The notes under the pieces are model-generated. The model was not told the DNA's origin. It made no database searches and worked only from the letters and a program-made list of their open reading frames with translations. This document shows, in pieces, positions 1-45,611 of a stretch of DNA of 45,611 bases. Each line of letters begins with the position of its first letter. Positions within the stretch are counted from its first letter, which is position 1. The position numbers were made by a program, and so were the translations under genes. The stretch spans positions 1 through 45,611 of the forward strand of contig DASVAW010000008.1 in the NCBI GenBank assembly GCA_036376135.1. The letters run 5' to 3'. This DNA comes from Candidatus Polarisedimenticolaceae bacterium (GTDB taxonomy: Bacteria; Acidobacteriota; Polarisedimenticolia; Polarisedimenticolales; DASRJG01).

Positions 1-1351
1 GCCGGAAGCCGTTCAGGAAGAGCCAGTGACGCTTCTCCACCGCGGGGACCGTTCCGTCGTCGTTCACGTTGGTGACGTGGTACCCGTATTCGTTCCAGAG
101 CGGTCGCGCCGGGCCCCAGGGATCCCCGGCGGATTCGAACGCGAAGACGCCGTGGTCGGTTCCCAGGCCGCAGTTGGAGTTGGCGCCGACGAGGATCTCC
201 GCGCTCCCGTCGACGTCCACGTCGGCCACGGTCGGATACTCCGTCCACGTGCACGAGCTGAGCGCGGTCTGCCGGAGCACGGCACCGTCGTTTCCCCGGA
301 AGACCCTCAGGAAGTACTCGTCCCGGTGAACGATCTCGGCCGCGCCGTTCGCGTCCAGGTCGAACGCGGCGATTCCCGCTCGCTGTGAGCTCGCATCGGA
401 GATCGCGGCGTTCCACTTCAACTGTCCGTCGGACTCGAAGACGGCGAGTTGGTAGGAGGCCGAAACGGCGATCTCCGGCGTGCCGTCGCCCTCCACGTCC
501 GCCAGCGTCGGTGGCCCTCCCAGCCCGCCGCCGGGGATGGAAACCGGACCCCAGCGGGTCGTTCCGCTCTCCCCATCCAGGAGCCGCACTCTCCCCCCCT
601 CGACGAGGACCACCTCCGGGAAGGAATCGCCGTCGAGGTTCGCGACCGCCGTGTAGCCGTCGGGGGCGGGGTTGGTCCACAACACGCCGCCGCCCGCCGT
701 GTAGGCGGTGGGACCGGCGAGGACCTCGAGATCGCCGTCGAGGTCGAGGTCGACGACGACGGAGTGCGGACCGAGGATCGGCTTGCCGCTCGTCCCGGTA
801 CCGGTCCACATAAGGGTCCCGTCGTTCCGAACGGCCTGCCGACCCATCACGATCTCCGGGGTTCCGTCGCCGTCCAGATCGGCCAGCGAGGGCGCGCCTG
901 CGGCGCAGACGTCCGACAGGAACCACGTCGCCTTCCACTTGAGGGTGCCGTCGTGCTCGAGCACCAGGAGCTTCCCTCCGCTCTCGTCGACGGTCACGAT
1001 TTCGGGCCGCCCGTCGCCGTCGATGTCGCCGAGAGCGACCGTGCACGTCGCGTTCACCAGAACGCCCGGGACGACGAGCTCCCGCCCGTCGTCGCCGCTC
1101 ACGACCCGGACCACGCCGGGCAGGATCATGGCGCCGCTGCTCGAATCGGTGGCCGTGAACACCACGTCCGGCGTGCCGTCCGCGTTCATGTCCATGACGA
1201 GCGGAGTCGAGACGACGTGCACGTGGTTCGGGAACGGATCCCCCGAGCCCGCCGTCGTCCAGGACCACTCGAGCGCCAGGCCTTGAGCGCGGGTCGGGGG
1301 CACCAGCAACAGCGGGGCGAGGAGAACGAACCCCCAGCGGATGGACTTCAT
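1..1351 (-). CDS. Secreted FG-GAP/VCBS repeat protein (3' end outside window)
   Basis: Translating from the ATG at 1351 gives an open frame to the window edge (450 residues seen, stop not reached). Residues 1-23 form a signal peptide (MKSIRWGFVLLAPLLLV, cleavage near ARAQ-type TRAQ). The rest is a run of beta-propeller blades marked by Ca-binding-like motifs such as DMNADGTPDVVF, DIDGDGRPEIV, DLDGDGTPEIV and DLDGDLEVL, spaced about 45-55 residues apart, as in integrin-like FG-GAP/VCBS proteins. A GGGGAGGGG ribosome site lies 5 bases before the ATG. Such proteins are extracytoplasmic and bind ligands or polymers; the ligand cannot be told. It follows the CHAT gene by 70 bases on the same strand and may be the last member of that long cluster. 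Confidence 0.9.
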   Translation of the reverse strand, partial: MKSIRWGFVLLAPLLLVPPTRAQGLALEWSWTTAGSGDPFPNHVHVVSTPLVMDMNADGTPDVVFTATDSSSGAMILPGVVRVVSGDDGRELVVPGVLVNATCTVALGDIDGDGRPEIVTVDESGGKLLVLEHDGTLKWKATWFLSDVCAAGAPSLADLDGDGTPEIVMGRQAVRNDGTLMWTGTGTSGKPILGPHSVVVDLDLDGDLEVLAGPTAYTAGGGVLWTNPAPDGYTAVANLDGDSFPEVVLVEGGRVRLLDGESGTTRWGPVSIPGGGLGGPPTLADVEGDGTPEIAVSASYQLAVFESDGQLKWNAAISDASSQRAGIAAFDLDANGAAEIVHRDEYFLRVFRGNDGAVLRQTALSSCTWTEYPTVADVDVDGSAEILVGANSNCGLGTDHGVFAFESAGDPWGPARPLWNEYGYHVTNVNDDGTVPAVEKRHWLFLNGFR

Positions 1352-1421
1352 GGCAACCCCTCCCCGGAGCGGCGGGAAACGCCCCATGGGAAGGAAAGAC
1401 GGCCGCGCGAGCGGGATTGAC

Positions 1422-3593
1422 TCAGGCCGGACGGCGACGACGGACGAGAATCCACGCACCCGCGGCGACGGCGAGCACGAGTCCGAACATCGCGAACCAC
1501 GCGGCGTCGCGTCCGAGCGACTCGGAGAAGCGAAGGCGTGTCTCGCCGTCGCCGACGAGGACGAGGCCGGCCCACGCCGCGGGCGGCGCCCCGGCGCGGA
1601 TCCGCTCGCGCTGGGCGGCGGCGAGCGCCGCGGCGACCGTCTCCCCGCGGGCGAGCGCGCGGTAGAAGGGGGCGAACAACGCGGCGGCCTCGTCGTCGGC
1701 GAGGGGCCAGAGGCTCCCGACCACCGTGCGCGTCCCTCCGGCGAGGAACCCGCGGACCAGGCTCTGGACGCCGTCCCCTTCGACCACCTCGCCCGAGGCG
1801 CTCCCGCAGTTCGCGAGCACCACGACCCGGTCGCGGATACGAAGCTCCGCGGCCTCGCGGATCGTCAGTTGCCCGTCCTCGCCGGCGTCGCCGCGGGAGA
1901 GGAGGATGCACGAGCGCTCGGGATGGTCGCCGTCGATCCGCGCGTGGGCGGCGAGGTGGAACAGGCCGAACCGCTCCGAGGCGGAACGCTTCAGACGAGC
2001 CTCGCTCGCGTCGGCGTCCTCGATCACCCTCGAGCCGTGCCCGAGCAGCCGCGCCACCAGGCGCCCCTCGCGACGCGCATTCGGAAGCGGGACCGTCCCC
2101 GTGGCCGCGTCCTGGACGGGGTCGGCGAGGACGAGCGCGCGCCCATCGACCTCCGGGGCCGTGTCGAGGTGCCGCCGGTACCACGCGGTGACCGAGGGGG
2201 ACGATTCGATCTCGTAGCGCGCGGCGAGCGGGGGATCGGCGGGAGCGGGGCGCAGCGCCGCGAACGGGAGCTCGTGCAGCGGCCCTTCGGGGACGATCAC
2301 GAGGCGGCGGGTCGACGCCGGCAGGTCGTCGAGGGCTTCGCGAAGGAGCGCCCCGTGAAGTCGCGCCGAACCGTCGACCTCCGTCCGGTCTCTGGCCGGG
2401 AACAGCCCCGTGAAGAGGGGGACCTCCCGCTCGAGCGTCGCGAGCTCCGGGACGCGATAGGCGCGCGTTCGCTCCCGCGTGTGGACGAGAAGCCAGGAGC
2501 CGCCGTTGTCGTAGTACCCCTTGCCCACGAGGTCGCCGAGGGAGAAGGCGAGGATCGCCTCGTCGGCGCGGAGCGTTCGCTCGACCGAGGCGAGCGGCGG
2601 CGGCTCGCCGTCGTCGGCGATCGTCACTTCCGCGGCGTCCATCTCCTCGAGGAGCGTCCTGGCGCGACGGCGCTCCGCGACCGCGAACGCGCGCTCGAGG
2701 TCGAGCCGGTCGGGAACGCGGGAAGGCGGGCCGACGAGGTGCCCGAAGACCCGCTGGTAGAAGAAGGTCCACTGCGAGAACAGGCGCGACCGGACCTCGG
2801 CGGCCGACTGCCGGCTCCGGAGCTCCTCGATCGCGCGCAGGGCGTCGAGGCTCGCCCGCCAGGCCGCCTCGCGGTCCGGCCCGAGCCACGCGAGCGAGGC
2901 GACGATGATCCGCGTGCGGACGATCGCCTGGAGGTCCCCCTTCGACTCCGCCAGCGCGACAGCGTCGCCAAGCAGCCGGGTCGCGCGCGCCGGGTCCCTC
3001 GGCTCGTACCGCGCGAGGCTCTCCGCCAGGAACCGCATCGCCATCAGCCGATTGGAGAGCTCGCCCGCGCGGTCGAGCTCGTCGATCGCCTCTTCGAGGT
3101 GACGACGGATCTCCGCCCGATCCTCGACGAGCTGCGCCAGGTAGAGGTGCGACGTTCCGAGCACTTGGGCGTTGTTCCCGGCCTCGGCGGCGCGGATCGC
3201 GGCCTCGACGTAGGGGGTCAGCTCCCGTTTCTGCTCGCGGGTCATCTCCCCGCGCGGGAAGGTCTTGGAGAAGGCGAGCGCCACGTTCGCGAGCGCCGCG
3301 GCCTCCTCGTGCCGGTCCCCGAGCGCGGCCCACAGCGCCGCCTCCTCGCGGAAGGCGAGCAGCGCCGCCGGCCAGCGCGTGGTCGCCATCGCCGTCGCGC
3401 CGCGCAGGGCGAGGAGCCTCGCCCGGAGGCGGCCGTCTCCGGGAGGGCCGAGGCGGCGCTCGGCGTCGTCCAGGATCCCCTCGGCCCGCGCGTATTCCGC
3501 GGCGGCGTGGGCGCGCCGGGCCTCCTCGATCGACGCCTCGAACGACGGCCCCTCCGCCGCGAGCACCACGACCGCGAACGCGAGGGCGATCAC
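1422..3593 (-). CDS. TPR-CHAT caspase-like peptidase, membrane-anchored
   Basis: 723 residues from a GTG lying 4 bases after the anti-sigma stop. An upstream in-frame start would overlap most of the anti-sigma gene, so it is rejected. A short hydrophobic N-terminus (IALAFAVVVLAA) looks like a signal peptide. Residues about 20-330 are helical TPR-like repeats. A CHAT domain (about 400-680) carries the caspase-type dyad: His550 in HLAAHAR and Cys596 in VVLANCGSASGE. The C-terminus has one membrane helix (697-717) followed by RRRR. By the positive-inside rule the TPR-CHAT body would sit outside the cytoplasmic membrane. CHAT domains are clan CD cysteine peptidases, usually activated by partners bound to the TPR part. 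Co-location with an ECF sigma/anti-sigma pair suggests a signalling or stress role. The substrate is unknown. Confidence 0.88.
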   Translation of the reverse strand: MIALAFAVVVLAAEGPSFEASIEEARRAHAAAEYARAEGILDDAERRLGPPGDGRLRARLLALRGATAMATTRWPAALLAFREEAALWAALGDRHEEAAALANVALAFSKTFPRGEMTREQKRELTPYVEAAIRAAEAGNNAQVLGTSHLYLAQLVEDRAEIRRHLEEAIDELDRAGELSNRLMAMRFLAESLARYEPRDPARATRLLGDAVALAESKGDLQAIVRTRIIVASLAWLGPDREAAWRASLDALRAIEELRSRQSAAEVRSRLFSQWTFFYQRVFGHLVGPPSRVPDRLDLERAFAVAERRRARTLLEEMDAAEVTIADDGEPPPLASVERTLRADEAILAFSLGDLVGKGYYDNGGSWLLVHTRERTRAYRVPELATLEREVPLFTGLFPARDRTEVDGSARLHGALLREALDDLPASTRRLVIVPEGPLHELPFAALRPAPADPPLAARYEIESSPSVTAWYRRHLDTAPEVDGRALVLADPVQDAATGTVPLPNARREGRLVARLLGHGSRVIEDADASEARLKRSASERFGLFHLAAHARIDGDHPERSCILLSRGDAGEDGQLTIREAAELRIRDRVVVLANCGSASGEVVEGDGVQSLVRGFLAGGTRTVVGSLWPLADDEAAALFAPFYRALARGETVAAALAAAQRERIRAGAPPAAWAGLVLVGDGETRLRFSESLGRDAAWFAMFGLVLAVAAGAWILVRRRRPA

Positions 3594-3597
3594 GGGC

Positions 3598-4131
3598 TCA
3601 CTCGCGCGCCACCCGGAAGGTCCTCGAGCGGATCGTCCTCCCGTCGGCCGTGCGGGCGACGACCTGCCAGAGGAGCGGCTCTCCGGGAGCGAGGATCCCC
3701 GGAGGAACGGCGAGCTCGGGGACGGCGAGCCCGCCTCGAACCTCGAGCACGGTGAGGTCCGCTCGCGCCAGCGTGACCGCGTACGTGGCCCCTTCGATCG
3801 GAGTCCAGCGCAGCACGGGGTCTCCCGGCGCCCCGAGGGACTCGATCGTCGGCGCGGCGTCGAGCCGGAATATCGGCGCGACCGCGGGCTCGGGCGCGCG
3901 CCAGAACCAGGCTCCGAGCGCGACGGCCGCCACGGCGGCCGCCGCGGCCGTCCACCACGCCGTCCGGAACGACGACGAGCGCGGCGGGAGCACCTCGCGC
4001 GCGAGCGCGGCGGCCTCACGGCAGGAACGGCAGTCGGCGACGTGCAGGGCGACCGCGCGCGCGCGATCCGCATCCAGCGTCCCGCTCGCGAGGTCCCAGA
4101 TTTCGGCGGGGGCAGGGCAGTCTTCGCTCAC
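3598..4131 (-). CDS. Zinc-finger anti-sigma factor (transmembrane) with C-terminal beta-sandwich
   Basis: 177 residues from a GTG that overlaps the sigma factor stop (GTGA, 4 bases), a usual coupling for sigma/anti-sigma pairs. The N-terminal half has the ZAS pattern HVADCRSC (His-x3-Cys-x2-Cys) with an earlier Cys near residue 5, which in this family binds zinc and clamps the ECF sigma factor. One membrane helix follows (WWTAAAAAVAAVALGAWFW). The extracytoplasmic tail (about 95-177) reads like a single fibronectin-III-type beta-sandwich (PVLRWTPIEGATYAVTL). The tail may sense something or touch the CHAT protein encoded next door; that is inference. Confidence 0.85.
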   Translation of the reverse strand: MSEDCPAPAEIWDLASGTLDADRARAVALHVADCRSCREAAALAREVLPPRSSSFRTAWWTAAAAAVAAVALGAWFWRAPEPAVAPIFRLDAAPTIESLGAPGDPVLRWTPIEGATYAVTLARADLTVLEVRGGLAVPELAVPPGILAPGEPLLWQVVARTADGRTIRSRTFRVARE

Positions 4132-4625
4132 GCGCGGAATCCCTTCCCCGACAGGCACGTGCGCAGATCGACCATCCCCCGGAAGACCAGGTTGCGCGCG
4201 GCCTTGTCGGTCCAGTGCAGCGACACCGCGATCTCCTTCGCCGAGAAGCCGGCGAGGTGGAGGCCGACGGCGATCCGTCGTGGCTCGAGGAGCCCCCGGA
4301 GGCAGGCGTCGACGGCGTCGTCGAGCCCCGAGGGGTCCGTCCCCGACGGATCGGCCGGCTCGGCCCGACCGGGATCCTCCGCATCCCAAGGCACCTCGGG
4401 GCGCCGCCTCAGCCGTCGGATCTCGTCCACCGTCGCCGAATACGCGACCCTCCATAGGTAGGACGCCGCCGGTGGAGTGCTTGCCTCACGGGCGCTTCCC
4501 TGAAGGAGTTTCACGAGGGCGTTCTGGACGATGTCCTCGGCGCGGCCGCGCAGCCAACCCGGGCAGACCTGACGCACCGCGCGAACGAGGCGGCCTCGGA
4601 TCTCGGCATAGTCCGGAGAGGTCAT
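4128..4625 (-). CDS. ECF-type RNA polymerase sigma factor
   Basis: 165 residues, ATG start, 29 bases after the rluA stop. Region 2 is recognisable at about 15-75 (GRAEDIVQNALVKLLQ, then YLWRVAYSATVDEIRR). Region 4 with its helix-turn-helix is at about 105-155 (FSAKEIAVSLHWTDKAARN). Size and layout match ECF sigma-70 factors. The anti-sigma factor overlaps its stop codon and the CHAT protein follows, so this sigma factor probably drives its own cluster and other targets on release. No clear Shine-Dalgarno is seen before the ATG, so translation may depend on readthrough coupling from rluA. Confidence 0.88.
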   Translation of the reverse strand: MTSPDYAEIRGRLVRAVRQVCPGWLRGRAEDIVQNALVKLLQGSAREASTPPAASYLWRVAYSATVDEIRRLRRRPEVPWDAEDPGRAEPADPSGTDPSGLDDAVDACLRGLLEPRRIAVGLHLAGFSAKEIAVSLHWTDKAARNLVFRGMVDLRTCLSGKGFRA

Positions 4626-4654
4626 GCCGCCGCTCGCTTCGGGGCCAAGGAAGG

Positions 4655-5290
4655 CTAGCGCAGGGAGGATACACCCAGGTCGGCGGGGATCTCCGCCTCC
4701 ACCTCCACGGGCGCGTCCTCTTGGGGATCGTCGAACCGGATCCGCCACGCGTGCAGCGTCAGCCGCCCCTCGCCTTTTCCGCCGTACAGCGGGTCGACGA
4801 GCAGCGGCATCCCCGCGAAGCGCAGGTGCACCCGGATCTGGTGCTGCCGGCCGGTGCGCGGGTGGACCTCGAGGAGCGCACGGTTCCCCTCGCGGCGCAC
4901 GACCCTCCAGTCGGTGCGCGCGGGGTGCGCCCCCGGCTCGCCGGGTGCGGCGGGGCGCATCTTCCCCTTGCGGGCGGCATGGAGGGGCACGTCGATGGCG
5001 CCGGTATCCTCGGCGGGGGCGGGGGAGACGACGGCGAGGTAGGTCTTCTCGATCCGGCCGTGCTCGAAGGCCGCGCACAGGGCCCGGTGGGCCTCGGGAT
5101 TCCGCGCGAAGAGGACGACCCCGGAGGTCCCGCGGTCGAGGCGGTGCACGACCCACAACGGCTCGCCGCGCTCGCGCTCCACGATGCGCCTCAGACAGCC
5201 TTCCGGGTCTTCGTCGCGCGCCGGGACGACCACGACGCCGGCGGGTTTGTCGACGGCGATCCAGCCGGGCCCCTCGGCGAGGACCTTCAT
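4655..5290 (-). CDS. RluA-family pseudouridine synthase
   Basis: 211 residues. The catalytic motif VVHRLDRGTSG gives Asp52, the nucleophile that attacks the target uridine. Other RluA-family blocks follow: the KTYLA strand, HPRTGRQHQIRVHL, and DPLYGG near the C-terminus. There is no N-terminal S4 domain, so it is of the short RluA/RluC-catalytic type. It modifies uridines in rRNA or tRNA in the cytoplasm; the exact site cannot be assigned. Its ATG overlaps the stop of the upstream peptidase gene (ATGA), so the two are co-translated. Confidence 0.93.
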   Translation of the reverse strand: MKVLAEGPGWIAVDKPAGVVVVPARDEDPEGCLRRIVERERGEPLWVVHRLDRGTSGVVLFARNPEAHRALCAAFEHGRIEKTYLAVVSPAPAEDTGAIDVPLHAARKGKMRPAAPGEPGAHPARTDWRVVRREGNRALLEVHPRTGRQHQIRVHLRFAGMPLLVDPLYGGKGEGRLTLHAWRIRFDDPQEDAPVEVEAEIPADLGVSSLR

Positions 5291-7464
5291 CGACGGTTCC
5301 GGACGTGGGCGTCGAAGAACTCCGCGGTGCGCCGCTCGAGGGCGAGACCCGTTTCGGGACCGCGCCGCGCGAGATGGGTCGTGTTGGCGATCGGCGCGAG
5401 CTCGACCGGCTTCCCGAGGCGGAACAAGGCGTCGGCGAGCCGGAGCGAGTGCAGGAAGTAGACGTTGTCGTCGGCGGTGCCGTGCACGATCAGCAGCGGT
5501 CGCGTCAGGCCCGACACGTACGGGAGCACGCTCGAATGCCGGTAGCCCTCGGGGTTGTCCGCGGGAAGGCCGAGGTAACGCTCGGTGTAGTGCGTGTCGT
5601 AGTCGAGCCAGTCGACGACCGGGGCCCCGGCGACGGCGGCGTGGAAGACGTCGCCGCGCGCGGCGACGGCCAGCGCCGCCGCGTAACCGCCGTACGACCA
5701 GCCGTAGATCCCGACGCGGCGCAGATCCATCTCGGGGACCCGCGCCGCGGCCTCCCGGAGGGCGCGCACCTGGTCCTCGAGGAGCGGGGTGGCGAGGTCG
5801 CCGCGGATCGCGCGCTCGAAGGCGCGGCCGCGATTCGCGATCCCGCGGTTGTCGGCGGTGAAGACGATCCACCCGCGATCGGCCATCGCCTGGAGCCGCA
5901 CGAACTCCGAGGCGCCGACGGAGTCGCGGACTTCGCCGGCGGAAGGGCCCCCGTAGATCCAGACCAGGACGGGGTACTTCCGGCCGGGGACGAAGTCGCG
6001 CGGACGCACGACGGCGGCCTCGAGGCCTCCGGCACGCAGGAACGTGACGTCCGGGGGCGACGGCAGGGGAATCGAATCCGACGGGAGGATGCCGGTGCGG
6101 GACCCGTCGCCGCGAAACACCGTCACGACGGGAGGCGACTCCAGCGACTGGGACGTCACCGCGTACGTCCGCGACCCCTTCGCGAAAACCCCCTCGTGCT
6201 CGCCGCGTCCCGAGGTGAGGGCGCGGGGCGCTCCGCCGTCGAGGGGGATCTCCCACAGGTGGTCGGTCTTCGGGTCGTCCGAGCCCTGCACGATCGCGAC
6301 GCGCCGAACCGCGTCGACGTGCACGAGCGATCGCAGGCGGAACACGTTGCCGGGATTCAGCACGCGCTGAAGCGTCCCGTCCGCGTGGCGCAGCTGCAGC
6401 CGCATCTCGCCGTCCGACTCGGAGATCCAGAGGAACCCGGATCCGTCGGGTAGCCAGCGCGGCACGCCGTCGTGGAGGTTGAGCCACGCGTCGTCGGTCT
6501 CGCGGAGGAGCTCGCGGGTCGTGCCGGTCGCGGGGTCCACGGCGAGCAGGACCTCCTCGCGCTGATCGCGCGACTGGACGAGCAGCGTCGGGGGCGCGTT
6601 CTCGCTCCAGAACATCCGCGCGAGGTAGGGAAATCGCTCGCGGTCCCACGCGATCCAGCGGGTGGCGCCGCCGCCCACGGCGACGATCCCCACGCGCACG
6701 ACGGCGTTCGCCCGGCCCGCACGCGGGTAGCGGAAGGCGAGCGGCTCCTTCGCGGGGTCGGCGGGGTCGGCGATGTGGAAGACCTCGACCGGTCGTTCGT
6801 CGGTCTCCTGGCAGAGGAGGACGCGCGAGTCGGGAGACCACGCGTACCCCGAGTGGCGGCCCATCTCCTCCTGGGCGACGAACTCCGCGGCGCCGTAATG
6901 GAGCTCCGCCGTTCCGCCGGTGGTGACCGGGCGGAAGGTCCCCGCGGCGAGGTCGGCGACGTGGAGGTCGTGGTCCTTCACGTAGGCGACGAGCCGTCCG
7001 TCGGGGGAGAACCGCGGGTCGACGGCCCCTTCGGCCCCCGGGACCGGACGCGTCTCGCCCGACTCGAGGTCGACGACCGAGATCCCCTCCTTCGGGACGA
7101 GGGCGAAGCGGCCGTCGTCGGAGAGCCGGTACCAGGCGATTCCGCTCGTCGAGATCCGCTGGCGCTCGCGCCGTGCGGCCTCCTCGACGGTGAGTTGCTC
7201 CGGCTCGCCGCCGGCGACCCGACGCGTCGTCCCGGAGGCGACGTCGAAGGCGTAGAGGGCGCTGACGGCGTCGCGCGGTCCCGTGCGCAGAAAGGTGACC
7301 CGCGCGCCGTCCGCGGCGATCTCGACCGACTTCGGCGTTCCCGCCGTGTACGAGCGGGTCTCCAGGATCTCGCGGGTGCGGGCCTCGTCGAAGGGCGGGG
7401 GGGGATCGGCCGGGCGCGGGCAGCCCAGGAGCACGAGCAGCGGGACGACGATCGTGCGGCGCAT
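5287..7464 (-). CDS. Dipeptidyl-peptidase IV-like S9 peptidase, lipoprotein
   Basis: 725 residues. The N-terminus ends in a lipobox (LLGC, Cys15), so it is likely membrane-anchored outside the cytoplasm. A beta-propeller (about 70-500) carries the DPP-IV double-Glu element (VAQEEMGRHSGYAWSPD) that binds the free amino terminus of the peptide. The alpha/beta-hydrolase domain has Ser590 (GWSYGG), Asp665/666 (GTADDN) and His697 (NTTH), and the DPP-IV signature DYDTHYTERYLG. It should remove X-Pro or X-Ala dipeptides from oligopeptides. Its place beside genes for 2-oxoacid oxidation fits growth on peptides. The stop overlaps the rluA start. Confidence 0.94.
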   Translation of the reverse strand: MRRTIVVPLLVLLGCPRPADPPPPFDEARTREILETRSYTAGTPKSVEIAADGARVTFLRTGPRDAVSALYAFDVASGTTRRVAGGEPEQLTVEEAARRERQRISTSGIAWYRLSDDGRFALVPKEGISVVDLESGETRPVPGAEGAVDPRFSPDGRLVAYVKDHDLHVADLAAGTFRPVTTGGTAELHYGAAEFVAQEEMGRHSGYAWSPDSRVLLCQETDERPVEVFHIADPADPAKEPLAFRYPRAGRANAVVRVGIVAVGGGATRWIAWDRERFPYLARMFWSENAPPTLLVQSRDQREEVLLAVDPATGTTRELLRETDDAWLNLHDGVPRWLPDGSGFLWISESDGEMRLQLRHADGTLQRVLNPGNVFRLRSLVHVDAVRRVAIVQGSDDPKTDHLWEIPLDGGAPRALTSGRGEHEGVFAKGSRTYAVTSQSLESPPVVTVFRGDGSRTGILPSDSIPLPSPPDVTFLRAGGLEAAVVRPRDFVPGRKYPVLVWIYGGPSAGEVRDSVGASEFVRLQAMADRGWIVFTADNRGIANRGRAFERAIRGDLATPLLEDQVRALREAAARVPEMDLRRVGIYGWSYGGYAAALAVAARGDVFHAAVAGAPVVDWLDYDTHYTERYLGLPADNPEGYRHSSVLPYVSGLTRPLLIVHGTADDNVYFLHSLRLADALFRLGKPVELAPIANTTHLARRGPETGLALERRTAEFFDAHVRNRR

Positions 7465-7475
7465 CGAGCCGGATC

Positions 7476-8135
7476 TTACCGCTCGATCTCCATCTCGCCC
7501 GCGTCGGGGGGGACGAAGAGCAGCAAGGCCGCCGCGGTCGCCGCCTCGATCGAGCTTCCCTCGCGCAGCCACACGCGGCCGCGGTTGATCGTCTCCACCG
7601 CGCCGATCGCCGTTCCGTCGCGCAGAAGGACATACCCCGCGGGATCGCCCATCGGGATCCGGCTCCCCTCCAGGCGATGTTGCGAGCGGACCTCGATCGT
7701 GGCCGTCGACTCGACCTTCCCCTCGAACCGCCCGTTCCCCTCCGTCGTCATCCGGAAGGTCGTGACTTCGCCGTCGGCGGCCCGGTACGCGCAGGCGAGC
7801 GCGGGGCGATTCCGGGGTTGGCGGACGTCGACCTGGATCCCCTTGAACCAGGCCTTGGTGTCCTTGGCGAAGCACTCGACGTCGAGCGCGCCGTCTCGAC
7901 CCTCGACCCGGAACCGGTACGGGGTGGTCGCCGTGCCGCCTCCGAGGTGGAGCGCCTGGGCGGCGAACCCGGAGGTTCCGGGCTCGTCGACGGCGACGGC
8001 TTTCCAGGGGCCGAACGCGAGCGGCCTCTCCCACCGCCGGGGGTTCGCCCCCTCGACGGCGAGGGGCTCGATCCCGGCGAGGGCCGGGTCGAGGGCGAGA
8101 CGGGCGGCGGCGGCGAGCACCACGGCGCTGATCAT
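7476..8135 (-). CDS. Secreted protein of unknown function
   Basis: 219 residues, not recognised. The first 15 or so residues (MISAVVLAAAARLAL) are a weak signal peptide. The rest is rich in beta-strand patterns and ends EMEIER. It contains VECFAKDTKAWFKGIQVDV and repeated Arg/Gly turns but no catalytic motif that I can name. It lies 38 bases after the CoA-transferase stop and 11 bases before the peptidase start, so it is probably co-transcribed with both. A role as a periplasmic partner of the peptidase is possible but only guessed from position. Confidence 0.7.
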   Translation of the reverse strand: MISAVVLAAAARLALDPALAGIEPLAVEGANPRRWERPLAFGPWKAVAVDEPGTSGFAAQALHLGGGTATTPYRFRVEGRDGALDVECFAKDTKAWFKGIQVDVRQPRNRPALACAYRAADGEVTTFRMTTEGNGRFEGKVESTATIEVRSQHRLEGSRIPMGDPAGYVLLRDGTAIGAVETINRGRVWLREGSSIEAATAAALLLFVPPDAGEMEIER

Positions 8136-8173
8136 CGAGGGAGGATACGCGGGATGCGGGTGCGGTCCGCCAG

Positions 8174-9475
8174 CTACGAGAGCAGTCTCCGCTTCCTCGC
8201 CGCGGCCTCGAGCTCGTCCCGGAACCTCGGGTCGGCGATCGCGATCAGCTCCCTCGCCCGCTCCCGCAGCGACTTCCCGTACAGGCTCGCGACCCCGTGC
8301 TCGGTGACGACGTAGTGGACGTCGCCGCGCGTGGTCACGACGCCCGAGCCCGGGGCGAGGGTGTCCACGATCCGGGAGACCGCGCCGTCGCGCGCGGTCG
8401 AGGGGAGGGCGATGATCGGCTTTCCGCCGCGGGATCGCGCGGCGCCGCGGATGAAGTCGAGCTGGCCGCCGAAGCCGGAGTAGATCTTCGTGCCGATCGA
8501 GTCCGCGCAGACCTGACCGGTGAGGTCCACCGCGAGCGCGGAGTTGATCGCGGTCATCTTGTCGTTCTGCGCGATCACGAACGGGTCGTTGACGTAGTCG
8601 GAGGGGTGGAACTCGACGAAGGGGTTGTTGTCGAGGAAGTCGAAGGTCTTCTTCCCGCCGATCACGAACGACGCGACGATCTTCCCGCGATGGAGCGTCT
8701 TCGCCTCGCCGGTGATCACGCCGCGCTCGAACAGGTCGACGACGCCGTCGGAGAACATCTCGGTGTGGATGCCCAGATGGCGCTTGCGGTCGAGGAAGAG
8801 GAGGACCGCGTCCGGGATCTCGCCGATCCCCATCTGCAGGGTCGCGCCGTCCTCGATCAGCGAGGCGATGTGCGCGCCGATGGCTCGCGCGGTGTCCCCA
8901 ATCTCCGGCGCCTGGGGGAACTCGAGGACCGGACGGTCGATCTCGACGACGTGGGTCAGGCGCGAGACGTGGATGAACGCGTCGCCGAGCGCCCGCGGCA
9001 TCCGGGGGTTGACGAGCGCGATCACCGTCCGGGCGCGCTCGGCCGCGGCCTTCGAGCACTCGACCCCCACGCCGAACGAACAGAAGCCGTGTTCGTCGGG
9101 AGGGGCGAGGTGCAGGAACGCGACGTCCACCGGGAGCAGCCCCCGCTGCATGAGGCCGGGAATCTCGGAGAGGAAGACGGGGACGAAGTCCGCGCGCCCG
9201 TCGTTCACCGCTTCCCGCACGTTCGGGCCGGTGAACAGGGCCCGGTGCCGGAACGACGAGGCGAAGCGCGGCTCGGCGTAGTCGGCGCGGCCGAGCGTCA
9301 GCAGGTGCGCGACGGTGACGTCCCGGAGGTCGCCGGCGCGCGCGACGAGCGCCTGCACCAGCTCGTCGGGGCTGTTGCACCCGGCGTGGACCCAGACGTG
9401 GTCCCCCGAACGGATCGAGGAGGCCGCGTCGGCGGCCGTGGTCACCCGCTCGCGGTACACCGCGCTCCACGCCAC
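8174..9475 (-). CDS. Acetyl-CoA hydrolase/4-hydroxybutyrate CoA-transferase family protein
   Basis: 433 residues, GTG start one base after the preceding gene's stop. The family core is clear: GCNSPDELVQAL near the N-terminus, the oxyanion-type GIGEIPDAV (216-224), and LGIHTEMFSDGVVDL. In the last, Glu239 matches the catalytic glutamate (Glu238) of 4-hydroxybutyrate CoA-transferase that forms the glutamyl-CoA intermediate. FGGQLDFIRGAARSRGG near 350 is the second hallmark. It should move CoA between acyl-CoA and acetate or a similar acid. Directly downstream of a 2-oxoacid:ferredoxin oxidoreductase, the likely donor is the acyl-CoA made by that enzyme (inference). Confidence 0.92.
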   Translation of the reverse strand: MAWSAVYRERVTTAADAASSIRSGDHVWVHAGCNSPDELVQALVARAGDLRDVTVAHLLTLGRADYAEPRFASSFRHRALFTGPNVREAVNDGRADFVPVFLSEIPGLMQRGLLPVDVAFLHLAPPDEHGFCSFGVGVECSKAAAERARTVIALVNPRMPRALGDAFIHVSRLTHVVEIDRPVLEFPQAPEIGDTARAIGAHIASLIEDGATLQMGIGEIPDAVLLFLDRKRHLGIHTEMFSDGVVDLFERGVITGEAKTLHRGKIVASFVIGGKKTFDFLDNNPFVEFHPSDYVNDPFVIAQNDKMTAINSALAVDLTGQVCADSIGTKIYSGFGGQLDFIRGAARSRGGKPIIALPSTARDGAVSRIVDTLAPGSGVVTTRGDVHYVVTEHGVASLYGKSLRERARELIAIADPRFRDELEAAARKRRLLS

Positions 9476-9476
9476 G

Positions 9477-10598
9477 TCAGCCTCGGTCCGCTTGGGGAAG
9501 GGGCTCGCACGGGAGCCGGAACGCCTCGGCGAGGCTGGGCATCGCGACGCGCCCCCGCCAGAGGTAGGTCGCCGCGCTCAGCTCCGAGCTGCGCGCGATC
9601 GCCGCTTCCGCCCCCAGGCTCGCGATCTCGAGCAGCCACGGGAGCGAGACGTTCGTCCACGCCAGGGTCGACGAGCGCGAGGCGATCGAAGGGAGATTGG
9701 GGACGCAGAAGTGCCGGATCCCTTCGGCTTCGTACACGGGGTCCGGGAACTCCGTGGGGCGCGAGGTCTCGCAGCAGCCGCCCATGTCGATCGAGAGGTC
9801 CATCAGCACCGAGCGCGGCCGCATCTTGCGCAGCATCTCCCGCGTGACGACGATCGGCGCGCGCCGGCCGTGCTCGGCGACCGCGCACAACGCGACGTCG
9901 GCGAACGACAGGGCCTTCTCGAGGTTCGGCGGGGTCGACACGAGGGTCTCCACGCGGTGTCCGGTCTCCCGGAGCGCGTCGCGCAGGCGCTCGACGTCGC
10001 GGTCGAGGAGCATGACGTTCGCTCCGAGCTCGGAGGCGATCCGCGCGGCGGTCCGGCCGAGGGTGCCGGCGCCGACCACGACGAAGTGCGCGGGGGGGAC
10101 GCCGGGGGCGCCGCCGAGGAGGATCCCCTTGCCGCCGAACGCGTTGAGCAGCAACCCCGCTCCGACGGTGACCGCGATCGGCCCCGCGATCTCCGACATC
10201 GCGCGCATGATGGGGGAGCGCCCCTGGGCATCCTCCATCGCCTCGACGCCGATGGCGGTGACCCCGCGCTCGCGCAGGACGTCGAGGTCGTCCCGTCGGG
10301 CGGAAGGAAGCGCCCAGAACGCGAAGATCGTCTGGCCGGAAGGCAGATCGGCGAACTCGCGCGGCTCGGGGGCGAAGACCGACGCGACGAGCGCCGCCCG
10401 GACGAGGACCTCCTGCCGGCCGTAGGCGATCGTGGCCCCCGCCGCGGAGTACTCCTGGTCGGGATACCCCGAGCGCTCGCCGGCCCCCGTCTCGACCCAG
10501 ACGCGGTGACCGTGGTGGACGAGGGTCTGCACCCCCGACGGCGTCAACCCGACCCGGCGCTCGCGTGCGCGGGTCTCCTTCGGGACGCCGATGTCCAC
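9477..10598 (-). CDS. Alanine dehydrogenase/PNT-fold NAD-dependent dehydrogenase, atypical active site
   Basis: 373 residues, GTG start 3 bases after the Cys-rich gene. The fold is that of alanine dehydrogenase and transhydrogenase alpha: GVPKETRARERRVGLTP at the start, FVVVGAGTLGR (172-182) for NAD(H), MDLSIDMGGCCETSRP with the conserved Asp271, and RSSTLAWTNVSLPWLL. Two residues needed by true alanine dehydrogenases are missing. The Lys of the VKEP element is replaced in VFAPEP (about 74-79). The catalytic His of the YLHLAA element is replaced in FAFWALPSA (Trp95 in the block). It is therefore probably not a plain alanine dehydrogenase. Context suggests another amino- or imino-acid substrate. 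Confidence 0.85.
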   Translation of the reverse strand: MDIGVPKETRARERRVGLTPSGVQTLVHHGHRVWVETGAGERSGYPDQEYSAAGATIAYGRQEVLVRAALVASVFAPEPREFADLPSGQTIFAFWALPSARRDDLDVLRERGVTAIGVEAMEDAQGRSPIMRAMSEIAGPIAVTVGAGLLLNAFGGKGILLGGAPGVPPAHFVVVGAGTLGRTAARIASELGANVMLLDRDVERLRDALRETGHRVETLVSTPPNLEKALSFADVALCAVAEHGRRAPIVVTREMLRKMRPRSVLMDLSIDMGGCCETSRPTEFPDPVYEAEGIRHFCVPNLPSIASRSSTLAWTNVSLPWLLEIASLGAEAAIARSSELSAATYLWRGRVAMPSLAEAFRLPCEPLPQADRG

Positions 10599-10601
10599 GG
10601 C

Positions 10602-10868
10602 CTAGACCCCGGACTTGAGCACGTTCCGGAGCTCGGTGATCCGTCCGACGCAGTCCGGGCAGCCGTCGCACGGGCGCAGCAGGCTTCCACACGGGACGCC
10701 GTCCCCCTGGCACTCGGCGCACCGCGGGGACGCGCAGTAGGCGACGAGCTCGCCGAGGAGCCGGACCAGCTCCCGCCGCAGCGGGCTGTCGGGGATCTGC
10801 TCCATCTCCCGGAAGATCCGGGTTTCCGACCACTCCGTCTCGTGGGGATCGACCTGTTGCAGGCTCAT
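10602..10868 (-). CDS. Small seven-cysteine protein linked to 2-oxoacid:ferredoxin oxidoreductase
   Basis: 88 residues, not a known family to me. The ATG overlaps the stop of the oxidoreductase beta-gamma gene (ATGA). The N-terminal half is predicted helical and charged. The C-terminal half has Cys at 45, 50, 53, 60, 67, 70 and 73 (C-x4-C-x2-C-x6-C-x6-C-x2-C-x2-C), reading CASPRCAECQGDGVPC and CDGCPDC. Such spacing can hold zinc or an iron-sulfur cluster, but it does not match the CxxCxxCxxxC ferredoxin signature. Tight coupling suggests an accessory electron carrier, assembly factor or small subunit of the oxidoreductase. Confidence 0.8.
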   Translation of the reverse strand: MSLQQVDPHETEWSETRIFREMEQIPDSPLRRELVRLLGELVAYCASPRCAECQGDGVPCGSLLRPCDGCPDCVGRITELRNVLKSGV

Positions 10869-12313
10869 GGGCGGACCTCCGGGGACGTGGCGGCGAGGCA
10901 CTCGCGGGCGACCTTCACGCCCGACGCGAAGGCCTGCTCGTTCAGAGGGATCAGCGCGCACTTGTCCTTGAGCGCGCTGCGGATCGTGGTCAGGAACGTC
11001 TCCTCGGGGAAGAGGTCGGCCGCTCCGGCGAGCGCGCCGAGGGCGACGATGTTCTTGACCACGACGCGGCCGAGGTCCCTGGCGATCTCGGACGCCGGGA
11101 CGGGGACCAGGCGAACGCCCGGGGCGACCGGCGGCACGTCGTGCACGACCGAGCTGTCGTAGACGATGATCCCGCCCGGCTTCACCGTCGGTCCGAACTT
11201 CGCGAGGCTCGGGGCGTTGAACGCGACGAGCAGGTGCGGCTCGGGGGCCGACGGGGAGAGGACCTCCTCGCGCGCGATGCGCACGTCGGCGTAAGACGTG
11301 CCGCCGCGCGACTCGGGGCCGTAGCTCGGGATGTGCGTCGCGTCGAATCCCTCGTGGATCGCCGCGAGGGTGAGCAGCATCGCCGCCGTCTGGGCGCCGT
11401 CGCCCCCCGATCCGGCGAGCTTGAGGCCGATGTCGTCGCCGAACCCTTCGGGGAAACGCCGGGCGAAGCGCGGGAGCTTCTCGCCGGAGGCGCCGATCTT
11501 CGCGGCCACGACCTCGCCGTCGTACGACGGAGCCTTCCACTCGGGCCAGGGCTCGGGGGGCACGTCCTTCTTCACGCCGAGGGGGAAGTGCTGCACCATG
11601 ACGTCCTTCACCCACTTCTCCGCCTCGAGCGGGGTCATCTTCAGGTGCGTCGGGCACTCCGCGAGGATCTCGACGAAGGCGAACCCCTTGTTCTCGACCT
11701 GCAGCTTCATCGCCTTCGCGATCGCCTTCTTGGCGCGGACCCGCTGCTTGGCGTCGTAGAGGGCGACGCGCTCGACGTACACCGGACCGTCCAGCAGCGC
11801 GATCTGCTCGGCGACCTTCATCGGCGCGCCCATGAACCGGCCGCGGCCGTGGGGCGAGGTCGCCGTGGTCTGTCCCGGCAGCGTCGTGGGCGCCATCTGA
11901 CCGCCGGTCATCCCGTAGATCGCGTTGTTCACGAACAACACGGTGATCGGGATCCCGAGCTGCGCCGCCTGGAAGATCTCGGCGAGGCCGATGGACGCGA
12001 GGTCGCCGTCCCCCTGGTAGCTGACGACGATGGAGCCCGGGTTCGCGAGCTTGTGGCCGAGCGCGACCGCGGGGGCGCGTCCGTGCGCCGCCTGGGAGTT
12101 CCCCACGTCGAGGTAGTAGTACATGAAGACCGAGCAGCCGACGGGGGAGATCGCGACCGTCCGGTCCTGGATCCCGAGCTCGTCGATCGCCTCGGCGAGG
12201 TACTTGTGCACGAGGCCGTGCCCGCAGCCGGGGCAGTAGTGGGTGGCGTGGGCCTTGAGCCCGCGCCCGTGGTCGTGACGCTCGAAGCTGTCGTAGAAGA
12301 CGCTCGTGGACAT
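10865..12313 (-). CDS. 2-oxoacid:ferredoxin oxidoreductase, fused beta-gamma subunit
   Basis: 482 residues, ATG start, 3 bases after the alpha gene. Residues 1-265 are the thiamine-diphosphate beta subunit: THYCPGCGHG (Cys27, Cys30), then the TPP motif starting GDGDLASIG at 101 and ending VNN near 130, plus a long helix region. Residues about 290-475 are the gamma subunit (LKLAGSGGDGAQTAA, SYGPESRGGTSYADVRI), which binds CoA in this superfamily. The joining of beta and gamma is unusual, since they are separate in most bacteria and archaea. With the alpha chain it should convert a 2-oxoacid plus CoA to acyl-CoA, CO2 and reduced ferredoxin. The motif set fits the VOR/KOR side better than pyruvate oxidoreductase. 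Confidence 0.92.
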   Translation of the reverse strand: MSTSVFYDSFERHDHGRGLKAHATHYCPGCGHGLVHKYLAEAIDELGIQDRTVAISPVGCSVFMYYYLDVGNSQAAHGRAPAVALGHKLANPGSIVVSYQGDGDLASIGLAEIFQAAQLGIPITVLFVNNAIYGMTGGQMAPTTLPGQTTATSPHGRGRFMGAPMKVAEQIALLDGPVYVERVALYDAKQRVRAKKAIAKAMKLQVENKGFAFVEILAECPTHLKMTPLEAEKWVKDVMVQHFPLGVKKDVPPEPWPEWKAPSYDGEVVAAKIGASGEKLPRFARRFPEGFGDDIGLKLAGSGGDGAQTAAMLLTLAAIHEGFDATHIPSYGPESRGGTSYADVRIAREEVLSPSAPEPHLLVAFNAPSLAKFGPTVKPGGIIVYDSSVVHDVPPVAPGVRLVPVPASEIARDLGRVVVKNIVALGALAGAADLFPEETFLTTIRSALKDKCALIPLNEQAFASGVKVARECLAATSPEVRP

Positions 12314-12316
12314 CGC

Positions 12317-13699
12317 TTACTCCAGGACCCGTTCGACGATTTCGGTGACGGAAGGGAGCACGCCGCCGTAACGCCTCACGCCGAGGATCGGCGGGAGGGC
12401 GAGTCCGGCGTGGCTCGCCGCGAGGCGCACCTCGTCCTCGAGCTGCCCATCGGAGGCTTCGACGACGCAAAGGCGCGACGCGCCGGCGACGGCGCGCTCG
12501 AGCGCCTCGACCGGGAACGGCCACAACGTCTGCGGCCGGAAGAGGCCGGCCTTCACGCCCGCCTCGCGGAGCGCGCGTACCGCCCCCTTGGCCATGCGCG
12601 CCGGGGTGTTGCACGCGACGAGCAGGACGTCGCAGTCCTCGGTCTCGAAGAGGTCGGCCCGCTGTTCGCGCTCCTGGATGCGGCGGTACTTGGCGATCAG
12701 CTCGCGGTTGAAGACCTCGTTGTCGTGCTCGTCGAGGCGGATCGAGCAGATCAGGTTCCCGCGATGGTCGCGATCGCCGTACACGGCCCAATTCGGGATC
12801 CCGGGCCTCACCATCGTCTCGGGGAGCGTGACCTTGCCGGTCATCTGCCCGAGGTAGCCGTCCGCGAGGAGGATCACCGGGTTCCGGTAGCGGAACGCCA
12901 GCTCGAACGCCAGCATCGTCTGGTCGAGCATCTCCTGCGGGGTCGACGGGGCGAGCACGATCGCGTGGGTGTTGCCGTGGCCGAGCCCGCGGCAGGCGAG
13001 CTTGATGTCGGCCTGCTCGGGGGCGATGTTGCCGAGGCCGGGTCCGCCGCGCATCACGTTCACGACGACGGCGGGGAGCTCCGCGCCGATCATGTACGAG
13101 ATCCCCTCGAGCATCAGGCTGAACCCGGGGGACGACGTGAAGGTCATCGTCGGCAGCCCCGCGCCGGCGGTGCCGTACATGTAGTTGATCGTCGCCACCT
13201 CGCTCACCGCCTGGAGGAAGATCCCGTCCATCTCGGGAAGGAGCTTCGCCATCAGCTCGGCGCCTTCGGTCGAGGGGGTGATCGGGTACCCGTAGAAGTG
13301 GCGGCACCCCGCGAGCAGCGCCCCCACCGACGACGCGTACGTTCCCTTGAGCACCATCGGGCGGGAGAAGGGAAGCGGCACCCGAGCGTCGGGACGGTCG
13401 GCCACGGGTGACGCCGAGGTCGGCCGGGGGCCGTGCAGCGTCGCGGGGTCGATCAGCTCGAAGCCGACCTCCTGCCGGATCGTGGTGTCGAGGCCGTACG
13501 GTTCGGGGCAGGCTTGCAGGCACAGGCCGCACGCCGTGCAGTTCTCGAGGTGCAAGGTGACGGGGATGAGCCCCGTCGCCGGGTTGATCTCGGTACCCAG
13601 CTCGATGCAGTGCTGCGCGCACGCCTCGATGCACCGCCCGCACCCCTTGCAGTAGTCGGGGATCAGGACGGGCTTGGGCTTTTCCTGGACTCGGGTCAT
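12317..13699 (-). CDS. 2-oxoacid:ferredoxin oxidoreductase, fused ferredoxin(delta)-alpha subunit
   Basis: 460 residues. Residues 10-70 are a two-[4Fe-4S] ferredoxin with both signatures: Cys17/20/23/27 in YCKGCGRCIEAC and Cys54/57/60/64 in CTACGLCLQACPEP. A linker leads to the alpha subunit (about 108-460): GNVA-type region GTYASSVGALLAGCRHFYGY, PITPSTEGAELM, VSEVATINYMYGTAGAG, and MRGGPGLGNIAPEQAD. The delta and alpha chains are normally separate polypeptides. An AGGAGG site (13707-13712) lies 7 bases before the ATG. It is the first gene of a run that continues without a gap over 40 bases to the CHAT gene. Amino-acid-derived 2-oxoacids are the likely substrates. Confidence 0.92.
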   Translation of the reverse strand: MTRVQEKPKPVLIPDYCKGCGRCIEACAQHCIELGTEINPATGLIPVTLHLENCTACGLCLQACPEPYGLDTTIRQEVGFELIDPATLHGPRPTSASPVADRPDARVPLPFSRPMVLKGTYASSVGALLAGCRHFYGYPITPSTEGAELMAKLLPEMDGIFLQAVSEVATINYMYGTAGAGLPTMTFTSSPGFSLMLEGISYMIGAELPAVVVNVMRGGPGLGNIAPEQADIKLACRGLGHGNTHAIVLAPSTPQEMLDQTMLAFELAFRYRNPVILLADGYLGQMTGKVTLPETMVRPGIPNWAVYGDRDHRGNLICSIRLDEHDNEVFNRELIAKYRRIQEREQRADLFETEDCDVLLVACNTPARMAKGAVRALREAGVKAGLFRPQTLWPFPVEALERAVAGASRLCVVEASDGQLEDEVRLAASHAGLALPPILGVRRYGGVLPSVTEIVERVLE

Positions 13700-13706
13700 C
13701 TCACAA

Positions 13707-13712
13707 CCTCCT
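13707..13712 (-). promoter_or_regulatory. Ribosome-binding site of the ferredoxin-alpha gene
   Basis: AGGAGG on the minus strand, 7 bases before the ATG at 13699. It is the strongest Shine-Dalgarno of the left cluster and fits this gene being the head of the operon. No convincing sigma-70 promoter is seen in the 139-base gap upstream. Confidence 0.7.
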
Positions 13713-13756
13713 CAAGCGGGGTGGACGGAAACTGCAAAGGTCCGGCCACCCTTCGC

Positions 13757-13801
13757 GGCGCGGCAATCCACCGGAAAACTCCCCGCGCCCGAACTTTTTT
13801 T
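13757..13801 (+). terminator. Possible plus-strand intrinsic terminator in the gap before the oxidoreductase operon
   Basis: Arms GGCGCGG (13757-13763) and CCGCGCC (13783-13789) can form a 7-bp GC stem with a 19-base loop. Seven T residues follow at 13795-13801. This reads as a terminator only on the plus strand, where there is no gene; on the minus strand it is an A-tract before a hairpin. It could stop antisense transcription, or be chance. The rest of the gap (13700-13838) also holds a CCGCA/TGCGG palindrome at 13819-13833. Confidence 0.3.
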
Positions 13802-13838
13802 CGACGCCGGCGGCTCGTCCGCAGATTCTGCGGCGCGC

Positions 13839-15113
13839 TCACGCACGCAGCCGGCGCGCGACCACGAGCGAGAGCCGTCGGATCCCCTCCTCGATCCTGT
13901 CCGGTGACGAGTGGGAGAAGTTCAGACGGCAGTGGGGGGCGTCGACGCGCCCCGGGAAGAACGACCCGCCGGGGACGAAGGCGACCTTCTCGGCGAGCGC
14001 GTCGTGCAGGAGCTCGGTCGTGTTCACCCCCTCGGGAAGGGAGAGCCACAGGAACAACCCGCCCTGCGGCCTCGTCCAGCGCACCGTGCGCGGGAACCAG
14101 CGGTCGAGGGCGGCGAGCATCGCGTCCCTCCGCTCGCGGTAGACGGAGCGGATGTGCTGCACGTGCCGGTCGAGGAACCCCCCGCGCGCCACCTCGTACG
14201 CGACCGCCTGGGCGAAGGTCGAGCTGTGGAGGTCGGCCCCCTGCTTCATCTGGACGATGCGCTTGACGATCTCCTCGGGGGCGACGATCCAGCCGATGCG
14301 CAGGCCGGGTGCGAGCGTCTTGGAGAGGGTCCCCAGGTACAACACGTCTCCGCGGAAGGTGCGCTCTCCGTGGGCGCAGCCGTGGAACTCCGCGTCGAGG
14401 GCGACGATCGACGGGAGGTGCTCTCCCTCGTAGCGCAGCTGGCCGTACGGGTCGTCCTCGACGATCGGGACCCCGTAGTGCGACGCCATGGCGACGAGGG
14501 CGTGGCGCCGATCGAGGGAGAGGGTCACCCCCGCGGGGTTCTGGAAGTTCGGGAGGACGTAGAGGAACTTCGGCCCCGCGCGCATCGCCTGCTCGAGGAG
14601 CTCGACGCGCAGGCCGTCGTCGTCGATCGGGACCGCGAGGTACTGCGCCTGGTAGGCGTTCCACGCCTGAAGGGCGCCGAGGTAGGTCGGCTCCTCGCAC
14701 AACACGCGGTCTCCGGGATTGATGAGCACCCTTCCGATGAGGTCGAGGGCCTGCTGGGAGCCCGTCGTCACCACGACGTTGGGCACGTCGACGTCGATCC
14801 CGTAACGCTTCATGTGCCGCACGAGCAGCTCGCGCAGCGGCGGGTAACCCTCGGTGGGACTGTACTGCAGCGCCTCCGCGCCGTGGTCGCGCAGGACGCG
14901 CTCGCACGCCTCGCGCACCTCCGCGACCGGGAAGATCTCCGGCGCTGGGAGCCCGCCGGCGAACGAGATGATGTCCGGCTTCTGCGTGAGCTTGAGCAGC
15001 TCGCGGATGACCGACGCCTGAGAGGCGACGGCGCGCTGCGCCAGTCGGTCCGACCAGCGGGTTTCCTTGGCGGTTTCCGGGAACGCGGACGAAGCGACGA
15101 GATGCGGCGGCAC
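13839..15113 (-). CDS. PLP-dependent aminotransferase, class I (2-aminoadipate/aromatic or branched-chain type)
   Basis: 424 residues from a GTG with AGGAGG 6 bases upstream; an in-frame TTG at 15155 has no such site. Fold type I aminotransferase blocks are visible: DIISFAGGLPAPEIFP, LQYSPTEGYPPLRELL, VVTTGSQQALDLIGR, PNFQNPAGVTLS, VEDDPYGQLRYEG (PLP-binding Asp/Tyr), and YLGTLSKTLAPGLRIGW, where the SK lysine forms the Schiff base. It resembles LysN/MocR-like 2-aminoadipate or multi-substrate aminotransferases, without a DNA-binding domain. It removes the amino group from amino acids, giving 2-oxoacids. It lies 139 bases upstream of the 2-oxoacid oxidoreductase on the same strand, so it probably supplies that enzyme's substrate. 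Confidence 0.92.
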   Translation of the reverse strand: MPPHLVASSAFPETAKETRWSDRLAQRAVASQASVIRELLKLTQKPDIISFAGGLPAPEIFPVAEVREACERVLRDHGAEALQYSPTEGYPPLRELLVRHMKRYGIDVDVPNVVVTTGSQQALDLIGRVLINPGDRVLCEEPTYLGALQAWNAYQAQYLAVPIDDDGLRVELLEQAMRAGPKFLYVLPNFQNPAGVTLSLDRRHALVAMASHYGVPIVEDDPYGQLRYEGEHLPSIVALDAEFHGCAHGERTFRGDVLYLGTLSKTLAPGLRIGWIVAPEEIVKRIVQMKQGADLHSSTFAQAVAYEVARGGFLDRHVQHIRSVYRERRDAMLAALDRWFPRTVRWTRPQGGLFLWLSLPEGVNTTELLHDALAEKVAFVPGGSFFPGRVDAPHCRLNFSHSSPDRIEEGIRRLSLVVARRLRA

Positions 15114-15119
15114 GGCCGG

Positions 15120-15125
15120 CCTCCT
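15120..15125 (-). promoter_or_regulatory. Ribosome-binding site fixing the aminotransferase start
   Basis: AGGAGG on the minus strand with a 6-base spacer to the GTG at 15113. This supports the GTG over the longer TTG start at 15155. The divergent gap to 15242 holds no promoter I would defend. Confidence 0.65.
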
Positions 15126-15242
15126 GGGGGCTCGGATGGAACAGAGAACGTGCAAATGTCGAGCCGGATAAAAGGACCGTCGCGTGCACGGATCGGCCGC
15201 ACAATTCAGGCGCTTCCGCTACCCTTCGCCGCGGAGGAATCG

Positions 15243-16298
15243 ATGCCGAGCGCGCTTTTTTCGCCTATGTCCCTCCGCGCGACGACGTTCCGCAATCGCG
15301 TCTTCGTCTCGCCGATGTGCCAGTACTCCAGCCTCGACGGGCACGCGACCGACTGGCACCTCGTGCACCTGGGCTCCCGCGCGGTGGGCGGCGCCGGCTG
15401 CGTGATCCAGGAGGCGACCGCGGTCGTTCCCGAGGGACGCATCAGCAACGGGGACGCGGGGATCTGGTCGGACGCGCACGTCCCCGGGTACGCGCGGATC
15501 GCGGCCTTCGTGCGCGGGCACGGCGCGGTCCCGGCGATCCAGCTCGCGCACGCCGGTCGAAAGGCGTCGACCGACCTCCCGTGGCGCGGCGGAAAACCCG
15601 TCGACGGGTGGCCGGTCGTCGGCCCCAGCGCGATCGCCTACGACGACGGATGGCCCGTGCCGCGCGCCCTCACCGCGGAGGAGATCGGCGGGGTCGTGCA
15701 GGCGTTCCTCCACGCGACCCGGCGCGGCCTCGAGGCCGGGTTCGAGGTCGTCGAGATCCACATGGCGCACGGCTATCTCCTCCACGAATTCCTGTCGCCG
15801 CTGTCGAACCGGCGCGAGGACGCCTGGGGCGGCTCCCTCGAGAACCGGATGCGCCTGCCCCTCGCCGTCGCGCGCGCGGTGCGCGACGCATGGCCGGAGG
15901 CGAAGCCGGTCTTCGTGCGCGTCTCCGCTTCCGACTGGGCCGAAGGAGGTTGGGACCTCCCGCAGACGATCGAGCTCGCGAAGCGGCTCAGGGGAATCGG
16001 GATCGACCTCGTCGACTGCTCCTCCGGCGGGCTCGTCCCGCACCAGAAGCTCGTGCCCGGGCCGGGTTACCAGGTTCCCTTCGCCGACGCCGTCCGCCGC
16101 GAGGCGGGGATCGCGACCGGGGCGGTCGGGATGATCACCGAGCCCGAGCAGGCGGAATCGATCGTCGCGCAGGGGAAGGCCGACGTCGTCCTTCTGGCCC
16201 GCGAGATACTGCGCGATCCGTACTGGCCGCTGCACGCCGCCTCGAAGCTCGGCGCTTCGATCGACTGGCCCGTCCAGTACCTGAGGGCCAAGATCTGA
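15243..16298 (+). CDS. Old yellow enzyme, YqjM/NamA-type NADH:flavin oxidoreductase
   Basis: 351 residues, ATG preceded by GGAGGA. Class II (thermophilic-like) OYE residues are at the expected places: Cys26 and Tyr28 in SPMCQYS, the QLAHAGRKAS loop, and the paired histidines in EIHMAHGYLLHEFLSPLSNRR that bind the substrate oxygen. It uses FMN and reduces the C=C bond of enones, enals or maleimides with NAD(P)H in the cytoplasm. Its stop overlaps the next gene. It heads a three-gene operon with an epimerase-type dehydrogenase and a steroid-5-alpha-reductase-like protein, so the natural substrate may be an unsaturated ketone made in that pathway. Confidence 0.95.
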   Translation: MPSALFSPMSLRATTFRNRVFVSPMCQYSSLDGHATDWHLVHLGSRAVGGAGCVIQEATAVVPEGRISNGDAGIWSDAHVPGYARIAAFVRGHGAVPAIQLAHAGRKASTDLPWRGGKPVDGWPVVGPSAIAYDDGWPVPRALTAEEIGGVVQAFLHATRRGLEAGFEVVEIHMAHGYLLHEFLSPLSNRREDAWGGSLENRMRLPLAVARAVRDAWPEAKPVFVRVSASDWAEGGWDLPQTIELAKRLRGIGIDLVDCSSGGLVPHQKLVPGPGYQVPFADAVRREAGIATGAVGMITEPEQAESIVAQGKADVVLLAREILRDPYWPLHAASKLGASIDWPVQYLRAKI

Positions 16299-17275
16299 GA
16301 CTCGCCGTCGTCACCGGGGCCTCGGGGCACGCCGGGGCCAATCTCGTCCGCGCGCTCCTCGACGAGGGACGCGCCGTGAGGTGCCTCGTCCGCGAGGACG
16401 TCCGCGCCCTCGAGGGGCTCGACGTCGAGGCCGTTCGCGGCGACGTCGGCGACGTGGCGTCGCTCGAGCGCGCCTTCGCCGGAGCGGGGACGGTCTTCCA
16501 CCTCGCCGCGCGGATCTCGATCGTCGGGGAGGAGGACGGCGCCGTCCTGCGCACGAACGTCGACGGCGTGCGGAACGTCGTCGAGGCCTGTCGCGCGAAG
16601 GGAATCGGCCGCCTCGTCCACTTCAGCTCGATCCACGCCCTGCACGACCCGGGGGCGGGAGCGCCGATCGACGAGGACGCCGAGCCCGCCGACTTCGAGT
16701 GGCTCCCCGCCTACGACCGCAGCAAGGCGGCGGGGGAGAGGATCGTGCGCGAGGCGGTGGCCCGCGGTTTCAACGCGGTGATCGTGAATCCGACCGCGAT
16801 CGTAGGGCCGCACGACGAGAAGCCGTCCCGGATGGGGCGCGTCCTGCTCGACCTCGCGAAGGGGCGGATGCCCGCGCTCGTCCACGGCGGGTACAACTGG
16901 GTCGACGCGCGCGACGTCGCGAGGGGGGCGATCGCCGCCGAGCAGAAGGGGAACGCGGGTCAGCGTTACCTCCTCTCGGGGACCTGGAAGCCGATCGCCG
17001 ACGTCGCGGCGATCGTGCACGCCTGCGGAGGCGCCGCGCCCCCGCGGATGAACGTGCCCCTCGGCGTCGCCGCCGCGGTCGCGCCGCTCGCCTTGGCGGC
17101 GTCGCGCCTCGTCGGCGCGGAGCCGCTGTTCACCCCCGATGCGATCCGCGCGTTGCGCTGCCACCGGGAGATCGTCCCTCGGCGGTCGATCGCGGAGCTG
17201 GGGTGGTCGCCGCGCCCGATCGAAGCGACGATCGCCGACACCCTGGCGTGGTTCCGGACGAAGGGGATGTGGTGA
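16295..17275 (+). CDS. Extended SDR (NAD-dependent epimerase/dehydratase, 3-beta-HSD/DFR-like)
   Basis: 326 residues if translation begins at a CTG that overlaps the preceding stop (CTGA), which gives the family N-terminus MRLAVVTGASGHAG. No ATG, GTG or TTG lies nearby in frame; a GAGGG stretch lies 7 bases before the CTG. NAD binding is by GASGHAG (Gly8/11/14). The catalytic set is Ser111/112 in VHFSSIHAL and Tyr140/Lys144 in AYDRSK. VNPTAIVGPHD and YNWVDARDVARG are extended-SDR blocks. The relatives are dihydroflavonol reductases and 3-beta-hydroxysteroid dehydrogenases, which act on hydroxyl/keto groups. Placement between two C=C reductases suggests a shared cyclic or terpenoid-like substrate. 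Confidence 0.88.
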   Translation: MRLAVVTGASGHAGANLVRALLDEGRAVRCLVREDVRALEGLDVEAVRGDVGDVASLERAFAGAGTVFHLAARISIVGEEDGAVLRTNVDGVRNVVEACRAKGIGRLVHFSSIHALHDPGAGAPIDEDAEPADFEWLPAYDRSKAAGERIVREAVARGFNAVIVNPTAIVGPHDEKPSRMGRVLLDLAKGRMPALVHGGYNWVDARDVARGAIAAEQKGNAGQRYLLSGTWKPIADVAAIVHACGGAAPPRMNVPLGVAAAVAPLALAASRLVGAEPLFTPDAIRALRCHREIVPRRSIAELGWSPRPIEATIADTLAWFRTKGMW

Positions 17276-17991
17276 TCGTCGCGACTTGGACCTGGATCGC
17301 GATCGCCGCGATCACCTTCGCCGTGTTGTTGAAGGTGGACGCCCCGTACGGCCGTCACGCCCGGAGGGGATGGGGGCCGATGCTCCCGGCCTGGATGGGA
17401 TGGATCGTGATGGAGCTCCCCTCGCCGGTGCTGATCGCGGGGTTCTGGTTCGCGAGCCCGTATCGATCCGATCCCGCGAGCGTCGCGCTGATGGCGGCCT
17501 GGGTCGGGCACTACGTCTACCGCACGCTGATCTTCCCGTTCCTGGGCGCGGGGAACAAGGCGCCGATGCCCGCGTCGATCGCGGCGAGCGCGTTCGGCTT
17601 CAACCTCGTGAACGGCTCGCTCAACGGGTACGGGATGTTCCATGTCGACGGGGTTCGGGAGGTCGGCGCAAGGTTCGTCGGCGGGATGGCGCTCTTCGCC
17701 GCGGGTTTCCTGATCCACGTGAAGTCGGACGCGATCCTGCGGTCGCTCAGGAAGCCGGGGGAGTCCGGGTACCGGATCCCGCGGGGCTTTCTCTTCCGCT
17801 GGGTGAGCTGTCCGAACTACCTCGGCGAGGTCGTCGAGTGGATCGGGTTCGCGATCGCGGCGGGGACGTTGTGGCCCGCGTCGTTCGCGGCGTGGACGGT
17901 CGCCAACCTCGTGCCGCGGGCCTTTGCGCACCATCGCTGGTACGTCTCTACCTTCGAAGAGTATCCGAAGGGGCGACGGGCGATTCTGTAA
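17272..17991 (+). CDS. Steroid 5-alpha-reductase-family membrane protein
   Basis: 239 residues, GTG start overlapping the previous stop (GTGA). About six hydrophobic helices are seen. The C-terminal third closely follows eukaryotic SRD5A1/2: GESGYRIPRGFLF, then PNYLGEVVEWIGFAIA, then HHRWYVSTFEEYPKGRRAIL. These are the NADPH-binding elements of 3-oxo-5-alpha-steroid 4-dehydrogenase. The family reduces a C=C bond conjugated to a ketone or carbonyl in steroids, polyprenols or enoyl-CoAs. In this operon it is the third reductase after an OYE and an SDR. The true substrate (steroid, isoprenoid or lipid) cannot be read from sequence. Confidence 0.9.
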   Translation: MIVATWTWIAIAAITFAVLLKVDAPYGRHARRGWGPMLPAWMGWIVMELPSPVLIAGFWFASPYRSDPASVALMAAWVGHYVYRTLIFPFLGAGNKAPMPASIAASAFGFNLVNGSLNGYGMFHVDGVREVGARFVGGMALFAAGFLIHVKSDAILRSLRKPGESGYRIPRGFLFRWVSCPNYLGEVVEWIGFAIAAGTLWPASFAAWTVANLVPRAFAHHRWYVSTFEEYPKGRRAIL

Positions 17992-17992
17992 G

Positions 17993-18014
17993 AAAAAGGG
18001 GCCTGACCCCTTTT
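17993..18014. terminator. Bidirectional hairpin terminator between convergent genes
   Basis: AAAAGGGG (17994-18001), loop CCTGA, then CCCCTTTT (18007-18014): an 8-bp perfect stem with A/T ends, so it can act on both strands. It sits 2 bases after the 5-alpha-reductase-like stop and overlaps the last codon of the methyltransferase read from the other side. Confidence 0.7.
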
Positions 18015-18829
18015 CAGCGCCACGCCATGACGTAGGCCAGCCACCCCGCCTGGTTCTCGAAGTGCGTGCGTTTCCGGTAGACGTGCGACGAAGCGTTCGC
18101 CTCGTCGTCCCAGCCCTCGAGGTAGACGTCGGTCGAGGCGAACCCCGCCTCGGCGCACAGCTCGCGAATCTCGGGAAGGGTCCACAGGCGCCAGTCGTAG
18201 GTGAAGGCGTTGCGCATCGAGCTCCCGTCGGGGAACTCGTAGTGGATGTGGCAGAGGATGTGGTGGTCGATCGGGTTGAAGCGCTCGTGCTCCCAGACGT
18301 AGGTGAACGACGGAACGCGCGTGCCGTCGTCCTGCACGAATCCCTTCTTCCTCGACCGCTCCGAAAGCGTTTCCATCGCCTCGGTCCCGCCGAAGACGTT
18401 GAGGACGAGAAGGCCGCCGGGCTTCAGCCCTTCGCGCGCCGCGCGGACGTAGCCGAGCAGGTCGCGCCGCTCCTTGAAGACGCAGTACGAGAAATTCAGC
18501 GCGAGGGTGAGGTCGGCCCTCGGGACGCGGTTCGACCGGACGTCGGCGCGAACGAGGGACAGGCGCGAGGCCGCGTCCCCCATCTTCGGGACCCGGTGCT
18601 CCCGCGCCCATTCGAGGACCTCGGGGTCGAGGTCCACCCCCGCGGCGCGGTTGTTCCGATGGAGGCGAAGCCAGGCCGCCGAGAGGGCGGCGGTGCCGCA
18701 GAAGTCCTCGCGCAGCATCCTCGCGGGGCGCCCGCGCTTCCGGCGGTACACCCCGGCGAAGAAGGCGACGTCGCTGTCGACGCTCTGGACGGAGGCTTCG
18801 TAGAGCGCGTGCCGGTCGTAACGCGGCAA
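18014..18829 (-). CDS. Class I SAM-dependent methyltransferase
   Basis: 271 residues, TTG start 4 bases after the ferritin stop (PRYDRHALYEASVQ). The SAM site is a variant motif I (LREDFCGTAALSAAW) followed by AAGVDLDPEVLEWA, where the Asp would bind ribose. Later blocks include ADLTLALNFSYCVFK and GGLLVLNVFGG. It belongs to a small-molecule methyltransferase group with the LREDFCGTA signature; the substrate is unknown. It is tightly downstream of ferritin and probably co-transcribed. A 12-base sequence flanks the gene as an inverted pair (18001-18012 and 18828-18839). Confidence 0.86.
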   Translation of the reverse strand: MPRYDRHALYEASVQSVDSDVAFFAGVYRRKRGRPARMLREDFCGTAALSAAWLRLHRNNRAAGVDLDPEVLEWAREHRVPKMGDAASRLSLVRADVRSNRVPRADLTLALNFSYCVFKERRDLLGYVRAAREGLKPGGLLVLNVFGGTEAMETLSERSRKKGFVQDDGTRVPSFTYVWEHERFNPIDHHILCHIHYEFPDGSSMRNAFTYDWRLWTLPEIRELCAEAGFASTDVYLEGWDDEANASSHVYRKRTHFENQAGWLAYVMAWR

Positions 18830-18839
18830 GGGGTCAGGC
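18828..18839. repeat. 12-base inverted partner of 18001-18012 flanking the methyltransferase
   Basis: AAGGGGTCAGGC here is the exact reverse complement of 18001-18012. The two copies bracket the methyltransferase gene almost end to end. This copy spans the ferritin stop codon and the methyltransferase TTG. It may be chance, a shared GGGGTCAGGC element of the REP type, or a scar of insertion. Confidence 0.4.
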
Positions 18840-19352
18840 GCCCGCTTCCGCGCCCGCGGGATCCGGGCCGCGCGTGCCGAGCTCGCGGTCGATGTCGAGG
18901 AGCGAAGCCGGGTCGTCCTTGACGAGGTTCAGGCGCGCGACGATCTCGCGCATCGTCTTTTCTTCCTCGACCTGCTCCGTGATGAACCACTCGAGCTGGA
19001 CCATGGCGGCGTAGGCCTTCTGCTCGCCGGCGAGCTCGTAGAGCGCGTCGATCTGCTTGCTGACCTCGAGCTCCTGCTTGTAGGCGTTCTCGAAGACCTC
19101 GACGAGGTGCTTGAACTCCCCCTTCGGGCCGTCGATGGACTTGAACTCGAGCTTCCCGTGACGCGCGAGCATGAAGTCGAGGAGCTTCATCGCGTGCGCG
19201 TATTCCTCCTGGCTCTGCAGGCGCATCCACGTGGCCGCGCCTTTCCAGTTGTTGCGGTCGCACCACGCGGACATGGCCAGGTACGTGTAGGAGGCCTTGA
19301 ACTCGGAGTGGATCTGGCGGTTGAGGGCTTCCTGAACCGTCTTGCTCATCAT
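18834..19352 (-). CDS. Bacterial ferritin (non-heme)
   Basis: 172 residues counting from the first of two adjacent ATGs, which lies 10 bases from an AGGAGG site; the second ATG (19349) is also possible. Ferroxidase ligands are in place: Glu17 in HSEFKASYTYLAMS, Glu50 and His53 in QEEYAHAMK, and the EWFITEQVEEEK helix supplying Glu and Gln. Four long helices match FtnA. It stores iron by oxidising Fe(II) in a 24-mer cage in the cytoplasm. The C-terminal tail (GTRGPDPAGAEAGA) is a low-complexity extension. It is divergent from the M14 peptidase gene and upstream of the methyltransferase. Confidence 0.95.
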   Translation of the reverse strand: MMSKTVQEALNRQIHSEFKASYTYLAMSAWCDRNNWKGAATWMRLQSQEEYAHAMKLLDFMLARHGKLEFKSIDGPKGEFKHLVEVFENAYKQELEVSKQIDALYELAGEQKAYAAMVQLEWFITEQVEEEKTMREIVARLNLVKDDPASLLDIDRELGTRGPDPAGAEAGA

Positions 19353-19426
19353 GGGTCGGGTTCCTCCTGAATGGCCGGGCATGGTAGCGCGAAGCCGGTG
19401 TAGTCTGCCCGGATTCCGGAGGTCCC

Positions 19427-21142
19427 ATGATCGCGTTCCTGCTCGCCGCGGCGGTCGCCGCGCCCCCCGATCTCACGACCGAAGCGGAGAAGTCCGGCTG
19501 GGTGCGCACCGGGCGGTACGCCGAGGTCGAGCGCCTGTGCCCCGCCTTCGAGAAGGCCTTCCCGGGAAAGGTCCGCTGCACCCGGTTCGGGACGACCCCC
19601 GAGGGGAGGCCGATGCTCGCCCTCGTCGCCTCGGCGGACGGCGCGTTCGACCCGAAGGCCTCGCGCGCGAAGGGGCGCACCGTCGTCCTCGCGCAGGGCG
19701 GGATCCACGCCGGGGAGATCGACGGGAAGGACGCGGGGTTCGCCGTCCTGCGGGACGTCCTGAACGGAAAGACCGGGGCGGGGGTCCTGTCGAGGATCAC
19801 CTTCGTGTTCGTGCCGGTCTTCAACGTGGACGGCCACGAGCGTTTCGGCCCGAACCACCGCCCCAACCAGCGCGGTCCCGAGGCGATGGGCTGGAGGACC
19901 ACCGCCCAGAACCTCAACCTCAACCGGGACTACGCGAAGGCCGAGGCTCCGGAGATGCACGCGATGCTCGCGCTTCTGAACGCATGGGACCCCGAGCTCT
20001 ACGTCGATCTCCACGTGACCGACGGCGCGAAGTTCCGCCACGACGTCGCGATCCTGGTGGACCCCGCGGAGGAGCCGCGGCACCCTCTGCGCGAGCCCGC
20101 GCGCAAGCTCCGCCACGAGATCGCCTCGCGCCTCGAGGCGCTCGGGCACCGTCCGCTCGAGTTCTACCCGGCGTTCGAGAAGGACGACGACCCCGCGTCG
20201 GGGTTCGCGGTCGGGGTCGCGCCGCCGCGACTGTCGACCCCCTATTGGGCGGCGCGGGGGAGGATGGCGCTGCTCGTCGAGACCCACAGCTGGCACCGGT
20301 ACGCCGAGCGGGTCGACGCGACCCGCCACGTCCTCGAGGCGACCCTCGAGCTCGCGGCCCGCGACGGGACGTCGTGGCGCGCGGCGATCGACGCTCCCGA
20401 CTCCTCGGCGGAGCTCGGCATCGCGTGGGCGCACGACGATCCCGTCGCGACGATCGAGTTCCTCGGGTATGCCTACGCGCGCCGTCCGTCGGCGATCTCC
20501 GGAGGGATGACGGTCGACTACGACGAGACGAAGCCGGAGACGTGGCGGATCCCGCTCCGCACCGGGGTGAAGGCGGCGCGCACGGCGCGCCTGCCGAAGG
20601 CCGGATGGATCGTGCCCCCGGCGTGGGCGCCGCTCGTACGCGACAAGCTCGCGGCGCACGGGTTCCGGACGGAGACGATCGGCGCGGCGAGGACCTCCGT
20701 GACGGTCGAGGTCTGGCGGGCGGCCTCGACGACCTTCGCCGTCGCTCCGTACGAGGGGCGGCGACGGGTCGAAGCCGAGGGCTCGTGGACCGGCGGAACG
20801 CGCGACGTCGCGCCCGGCTCGTTGTTCGTACCCGCGGCGCAGCCGGGAGCGCGGCTGCTCGTCCAGCTGCTCGAGCCGGAGGCGCCGGACTCCCTCGTCT
20901 CGTGGGGGTACTTCGACGCGATCTTCGAGCGCAAGGAGTACATGGAGTCCTACGTCACCGAGGAGGTCGCCGCGGCGATGCTCCGCGACGATCCCGCCGT
21001 CCGTGCGGAGTTCGAGCGGCGGCTGTCCGATCCGAAGTTCGCCGCGGATCCGAACGCACGCCTCGAGTTCTTCCACCGGCGCCACGCCTCCTGGGACGAC
21101 CGCAAGGACGTCTACCCCGTGGTCAAGGTCGATGCCTTCTGA
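19427..21142 (+). CDS. M14-family zinc carboxypeptidase, secreted
   Basis: 571 residues, ATG with GGAGG 4 bases upstream. Residues 1-12 (MIAFLLAAAVAA) look like a short signal peptide. Zinc ligands fit HxxE...H: His94 and Glu97 in GGIHAGEIDG, and His196 in VDLHVTDG. Arg167 in NLNLNRDYAK would bind the substrate carboxylate. Glu285 in LLVETHSWH is the likely general base. The domain covers about 25-330. The last 240 residues are a beta-rich extension common in secreted M14 relatives of this type. It probably degrades peptides outside the cytoplasm, in line with the DPP-IV-like enzyme elsewhere in the window. Confidence 0.93.
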   Translation: MIAFLLAAAVAAPPDLTTEAEKSGWVRTGRYAEVERLCPAFEKAFPGKVRCTRFGTTPEGRPMLALVASADGAFDPKASRAKGRTVVLAQGGIHAGEIDGKDAGFAVLRDVLNGKTGAGVLSRITFVFVPVFNVDGHERFGPNHRPNQRGPEAMGWRTTAQNLNLNRDYAKAEAPEMHAMLALLNAWDPELYVDLHVTDGAKFRHDVAILVDPAEEPRHPLREPARKLRHEIASRLEALGHRPLEFYPAFEKDDDPASGFAVGVAPPRLSTPYWAARGRMALLVETHSWHRYAERVDATRHVLEATLELAARDGTSWRAAIDAPDSSAELGIAWAHDDPVATIEFLGYAYARRPSAISGGMTVDYDETKPETWRIPLRTGVKAARTARLPKAGWIVPPAWAPLVRDKLAAHGFRTETIGAARTSVTVEVWRAASTTFAVAPYEGRRRVEAEGSWTGGTRDVAPGSLFVPAAQPGARLLVQLLEPEAPDSLVSWGYFDAIFERKEYMESYVTEEVAAAMLRDDPAVRAEFERRLSDPKFAADPNARLEFFHRRHASWDDRKDVYPVVKVDAF

Positions 21143-21596
21143 ACGGAGGATGCCGGCCGTCGTCCGCGTCGTCGGTCTGGCGATCTCGCTCGTCTTCGTC
21201 GCGGTCGTCGTCGGGAGCGTCTTCGTCCCGTCGGAGGTGCGCGTCGAGCGTCGCGTGCGGGTCGGGCGCCCCCCGGAGCTCGTGTACGCGCTGCTCGAGG
21301 CGCAGGCCGCCTCCCCGCGCGGCGACGGCGTCCGTCGCGCGGTCGTCGCGCGCGTCCCGAACGAGCGGCTGCGGATCGAGCTCGATTACGGCGGGCTGGG
21401 GAAGGCCTTCGAGACCCTGACGCTCGAGCCGCGCGAAGGGAGCACCGAGGTCGTCCGGATCTACGAGCAGGCGCTGGGCCGGCGACCGTTGCGTCGCTGG
21501 GCCGGCGCGAGGCTCCCGCGCCTGCTGGGGGAGACCTTCGAGCGTGAGCTCGCGGCGATCAAGACCTCGGCGGAAGGGTCTCCGCCGCACCGGTGA
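21132..21596 (+). CDS. Membrane-anchored SRPBCC-like protein
   Basis: 154 residues from an ATG overlapping the peptidase end by 11 bases. A second ATG at 21150 sits directly against GGAGG and is a poorer start. One N-terminal membrane helix ([20 protein letters not shown]) is followed by a strand pattern typical of START/SRPBCC lipid-binding proteins ([21 protein letters not shown]). The domain is short and the match is to general shape only. It overlaps the cysteine-synthase-like gene tail-to-tail by 38 bases. Confidence 0.65.
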
Positions 21597-22646
21597 CCGC
21601 CGCGACCGCGGGATCGCACGTGCGACACACCCGGCGGACCGCCTCGAACGACACCAGGTGGATCTCGGGAACGGCGGAGCCGTCGGGAATCCGCTCCTCG
21701 CGGAGGAGATCGGTCGAAAGGTACTTCTTGTTGTCGTCGCAGAAGACCGTGACGACGGTGGCGTCGCCGCCGAGCTCCTCGAGGATCTCGAGGGCGCCGA
21801 CGAAGTTCGCTCCCGACGAGATCCCGACCGGAAGGCCCAGCTCGCGGGCGAGCTTCTGGGCCATCAGGATCGCGTCCCCGTCGTCGACGCTGACGACGCG
21901 GTCGAGGGTGTCGAGGCGGCAGATCGGCGGGACGAACTCGTCGGAGATTCCCTGGATCCGGTGTTTGCCGACCTTGCACCCGGTCGAGAGGGTCGGGGAG
22001 TTCGCGGGCTCGAGGGGGTGGACGCGGATCGCCGGGCGGAGGGCGCGCAGCGCCTTGCCGACTCCCATGACGGTGCCGCCGGTCCCGACCCCCGCGACGA
22101 ACGCGTCGGGGGTCTTCCCCGCCGCCTCGCATTGCCACCAGATCTCGGGGCCCGTCGTCTGCTCGTGCGCCTCGACGTTGTCCTCGTTCGAGAACTGGCG
22201 CGGGAGGAACGCGCGACCCGCCGCCGCCGCGGCCTCCTCGGACATGCGGATGCTCCCGAGGAATCCGCCCTCCTCCCGGCTCACGAGACGGATCTCCGCC
22301 CCGAGGCTGCGGATCAGGTCGATCCGCTCGCGGCTCATCCAGTCGGGCATGAAGATCGTGACGGGGTGGCCGAGCGCGCGACCGATCGACGCGACGGCGA
22401 TTCCGGTGTTCCCGCTCGTGGCCTCGAAGATGGGAACCCCCGGAGCCAACGCTCCCGTCTCGTAGGCGCGCGCCATGATGTGCAGCGCCATCCGGTCCTT
22501 GATGGAGCCGCTGAGGTTCAGGTGCTCGGCCTTCGCCCAGACGCGCCGACGCTTCCCGCGGAACTCGAAGTCCACCTTCAGGAGCGGGGTGTTCCCGATC
22601 AGGTCCCGCAACCCCGCGAAGCGGGCGTTCAGCGCCGTCGCGGGCA

Positions 22647-22647
<1 letters not shown>
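21559..22647 (-). CDS. Cysteine synthase-like PLP enzyme with Cys-containing C-terminal tail
   Basis: 362 residues. The fold type II PLP core is clear: [18 protein letters not shown] with the PLP lysine, [35 protein letters not shown] (phosphate loop) and [13 protein letters not shown]. That matches CysK/CysM O-acetylserine sulfhydrylases. It is about 50 residues longer than usual; the tail contains [12 protein letters not shown], a C-x2-C pair that is not part of the core. The ATG shares one base with the stop of acetyl-CoA synthetase (TGATG), so the two are co-translated. It may make cysteine, or be a cystathionine- or diaminopropionate-type relative. Confidence 0.88.
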
Positions 22648-24599
<1,952 letters not shown>

Positions 24600-24661
24600 G
24601 GCAGCTCCTCCCGGGCGCGGCGCCCAAAAAAGCCCGCGAATCGTACACCCGGAAGGCGCCG

Positions 24662-24667
24662 TATACT
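24662..24667 (+). promoter_or_regulatory. Possible -10 element of the AGCS symporter gene
   Basis: TATACT lies 20 bases before the TTG start. The sequence 17-18 bases upstream (near 24639) does not look like a good -35 box, so this is only a candidate sigma-70 site. Confidence 0.4.
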
Positions 24668-24686
24668 CCGGCGCCCGGAGGCGACA

Positions 24687-26024
24687 TTGGTCAATTTACT
24701 GGACACCGTTTCGGGGTGGGTGTGGGGGCTTCCGCTCCTGGTCCTTCTGTTCGGGACCCACCTCTTCCTGACGTTCCGGCTCCGCCTCATCCAGCGGTAC
24801 ACGCCGACGGCGATCCGGCTCTCGCTGAGCCGGAAGCGGGAAGGCGAGGGGGACGTCAGCCAGTTCGGCGCCCTGACCACGGCGCTGGCCGCCACGATCG
24901 GCACGGGGAACATCGTCGGGGTCGCGACGGCGGTCGCCGCGGGGGGGCCGGGCGCGGTCCTCTGGATGTGGCTGACCGGGGTCTTCGGGATCTCGACGAA
25001 ATACGCCGAGGCGGTCCTCGCGGTGAAGTATCGCGTGCGAGGCCCGGGGGGGATGATGTCGGGCGGCCCGATGTACGTCCTCGAGCGCGGCCTGGGTATG
25101 CGCTGGCTCGGCCTGATCTTCGCGGGGCTCACGGCGGTCGCGGCGTTCGGCATCGGGAACATGGTCCAGGCCAACTCGATCGCCTCGCTCGCGAACGAGG
25201 CGTTCCACGTTTCCCCGTACCTCACGGGGATCGTGCTGACCGTGCTCACGGCGGTCGTGATCCTCGGCGGCATCCACTCGATCGCGATCGTCTGCGAGCG
25301 GCTCGTCCCGTTCATGGCGATCTTCTACGTGCTCGGCTGCGCCGTCCTGCTCGCGATGGGGTGGGAGACGCTCGGCGCGACGTTGAAGACGATCCTGACG
25401 ACCGCGTTCACCGGCCAGGCGGCGGTGGGCGGATTCCTCGGCGCCGGGATGAAGGAGGCGATCCGCTTCGGGATCGCGCGCGGGTTGTTCTCGAACGAGT
25501 CGGGGCTCGGCTCGGCGCCGATCGTCGCCGCCGCGGCCCAGACGAAAAACCCCGTGAGGCAGGCGCTGGTCTCCTCGACCGGGACGTTCTGGGACACCGT
25601 CGTCGTGTGCGCGATGACGGGGCTCGTGATCGTCAACACGGGCGACTGGACGCAAGGGCTGAAAGGAGCGGCGTTGACCCACGCCGCGTTCGAGGGATTC
25701 CCCGTCGTCGGTCCGATCGTCCTGACGGTGGGGCTGCTCACGTTCGTCTTCTCGACGATCCTCGGCTGGTGTTACTACGGCGAGAAGGCGATCGAGTACC
25801 TGATCGGACACCGCGCGGTGAAGCCGTACCGCGTGTTGTGGGTCGGCGCGGTGTTCGTCGGCTCGGTGACCTCGCTCCCCGCGGTGTGGGCCTTCGCCGA
25901 CATCGCCAACGGGCTCATGGCGGTCCCGAACCTCGTCTCGCTCCTGCTGCTCTCGGGCGTCGTCGCGAACGAGACGAAGAAATACCTCTGGAGCGACAAC
26001 CTCGACGCGGACACGCACGAATGA
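24687..26024 (+). CDS. Alanine/glycine:cation symporter (AGCS family)
   Basis: 445 residues from a TTG with GGAGG 5 bases upstream ([18 protein letters not shown]). The family signature is [34 protein letters not shown], followed by about ten further hydrophobic helices and [18 protein letters not shown]. It imports alanine, glycine or a similar amino acid with Na+ across the inner membrane. The neighbours in both directions make or use acetyl-CoA and amino acids. The next gene starts at its stop (ATGA). Confidence 0.95.
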
Positions 26025-26515
26025 GCCCGCTCGACGCGTTGCTCGCCCTCCACGCGGAGGTCGATCGCGAGGCGGCGGGGACCGCCGCGAAGCACCCCGG
26101 CCGACTCCAGTGCCGCCGGGGGTGCGCGGCGTGTTGCGTGGACGGGATCACCGTCTTCGAGGTCGAGGCCGGGCGGATCCGACGCAACGCCCCCGAGGTG
26201 CTGATGCAGCCCCCGCATCCCGAGGGGGCGTGCGCCTTCCTCGACGCCGAAGCGGCCTGCCGGATCTACGCCGACCGGCCGTACGTGTGCCGCACGCAGG
26301 GGCTCCCGCTCCGCTGGCTCGAGGAGCGCGGCGACGACGTCGTCGAGATGCGGGACATCTGCCCCCTCAACGAGGCCGGCACTCCCCTCGAGGAGCTCGA
26401 TCCGGCGGACTGCTGGTCGATCGGTCCCTACGAGGAACGGCTTCAGGCGATCGCGGCGGCGTTCGATCCGGGGATGCGGCGCGTGACGCTGCGGAGCCTG
26501 CTCCGCACGGGCTAG
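26021..26515 (+). CDS. YkgJ-family CxxxCC zinc/iron-chelating domain protein
   Basis: 164 residues, ATG overlapping the symporter stop. The motif CRRGCAACC (about 27-35) and later Cys in CAFLD, CRIYADRPYVC and ICPLN give the eight-Cys pattern of YkgJ proteins, which is thought to hold Fe-S or Zn. Function is unknown in general. It is a soluble cytoplasmic protein by composition. Coupling to an amino-acid symporter is a weak hint only. Confidence 0.9.
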   Translation: MSPLDALLALHAEVDREAAGTAAKHPGRLQCRRGCAACCVDGITVFEVEAGRIRRNAPEVLMQPPHPEGACAFLDAEAACRIYADRPYVCRTQGLPLRWLEERGDDVVEMRDICPLNEAGTPLEELDPADCWSIGPYEERLQAIAAAFDPGMRRVTLRSLLRTG

Positions 26516-26582
26516 GACCAACGTCCCATTTCCCGATCCCCGGCCGCGCCGTAGCCTCCGATGGACCACCAAGGAGGCTCTC

Positions 26583-27371
26583 ATGAAGCGAATCCTGACC
26601 GCCAGTCTGCTCGTCGCCGCGACCGGTGTCGCGGCCGCCGCTCCGCCCGCCGACATCTGCGCCGACTCCGCCTCGTCGACGACCGTCAAGGAGTCCTTCT
26701 CCAAGGACTCGAACGCCGCCGGCTGGTCGTTCAGCCGCGGGAGCGCCCGCGAGGGGATCGACCCCAAGGGAGGCAACCCCGGCGCGTTCCTCCACAACTC
26801 CTTCGTCACCGCGGGGTATCCCGTCGCGTCGACCGACCCGGCGATCCTCTCCGCCTTCACCGGCGACTTCCGGGCGCGGGGCGTCGGCGCGATCGGAGCG
26901 GACTTCATCGCCTTCCGCGCCAGCCTCAACACCTTCGAGGAGCGCTACATCAGCGTGATGCTCGTGAACAACGAGGGGACGCCCGGCGATCCGTACGACG
27001 ACTGCTACGTCTTCTTCACCGGCGACACCTCGATGCCGAACCCGAAGGAGCAGAACAAGCCGTCGTTCCTCTCCTACGACTTCGCGATCCCGTCGCAGAG
27101 CGCGGGGCTGCCGTCCCCGAACCGCACGGACTGCACCGAAGGGGACTGCGTCTACATGTCCTGCCCCGACCTGGGCGTTCCCTGCTGGGGATGGTCGAAG
27201 CCCACGATCACCAACTGCCCGACCGGCGACGACGCGAACGCCACCTGGGAGCGCGTGATCTCCCACGTGGACGAGGTCCACATCACCTTCCAGCACCCGG
27301 AGTACTTCAGCCTGCTCCAGGACTGGAACGTCGGCATGGACAACGCGCGGATCACGACCTGCGGTCAGTAG
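26583..27371 (+). CDS. Secreted protein, laminin-B/beta-sandwich-like
   Basis: 262 residues, ATG with AAGGAGG 5 bases upstream. The signal peptide is MKRILTASLLVAATGVAAAA. The mature part shows GWSFSRGSAREGIDPKGGNPGAFLHNSF and ends DWNVGMDNARITTCG. This layout is like laminin-B/domain-IV-type carbohydrate-binding sandwiches in bacterial exoproteins, but I do not place it firmly. It holds eight Cys, which suggests disulfides outside the cell. Its last 20 bases overlap the DMT transporter gene tail-to-tail. Confidence 0.8.
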   Translation: MKRILTASLLVAATGVAAAAPPADICADSASSTTVKESFSKDSNAAGWSFSRGSAREGIDPKGGNPGAFLHNSFVTAGYPVASTDPAILSAFTGDFRARGVGAIGADFIAFRASLNTFEERYISVMLVNNEGTPGDPYDDCYVFFTGDTSMPNPKEQNKPSFLSYDFAIPSQSAGLPSPNRTDCTEGDCVYMSCPDLGVPCWGWSKPTITNCPTGDDANATWERVISHVDEVHITFQHPEYFSLLQDWNVGMDNARITTCGQ

Positions 27372-28314
27372 CCCCCCGGGGGGCGGTGCGGCCGAGAAGG
27401 CCCACCGCCCCCGTCACGAGCGCCGCGCCGCCGATCGACGCCGCGTCCGGCACCGTCCCGAACATCAGCCAGCCGAAGGCGAGCCCGAAGACGGGTCCGG
27501 TCAACGTGACCGCCGTCGCCTTCGCCGCCGCCACGCGCGCGAGCCCCAGCGTCAGCGCCACCTGACCGAGCAGCGCCGACGCCGTCACGAGCAGGTGTCC
27601 CGCCACCTCGGTCCCGTTCCTCGGAAGCGACGCGTTCCCCGCCGCCACCGCCGCGACGAACGACGGCACGATCGTCGCGAGCGGGAACCACACGAGGATC
27701 GTGATCGGGTGCTCGGACTTCGCGAGGTCGCGCACGGTCATGTACGCGAGGGCCGAAAGCAGCGACCCGGCGACTCCGACGAGCCCCGCGACGCGGAAGT
27801 CCCCCGTGGGGCGGACGATGAGCGCGATCCCCGCGAGCGCGAGCGCGACGAGCGCCCAGTGCGCGCCGCCGCTTCGCTCGCGAAGGAGCAGGGGCGCGAG
27901 CGCGGCGACGAAGGCGGGGTGGCTGTACTGCAGGAGCACCGCGTCGCCCAGGGGCAGGTGCTGCACCGAGAAGAAGTAGCAGGAGAGGGCGAGGTACCCG
28001 AAGATCCCGCGCAGGAGCAGGCGTCCGGGCCGCCTCCCCCGGATCGGGGCCCCGGAGCTGCGCGCGAGGGTGACGAAGACCGCCGCCATCATCACGCCGC
28101 GCGAGAACACCACCGCCTGCGTCGGCGTGTCGGGGAGGTACTTCTTCACGAACGCGGCCATCAGCGCGAAGAGGGCGGCCGAGGCGATCATCAGCGTCAC
28201 GCCGCCGCGCGCGCTCTCTCCGGGGGGCTTGCCCTCGCGCAGCGCCGTCCAGACGTCGGCGAGCCCGGTGAGCAGGAGGGAGCGGGGAGCCCGCAGCCAC
28301 GAGGGAGGGATCAC
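27352..28314 (-). CDS. EamA/DMT-family transporter
   Basis: 320 residues, GTG start overlapping the kinase stop (GTGA). Ten hydrophobic helices form two EamA repeats. The first half has LFALMAAFVKKYLPDTPTQ and YLALSCYFFSVQHLPLGDAVLLQY, the second VTASALLGQVALTLGLARVAAAKA and TGPVFGLAFGWLMFG. DMT members export or exchange amino acids, nucleotides or drugs. Coupling to a kinase/ECF pair is unusual. The substrate is unknown. Confidence 0.88.
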   Translation of the reverse strand: MIPPSWLRAPRSLLLTGLADVWTALREGKPPGESARGGVTLMIASAALFALMAAFVKKYLPDTPTQAVVFSRGVMMAAVFVTLARSSGAPIRGRRPGRLLLRGIFGYLALSCYFFSVQHLPLGDAVLLQYSHPAFVAALAPLLLRERSGGAHWALVALALAGIALIVRPTGDFRVAGLVGVAGSLLSALAYMTVRDLAKSEHPITILVWFPLATIVPSFVAAVAAGNASLPRNGTEVAGHLLVTASALLGQVALTLGLARVAAAKATAVTLTGPVFGLAFGWLMFGTVPDAASIGGAALVTGAVGLLGRTAPRGATDRRS

Positions 28315-30917
28315 GGCGCCTGCTGCGCCTCGACGCGCCGGGAGACGATCTCGCGCAGCCGCTCGAGGCGGGGGTCCCCCCGCAGCGGCTCGAGCTCCGG
28401 GTCCGCGAGGAACTCGGCGCCGCCCCAGCCGCGATCGACGAGGGCGCCCAGGAAATGGAGCGCTTCCGCGCGTCGACCCGCGCGGAGGTGCATCGCGGCG
28501 AGCAGCTCCAGGGCCTGGTAGGAGTAGTCGTTGGACGGGCCGAGCGAGGCGTCCCAGGCGTAGGTCGCCCGCAGGAGCGTCGCCTCCGCCTGCACCGCGC
28601 GGGCGGGGATCGCCGCGTAGATCCTGCCGAGTCCGAACGCCGCGAGGATCGTCTGCGGGTTCGAGGGGCCCAGCGTCCGGTCGCACGCCTCGAGGGTCTG
28701 CTCCCCGAGCTTCGCCGCCTCCCAGGGGCGGCCGAGGTCCAGCAGGAGGATCGAGATCTCGCGCTGGGTGCTCAACACGTCCGGGTGCCGATCCCCGAGG
28801 ACGCGCCGCTGGGCGGTCGCGATCGACTCCATGAGGACCCGCGCCTCCTCGTACCGGCGGTGGTCCCTCAGATCGGTCGCGTAGTTCATCCCGGTGCCGA
28901 GGGTGTCCTTGTGATCGGGGCCGAGGGCGCGGCGCATGTTGTCGTACGCCCAGCGCCGGAGCTCGAGCCCCTCGTCCTTCTTGCCGATGTTGTCGAGCGC
29001 GTTCGCGAGGTTGTTCGCGAGTCCCAGGGTGAAGCGGTCCGAGTCGCCGAGCGTGCGCTGGGAGGCTTCGAACGCCTCGCGGTAGAGGGGCTCGGCCTGG
29101 GCGAAGCGGCCGGTGGTGTGCCACAGGCTCGCGACGGCGTTCGCGGCGCGCAGGGTGTCCGGGTGCCCCATGCCGAGCGAAGCCCTCCGACGCCCGAGCA
29201 CGTCGACGAGCATCGGCTCGGCTTCGGCGTACCTCCCGAGCCTCCAGAGGATCGTGGCCCAGTCCGTTCTCGCGGAAAGCGACTCCTCGTCGTCCTCGCC
29301 CTTGAACCGCACGGTGTCCTCGTACGCCTCCCGGTGCAGCGGCTCGGCCTCGTGGTAGAGGCCGAGATTCTCGTAGACGTCGCCGAGCGTGCGCTTGAGG
29401 CGCGCGCGGACGAGCGAAGGCTCGGGCATCTTCTCGTCGATCGACTTCGCGCCCCGGTCGAGGATCTCCCGCGCGGTGATGTCCCCCCCGCGCGAGACGT
29501 TGGGGTCCGCGACCTTGAACAGGTCGGTCAGGAACTGCGACACCTGCCGCGAGGTCTCCGCCTCCGTGTTCGCGCGATCGCGCTCGTGGGTGACGCGCGC
29601 GTTCTGCACCCCCATCGTCACCGCGAAGCCGAGCAGGCTCGCCATCGCGATCGCGAGCGCGCCCACGGCGAGCTTGTTCCGGCGGACGAACTTCCCCGCC
29701 CGGTAGAACAACGTGTCCGGGCGCGCGGAGACCGGTCGCCCGTCCAGGTGGCGCTGCACGTCGTCGACGAGACCGGCGACCGAGGCGTACCGCCGCTCGG
29801 GCTCCTTGCGCAGGGCGGTCAGGATGATCGTGTCGAGGTCGCCCTGCAGCTCCCCCGCGAGGCGGGCGGGGGTCGTCCCGCGAAGGCGCGCGACCTCCTC
29901 GGCGGCGGCGCCGCCGTCGAGCCCGGCGGCGGGGTCGAGCGTCGGGTCGGCGATCGCCGCGCTCGGCCGGGTCGGCTCGTCCTCCATCACCGCGCGGGCG
30001 ATCTGCTCCGGCGCGCGGTTCGCGCCGGCGCGGTACGGGGTGCGGCCGGTGAGCAATCGATACAGGAGCAGCCCGAGCTGGTAGACGTCCGAGGAGATCG
30101 TGACCGCGCCTCCGGAGAGCTGCTCGGGGCTCGCCCAGGCCGGGGTCATCGGGCGGGCGCCGGTGTGGGTCGCCTCACCGGCGGAGTCGTCGTCGAGGAC
30201 CTTGGCGATGCCGAAGTCGAGGAGCTTGGGGTGGCCTCCCTCGGTGACGAGGATGTTCGACGGCTTGATGTCCCGGTGGACGATGAGGTTCCGGTGGGCC
30301 TCGTGGACCGCCTTGGCGACCCGCAGGAACAGTCGCAGCCTCGCCGGGAGATCGAGGCGGTACGTGTCGCACCACGCGTCGATGGGTTTGCCGTCCACGA
30401 ACTCCATCACGAGGTACGGGCGGCCCTCGGCGTCCACGCCGCCGTCGAGCAGGTGCGCGATGTCGGGGTGGGTGACCCTGGCGAGGATGCGCCGCTCGCG
30501 CTCGAACCGGCGGAGGACGTCGTCCGAGTCGACGCCCCGCTTGATCCGCTTGAGCGCGACCCGCTGCTCGAACGCGCCGTCGGCGCGCTCGGCGAGGTGG
30601 ACGACCCCCATGCCGCCGCGGCCGACCTCGCGCAGGATCCGGTAGCGTCCGACGAACGTCCCCGCCTCGAGGGGGGCGTCCTCGTCGATGTCGCGGACCA
30701 CGCGGTCCCACAGCGGTCCCTCGAGGGCCCCCGCCGCGCGGATCCCGGAGGCTTCGCCGTCGTCGGACGTCGAGGCGAGCAGGCGGTCGACGAGCGCCTT
30801 CAGCGCCGCGTCGCCGCCGCACTGCGCTTCGACGAAGGCCTCGCGTTCGCGCGGAGGCAGGTCGAGGGCGGCGTCGAAGATCCGGTCCGCGCGCCTCCGG
30901 CGCTCGGCCGTGTCCAT
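28311..30917 (-). CDS. Ser/Thr protein kinase with transmembrane helix and C-terminal TPR array
   Basis: 868 residues, ATG one base after the ECF sigma stop. Kinase domain residues about 91-400: GRGGMGVVHLAE (glycine loop), Lys123 in VALKRIK, HRDIKPSN (Asp216), DFGIAK (234-239) and WASPEQLSG. A membrane helix lies at 416-436. The last 430 residues are TPR repeats of the kind GRYAEAEPMLVDVL and GRFAQAEPLYREAF. This is the Pkn/STK-TPR family of Acidobacteriota, Planctomycetota and relatives. It probably senses an external cue through the TPR part and signals inside. It is co-transcribed with an ECF factor, which may be its output. Confidence 0.95.
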   Translation of the reverse strand: MDTAERRRRADRIFDAALDLPPREREAFVEAQCGGDAALKALVDRLLASTSDDGEASGIRAAGALEGPLWDRVVRDIDEDAPLEAGTFVGRYRILREVGRGGMGVVHLAERADGAFEQRVALKRIKRGVDSDDVLRRFERERRILARVTHPDIAHLLDGGVDAEGRPYLVMEFVDGKPIDAWCDTYRLDLPARLRLFLRVAKAVHEAHRNLIVHRDIKPSNILVTEGGHPKLLDFGIAKVLDDDSAGEATHTGARPMTPAWASPEQLSGGAVTISSDVYQLGLLLYRLLTGRTPYRAGANRAPEQIARAVMEDEPTRPSAAIADPTLDPAAGLDGGAAAEEVARLRGTTPARLAGELQGDLDTIILTALRKEPERRYASVAGLVDDVQRHLDGRPVSARPDTLFYRAGKFVRRNKLAVGALAIAMASLLGFAVTMGVQNARVTHERDRANTEAETSRQVSQFLTDLFKVADPNVSRGGDITAREILDRGAKSIDEKMPEPSLVRARLKRTLGDVYENLGLYHEAEPLHREAYEDTVRFKGEDDEESLSARTDWATILWRLGRYAEAEPMLVDVLGRRRASLGMGHPDTLRAANAVASLWHTTGRFAQAEPLYREAFEASQRTLGDSDRFTLGLANNLANALDNIGKKDEGLELRRWAYDNMRRALGPDHKDTLGTGMNYATDLRDHRRYEEARVLMESIATAQRRVLGDRHPDVLSTQREISILLLDLGRPWEAAKLGEQTLEACDRTLGPSNPQTILAAFGLGRIYAAIPARAVQAEATLLRATYAWDASLGPSNDYSYQALELLAAMHLRAGRRAEALHFLGALVDRGWGGAEFLADPELEPLRGDPRLERLREIVSRRVEAQQAP

Positions 30918-30918
30918 C

Positions 30919-31500
30919 TCACGCCTCTCCGGGGGAAGCCTGCCCCTCGAGCTCCTCGCGAAGCCACGCGCGTGCGCGCATCCAGTCGCGCTGCACGGTC
31001 CGCGTGGTGATGCCGAGCGCGGCCGCCGTTTCCTCCTCGTCGAGTCCGGCGAAGAAACGGCACTCGACCACGCGCGCGAGGCGCGGCTCGAACTCCTCGA
31101 GCCTCGCGAGGGCGCGGTCGACGTCGAGGATCGCCTCCGCCTGGCTCTGCACCGGGATGTCGCGCTCCTCGAGGGGGAGCGCGCGCTCGCCGCCGCCGCG
31201 TTTCCCGGCGGCGTGGCGCCTCGCGTAGGAGATGATCACCTGGCGCATCGCGCGGGCCGCGACGGCGAGGAAGTGATTGCGGTCCTGGAAGCCCGCGCTC
31301 GCGGGCTCGACCAGCTTCAGGTAGGCCTCGTGGACGATCCCGGTCGTGCCGAGCGTGTGCCCCGACCGCTGGCGCCGCAGGTGCGCCCTGGCGATGCGAC
31401 GAAGGTCCTCGTAGACGATCGGGAACAGCCGGTCATAGGCCTCGCGATCCCCCTCGCGATACGCCTGCAGCAGCCGGGTCACCTCGCCGGACGCACTCAA
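30919..31500 (-). CDS. ECF-family RNA polymerase sigma factor linked to Ser/Thr kinase
   Basis: 193 residues from a TTG with GAGG 6 bases upstream. Region 2: EAYDRLFPIVYEDLRRIARAHLR, then GIVHEAYLKLVEP. Region 4: DEEETAAALGITTRTVQRDW. This matches the ECF group that lies beside STK-TPR genes, without a usual anti-sigma factor. Control is likely by phosphorylation from the adjacent kinase (inference from the family). Confidence 0.92.
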   Translation of the reverse strand: MSASGEVTRLLQAYREGDREAYDRLFPIVYEDLRRIARAHLRRQRSGHTLGTTGIVHEAYLKLVEPASAGFQDRNHFLAVAARAMRQVIISYARRHAAGKRGGGERALPLEERDIPVQSQAEAILDVDRALARLEEFEPRLARVVECRFFAGLDEEETAAALGITTRTVQRDWMRARAWLREELEGQASPGEA

Positions 31501-31551
31501 GTTCTACCTCTTCCAAGGCCCCTCGAGACGGTTCGGCGATTCTAGCAAGCC

Positions 31552-32943
31552 TCATCGCCACCGCGCGATGAAGAGGTTCGTGTCGCGGGAATTCGGGTCG
31601 GCGCGGTTCGACGCCCACACGAGCCACTTCCCGTCGGGGCTGAAGTAGGGGAAGCCGTCGAACCCGGGCGCGGTCGTGACCCTCTCGAGGGGGCCGCCGT
31701 CGCGGCTCACGAGGTAGAGGTCGAACTCGCGCCCCCCCGCGGTCGCGTTGGAGGCGAAGATCACCTGCTTCGAGTCCGGGGTGAAGTACGGGCAGAAGTT
31801 CGCCGCGCCGTTGTTGGTCAGCCGCCTGGGGTCCGACCCGTCGGCCTTCGCCACGTAGATCTCGACGTTCCTCGGCCGGACGAGCCCCTCGGCCAGGAGG
31901 GACCGGTACTCCGCGAGGGCCTCGCCTTCGGGGCGCCCCGCCCGCCAGACGATCTCGGAGCAGTCGGGGCTGTAGAAGGCGCCGCCGTCGTACCCGGGCG
32001 TGTGCGTGAGGCGCGTGACCGTCCCGTCGTCCCTGCGCTCGTAGAGCTCGAGGTCTCCGTCGCGCACCGACGTGAAGATCATCTTCCCGCCCTTGTGGCA
32101 CCATGTCGCCTCGGCGTCGTACCCCTTCCCGTCGGTGATCCGGGTCGCGTTCCTGCCGTCGGCGTCGGCGAGCCAGAGGTCGTAGGTGTCGTAGAGGGCC
32201 CAGACGTACCCCTTCGACCGGTCGGGGTCGGCGGGGCAGGGGTCGCCCCCGGCCTCGGTCGAGGCGTAGACGATCTTCTTCCCGTCGGGGTACGAGAAGT
32301 ACCCGCAGGTCGTGCGCCCCTTTCCGCTCGAGACCTGCGTCACCTCGCCGGTCGCGAGATCGAGCACGTATTGCCGGTCGCAACGGTTCGGAGCGACCGT
32401 CGCCTGGAAGATCAGCTTGGTGCCGTCGGGGCTGAAGTAGGCCTCGGCGTTCTCGCCGCCGAAGGTGAGCTGGCGAACGTCGGAGAGGCGTTCCTCGCCG
32501 GGGAAGGTCTTCCCGAACGGCTTGCCCGCGCGTACGACGAACGCGACGGCGTCCGGGTAGAAGACCTCGTCCTTGCCGAGGTCCACGATCCACCCGGCGG
32601 GGTCGCCCTTCTCGACCCGACGGACCGCCGTGATCTTCGCGCCCGGGTGCTCCTTCGCGAAACGCGACCACAACGGCGCGGGAAGGGCCGCGTAGCCCGC
32701 CTCGCGCTCGAGGCGCAGGAGCTCCCCTTGCGCCGAGATCCGGAGGAACGCGCGCCCCTTCGCCGTGGAGACCCGCAGCGCCCAGGGTTTCCCCTCCTCC
32801 TTCGGGAGGACGTGGCAGGAGGTGATCCGCCCGTCGGGAACGGCGGCCTTGGACGCGGCCATCACGGCCGAGGGGCACTCGCCGGCGAAGGCGGTGGAGG
32901 CGAGCGAGAGGGCGAGGACGAGCGGCGCGAGCGGACGGTGCAT
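31552..32943 (-). CDS. Secreted TolB-like PD40 beta-propeller protein
   Basis: 463 residues, ATG with GGAGGAG 5 bases upstream. Signal peptide MHRPLAPLVLALSLASTAFA. A first domain (about 25-140) precedes PD40 repeats with the typical AYFSPDGTKLIFQA, GYFSYPDGKKIVYAS, AFYSPDCSEIVWRA, PYFTPDSKQVIFAS and PYFSPDGKWLVWAS. Each gives one propeller blade. Such proteins bind cell-wall polymers or substrates; no enzyme motif is seen. It follows the next gene on the same strand by 117 bases. Confidence 0.9.
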   Translation of the reverse strand: MHRPLAPLVLALSLASTAFAGECPSAVMAASKAAVPDGRITSCHVLPKEEGKPWALRVSTAKGRAFLRISAQGELLRLEREAGYAALPAPLWSRFAKEHPGAKITAVRRVEKGDPAGWIVDLGKDEVFYPDAVAFVVRAGKPFGKTFPGEERLSDVRQLTFGGENAEAYFSPDGTKLIFQATVAPNRCDRQYVLDLATGEVTQVSSGKGRTTCGYFSYPDGKKIVYASTEAGGDPCPADPDRSKGYVWALYDTYDLWLADADGRNATRITDGKGYDAEATWCHKGGKMIFTSVRDGDLELYERRDDGTVTRLTHTPGYDGGAFYSPDCSEIVWRAGRPEGEALAEYRSLLAEGLVRPRNVEIYVAKADGSDPRRLTNNGAANFCPYFTPDSKQVIFASNATAGGREFDLYLVSRDGGPLERVTTAPGFDGFPYFSPDGKWLVWASNRADPNSRDTNLFIARWR

Positions 32944-33003
32944 CGGGTCTCCTCCGGAGCGCGCCATTCTAGCGGCGAGGAGACGCGGGCCTGCGGGAGG
33001 GAA

Positions 33004-33054
33004 CGAACGCGGCGGCATGGGGCGCCTGCGCGTCCCATGCCGCCGCCCGGTTCG
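33004..33054 (-). terminator. Strong stem-loop downstream of the PD40-PKD protein gene
   Basis: Perfect 13-bp arms (33009-33021 and 33034-33046) with a 12-base loop, extended by CGAAC/GTTCG after a 3-base bulge. It lies 7 bases after the stop at 33061. No run of U follows on either strand, so it may act by structure or Rho rather than as a textbook terminator. Confidence 0.55.
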
Positions 33055-33060
33055 TCGGAA

Positions 33061-34665
33061 CTAGCGCTGCCGGCTGGCGCTGCCGCGGGGCACCGCCGAA
33101 CCCTTCTTCTTCGAGCCGCGTGCGGCGTCGGTCGCCTCCGCGCGGATGCCGCGCTGGTCGTGCGGGACGCGGATGTCCGCAGCGGCCTGCGAGGTGTTCT
33201 CCGAGGCGTCGGTCGCGCTGTACGTCGCGGTATACACGCGGCCGCTGCCGTTCCCCTTGCGCTCCGCGCGCACGAGGAAATCGAAGTCGGCGGTCCCCGC
33301 CGCGACCCCCTGGATGTCGTTCGGGAAGTTCCCGTCGCCGGTGTCGTTGTCGGGCTCGTTCGAGGTCACCGAGACGAGCTTCACCACGACCTCGGGGCTG
33401 CAGACGTCGGTCGCCTCCACGTTCGCGTGGATCCGCACCATCTTGTGGTTGGGGGGCCAGATCACGTTCGGGGTGACCTTGAGCCGGATCACCGGCGGAG
33501 TCGTGTCGACGATCACGAAGACGACCTCGACGGTCGCCGACTGCCCGACGGAGTCGGTGACCTGCAGCGTCACCGCGTGCGGGCCGAAGTCGAACGGCAC
33601 CGTCAGGTTCACGCCGGCGCCGAGGAAGACCTCGGTGTCGCTGCCGAAGTCCTCGAACCACTCGTAGAGGACGATGTCGCTCGTGGTGTCGGTGTCGTCC
33701 GGATCCGAGGATGCCGAGCCGTCCAGGGCGACGTCGGCTCCGGCCGGCGAGGTGCATTCGACCTCGCCGCCGTCCCCCGCGTCCGCGGTCGGCGGGGCGT
33801 TCTCGCCCGCGACGATCGACTGCCACGACGGAAGGGTCTGGTCTCCCTCGCCCCCGGTCACGAGCGCGAGGCCGTTGCCGTCGACGCCGATCGTCCAGAT
33901 CTCGAAGTCGGCCTCGGGAGCACCGGCGAACGCGAGGAGCAGGCCGTCCGGCGAGAAGGCCGGGGCGACCGCGGGGAAGCTCCCGTCGGTGAACGCGGCC
34001 GCATTGGCGCCGTCGAGGTCCATCGTCCACAAGGCCGCCTCGAGCGCGTCGGCGTCCCGCACGAACACGATCTTCGTGCCGTCGGGGGAGACGTCGGGAT
34101 CGCGGTCCGGGGCCGCGTCGTTGGTCAGGCGCGCCGGCGACGTGCCGTCGGGGTTGACGGAGTAGATCTCGAAGTTCCCGTCGCGGTCGGTGGCGAACAC
34201 GATCTTCGCGCCGTCCGGCGTCCACGTCGGCTCGGCGTCGACCGCGTCGTCGTCGGTGACGCGCGCAAGGCCGGTGCCGTCGGCGTTCGCGGACCAGAGA
34301 TCGACCCGGCCTGTCGCGATCTCCTCGCCGACGAAGACGAGCTTCGTCCCGTCCGCGCTCCACGCGGGGGAGGACAACGCGAACCCCGCGGCGGAGAGGA
34401 GGTCGGCGCTCGTGCCGGCCGCGAGATCGGCGACGCGCAGGACGCCGTCCGCGGCGTAGGCGATCCGGAGGGAGGCCGGCGCCCACGCGGGAGCCGCGCC
34501 CTCGACGAGGTCGCGCAGACCCGACCCGTCGGCGTTCACGACGGCGACCCGTGAGGAGTCTCCGTCGGGGGTCTGGAACGCGAGCCGTCCGTTGCCGCCC
34601 GGAGCGGCCGCCTGAACGGTCGAAGCCGCGACCGCAACGGTCGCGAGCAATGCCAGAATTTTCAT
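33061..34665 (-). CDS. Secreted PD40 beta-propeller/PKD protein with WPPNHK-type C-terminal domain
   Basis: 534 residues, ATG with AAGGAG 6 bases upstream. Signal peptide MKILALLATVAVAASTVQA. Residues about 28-290 are PD40 blades (PTWTPDGAKIVFATDRDGN, PDVSPDGTKIVFV). Residues 300-400 hold a PKD-like domain (NAPPTADAG, LDGSASSDPDD, HAVTLQVTDSVG). Residues about 405-510 are a repeat common in secreted proteins of this group: VIWPPNHKMV, VTSNEP, RAERKGNGSGRVYTATYSA and VPHDQRG. The tail is basic (GSKKKGSAVPRGSASRQR). It is probably surface-attached or released. Function is unknown. Confidence 0.88.
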   Translation of the reverse strand: MKILALLATVAVAASTVQAAAPGGNGRLAFQTPDGDSSRVAVVNADGSGLRDLVEGAAPAWAPASLRIAYAADGVLRVADLAAGTSADLLSAAGFALSSPAWSADGTKLVFVGEEIATGRVDLWSANADGTGLARVTDDDAVDAEPTWTPDGAKIVFATDRDGNFEIYSVNPDGTSPARLTNDAAPDRDPDVSPDGTKIVFVRDADALEAALWTMDLDGANAAAFTDGSFPAVAPAFSPDGLLLAFAGAPEADFEIWTIGVDGNGLALVTGGEGDQTLPSWQSIVAGENAPPTADAGDGGEVECTSPAGADVALDGSASSDPDDTDTTSDIVLYEWFEDFGSDTEVFLGAGVNLTVPFDFGPHAVTLQVTDSVGQSATVEVVFVIVDTTPPVIRLKVTPNVIWPPNHKMVRIHANVEATDVCSPEVVVKLVSVTSNEPDNDTGDGNFPNDIQGVAAGTADFDFLVRAERKGNGSGRVYTATYSATDASENTSQAAADIRVPHDQRGIRAEATDAARGSKKKGSAVPRGSASRQR

Positions 34666-34696
34666 GTGGAACTCCTTTAAGATCGGGGTCCACTGC

Positions 34697-34725
34697 ACGG
34701 TACGAAGGGCTCATTGCGACGGCAA
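34697..34725 (-). promoter_or_regulatory. Candidate sigma-70 promoter of the PD40-PKD gene
   Basis: On the minus strand TTGCCG (34720-34725) and TACCGT (34697-34702) are 17 bases apart and lie 32 bases before the ATG. Both boxes are only partial matches. Confidence 0.35.
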
Positions 34726-34734
34726 TAGCCAAAT

Positions 34735-34765
34735 GCGAAAACCCGCGCGATTGCGCGGGTTTCGC
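34735..34765 (-). terminator. Intrinsic terminator after the NO reductase gene
   Basis: On the minus strand CCCGCGC, loop AATC, GCGCGGG then TTTT; the stem is extended by GCGAAA/TTTCGC. It lies 30 bases after the norB stop at 34796 and ends the ric-norB unit. Confidence 0.75.
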
Positions 34766-34795
34766 AGGACTCCAAACCGGAAAACCCGTGAAACT

Positions 34796-37051
34796 TCAAG
34801 GCAACGCGGGGTTCGCGTCCGGCATCGTGGCGGGAGCCTCGGCGGGCTCGTAGCTCCAGCCGGTCCACAGGCCGAGCATGAACCACGTCAGGGACCCGAC
34901 CCCCACGAGGAAGACCGTGTCGCCGACCAGGCGCAACCAGCGCAGGAGCTCGATCCACGGCTGCTGGAGGAACTCGGCGCTGCGCGCGAACCAGAGCCCC
35001 TGCTCGACCGAGGCCCACGTCTGCGCGAGCCCGATCGGGAGCAGGCTCATCACGACCATCAGCCCGAGCCCGACGTTCATGAGCCAGAACGCGATCGCGA
35101 GCGGGCGCTCCTTCCACACGCGGTCGCCGGTGAGCAGGCGGGCGACGAGCAGCACCAGACCGAGCGAGAGCAGGCCGTACACGCCGAAGAGGGCGGTGTG
35201 CGCGTGGACGGGGGTCGTGTTGAGCCCTTGCATGAAGTACAGCGCGATCGGCGGGTTGATCAGGAAGCCGAAGATCCCCGCGCCGACGAGGTTCCAGAAG
35301 GCCACGCCCACGAAGAAGCGCACCGGCCACCGGTACCGCGCCATCCACGGCGCGGCGTGCTGCATCCGGCTGGTCTGGAACGCCTCGATCCCGAGGAGAA
35401 CCAGCGGGACGACCTCGAGGGCGCTGAACGTCGCGCCGATCGCGAGGATCGGCGTCGGCGTGCCGCTGAAGTACAGATGGTGGAACGTCCCGGGGATCCC
35501 CGCGAACAGGAACAGCGCGCTCGACGCGATCACGGCGGTTCCGGCGTGGGACTTCGAGACGAGGCCCATCCTGGCGAAGACGAACGCGAGGGCGGCGGTC
35601 GCGAAGACCTCGAAGAACCCCTCGACCCAGAGGTGGACGACCCACCAGCGCCAGTACTCCATCACGGTGAGGTGCGTGCGCGCGCCGAAGAAGAAACCGG
35701 CGGCGTACATGAGCCCGATCGCCGCGGAGGCGCCGGCGAACATCAGGACGAGAGGCCGCATCGCGTCCTTCGCCTTCAGCGCCGGCGCGAGGCCGCGCAG
35801 CATCAGCCCGAGCCAGAGAAGCAGGCCCGTGAAGAGGGCGATCTGCCAGCCGCGGCCGAGATCGACGTATTCGTACCCCTGGTGACCGAACCAGAACCCC
35901 GTGTCGAGGCCGAGCTTCTGGTGGATCGAGAACGCCTCGCCGGCGAGCGAGCCGACGACGACGAGCAGCAGGGCGCCGAAGAGGAGGTTGACGCCCAGGC
36001 GCTGGAACCGCGGCTCGCGGCCGCCGACGGCCGGGGCGAGGAACAGGCCCGCGGCGAGGAAGGACGTCGCGATCCAGAACAGGCCCGTCTGGATGTGCCA
36101 GGTGCGGCTGAGGGAGTACGGGATCAGCTCTCCGAGCGGCAGGCCGAAGAAGTGCTGCCCCTCGACGGTGTAGTGGGCCGTGAGCGCGCCGAGCAGCACC
36201 TGCACGCCGAACAGGCCGATCACGACCCCGAGGAACTTCGCCACCGCCTTCATCGACGGGGTCGGCGCGATCGCCGCGAGCGGGTCGCGCGCGGGGGGCT
36301 CGACGTGCGGCTCCTTCGCGTTGCGGAAGGCGGTGCGCCACACGATCGCGGCGACCCCCGCGAGCAGGAGCGCGATGCTGACCATCGACCAGACGATGTT
36401 GGCGCCGGTGGGGCGGTTGTCGATGAGCGGCTCGTGGGGCCAGTTGTTCGTGTAGGTGATCGCCGAGTCGGGGCGCTGCGTCGCGCACGCCCACGAGGTC
36501 CAGAAGAAGAACTGCGTGAGCTTCGCGCGGCGCTCGGGGTCGGGCACCGTCGCGGCGCGCATCGCGTACGCCTCCCGGAGCTGCGTGAGCGCCGGGTCGC
36601 CGCCGAACAGGGCGTCGTAGTGGGCGGCCACGCGTCGGAACGCCTCGGCCCTGTCGGCGGAGATCGTGATCGTCCCGGTTCGCGCGTCGTAGCGGTTGGT
36701 GCGCAGCTCGGCCTTCAGGCGCGCGTCGTAGCCGTGGTCCCCGTCCCGCTCCTTCCAGATCGCGAGCAGCTCCTGCGCTTCGCGGTGAAGCCAGTCGGCC
36801 GACCAGTCGGGGGCCTGGTAGGCGCCGTGCCCCCAGACCGAGCCGAGCTGCTGACCTCCGGTGGACTGCCAGACGACCTGGCCGTCGAGGATCTCCGCCT
36901 TCGTGGCGACGACGCGGCCGTCGTCGGTGACGACGCGCTCGGGGATCGGCGGGGCCTGGCGGTAGACCTCGCGGCCGAAGAAACCCAGCAGGGAGAAGGC
37001 GACGAGAAGGGCGGCGCCGAGCAGCCACCACGCCTTGCGGGTCGGGTTCAT
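34796..37051 (-). CDS. norB: Quinol-dependent nitric oxide reductase (qNor)
   Basis: 751 residues, the size of single-subunit qNor, ATG with AAGGAG 7 bases upstream. An N-terminal NorC-like part without heme c (GGQQLGSVWGHGAYQAPDW) is fused to the 12-helix core. Histidines for heme b, b3 and FeB are seen in SRTWHIQTGLFWIAT, VVHLWVEGFFEVF, GTFHHLYFSGTP and PVHAHTALFGVYG. The Glu of the HLWVEGFFE segment is the conserved NO-reduction acid. It reduces 2 NO to N2O with quinol at the cytoplasmic membrane. It follows ric closely and the pair is controlled by the divergent NorR. No nir or nos genes are visible, so the role is probably detoxification. Confidence 0.96.
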   Translation of the reverse strand: MNPTRKAWWLLGAALLVAFSLLGFFGREVYRQAPPIPERVVTDDGRVVATKAEILDGQVVWQSTGGQQLGSVWGHGAYQAPDWSADWLHREAQELLAIWKERDGDHGYDARLKAELRTNRYDARTGTITISADRAEAFRRVAAHYDALFGGDPALTQLREAYAMRAATVPDPERRAKLTQFFFWTSWACATQRPDSAITYTNNWPHEPLIDNRPTGANIVWSMVSIALLLAGVAAIVWRTAFRNAKEPHVEPPARDPLAAIAPTPSMKAVAKFLGVVIGLFGVQVLLGALTAHYTVEGQHFFGLPLGELIPYSLSRTWHIQTGLFWIATSFLAAGLFLAPAVGGREPRFQRLGVNLLFGALLLVVVGSLAGEAFSIHQKLGLDTGFWFGHQGYEYVDLGRGWQIALFTGLLLWLGLMLRGLAPALKAKDAMRPLVLMFAGASAAIGLMYAAGFFFGARTHLTVMEYWRWWVVHLWVEGFFEVFATAALAFVFARMGLVSKSHAGTAVIASSALFLFAGIPGTFHHLYFSGTPTPILAIGATFSALEVVPLVLLGIEAFQTSRMQHAAPWMARYRWPVRFFVGVAFWNLVGAGIFGFLINPPIALYFMQGLNTTPVHAHTALFGVYGLLSLGLVLLVARLLTGDRVWKERPLAIAFWLMNVGLGLMVVMSLLPIGLAQTWASVEQGLWFARSAEFLQQPWIELLRWLRLVGDTVFLVGVGSLTWFMLGLWTGWSYEPAEAPATMPDANPALP

Positions 37052-37068
37052 CACGAAGCTCCTTGGGT

Positions 37069-37731
37069 CTAGGCGCAGAGAACGCGCGGGAAGAGGACGT
37101 TGTTCTCGAGGTGGATGTGCTCCATCAGGTCGCGCTCGAGGGACTCGAGCCCGGAGTACAGGGCGCGCCACGTGGCGCAGGCCTCGGGGGGAGGGACCAG
37201 GTTCCCGGTCAGCTCGCGGGTGTGCGCGAGGTTGGTCCCGTGGTCGGTGTGCTCCTGCTCGAGACACTGGATCGCCGCGGCCAAAGACGCCCCGTTTCCG
37301 GAGAGGACGTGCGGGAAGACGACGCGCTCTTCCTTCTCGAGGTGGTCGAACGCGGCGGCCTGCATCGCACGCAGGTGGTCGGCGAGGCCGAACGGGGTCG
37401 TCGCCTTCTCCGCGTGGCGCATCTCGACCTTTGCGGCCATGGCGACGAGGATCGGGAGGTCCTCCCGGAGGCGGTCGTGGTATCGGGCGAGGATGTGCCC
37501 GACGAGGGCGGCGAGAGGCTTCTCGCTCCACGCGGCCACGTCGTCGGCGGAAGGTTCGGCGCGCTCGACCTCGCGGAGGATCGCTTCCGGGTCGAGGCCC
37601 TTGTCCCGGCAGGCTTCCGCCAGCGGGCGGCGGCCTCGGCAGCAGAAATCGAGGCCGTGTTTGAAGAAGATCCGCGCCGCGGCGGGGCGCGTCGCGGCGA
37701 GCTCGGCGAGGGTGGTTTGCTGGGTGTTCAT
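37069..37731 (-). CDS. ric: Iron-sulfur cluster repair di-iron protein (Ric/YtfE/ScdA)
   Basis: 220 residues, ATG with GGAGG 5 bases upstream. The N-terminal ScdA domain is seen in RIFFKHGLDFCCRGRRPLAEAC, the FCC pair being the family mark. A hemerythrin-like HHE domain follows, with ligands in HILARYHDRLREDLP, MRHAEK, DHLRAM, DHLEKEERVVFPHV, EHTDH and EHIHLENNVLFPRV. It repairs Fe-S clusters damaged by NO and can supply or reduce NO-bound iron. It is the first gene after the sigma-54 promoter and 17 bases upstream of norB. Confidence 0.95.
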   Translation of the reverse strand: MNTQQTTLAELAATRPAAARIFFKHGLDFCCRGRRPLAEACRDKGLDPEAILREVERAEPSADDVAAWSEKPLAALVGHILARYHDRLREDLPILVAMAAKVEMRHAEKATTPFGLADHLRAMQAAAFDHLEKEERVVFPHVLSGNGASLAAAIQCLEQEHTDHGTNLAHTRELTGNLVPPPEACATWRALYSGLESLERDLMEHIHLENNVLFPRVLCA

Positions 37732-37754
37732 CGGTTCCTCCGCGCTGGAACAAG

Positions 37755-37770
37755 GCACGGGGAGTGCCAA
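37755..37770 (-). promoter_or_regulatory. Sigma-54 promoter of the ric-norB operon
   Basis: On the minus strand TTGGCACTCCCCGTGC: the -24 box TGGCAC is perfect (37769-37764), and the -12 box is GTGC instead of TTGC (37758-37755). The invariant GG and GC are exactly 10 bases apart. It lies about 24 bases before the ric ATG. NorR, encoded divergently, is a sigma-54 activator with GAFTGA, so the match is supported by context. The same bases can form a GGCAC/GTGCC hairpin, which lowers certainty slightly. Confidence 0.75.
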
Positions 37771-37786
37771 AACCGAAGCTCGGACC

Positions 37787-37824
37787 TGTCAACGATTTGC
37801 GAGAAGTGTTACCTTCATGACAAC
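37787..37824 (-). promoter_or_regulatory. Candidate NorR enhancer half-sites
   Basis: Two GTTGWCA direct repeats on the minus strand (37818-37824 and 37787-37793), 31 bases apart, about three helical turns, upstream of the sigma-54 promoter. Known NorR sites are GT-N7-AC dyads, which these do not fully match. The link is inference. Confidence 0.3.
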
Positions 37825-37838
37825 CACGAGGTGTTGTT

Positions 37839-39407
37839 GTGTCGACTACTTCGCTGTCAAAAGGACAACCATCCCCCGAGTCGGACGCGCTCCTGGAGAT
37901 CGCCCGCGATCTGACCGCGTCCCTTGCGGCAAGCGACCGGTACGCCCGCCTGCTCGCCGGCGTGCGACGCGTGATCCCCTGCGATGCCGCCTGTCTGCTC
38001 CGGCTGGAGGGGGACGAACTCGTTCCCCTCGCGGCGCACGGCCTCTCCGACGAGGCGCTGCGACGCCGCTACCCGCGGCGGGAGCACCCGCGGCTCGACG
38101 TCATCCTCCGATCCGACGACCCGGTGCAGTTCCCCGAGGACAGCCCGCTCGCCGATCCCTTCGACGGGCTGATCGACGGCGATCCCCACGCCCTCGACGC
38201 GATCCACGCCTGCCTGGGCTGCCGCCTCGTGGACGGCGGCGAGGTCGTCGGGGCGCTCACCGCCGACGCCCTCGAGCCGCACGCCTTCGACGCGCTCGAC
38301 CGCCGGACGGTGGCGACGCTCGGCGCGCTCGCGGGGGCGGCGATGCGCACGACCGCGCTGATCGAGGCCCTCGAGCGGACCGCGGCGCACCGCGGGCAGG
38401 TCGCGCGCGACCTGCAGACGACCGCGCAAGCGTCCGGCGGGCAGATCCTGGGGATCTCGGCGGCGATCCGCCGGCTGCTCGAGGAGATCGCCGTCGTCGC
38501 CGGCTCGGACCTCTCGGTGCTCGTCACCGGCGAGACCGGCGTCGGAAAAGAGCTCGTCGCACGTCGCATCCACGACGCGTCGCCGCGGGCCGGAGAGGCG
38601 CTCATCCACGTGAACTGCGCGGCGCTTCCCGAATCGATCGCGGAGAGCGAGCTGTTCGGCCACGTGGCCGGCGCCTTCACCGGCGCCATGCGCGATCGGG
38701 CCGGCAAGTTCGAGGTGGCCGACGGCGGGACGTTGTTCCTCGACGAGGTGGGGGAGTTGCCGCCGACCCTCCAGCCCAAGCTCCTGCGCGCGCTCCAGCA
38801 GGGGGAGATCCAGCGGGTCGGTTCCGACCGCGCGGTGCGCGTGGACGTGCGGATCGTCGCGGCGACCAACCGCGACCTGAAGCGGGAGGTCGCCGAAGGT
38901 CGTTTCCGCGCCGACCTGTACCACCGGCTCGCCGCGTTCCCGATCCACGTCCCCGCCCTTCGGGAGCGACGGGAGGACGTCGCCCTGCTCGCGTCGTTCT
39001 TCCTGGATTCCCAGCGCCGCCGGCTGGGCCTGGGGCCGGTCCGCCTGACCGACGCCGCGCGTGAGCGCCTTGCCGCCGAGAGCTGGCCGGGGAACGTGCG
39101 GGAGCTGGAGAACGTCGTCAGCCGCGGGGTCCTGCGGGCGGCCGCCGGACGTCCCGGTCGCGAGGCAGTGGTCGTCGGCGTGGAGCACCTCGATCTGGGC
39201 GCGGGATTGTTCGTGCCCGTGACGGCGTCGTCCCCCTCCGACTCCCGCGGCGTTCTCCCCCTCGCGGACCGCGTGGACGCGTTCCGGCGGACCGAGATCC
39301 GGGCCGCGCTCGAGCGGAGCGGAGGCTCCTGGGCCTCCGCGGCCCGGGAACTGGGGCTGCATCGGAGCAATCTCCACCACCTCGCGCGAAGACTCGGGTT
39401 GCGATAA
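37839..39407 (+). CDS. norR: NO-sensing sigma-54-dependent regulator NorR
   Basis: 522 residues, GTG with GAGG 7 bases upstream. The GAF domain (about 1-170) keeps the iron-site region of E. coli NorR: RLDVILRSDDPVQFPEDSPLADPFDGL with Asp residues, and Cys125 in HACLG. The AAA+ domain has GETGVGKE (231-238), GAFTGA (278-283), GGTLFLDEV and the R-finger region. A Fis-type helix-turn-helix ends the protein (WASAARELGLHRSNLHHLARR). It should bind NO at a non-heme iron and then activate the divergent ric-norB promoter with sigma-54 RNA polymerase. Confidence 0.95.
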   Translation: MSTTSLSKGQPSPESDALLEIARDLTASLAASDRYARLLAGVRRVIPCDAACLLRLEGDELVPLAAHGLSDEALRRRYPRREHPRLDVILRSDDPVQFPEDSPLADPFDGLIDGDPHALDAIHACLGCRLVDGGEVVGALTADALEPHAFDALDRRTVATLGALAGAAMRTTALIEALERTAAHRGQVARDLQTTAQASGGQILGISAAIRRLLEEIAVVAGSDLSVLVTGETGVGKELVARRIHDASPRAGEALIHVNCAALPESIAESELFGHVAGAFTGAMRDRAGKFEVADGGTLFLDEVGELPPTLQPKLLRALQQGEIQRVGSDRAVRVDVRIVAATNRDLKREVAEGRFRADLYHRLAAFPIHVPALRERREDVALLASFFLDSQRRRLGLGPVRLTDAARERLAAESWPGNVRELENVVSRGVLRAAAGRPGREAVVVGVEHLDLGAGLFVPVTASSPSDSRGVLPLADRVDAFRRTEIRAALERSGGSWASAARELGLHRSNLHHLARRLGLR

Positions 39408-39456
39408 CCGGGCCTTCGGGGTACACACACGCGGTCAACCCGGGAGGGGGCTCTCC

Positions 39457-41196
39457 ATGCGCCACGTGTGTGTCCCGGCCGTCGCGGCCGTCCTGCTCGC
39501 CGCCTCCGCGGCACTCGCCGCCGACGTCACGAAGCCGGCGGAGGTCGCCGACCTTCGGGCGGACCGGTCGGGTTCGGACGTCCAGCTGAGCTGGACCGCC
39601 GTCTCCTCGGACGCCCTGGGCGCCCCGGAGACGGTCGCGGAGTACCGGGTCTACCGGGGAACGACCCCGGACTTCGCGGCCGACCTGACCAACGGGACGA
39701 ACCGCGTCGGAACCTCGGCCGGGACGACCTTCGTCGACCCCGGCGCGATCGCCGGCGTGGACTCGTACTTCTACCGCGTGACCGCCCGCGACGTCGCCGG
39801 GAACGAATCGGCCCCCGCCGCGTCGGGGGTGACCACCCCGCCGACGCTGACGACGGGATGGACCGACTCTGCCGTGACGATGACGTGGAGCGGCGCCGCC
39901 CCATCGGGGAACGTCGCCGGTTACGCCGTCTACTACGGCCGCGCGCCGCGCGCGTACGAGACGCGGATCGACGTCGGGAACGTGAGCTCCTATTCGATCC
40001 TCGGCCTTCAGCTCGAGACCGCGTATTACGTGGCGGTCGTCGCGTACGACTTCCGGGGTGTCGAGTCGGCCTTCTCCAACGAGGGGGTCGAAGGGGTCGC
40101 CGGCCGGGTCACGGTCCGCGCACACAACGCCGACTATCTGTGCTGGGGGGCCGCGAAGTGCCCGCCGCGCGAGGGAGCGGTCCAGCGCGCGGACGGCTGG
40201 CAGCTCAACGTCCCCGTCGATTTCCCCGCGGGCGACTGGACCAAGGTGACGGTCACCTACACGATCGACTCGCGCCTGTGCAAGGTCGGCGTGAACGGCA
40301 CGACCGACAAGTGCGGGGGGACGAACCCCGGCGGGTACAACCCCTGCGGCGATCCCTGGGACCGCATCGCGAACCTCTTCCTCGTCGAGGACGAGGCGTG
40401 CCTCACCAACGGCCAGTCGTGCATCCAGCCGACGAACCTCGAGCTGATGCGCGCGATCACGCCGTTCGGCACCGACGCCCCGGCGCCCAACGGCTCGGGC
40501 GTGGTGCCGCCTCGCGTGCTCACCCTCGACGTCACCCCCTTCGAGCCGCTGCTCTCGGGGCGCAAATACGTCGGCGCGGAGATCGGCCACTTCGTCCAGG
40601 CGGGCTGGTGGGTCACCGTCGACTTCAAGATGAGCAAACGCCCCGAGGAGGCCTCGCCCAAGAAGCCCGCCGACGGGATCACGATCGTCCATTACGGCGG
40701 CGCCCCGATGACGCCGACGAAGAACGTGACGATCCCCGCCGACGCGCAGAAGGTGATGATGCGCCTGTTCACCAGCGGCCACGGCGGGAACCTCTACTGC
40801 AACGGCGGCTCGAACAACGGCGGCGCGTGCACCACGTCCTCGCAGTGTCCCGGCGGCTCGTGCCAGAACTGCGACGAGTTCTGCCAGCGCAACAACCGGA
40901 TCCTCAAGAACGGCTCGCCGATCTGGCAGGGGGTTCCGTGGCGGACGGACTGCTCGCCGGGGAGCATCACCGCGTGCAGCACCTGGAACGCCTGCGGCTG
41001 GCCGTCGTGCACCTTCTCGCGTGCGTCGTGGTGCCCCGGATACATCGCGTGCCACACCAACGCGCCGTGCGACAACGACCTGAACCTGACCGCGCAGTTC
41101 ACTCCCGGCCAGAGCGCGGACCTCGGCTACGACGTCGAGGTGATGCGCGGGAGCTGGCAGATCTCGATGGCGCTGTACTGGTACCGGACGCCCTAG
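39457..41196 (+). CDS. Secreted FN3 protein with PNGase F-like C-terminal domain
   Basis: 579 residues, ATG preceded by a GGAGGGG run. Signal peptide [21 protein letters not shown]. Two fibronectin-III domains lie at about 24-115 and 116-205 ([25 protein letters not shown]). The remaining 370 residues are a Cys-rich beta structure. The end carries PNGase F/N-glycanase-C-type blocks: [27 protein letters not shown], then [14 protein letters not shown] and [13 protein letters not shown] low-complexity insert reads [18 protein letters not shown]. The likeness is to peptide-N-glycosidase F, which removes N-linked glycans, but I cannot confirm the catalytic acids. It overlaps the peroxiredoxin gene tail-to-tail by 4 bases. 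Confidence 0.75.
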
Positions 41197-41657
41197 CCGG
41201 CCGGAAGCTCCATCACCTTCGGTACGGTGTCGGTGGGGGAGACCTTGTACCAGGCTCCGGCGATCTTCCCCTTCTCGTCCACGAGGAACGACGAGCGGAC
41301 GATCCCGAGGTAGGTCCTCCCGTACATCGACTTCTTCCCCCAGACCCCCCACGCCTCGGCCACCGCGTGGTCCGGGTCGGCGAGGAGGGGGAACTTCAGG
41401 CCGTATTTCGCGTCGAACTTCTTCTGCGCCTCCGGGGTGTCGGGGCTGATCCCGACCGCGACGATCCCCAGCTTCGCGAGGTCCTTGCGTGCATCGCGCA
41501 CCTCGCACGACTGCTTGGTGCACCCCGGGGTGTCGGCCTTCGGATAGAAGTAGACGAGGACCTTCTTCCCCTTGAAGTCCGAGAGCTTGACGGTCTTCCC
41601 GCTCTGGCCCTTCAGCGCGAACGCGGGAGCCTTGTCGCCGACCTTCAGCGTCGCCAT
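41193..41657 (-). CDS. bcp: Thioredoxin-dependent peroxiredoxin (BCP type)
   Basis: 154 residues, ATG with GGAGG 7 bases upstream. Peroxidatic Cys46 in [11 protein letters not shown] and resolving Cys51 are five apart, the atypical 2-Cys BCP arrangement. FYPKADTPG and [12 protein letters not shown] are family blocks. It reduces hydrogen and organic peroxides in the cytoplasm with thioredoxin. It is divergent from pgl. Confidence 0.95.
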
Positions 41658-41700
41658 GCCGAATCCTCCAAGTTCACCGGCGGCACGTTAGCCGATCGGG

Positions 41701-41706
41701 TATTCT
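41701..41706 (+). promoter_or_regulatory. -10 element close to the pgl start (possible leaderless mRNA)
   Basis: TATTCT ends 6 bases before the pgl ATG and there is no Shine-Dalgarno. Transcription would begin at or near the ATG. No strong -35 is seen at the proper distance. Confidence 0.45.
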
Positions 41707-41712
41707 CCGCGC

Positions 41713-42417
41713 ATGTCCGGCGTTACCGTGCTCGACGATCCCGCCGCCGTCGCCCGCGAAGCCGCCTCGCTCTTCGTTCGATCCGCGCAGGAGGCGATCG
41801 CGGCCCGCGGTCGGTTCGTCGTCGCGTTGTCGGGAGGGTCGACCCCCAAGGCGGCGTTCGAGCTCCTCGCGCGCGAGCACCGCGAGGCGATCGACTGGAG
41901 GAAGGTCGTCGCCTTCCCCGGGGACGAGCGGTGCGTTCCCCCGGACCATCCCGACAGCAACTACCGCACTGCGCGCGAGCGCCTCGTCGACGCGGGCCCG
42001 CTTCCGGAGGCGAACCTCAAGCGCTGGAGGACCGACGCGGGTCCCGAGGCCGCGGCGGCCGCCTTCGCGACGATGCTGCGGGAGTTCGGCCGCCTCGACC
42101 TCGTGATGCTCGGCCTCGGACCCGACGGTCACACCGCCTCGCTCTTCCCGCACACGACCGCGCTCAAGGCGACCGACGAGCTCGCCGTCTCCACCTGGGT
42201 GGAGAAGCTCGGGGTGCACCGGTTGACCCTCACCGCCCGCGCGATCAACGCGGCGCGGCGCGTCGTCTTCCTCGTCGTGGGCCACGACAAGAAGGACGCC
42301 CTCGAGGTGGTGCTCCAGGGGCCGCGCGACCCCTCGCGCCTCCCGGCGGAGCTCGTCGAGCCCGAGGACGGCGAGCTCATCTGGCTCGTGGACCGGGCGG
42401 CGCGCGGGCGGATCTGA
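41713..42417 (+). CDS. pgl: 6-phosphogluconolactonase
   Basis: 234 residues. Family motifs: VVALSGGSTPKAAFELL near the N-terminus, WRKVVAFPGDERCVPPDHPDSNYR in the middle, then VMLGLGPDGHTASLFPHT, with the GDG-His active-site region. It hydrolyses 6-phosphogluconolactone in the oxidative pentose phosphate path. No zwf or gnd is adjacent in the window. It lacks a ribosome site, and a TATTCT element sits just upstream. Confidence 0.95.
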   Translation: MSGVTVLDDPAAVAREAASLFVRSAQEAIAARGRFVVALSGGSTPKAAFELLAREHREAIDWRKVVAFPGDERCVPPDHPDSNYRTARERLVDAGPLPEANLKRWRTDAGPEAAAAAFATMLREFGRLDLVMLGLGPDGHTASLFPHTTALKATDELAVSTWVEKLGVHRLTLTARAINAARRVVFLVVGHDKKDALEVVLQGPRDPSRLPAELVEPEDGELIWLVDRAARGRI

Positions 42418-42493
42418 AGTCCCGTTCGCTGCACATGCGGGTACCGCCGGGCCGCATCTCGACGTAATCGTCCCCGGCTCAAGGAGGTCTCGC

Positions 42494-42910
42494 ATGCATC
42501 GAGTTGCGCTTCTGACATGTCTCGCGATCGTCGCCACGATTCCCGCGAACGCCGCCGACCTCGTCGACGTCGCCACGCACGTCCAGTGGGACTCCGTCCC
42601 GCTCGGCACGGCGAACGAGGGGTCGTGCTTCATCCGGACCCGCGGCCTGGGGGAGGTCCGCGTGCAGATGGACACCCGCGTCGTCTTCGCGAACGGGTAC
42701 GTGCTGAACCTGACCGGGATCGACGATCCGGGGGTGATCGGCTATCAGGGGGCGTACGAGCTGAGCGTCTTCTTCATCATCCCGCCCGAAGCGGGCCCGG
42801 GTCCCGCGCGGTTCGAGTGCGAGGTGCGCGCGCAGATCGGCGGGCAGAAGGAGCTCGAGCTGTCGAGCGCCGGGTTCGTCGTCAGCGAATCGTCGGCTCC
42901 TGCTGACTGA
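42494..42910 (+). CDS. Small secreted protein of unknown function
   Basis: 138 residues, ATG with AAGGAGG 6 bases upstream. Signal peptide MHRVALLTCLAIVATIPANA. The mature part alternates in a beta-strand pattern (VRVQMDTRVVFANGYVLNL, YELSVFFIIPPEAG) like a single immunoglobulin-type sandwich. Two Cys could form a disulfide. No family is recognised. It overlaps the agmatine deiminase gene tail-to-tail by 29 bases. Confidence 0.75.
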   Translation: MHRVALLTCLAIVATIPANAADLVDVATHVQWDSVPLGTANEGSCFIRTRGLGEVRVQMDTRVVFANGYVLNLTGIDDPGVIGYQGAYELSVFFIIPPEAGPGPARFECEVRAQIGGQKELELSSAGFVVSESSAPAD

Positions 42911-43928
42911 GGCAGTGCAGGGTCCCGAGCCCCCAGACGAGGTCGCGCGCGTGGACGCCGATCACGGGCCGGTCGGGGAGGAGCTCGGAGAGGATCCCGA
43001 GCGCGAGTCGATCGGCGGGGTCGTTGAAGGTCGGGACCAGCACGCCGGCGTTGGCGATGAGGAAGTTGGCGTAGCTTGCCGGCAGGCGCAGGCCGTCGAA
43101 GACGACGGGGCGCGGCATCGGGAGGAAGACGACCTCGGGCCGCGATCCGTCCTCGAGGCGCGCCGATTCGAGTCGCTCGCGGTTCTCCTCCAGGACCGCG
43201 TGGTTCGGGTCGTTCCGGTCGCGCTCGCGGCAGAGCACGATCGTCCTCGCGTCGACGAAGCGCGCGAGGTCGTCGACGTGGCCGTGGGTGTCGTCGCCCG
43301 CGATCCCCGAACCGAGCCAGATCGTGTTCGACGCGCCGAGCGTCGCCTTGAAGACCGCCTCGTAGTCCCGGCGCGCGAAGCCGGGGTTGCGGACCTGAAC
43401 GGTCGGGTGGAGCAGGCACTCCTCGGTCGTGAGGATCGTGCCGCGCCCGTTGACGTCGATCGCGCCCCCCTCGAGGACGACCTCACGGTCGCGGTGCCTC
43501 ACCGGGAGCAGGGGCGCGTCGAGCGCCTTCGCCGCGCGTTCGGGAACCTTGTCGTCCTTGCGCCAGTTCGGGTACTTCGCCCAGGCGTTGAAGCGGAAGC
43601 GGGCGATCGCCTTCCGGCCCTTCGACGCGACCCAGATCGGGCCCGAGTCGCGCGTCCAGCCGCGGTCGGTGGGGAACCTCCGGAAGTCCAGCCGGGCGAG
43701 ATCGACGCCGTTGCGCCTCAGGTGGCGGCGCGCCTTCGCCTCGTGCGCCGCGTCGTTCACGAGCAGGCGGACCGTCTCGCCTTCCGCCAGGAGGCGGACG
43801 AGCTCGGCGAACGCCCAGGGGATCGGCCCGAACTTCCCCGGCCAGTCGGAGGTCTCGTGCGGCCAGCCGAGCCACGTCGCCTCGTGAGGCTCCCACTCGG
43901 CGGGCATCCGCCAGGCGTCGCGACTCAA
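42882..43928 (-). CDS. aguA: Agmatine deiminase
   Basis: 348 residues if it starts at the TTG overlapping the previous stop (TTGA). This keeps the SRDAWRMPAEWEPHEATWLGWPH N-terminus seen in the family; the ATG at 43907 is the alternative. The guanidino-group motifs are RGWTRDSGPIWV, LEGGAIDVNGRGT, DDTHGHVDDLARF and the catalytic Cys339 in LHCLSQQEP. It converts agmatine to N-carbamoylputrescine and ammonia in the cytoplasm. Its partner amidase is the gene just upstream. Confidence 0.95.
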   Translation of the reverse strand: MSRDAWRMPAEWEPHEATWLGWPHETSDWPGKFGPIPWAFAELVRLLAEGETVRLLVNDAAHEAKARRHLRRNGVDLARLDFRRFPTDRGWTRDSGPIWVASKGRKAIARFRFNAWAKYPNWRKDDKVPERAAKALDAPLLPVRHRDREVVLEGGAIDVNGRGTILTTEECLLHPTVQVRNPGFARRDYEAVFKATLGASNTIWLGSGIAGDDTHGHVDDLARFVDARTIVLCRERDRNDPNHAVLEENRERLESARLEDGSRPEVVFLPMPRPVVFDGLRLPASYANFLIANAGVLVPTFNDPADRLALGILSELLPDRPVIGVHARDLVWGLGTLHCLSQQEPTIR

Positions 43929-44818
43929 TCGAGGAACCGCTGCTCGATTCCCGCGTAGGCGTCGATGCGCCGGTCGCGCAGGAACGGCCAGTTGCGCCGT
44001 ACCTCCTCGATCCGCCCGAGGTCGATCTCGGCCACGAGGATTTCCTCCTCGTCGGTCGAGGCCTCGGCGACGACGACGCCGAAGGGGTCGCAGAGGAACG
44101 TCGTTCCCCAGAACTCGAGGCCGGGGGAGGCGGGGTCGGGCTTCTCGTGGCCGATCCTGTTCACGGCGGCGACGTAACACCCGTTGGCGATGGCGTGGCC
44201 GCGCTGGATCGTCCGCCAGGCGTCGCGCTGGTCCGCGCCGTGCGCCGCCTTCTCGTGGGGATGCCAGCCGATGGCGGTCGGGTAGAAGAGGACCGCGGCT
44301 CCCTGCAGTGCGGTGAGCCGCGCCCCTTCCGGGTACCACTGGTCCCAGCAGATCAGGGTGCCGATGCGTCCGGCCTTGACGTCGAAGGCGCGAAAGCCCA
44401 GGTCCCCGGGGGTGAAGTAGAACTTCTCGTAGAACGACGGGTCGTCCGGGATGTGCATCTTCCGGTACAGGCCGACGAGCGTTCCGTCGGCGTCGAGGAT
44501 CGCGGCGCTGTTGTGGTAGAGGCCGGGCGCCCGTTTCTCGAAGACCGGGACCACGACCGCGACGCCCGCCTCCTTCGCCGCGCGCCCGAGCGCCTCGGTC
44601 GAGGGACCCGGGACCGGCTCGGCGAGGTCGAACAGGGCCGCGTCCTCCTTCTGGCAGAAGTACGGGGTCCGGTACATCTCGGGAAGGCAGACGACCTCGG
44701 CGCCGGCCGAAGCCGCTTCGGCGATCTTCGCCGCCGCCTTCGCGGTGTTGGCCTGCGGGTCGGTCGACATCCCCATCTGGACGAGGCCGACCTTGAAGCT
44801 GCGGTCCTTTGTGCTCAT
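43925..44818 (-). CDS. aguB: N-carbamoylputrescine amidase
   Basis: 297 residues from the ATG at 44818; a GTG at 44839 would add seven residues. The nitrilase-fold triad is Glu47 (LPEMYRTPYF), Lys120 (YRKMHIPDDP) and Cys157 (LICWDQWYPEGAR). FYFTPGDLG and YAGIEQRFLD are typical of AguB. It hydrolyses N-carbamoylputrescine to putrescine, CO2 and ammonia. With aguA it makes a complete route from agmatine to putrescine. No arginine decarboxylase is visible here. Confidence 0.95.
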   Translation of the reverse strand: MSTKDRSFKVGLVQMGMSTDPQANTAKAAAKIAEAASAGAEVVCLPEMYRTPYFCQKEDAALFDLAEPVPGPSTEALGRAAKEAGVAVVVPVFEKRAPGLYHNSAAILDADGTLVGLYRKMHIPDDPSFYEKFYFTPGDLGFRAFDVKAGRIGTLICWDQWYPEGARLTALQGAAVLFYPTAIGWHPHEKAAHGADQRDAWRTIQRGHAIANGCYVAAVNRIGHEKPDPASPGLEFWGTTFLCDPFGVVVAEASTDEEEILVAEIDLGRIEEVRRNWPFLRDRRIDAYAGIEQRFLD

Positions 44819-44840
44819 GGCCGCGGCATCCTGCCACACC

Positions 44841-45320
44841 TCACGAGGATGCGGCGAGGGCGCGCAGGTCGTCCGGCGAGAGATCGCGGGCGCGGGCGAA
44901 CCCGGCGACGAACCGACCCGAGCGGATCCGGAGGGCGTACGTCCCGAAGTCGGCGAGTCCCGTGGTCATCCTCGCGGAGGGGAACCGGGCGACGTAGCGC
45001 CCCACCACCGACGCGGCTTCCTCCGAGTCCGGGTCGAGGGGGTTCACGGATCCGGAGAACGTCACGCGGGGAACCTGGAGCGGGTCTGGGGCGCCCGCAT
45101 CGGGGGCATGGATCAGCGCGGAGAACGGCGCGTTCGCCTTCAACCCCCGGGTGTGGAGCGCCATCCCCGACGCCCGCACGTAGAGCGTCGCGAAGTCGGG
45201 GGCGATCACGTACGGCAGGAGCCCGACGTAAGGCGCCCCGTCGACGAGCACGCCGAGGGCGAGCACGCGAGAGTCGCGCAGGAGCGAGCGGAGGAGGATC
45301 GAGTCGTTGTCGAGGTTCAT
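44841..45320 (-). CDS. Pyridoxamine 5'-phosphate oxidase-like flavin split-barrel protein
   Basis: 159 residues, ATG overlapping the previous stop (ATGA). The split-barrel pattern is SRVLALGVLVDGAPYVGLLPYVI, then TLYVRASGMALHTRGLKANA and FSALIHA, as in HugZ/PPOX-like FMN or heme-binding proteins. It is shorter than HugZ. Substrate and cofactor cannot be assigned. It lies between a DJ-1-type gene and aguB. Confidence 0.85.
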   Translation of the reverse strand: MNLDNDSILLRSLLRDSRVLALGVLVDGAPYVGLLPYVIAPDFATLYVRASGMALHTRGLKANAPFSALIHAPDAGAPDPLQVPRVTFSGSVNPLDPDSEEAASVVGRYVARFPSARMTTGLADFGTYALRIRSGRFVAGFARARDLSPDDLRALAASS

Positions 45321-45611
45321 GGTCGCTCCGTACGGTAGGGGGGCGCGGCCGCCCACGGGTACTCCATGTACGCGGCGGCCTTCTCGGCGGCCTCGCGGCC
45401 GAGCAGCCGGTCGACGACGTGCAGGGCGCCGTCGATCCCCGCCGAGACTCCGGCGGTCGTGATGATGCGTCCGTTGTCCACGATCCGGACGTCGGCGAGC
45501 ACCTTCGTCCGAGGCGCCTGCTCGCGCAGCCGCTCGATCCGCCCGTGCCACGTCGTCGCGGCGAGACCGTCGAGGACCCCGGCGTGCGCGAGCACGAACG
45601 CCCCCGTGCAC
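45317..45611 (-). CDS. DJ-1/PfpI-family protein (5' end outside window)
   Basis: Only the last 97 codons are present, reading to the window edge without a start. The nucleophile motif CTGAFVLAHAGVLDGL begins at the very edge, and ATTWHG, TTAGVSAGIDGALHVV follow. These match the DJ-1/PfpI class I glutaminase-like fold, including InhA-type isonitrile hydratases. Function is uncertain because the N-terminus and the helix-turn-helix status cannot be seen. Confidence 0.85.
   Translation of the reverse strand, partial: CTGAFVLAHAGVLDGLAATTWHGRIERLREQAPRTKVLADVRIVDNGRIITTAGVSAGIDGALHVVDRLLGREAAEKAAAYMEYPWAAAPPYRTERP

Follow-up and report, generated by a model that had tools for sequence, protein, structure and literature searches.

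Three adjoining genes in the window, by which the whole analysed stretch of 45,611 nucleotides is meant, encode an ECF-type sigma factor, an anti-sigma factor and a caspase-like TPR-CHAT peptidase, which raises the question of whether the peptidase acts on the regulator encoded next to it. The first-pass annotation proposed that the CHAT peptidase could cleave the anti-sigma factor; of that interpretation, the conserved linkage with the sigma/anti-sigma pair and the predicted extracytoplasmic topology of the peptidase hold at the level of sequence, and the cleavage, its site and its trigger are what we infer. If the proposal were true, bacteria would control transcription with caspase-like enzymes outside the membrane, a role usually held by serine proteases such as DegS, a function would be found for one group among the many CHAT genes of the phylum, and the unusual coupling of a protease to a sigma factor at the output of type III-E CRISPR would gain a plausible cellular parallel.

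Gene order and conservation of the trio

The coordinates and gene anatomy first assigned to positions 1422–4625 are borne out, with all three genes on the minus strand, and the start and stop positions agree with the GTGA overlap between the first two genes and the gap of 4 bases before the CHAT gene (Table 1). The sigma factor shows the features of the ECF type, being short and having regions 2 and 4 and no region 3. A -4 overlap recurs in 17 of the 20 homologous trios, where start codons were picked for closeness.

Table 1. Features of the trio and of the adjoining gene, with positions in the window
Feature	Position	Strand	Evidence and remarks
Secreted-type FG-GAP repeat protein, runs off contig; possible output or substrate	1..1351	-	FG-GAP_3 E=3.7e-34
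TPR-CHAT peptidase, 723 aa: hydrophobic N-terminus, TPR superhelix, CHAT, C-terminal TM, RRRR tail	1422..3593	-	GTG start at 3593, 4 bases past the anti-sigma stop; end at 1422
CHAT C-terminal membrane helix, residues 692-719, into basic tail	1437..1520	-	hydrophobic peak at C-terminus in 20/20 homologues
CHAT domain, residues 411-682	1548..2363	-	PF12770 192.1 bits
Catalytic Cys596 codon	1806..1808	-	invariant 21/21
Catalytic His550 codon	1944..1946	-	invariant 21/21
Anti-sigma factor, 177 aa: ZAS C5/H30/C34/C37, one TM, linker, Ig/FN3-like tail	3598..4131	-	GTG start at 4131, within the GTGA overlap; end at 3598
Predicted anti-sigma extracytoplasmic beta-sandwich, residues 106-177	3601..3816	-	AF2 model; CopC E 4e-4, FN3 domains E about 1e-3
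Arg89 of anti-sigma, extracytoplasmic linker, candidate P1 cut site	3865..3867	-	21/21
Anti-sigma membrane helix, residues 54-78	3898..3972	-	AF2 helix H54-78
GTGA overlap, sigma stop / anti-sigma start	4128..4131	-	
ECF-type sigma factor, 165 aa, sigma2 + sigma4 only	4128..4625	-	Sigma70_r2 28.0 bits, Sigma70_r4_2 29.1 bits (Pfam, both above cut-off); ATG start at 4625; end at 4128

The trio is a genuine and not a chance association, because its gene order recurs: at the best 40 places among the CHAT matches in relatives, sigma, anti-sigma and CHAT genes follow one another on the same strand and in the same order in 20 of the 40 regions, one of these 20 being a paralogous second trio in the same genome as the window. 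L044 and L071 make up one tandem locus, L048, L049 and L060 end at contig ends, and 20 further regions that entered the tree and the arginine count lie outside the 20/40 count. A look for the trio in related genomes had been suggested together with the first proposal, and with this recurrence an absence of conserved linkage can be set aside. In the closed relative G005, 11 of the 21 CHATs are preceded on the same strand by a sigma gene no more than 5 kb away (random mean 0.68, maximum 5 in 20000). A survey of 247 genomes from the phylum gave 39 strong matches to the anti-sigma factor, of which 27 have a CHAT of the family within 6 kb, 19 of these on the same strand, 6 convergent and 2 divergent; closeness that persists where no operon is shared speaks for a functional linkage. 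Taken together, the sequence comparisons support a strongly conserved linkage of the three genes, which form a conserved module. A scan of genome contigs for named relatives gave only one weak match, to Aquimarina.

Predicted topology of the peptidase and of the anti-sigma factor

The CHAT assignment is clear (PF12770, E=1.9e-56, 192.1 bits against a cut-off of 24), and all 21 aligned CHATs of the trio family match this profile above its cut-off. The dyad that the first-pass annotation had described as intact is correctly placed at His550 and Cys596, and both residues are invariant throughout the sequence alignment of these 21 proteins. Equally, the C-terminal membrane helix was rightly recognised: it ends in RRRR, and a helix in this place is found in all 20 homologues. 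The signal-like N-terminus stands in part, since that of the window CHAT (MIALAFAVVVLAAEG) is hydrophobic and lacks a basic n-region, and no in-frame upstream start that would supply one was seen in the window; in all 20 homologues the start resembles a signal peptide with a basic n-region, as judged by eye. An extracytoplasmic location of the peptidase is therefore supported as a conserved prediction across 20 homologues, because all of them combine the signal-peptide-like start with the C-terminal membrane helix. Other sigma-linked CHATs are likewise predicted to be extracytoplasmic, some with lipobox-like N-termini, so that a cytoplasmic CHAT domain, which would speak against the original proposal, is not what the sequences suggest. 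A PDZ domain, which counts in favour of the proteolytic reading given below, occurs in a single CHAT, that of L071.

Zinc-binding anti-sigma factors carry the ZAS motif C/H-x24-25-H-x3-C-x2-C, which is present in the window protein as C5, H30, C34 and C37, the Pfam family zf-HC2 scoring 22.0 bits and thus marginally below its cut-off of 22.2; the motif is missing in the anti-sigma factors of L043 and L071. According to the structural model, the protein would have one membrane helix with its tail outside, an orientation that we infer, and the tail would consist of a flexible linker followed by an Ig/FN3-like domain. This type of tail appears nearly private to CHAT loci, as the tail model found it at none of 60 non-CHAT sigma loci of G005 (best E 7.8e-4; 60 of 64 loci examined).

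The linker, which has low model confidence (AF2), contains a candidate cut site in Arg89, which is kept in all 21 trio anti-sigma factors and in 43 of the 46 anti-sigma factors with E<1e-20, a count that excludes low-scoring rows, which the aligner may have forced onto an arginine. Arg89 is not a clean discriminator and was ruled out as proof of cleavage: it is also kept in L104 and L108, as well as in the weaker L123, which have no adjoining CHAT, and since it persists there it may be structural. It is absent in L109 and in the weak match L203.

A putative proteolytic circuit and its known counterparts

The reading we prefer, to which we would give somewhat less than an even chance, is that the three genes make up a module dedicated to signalling, in which the outward-facing TPR-CHAT peptidase cuts the anti-sigma factor and frees the sigma factor. 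The zinc-finger anti-sigma factor would bind and inhibit the adjoining sigma factor, as the gene overlap and its family suggest, and keep it at the membrane while displaying the Ig/FN3-like domain on the flexible linker outside; the TPR-CHAT cysteine peptidase, a protein of its own that the C-terminal helix would anchor, would face the same compartment as this tail. A signal would reach the peptidase via the TPR superhelix and lead to an ordered active site, the peptidase would cut the linker, possibly after Arg89, and an RseP-like site-2 protease would then clear the membrane stub and release the sigma factor to its regulon. The invariant linker arginine fits this reading, as does an M50 site-2 protease in the genome (G000:C92, 189.8 bits), which carries little weight because such proteases are found nearly everywhere, all 14 of the 14 control genomes included. 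Against it stand the weak signal peptide of the window CHAT, the CHATs of the family that occur without sigma or anti-sigma gene on their strand (L038, L042), and the anti-sigma factors adjoining other CHAT clades, whose tails are unrelated, so that no common cut site is evident. A single arginine in the linker and a single cysteine in the peptidase offer a precise test.

In the DegS-RseA-RseP pathway, a membrane anti-sigma factor is paired with an extracytoplasmic site-1 protease and a site-2 protease. The same three roles would be filled here, except that at site 1 a caspase-like cysteine peptidase would take the place of a PDZ serine protease; this pathway of regulated intramembrane proteolysis is named in PMC10028731.

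A phmmer search with the CHAT protein gave no match in the PDB, whereas profile and fold searches did, the closest solved structures to TPR-CHAT being the CRISPR protease Csx29, separase and DdvA. The likeness to Csx29 extends over the whole TPR-CHAT fold (Z 24.9, 528 aligned, rmsd 5.8, 11% identity). Csx29 is not known to be secreted or to carry a signal peptide or a membrane anchor, while the window CHAT has a hydrophobic N-terminal start and a C-terminal membrane helix. PMC10028731 reports that Csx30, which inhibits an ECF sigma factor, is cleaved by Csx29. The type III-E Craspase (Csx29, Csx30 and CASP-sigma) resembles the trio also in combining, at one locus, the peptidase with an ECF sigma factor and a dedicated inhibitor. 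The systems differ in that Csx29 acts with Cas7-11 and RNA, whereas in the trio both the peptidase and the tail of the anti-sigma factor have a predicted location outside the membrane and the inhibitor belongs to the membrane proteins of the ZAS type. A scan of three neighbouring genes showed no Cas gene, and PADLOC gave only a weak match to BovA (E 4.9e-5).

DdvA, a transmembrane anti-sigma factor (PDB 8rot, 8rw5) described as the partner of the ECF sigma factor DdvS in Myxococcus xanthus (PMC4374960), likewise ties a TPR-CHAT unit to ECF control. The TPR-CHAT model aligns with residues 397-991 of DdvA (Z 19.0, 528 aligned, rmsd 9.7), and profile A3 finds this protein at E=1.1e-12; the literature searched gave no paper on its structure. 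In DdvA, however, the TPR-CHAT unit lies within the anti-sigma chain, whereas in the window and in the 20 homologous trios the two are separate genes and the anti-sigma factor has an FN3-like tail of its own. For the ECF54 group, the review PMC8999054 reports CHAT, subtilase and carboxypeptidase proteins in the gene context and notes that proteolytic control has been proposed; it places the group with the sigma factors that lack an anti-sigma factor, in contrast to the trio. We regard the trio as an extracytoplasmic, split variant of a known theme and this variant as new. No description of an extracytoplasmic trio was found in the literature searched (coverage was partial, and absence from print is not claimed).

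A broader reading, which we consider doubtful, would make the trio one case of a whole class of envelope-signalling switches in this phylum, in which membrane-anchored caspase-like peptidases (held by a C-terminal helix or a lipoprotein anchor) would serve as site-1 proteases that cut dedicated anti-sigma factors after a conserved arginine in the outer linker, with Csx29 of Craspase as a soluble and DdvA as a fused form of this TPR-CHAT/sigma circuit.

Other roles for the peptidase and the genes downstream

The CHAT protein could instead serve as a sensor or belong to the output of the sigma factor. As a sensor, which seems rather unlikely to us, it would bind a ligand as well as the tail of the anti-sigma factor and hold or release that factor allosterically, without cutting, as the detached sensory half of a DdvA-like anti-sigma factor. 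That DdvA contains a TPR-CHAT unit in its anti-sigma chain is compatible with either a sensor or a protease; a pure sensor would, however, be expected to lose the dyad in some lineages, and the dyad is invariant in the trio CHATs, while DdvA too retains the His and Cys in the alignment.

As an output enzyme, a role that we hold to be unlikely, the peptidase would be expressed under the sigma factor and process some other protein that is secreted or sits in the envelope, for instance the repeat protein whose gene lies downstream. The FG-GAP gene lies 70 bases downstream of the window CHAT, and secreted-type genes lie 47-118 bases downstream in 5 of the 18 homologous trios examined (L034 BNR, L037 SBBP, L055 beta-helix, and L039 and L054 without family), a tally that leaves out L041 (93 bases; transporter-like by eye) as well as L035, L045 and L046 (470-647 bases away); RgpB gingipain is moreover among the structural matches of TPR-CHAT. 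Against this role, the downstream gene varies by locus and is close in only these 5 homologues, and the nearly private tail points to the anti-sigma factor as the partner. That abundant CHAT genes and ECF pairs were merely joined once in an operon by genomic habit, with no direct mechanism, is very hard to believe: both families are indeed abundant in G005 (80 sigma region-4 and 21 CHAT matches), and two CHATs of the family (L038, L042) are orphans with no sigma or anti-sigma gene on their strand, but the enrichment in G005 lies far above random, the association recurs in same-strand, convergent and divergent forms, and both the predicted topology and the anti-sigma tail are conserved.

Gene order and conservation of the trio

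The first-pass annotation had placed genes for an ECF sigma factor, an anti-sigma factor and a TPR-CHAT peptidase (P0003) side by side, and all three were placed correctly, every one on the minus strand.

Features of the trio and its surroundings in the window
Feature	Position	Strand	Remarks
Sigma factor	4625..4128	minus	165 aa; sigma regions 2 and 4 exceed Pfam cut-offs
Anti-sigma factor	4131..3598	minus	177 aa; GTG start within GTGA overlap; C5, H30, C34, C37 present; zf-HC2 22.0 bits (Pfam cut-off 22.2)
CHAT gene	3593..1422	minus	723 aa; GTG start 4 bases past anti-sigma
CHAT domain	residues 411-682 of CHAT protein	minus	E=1.9e-56 (Pfam)
Secreted-type FG-GAP repeat gene	1-1351	minus	immediately downstream of CHAT; truncated by contig end
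RNA pseudouridine synthase and DPP IV/S9 peptidase	4655-7380	minus	upstream of sigma; ordinary genes
Further Sigma70_r4_2 match (G000:C8)	30961-31110	minus	E 7.5e-7

P0003 was matched in 45 of 60 relatives and in two other places of the window's own genome. Among the best 40 match places, taken with their flanks, the same-strand order of sigma, anti-sigma and CHAT is kept in 20 regions, one of them a second, paralogous trio on contig 165 of the same genome, and the linkage of CHAT to the sigma/anti-sigma pair is conserved. The sigma and anti-sigma genes overlap by four bases (-4) in 17 of the 20 trios, and in all 20 the CHAT start lies between -4 and +12 bases from the anti-sigma stop; these figures are somewhat favourable because start codons were picked for closeness. 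Regions with incomplete trios include contig ends (L048, L049, L060) and an anti-sigma/CHAT pair with no sigma detected in the region (L047), and orphan CHATs occur at the fetched loci L038 and L042. In a CHAT tree of 53 rows the window falls in a 25-row set (SH-aLRT 99) made up of 19 trios, two contig ends, two orphans, one anti-sigma-only locus and one tandem copy.

In the closed genome of a relative (G005; 80 PF08281 and 21 PF12770 matches), 11 of the 21 CHAT domains are preceded within 5 kb by a sigma match on the same strand, against a mean of 0.68 and a maximum of 5 upon random placement (20000 draws). In 22 of 247 genomes from the phylum there were 39 strong anti-sigma matches (E<=1e-20); 27 of these matches lie within 6 kb of a family CHAT, which is downstream on the same strand in 19 cases, convergent in 6 and divergent in 2. 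The remaining 12 comprise two with CHAT sequence at a contig end (L105, L107), four whose CHAT side is near a contig end (G021:C157, G195:C401, G195:C373, G171:C13), three with no adjoining CHAT in the fetched flanks (G044:C121, G047:C93 and the degenerate G005:2119304) and three not assigned to a CHAT category (G195:C363, G195:C985, G171:C12). Searched against 60 of the 64 G005 sigma loci without a nearby CHAT, the anti-sigma tail model gave a best match of only E 7.8e-4.

Other arrangements were also seen. At L071 (2037-8358) the trio CHAT carries an N-terminal PDZ domain and is followed by a tandem second CHAT; at L058, L059, L062, L064 and L065 an anti-sigma-like protein, beginning with a ...LLPW..NG.L motif and containing two zinc-finger-like segments, lies downstream of CHAT; at L118, L119, L069 and L070 the anti-sigma-like proteins adjoining CHAT genes have a tail that by eye is TPR-like.

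Predicted topology and structure

An extracytoplasmic CHAT domain had been proposed. Each of the 20 homologous CHATs is hydrophobic at the N-terminus (with basic residues ahead, as judged by eye) and has a peak in hydrophobicity at the C-terminus (1.93-2.91, Kyte-Doolittle), and most sigma/anti-sigma-adjoining CHATs of other clades have a hydrophobic start; a membrane-anchored CHAT on the outside is therefore a conserved prediction. The window protein agrees at its C-terminus, where helix 692-719 carries RRRR, but at its N-terminus, which is short, there is no basic n-region. By eye, the N-terminal segment ends lipobox-like in the CHATs of L065, L112, L115, L116 and L120.

The AlphaFold2 model of CHAT (pLDDT 88.4, pTM 0.87) has a low-confidence loop at 597-606, directly past Cys596 of the His550/Cys596 dyad. 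Almost the entire model can be aligned with Csx29 (Z 24.9; 528 residues at rmsd 5.8 and 11% identity), with separase (Z about 22) and with DdvA (model residues 12-681 against DdvA 397-991; Z 19.0, 528 residues, rmsd 9.7). At the sequence level, the CHAT profile likewise found DdvA (E 1.1e-12), which retains the His and Cys in that alignment, and Csx29 (E 1.1e-6). In the anti-sigma model (pLDDT 90.3, pTM 0.50), zinc-finger helices are followed by a membrane helix (54-78), a linker, and a beta-sandwich similar to FN3 domains; confidence is lowest (63) in block 81-90 of the linker.

A putative protease of the anti-sigma factor

The best-supported account is that the TPR-CHAT protein would act as a site-1 protease, cutting the adjoining anti-sigma factor. 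Cleavage by Csx29 of Csx30, which inhibits an ECF sigma factor, is the direct precedent (PMC10028731), and a review places CHAT proteins in the ECF54 context with proteolytic control proposed (PMC8999054). A site-2 protease is present in the window's genome, as nearly everywhere. The trio was likened to the Csx29-Csx30-CASP-sigma circuit and to DegS-RseA; by the features tested it belongs to neither the Craspase nor the DdvA kind, since it is predicted to lie outside the membrane and since, unlike in DdvA, peptidase and anti-sigma factor are separate proteins.

The main alternative, that CHAT is a sensor that does not cut, has a precedent in DdvA and appears rather unlikely. That CHAT is instead an output of the sigma factor is also rather unlikely, although 5 of the 18 homologous trios that were examined have a secreted-type gene 47-118 bases downstream, and in the window such a gene follows CHAT at 70 bases.

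For cleavage by CHAT, the linker offers a candidate site. Invariant columns among 21 aligned anti-sigmas are M1, A64, R89, D163 and S169, and with 25 further members (E<1e-20) Arg occupies the R89 column in 43 of 46. In the alignment of 21, the anti-sigmas of L043 and L071 have lost the zinc ligands and kept R89 and the rest of the protein. Since those of L104 and L108, which have no adjoining CHAT, still carry the linker Arg, this control is not clean; R89 would be a promising residue to mutate but does not count as evidence that cleavage occurs. At L109 (2784-3260), a family remnant is reduced to the tail and membrane helix and lacks the zinc finger and the linker Arg as well as a CHAT.
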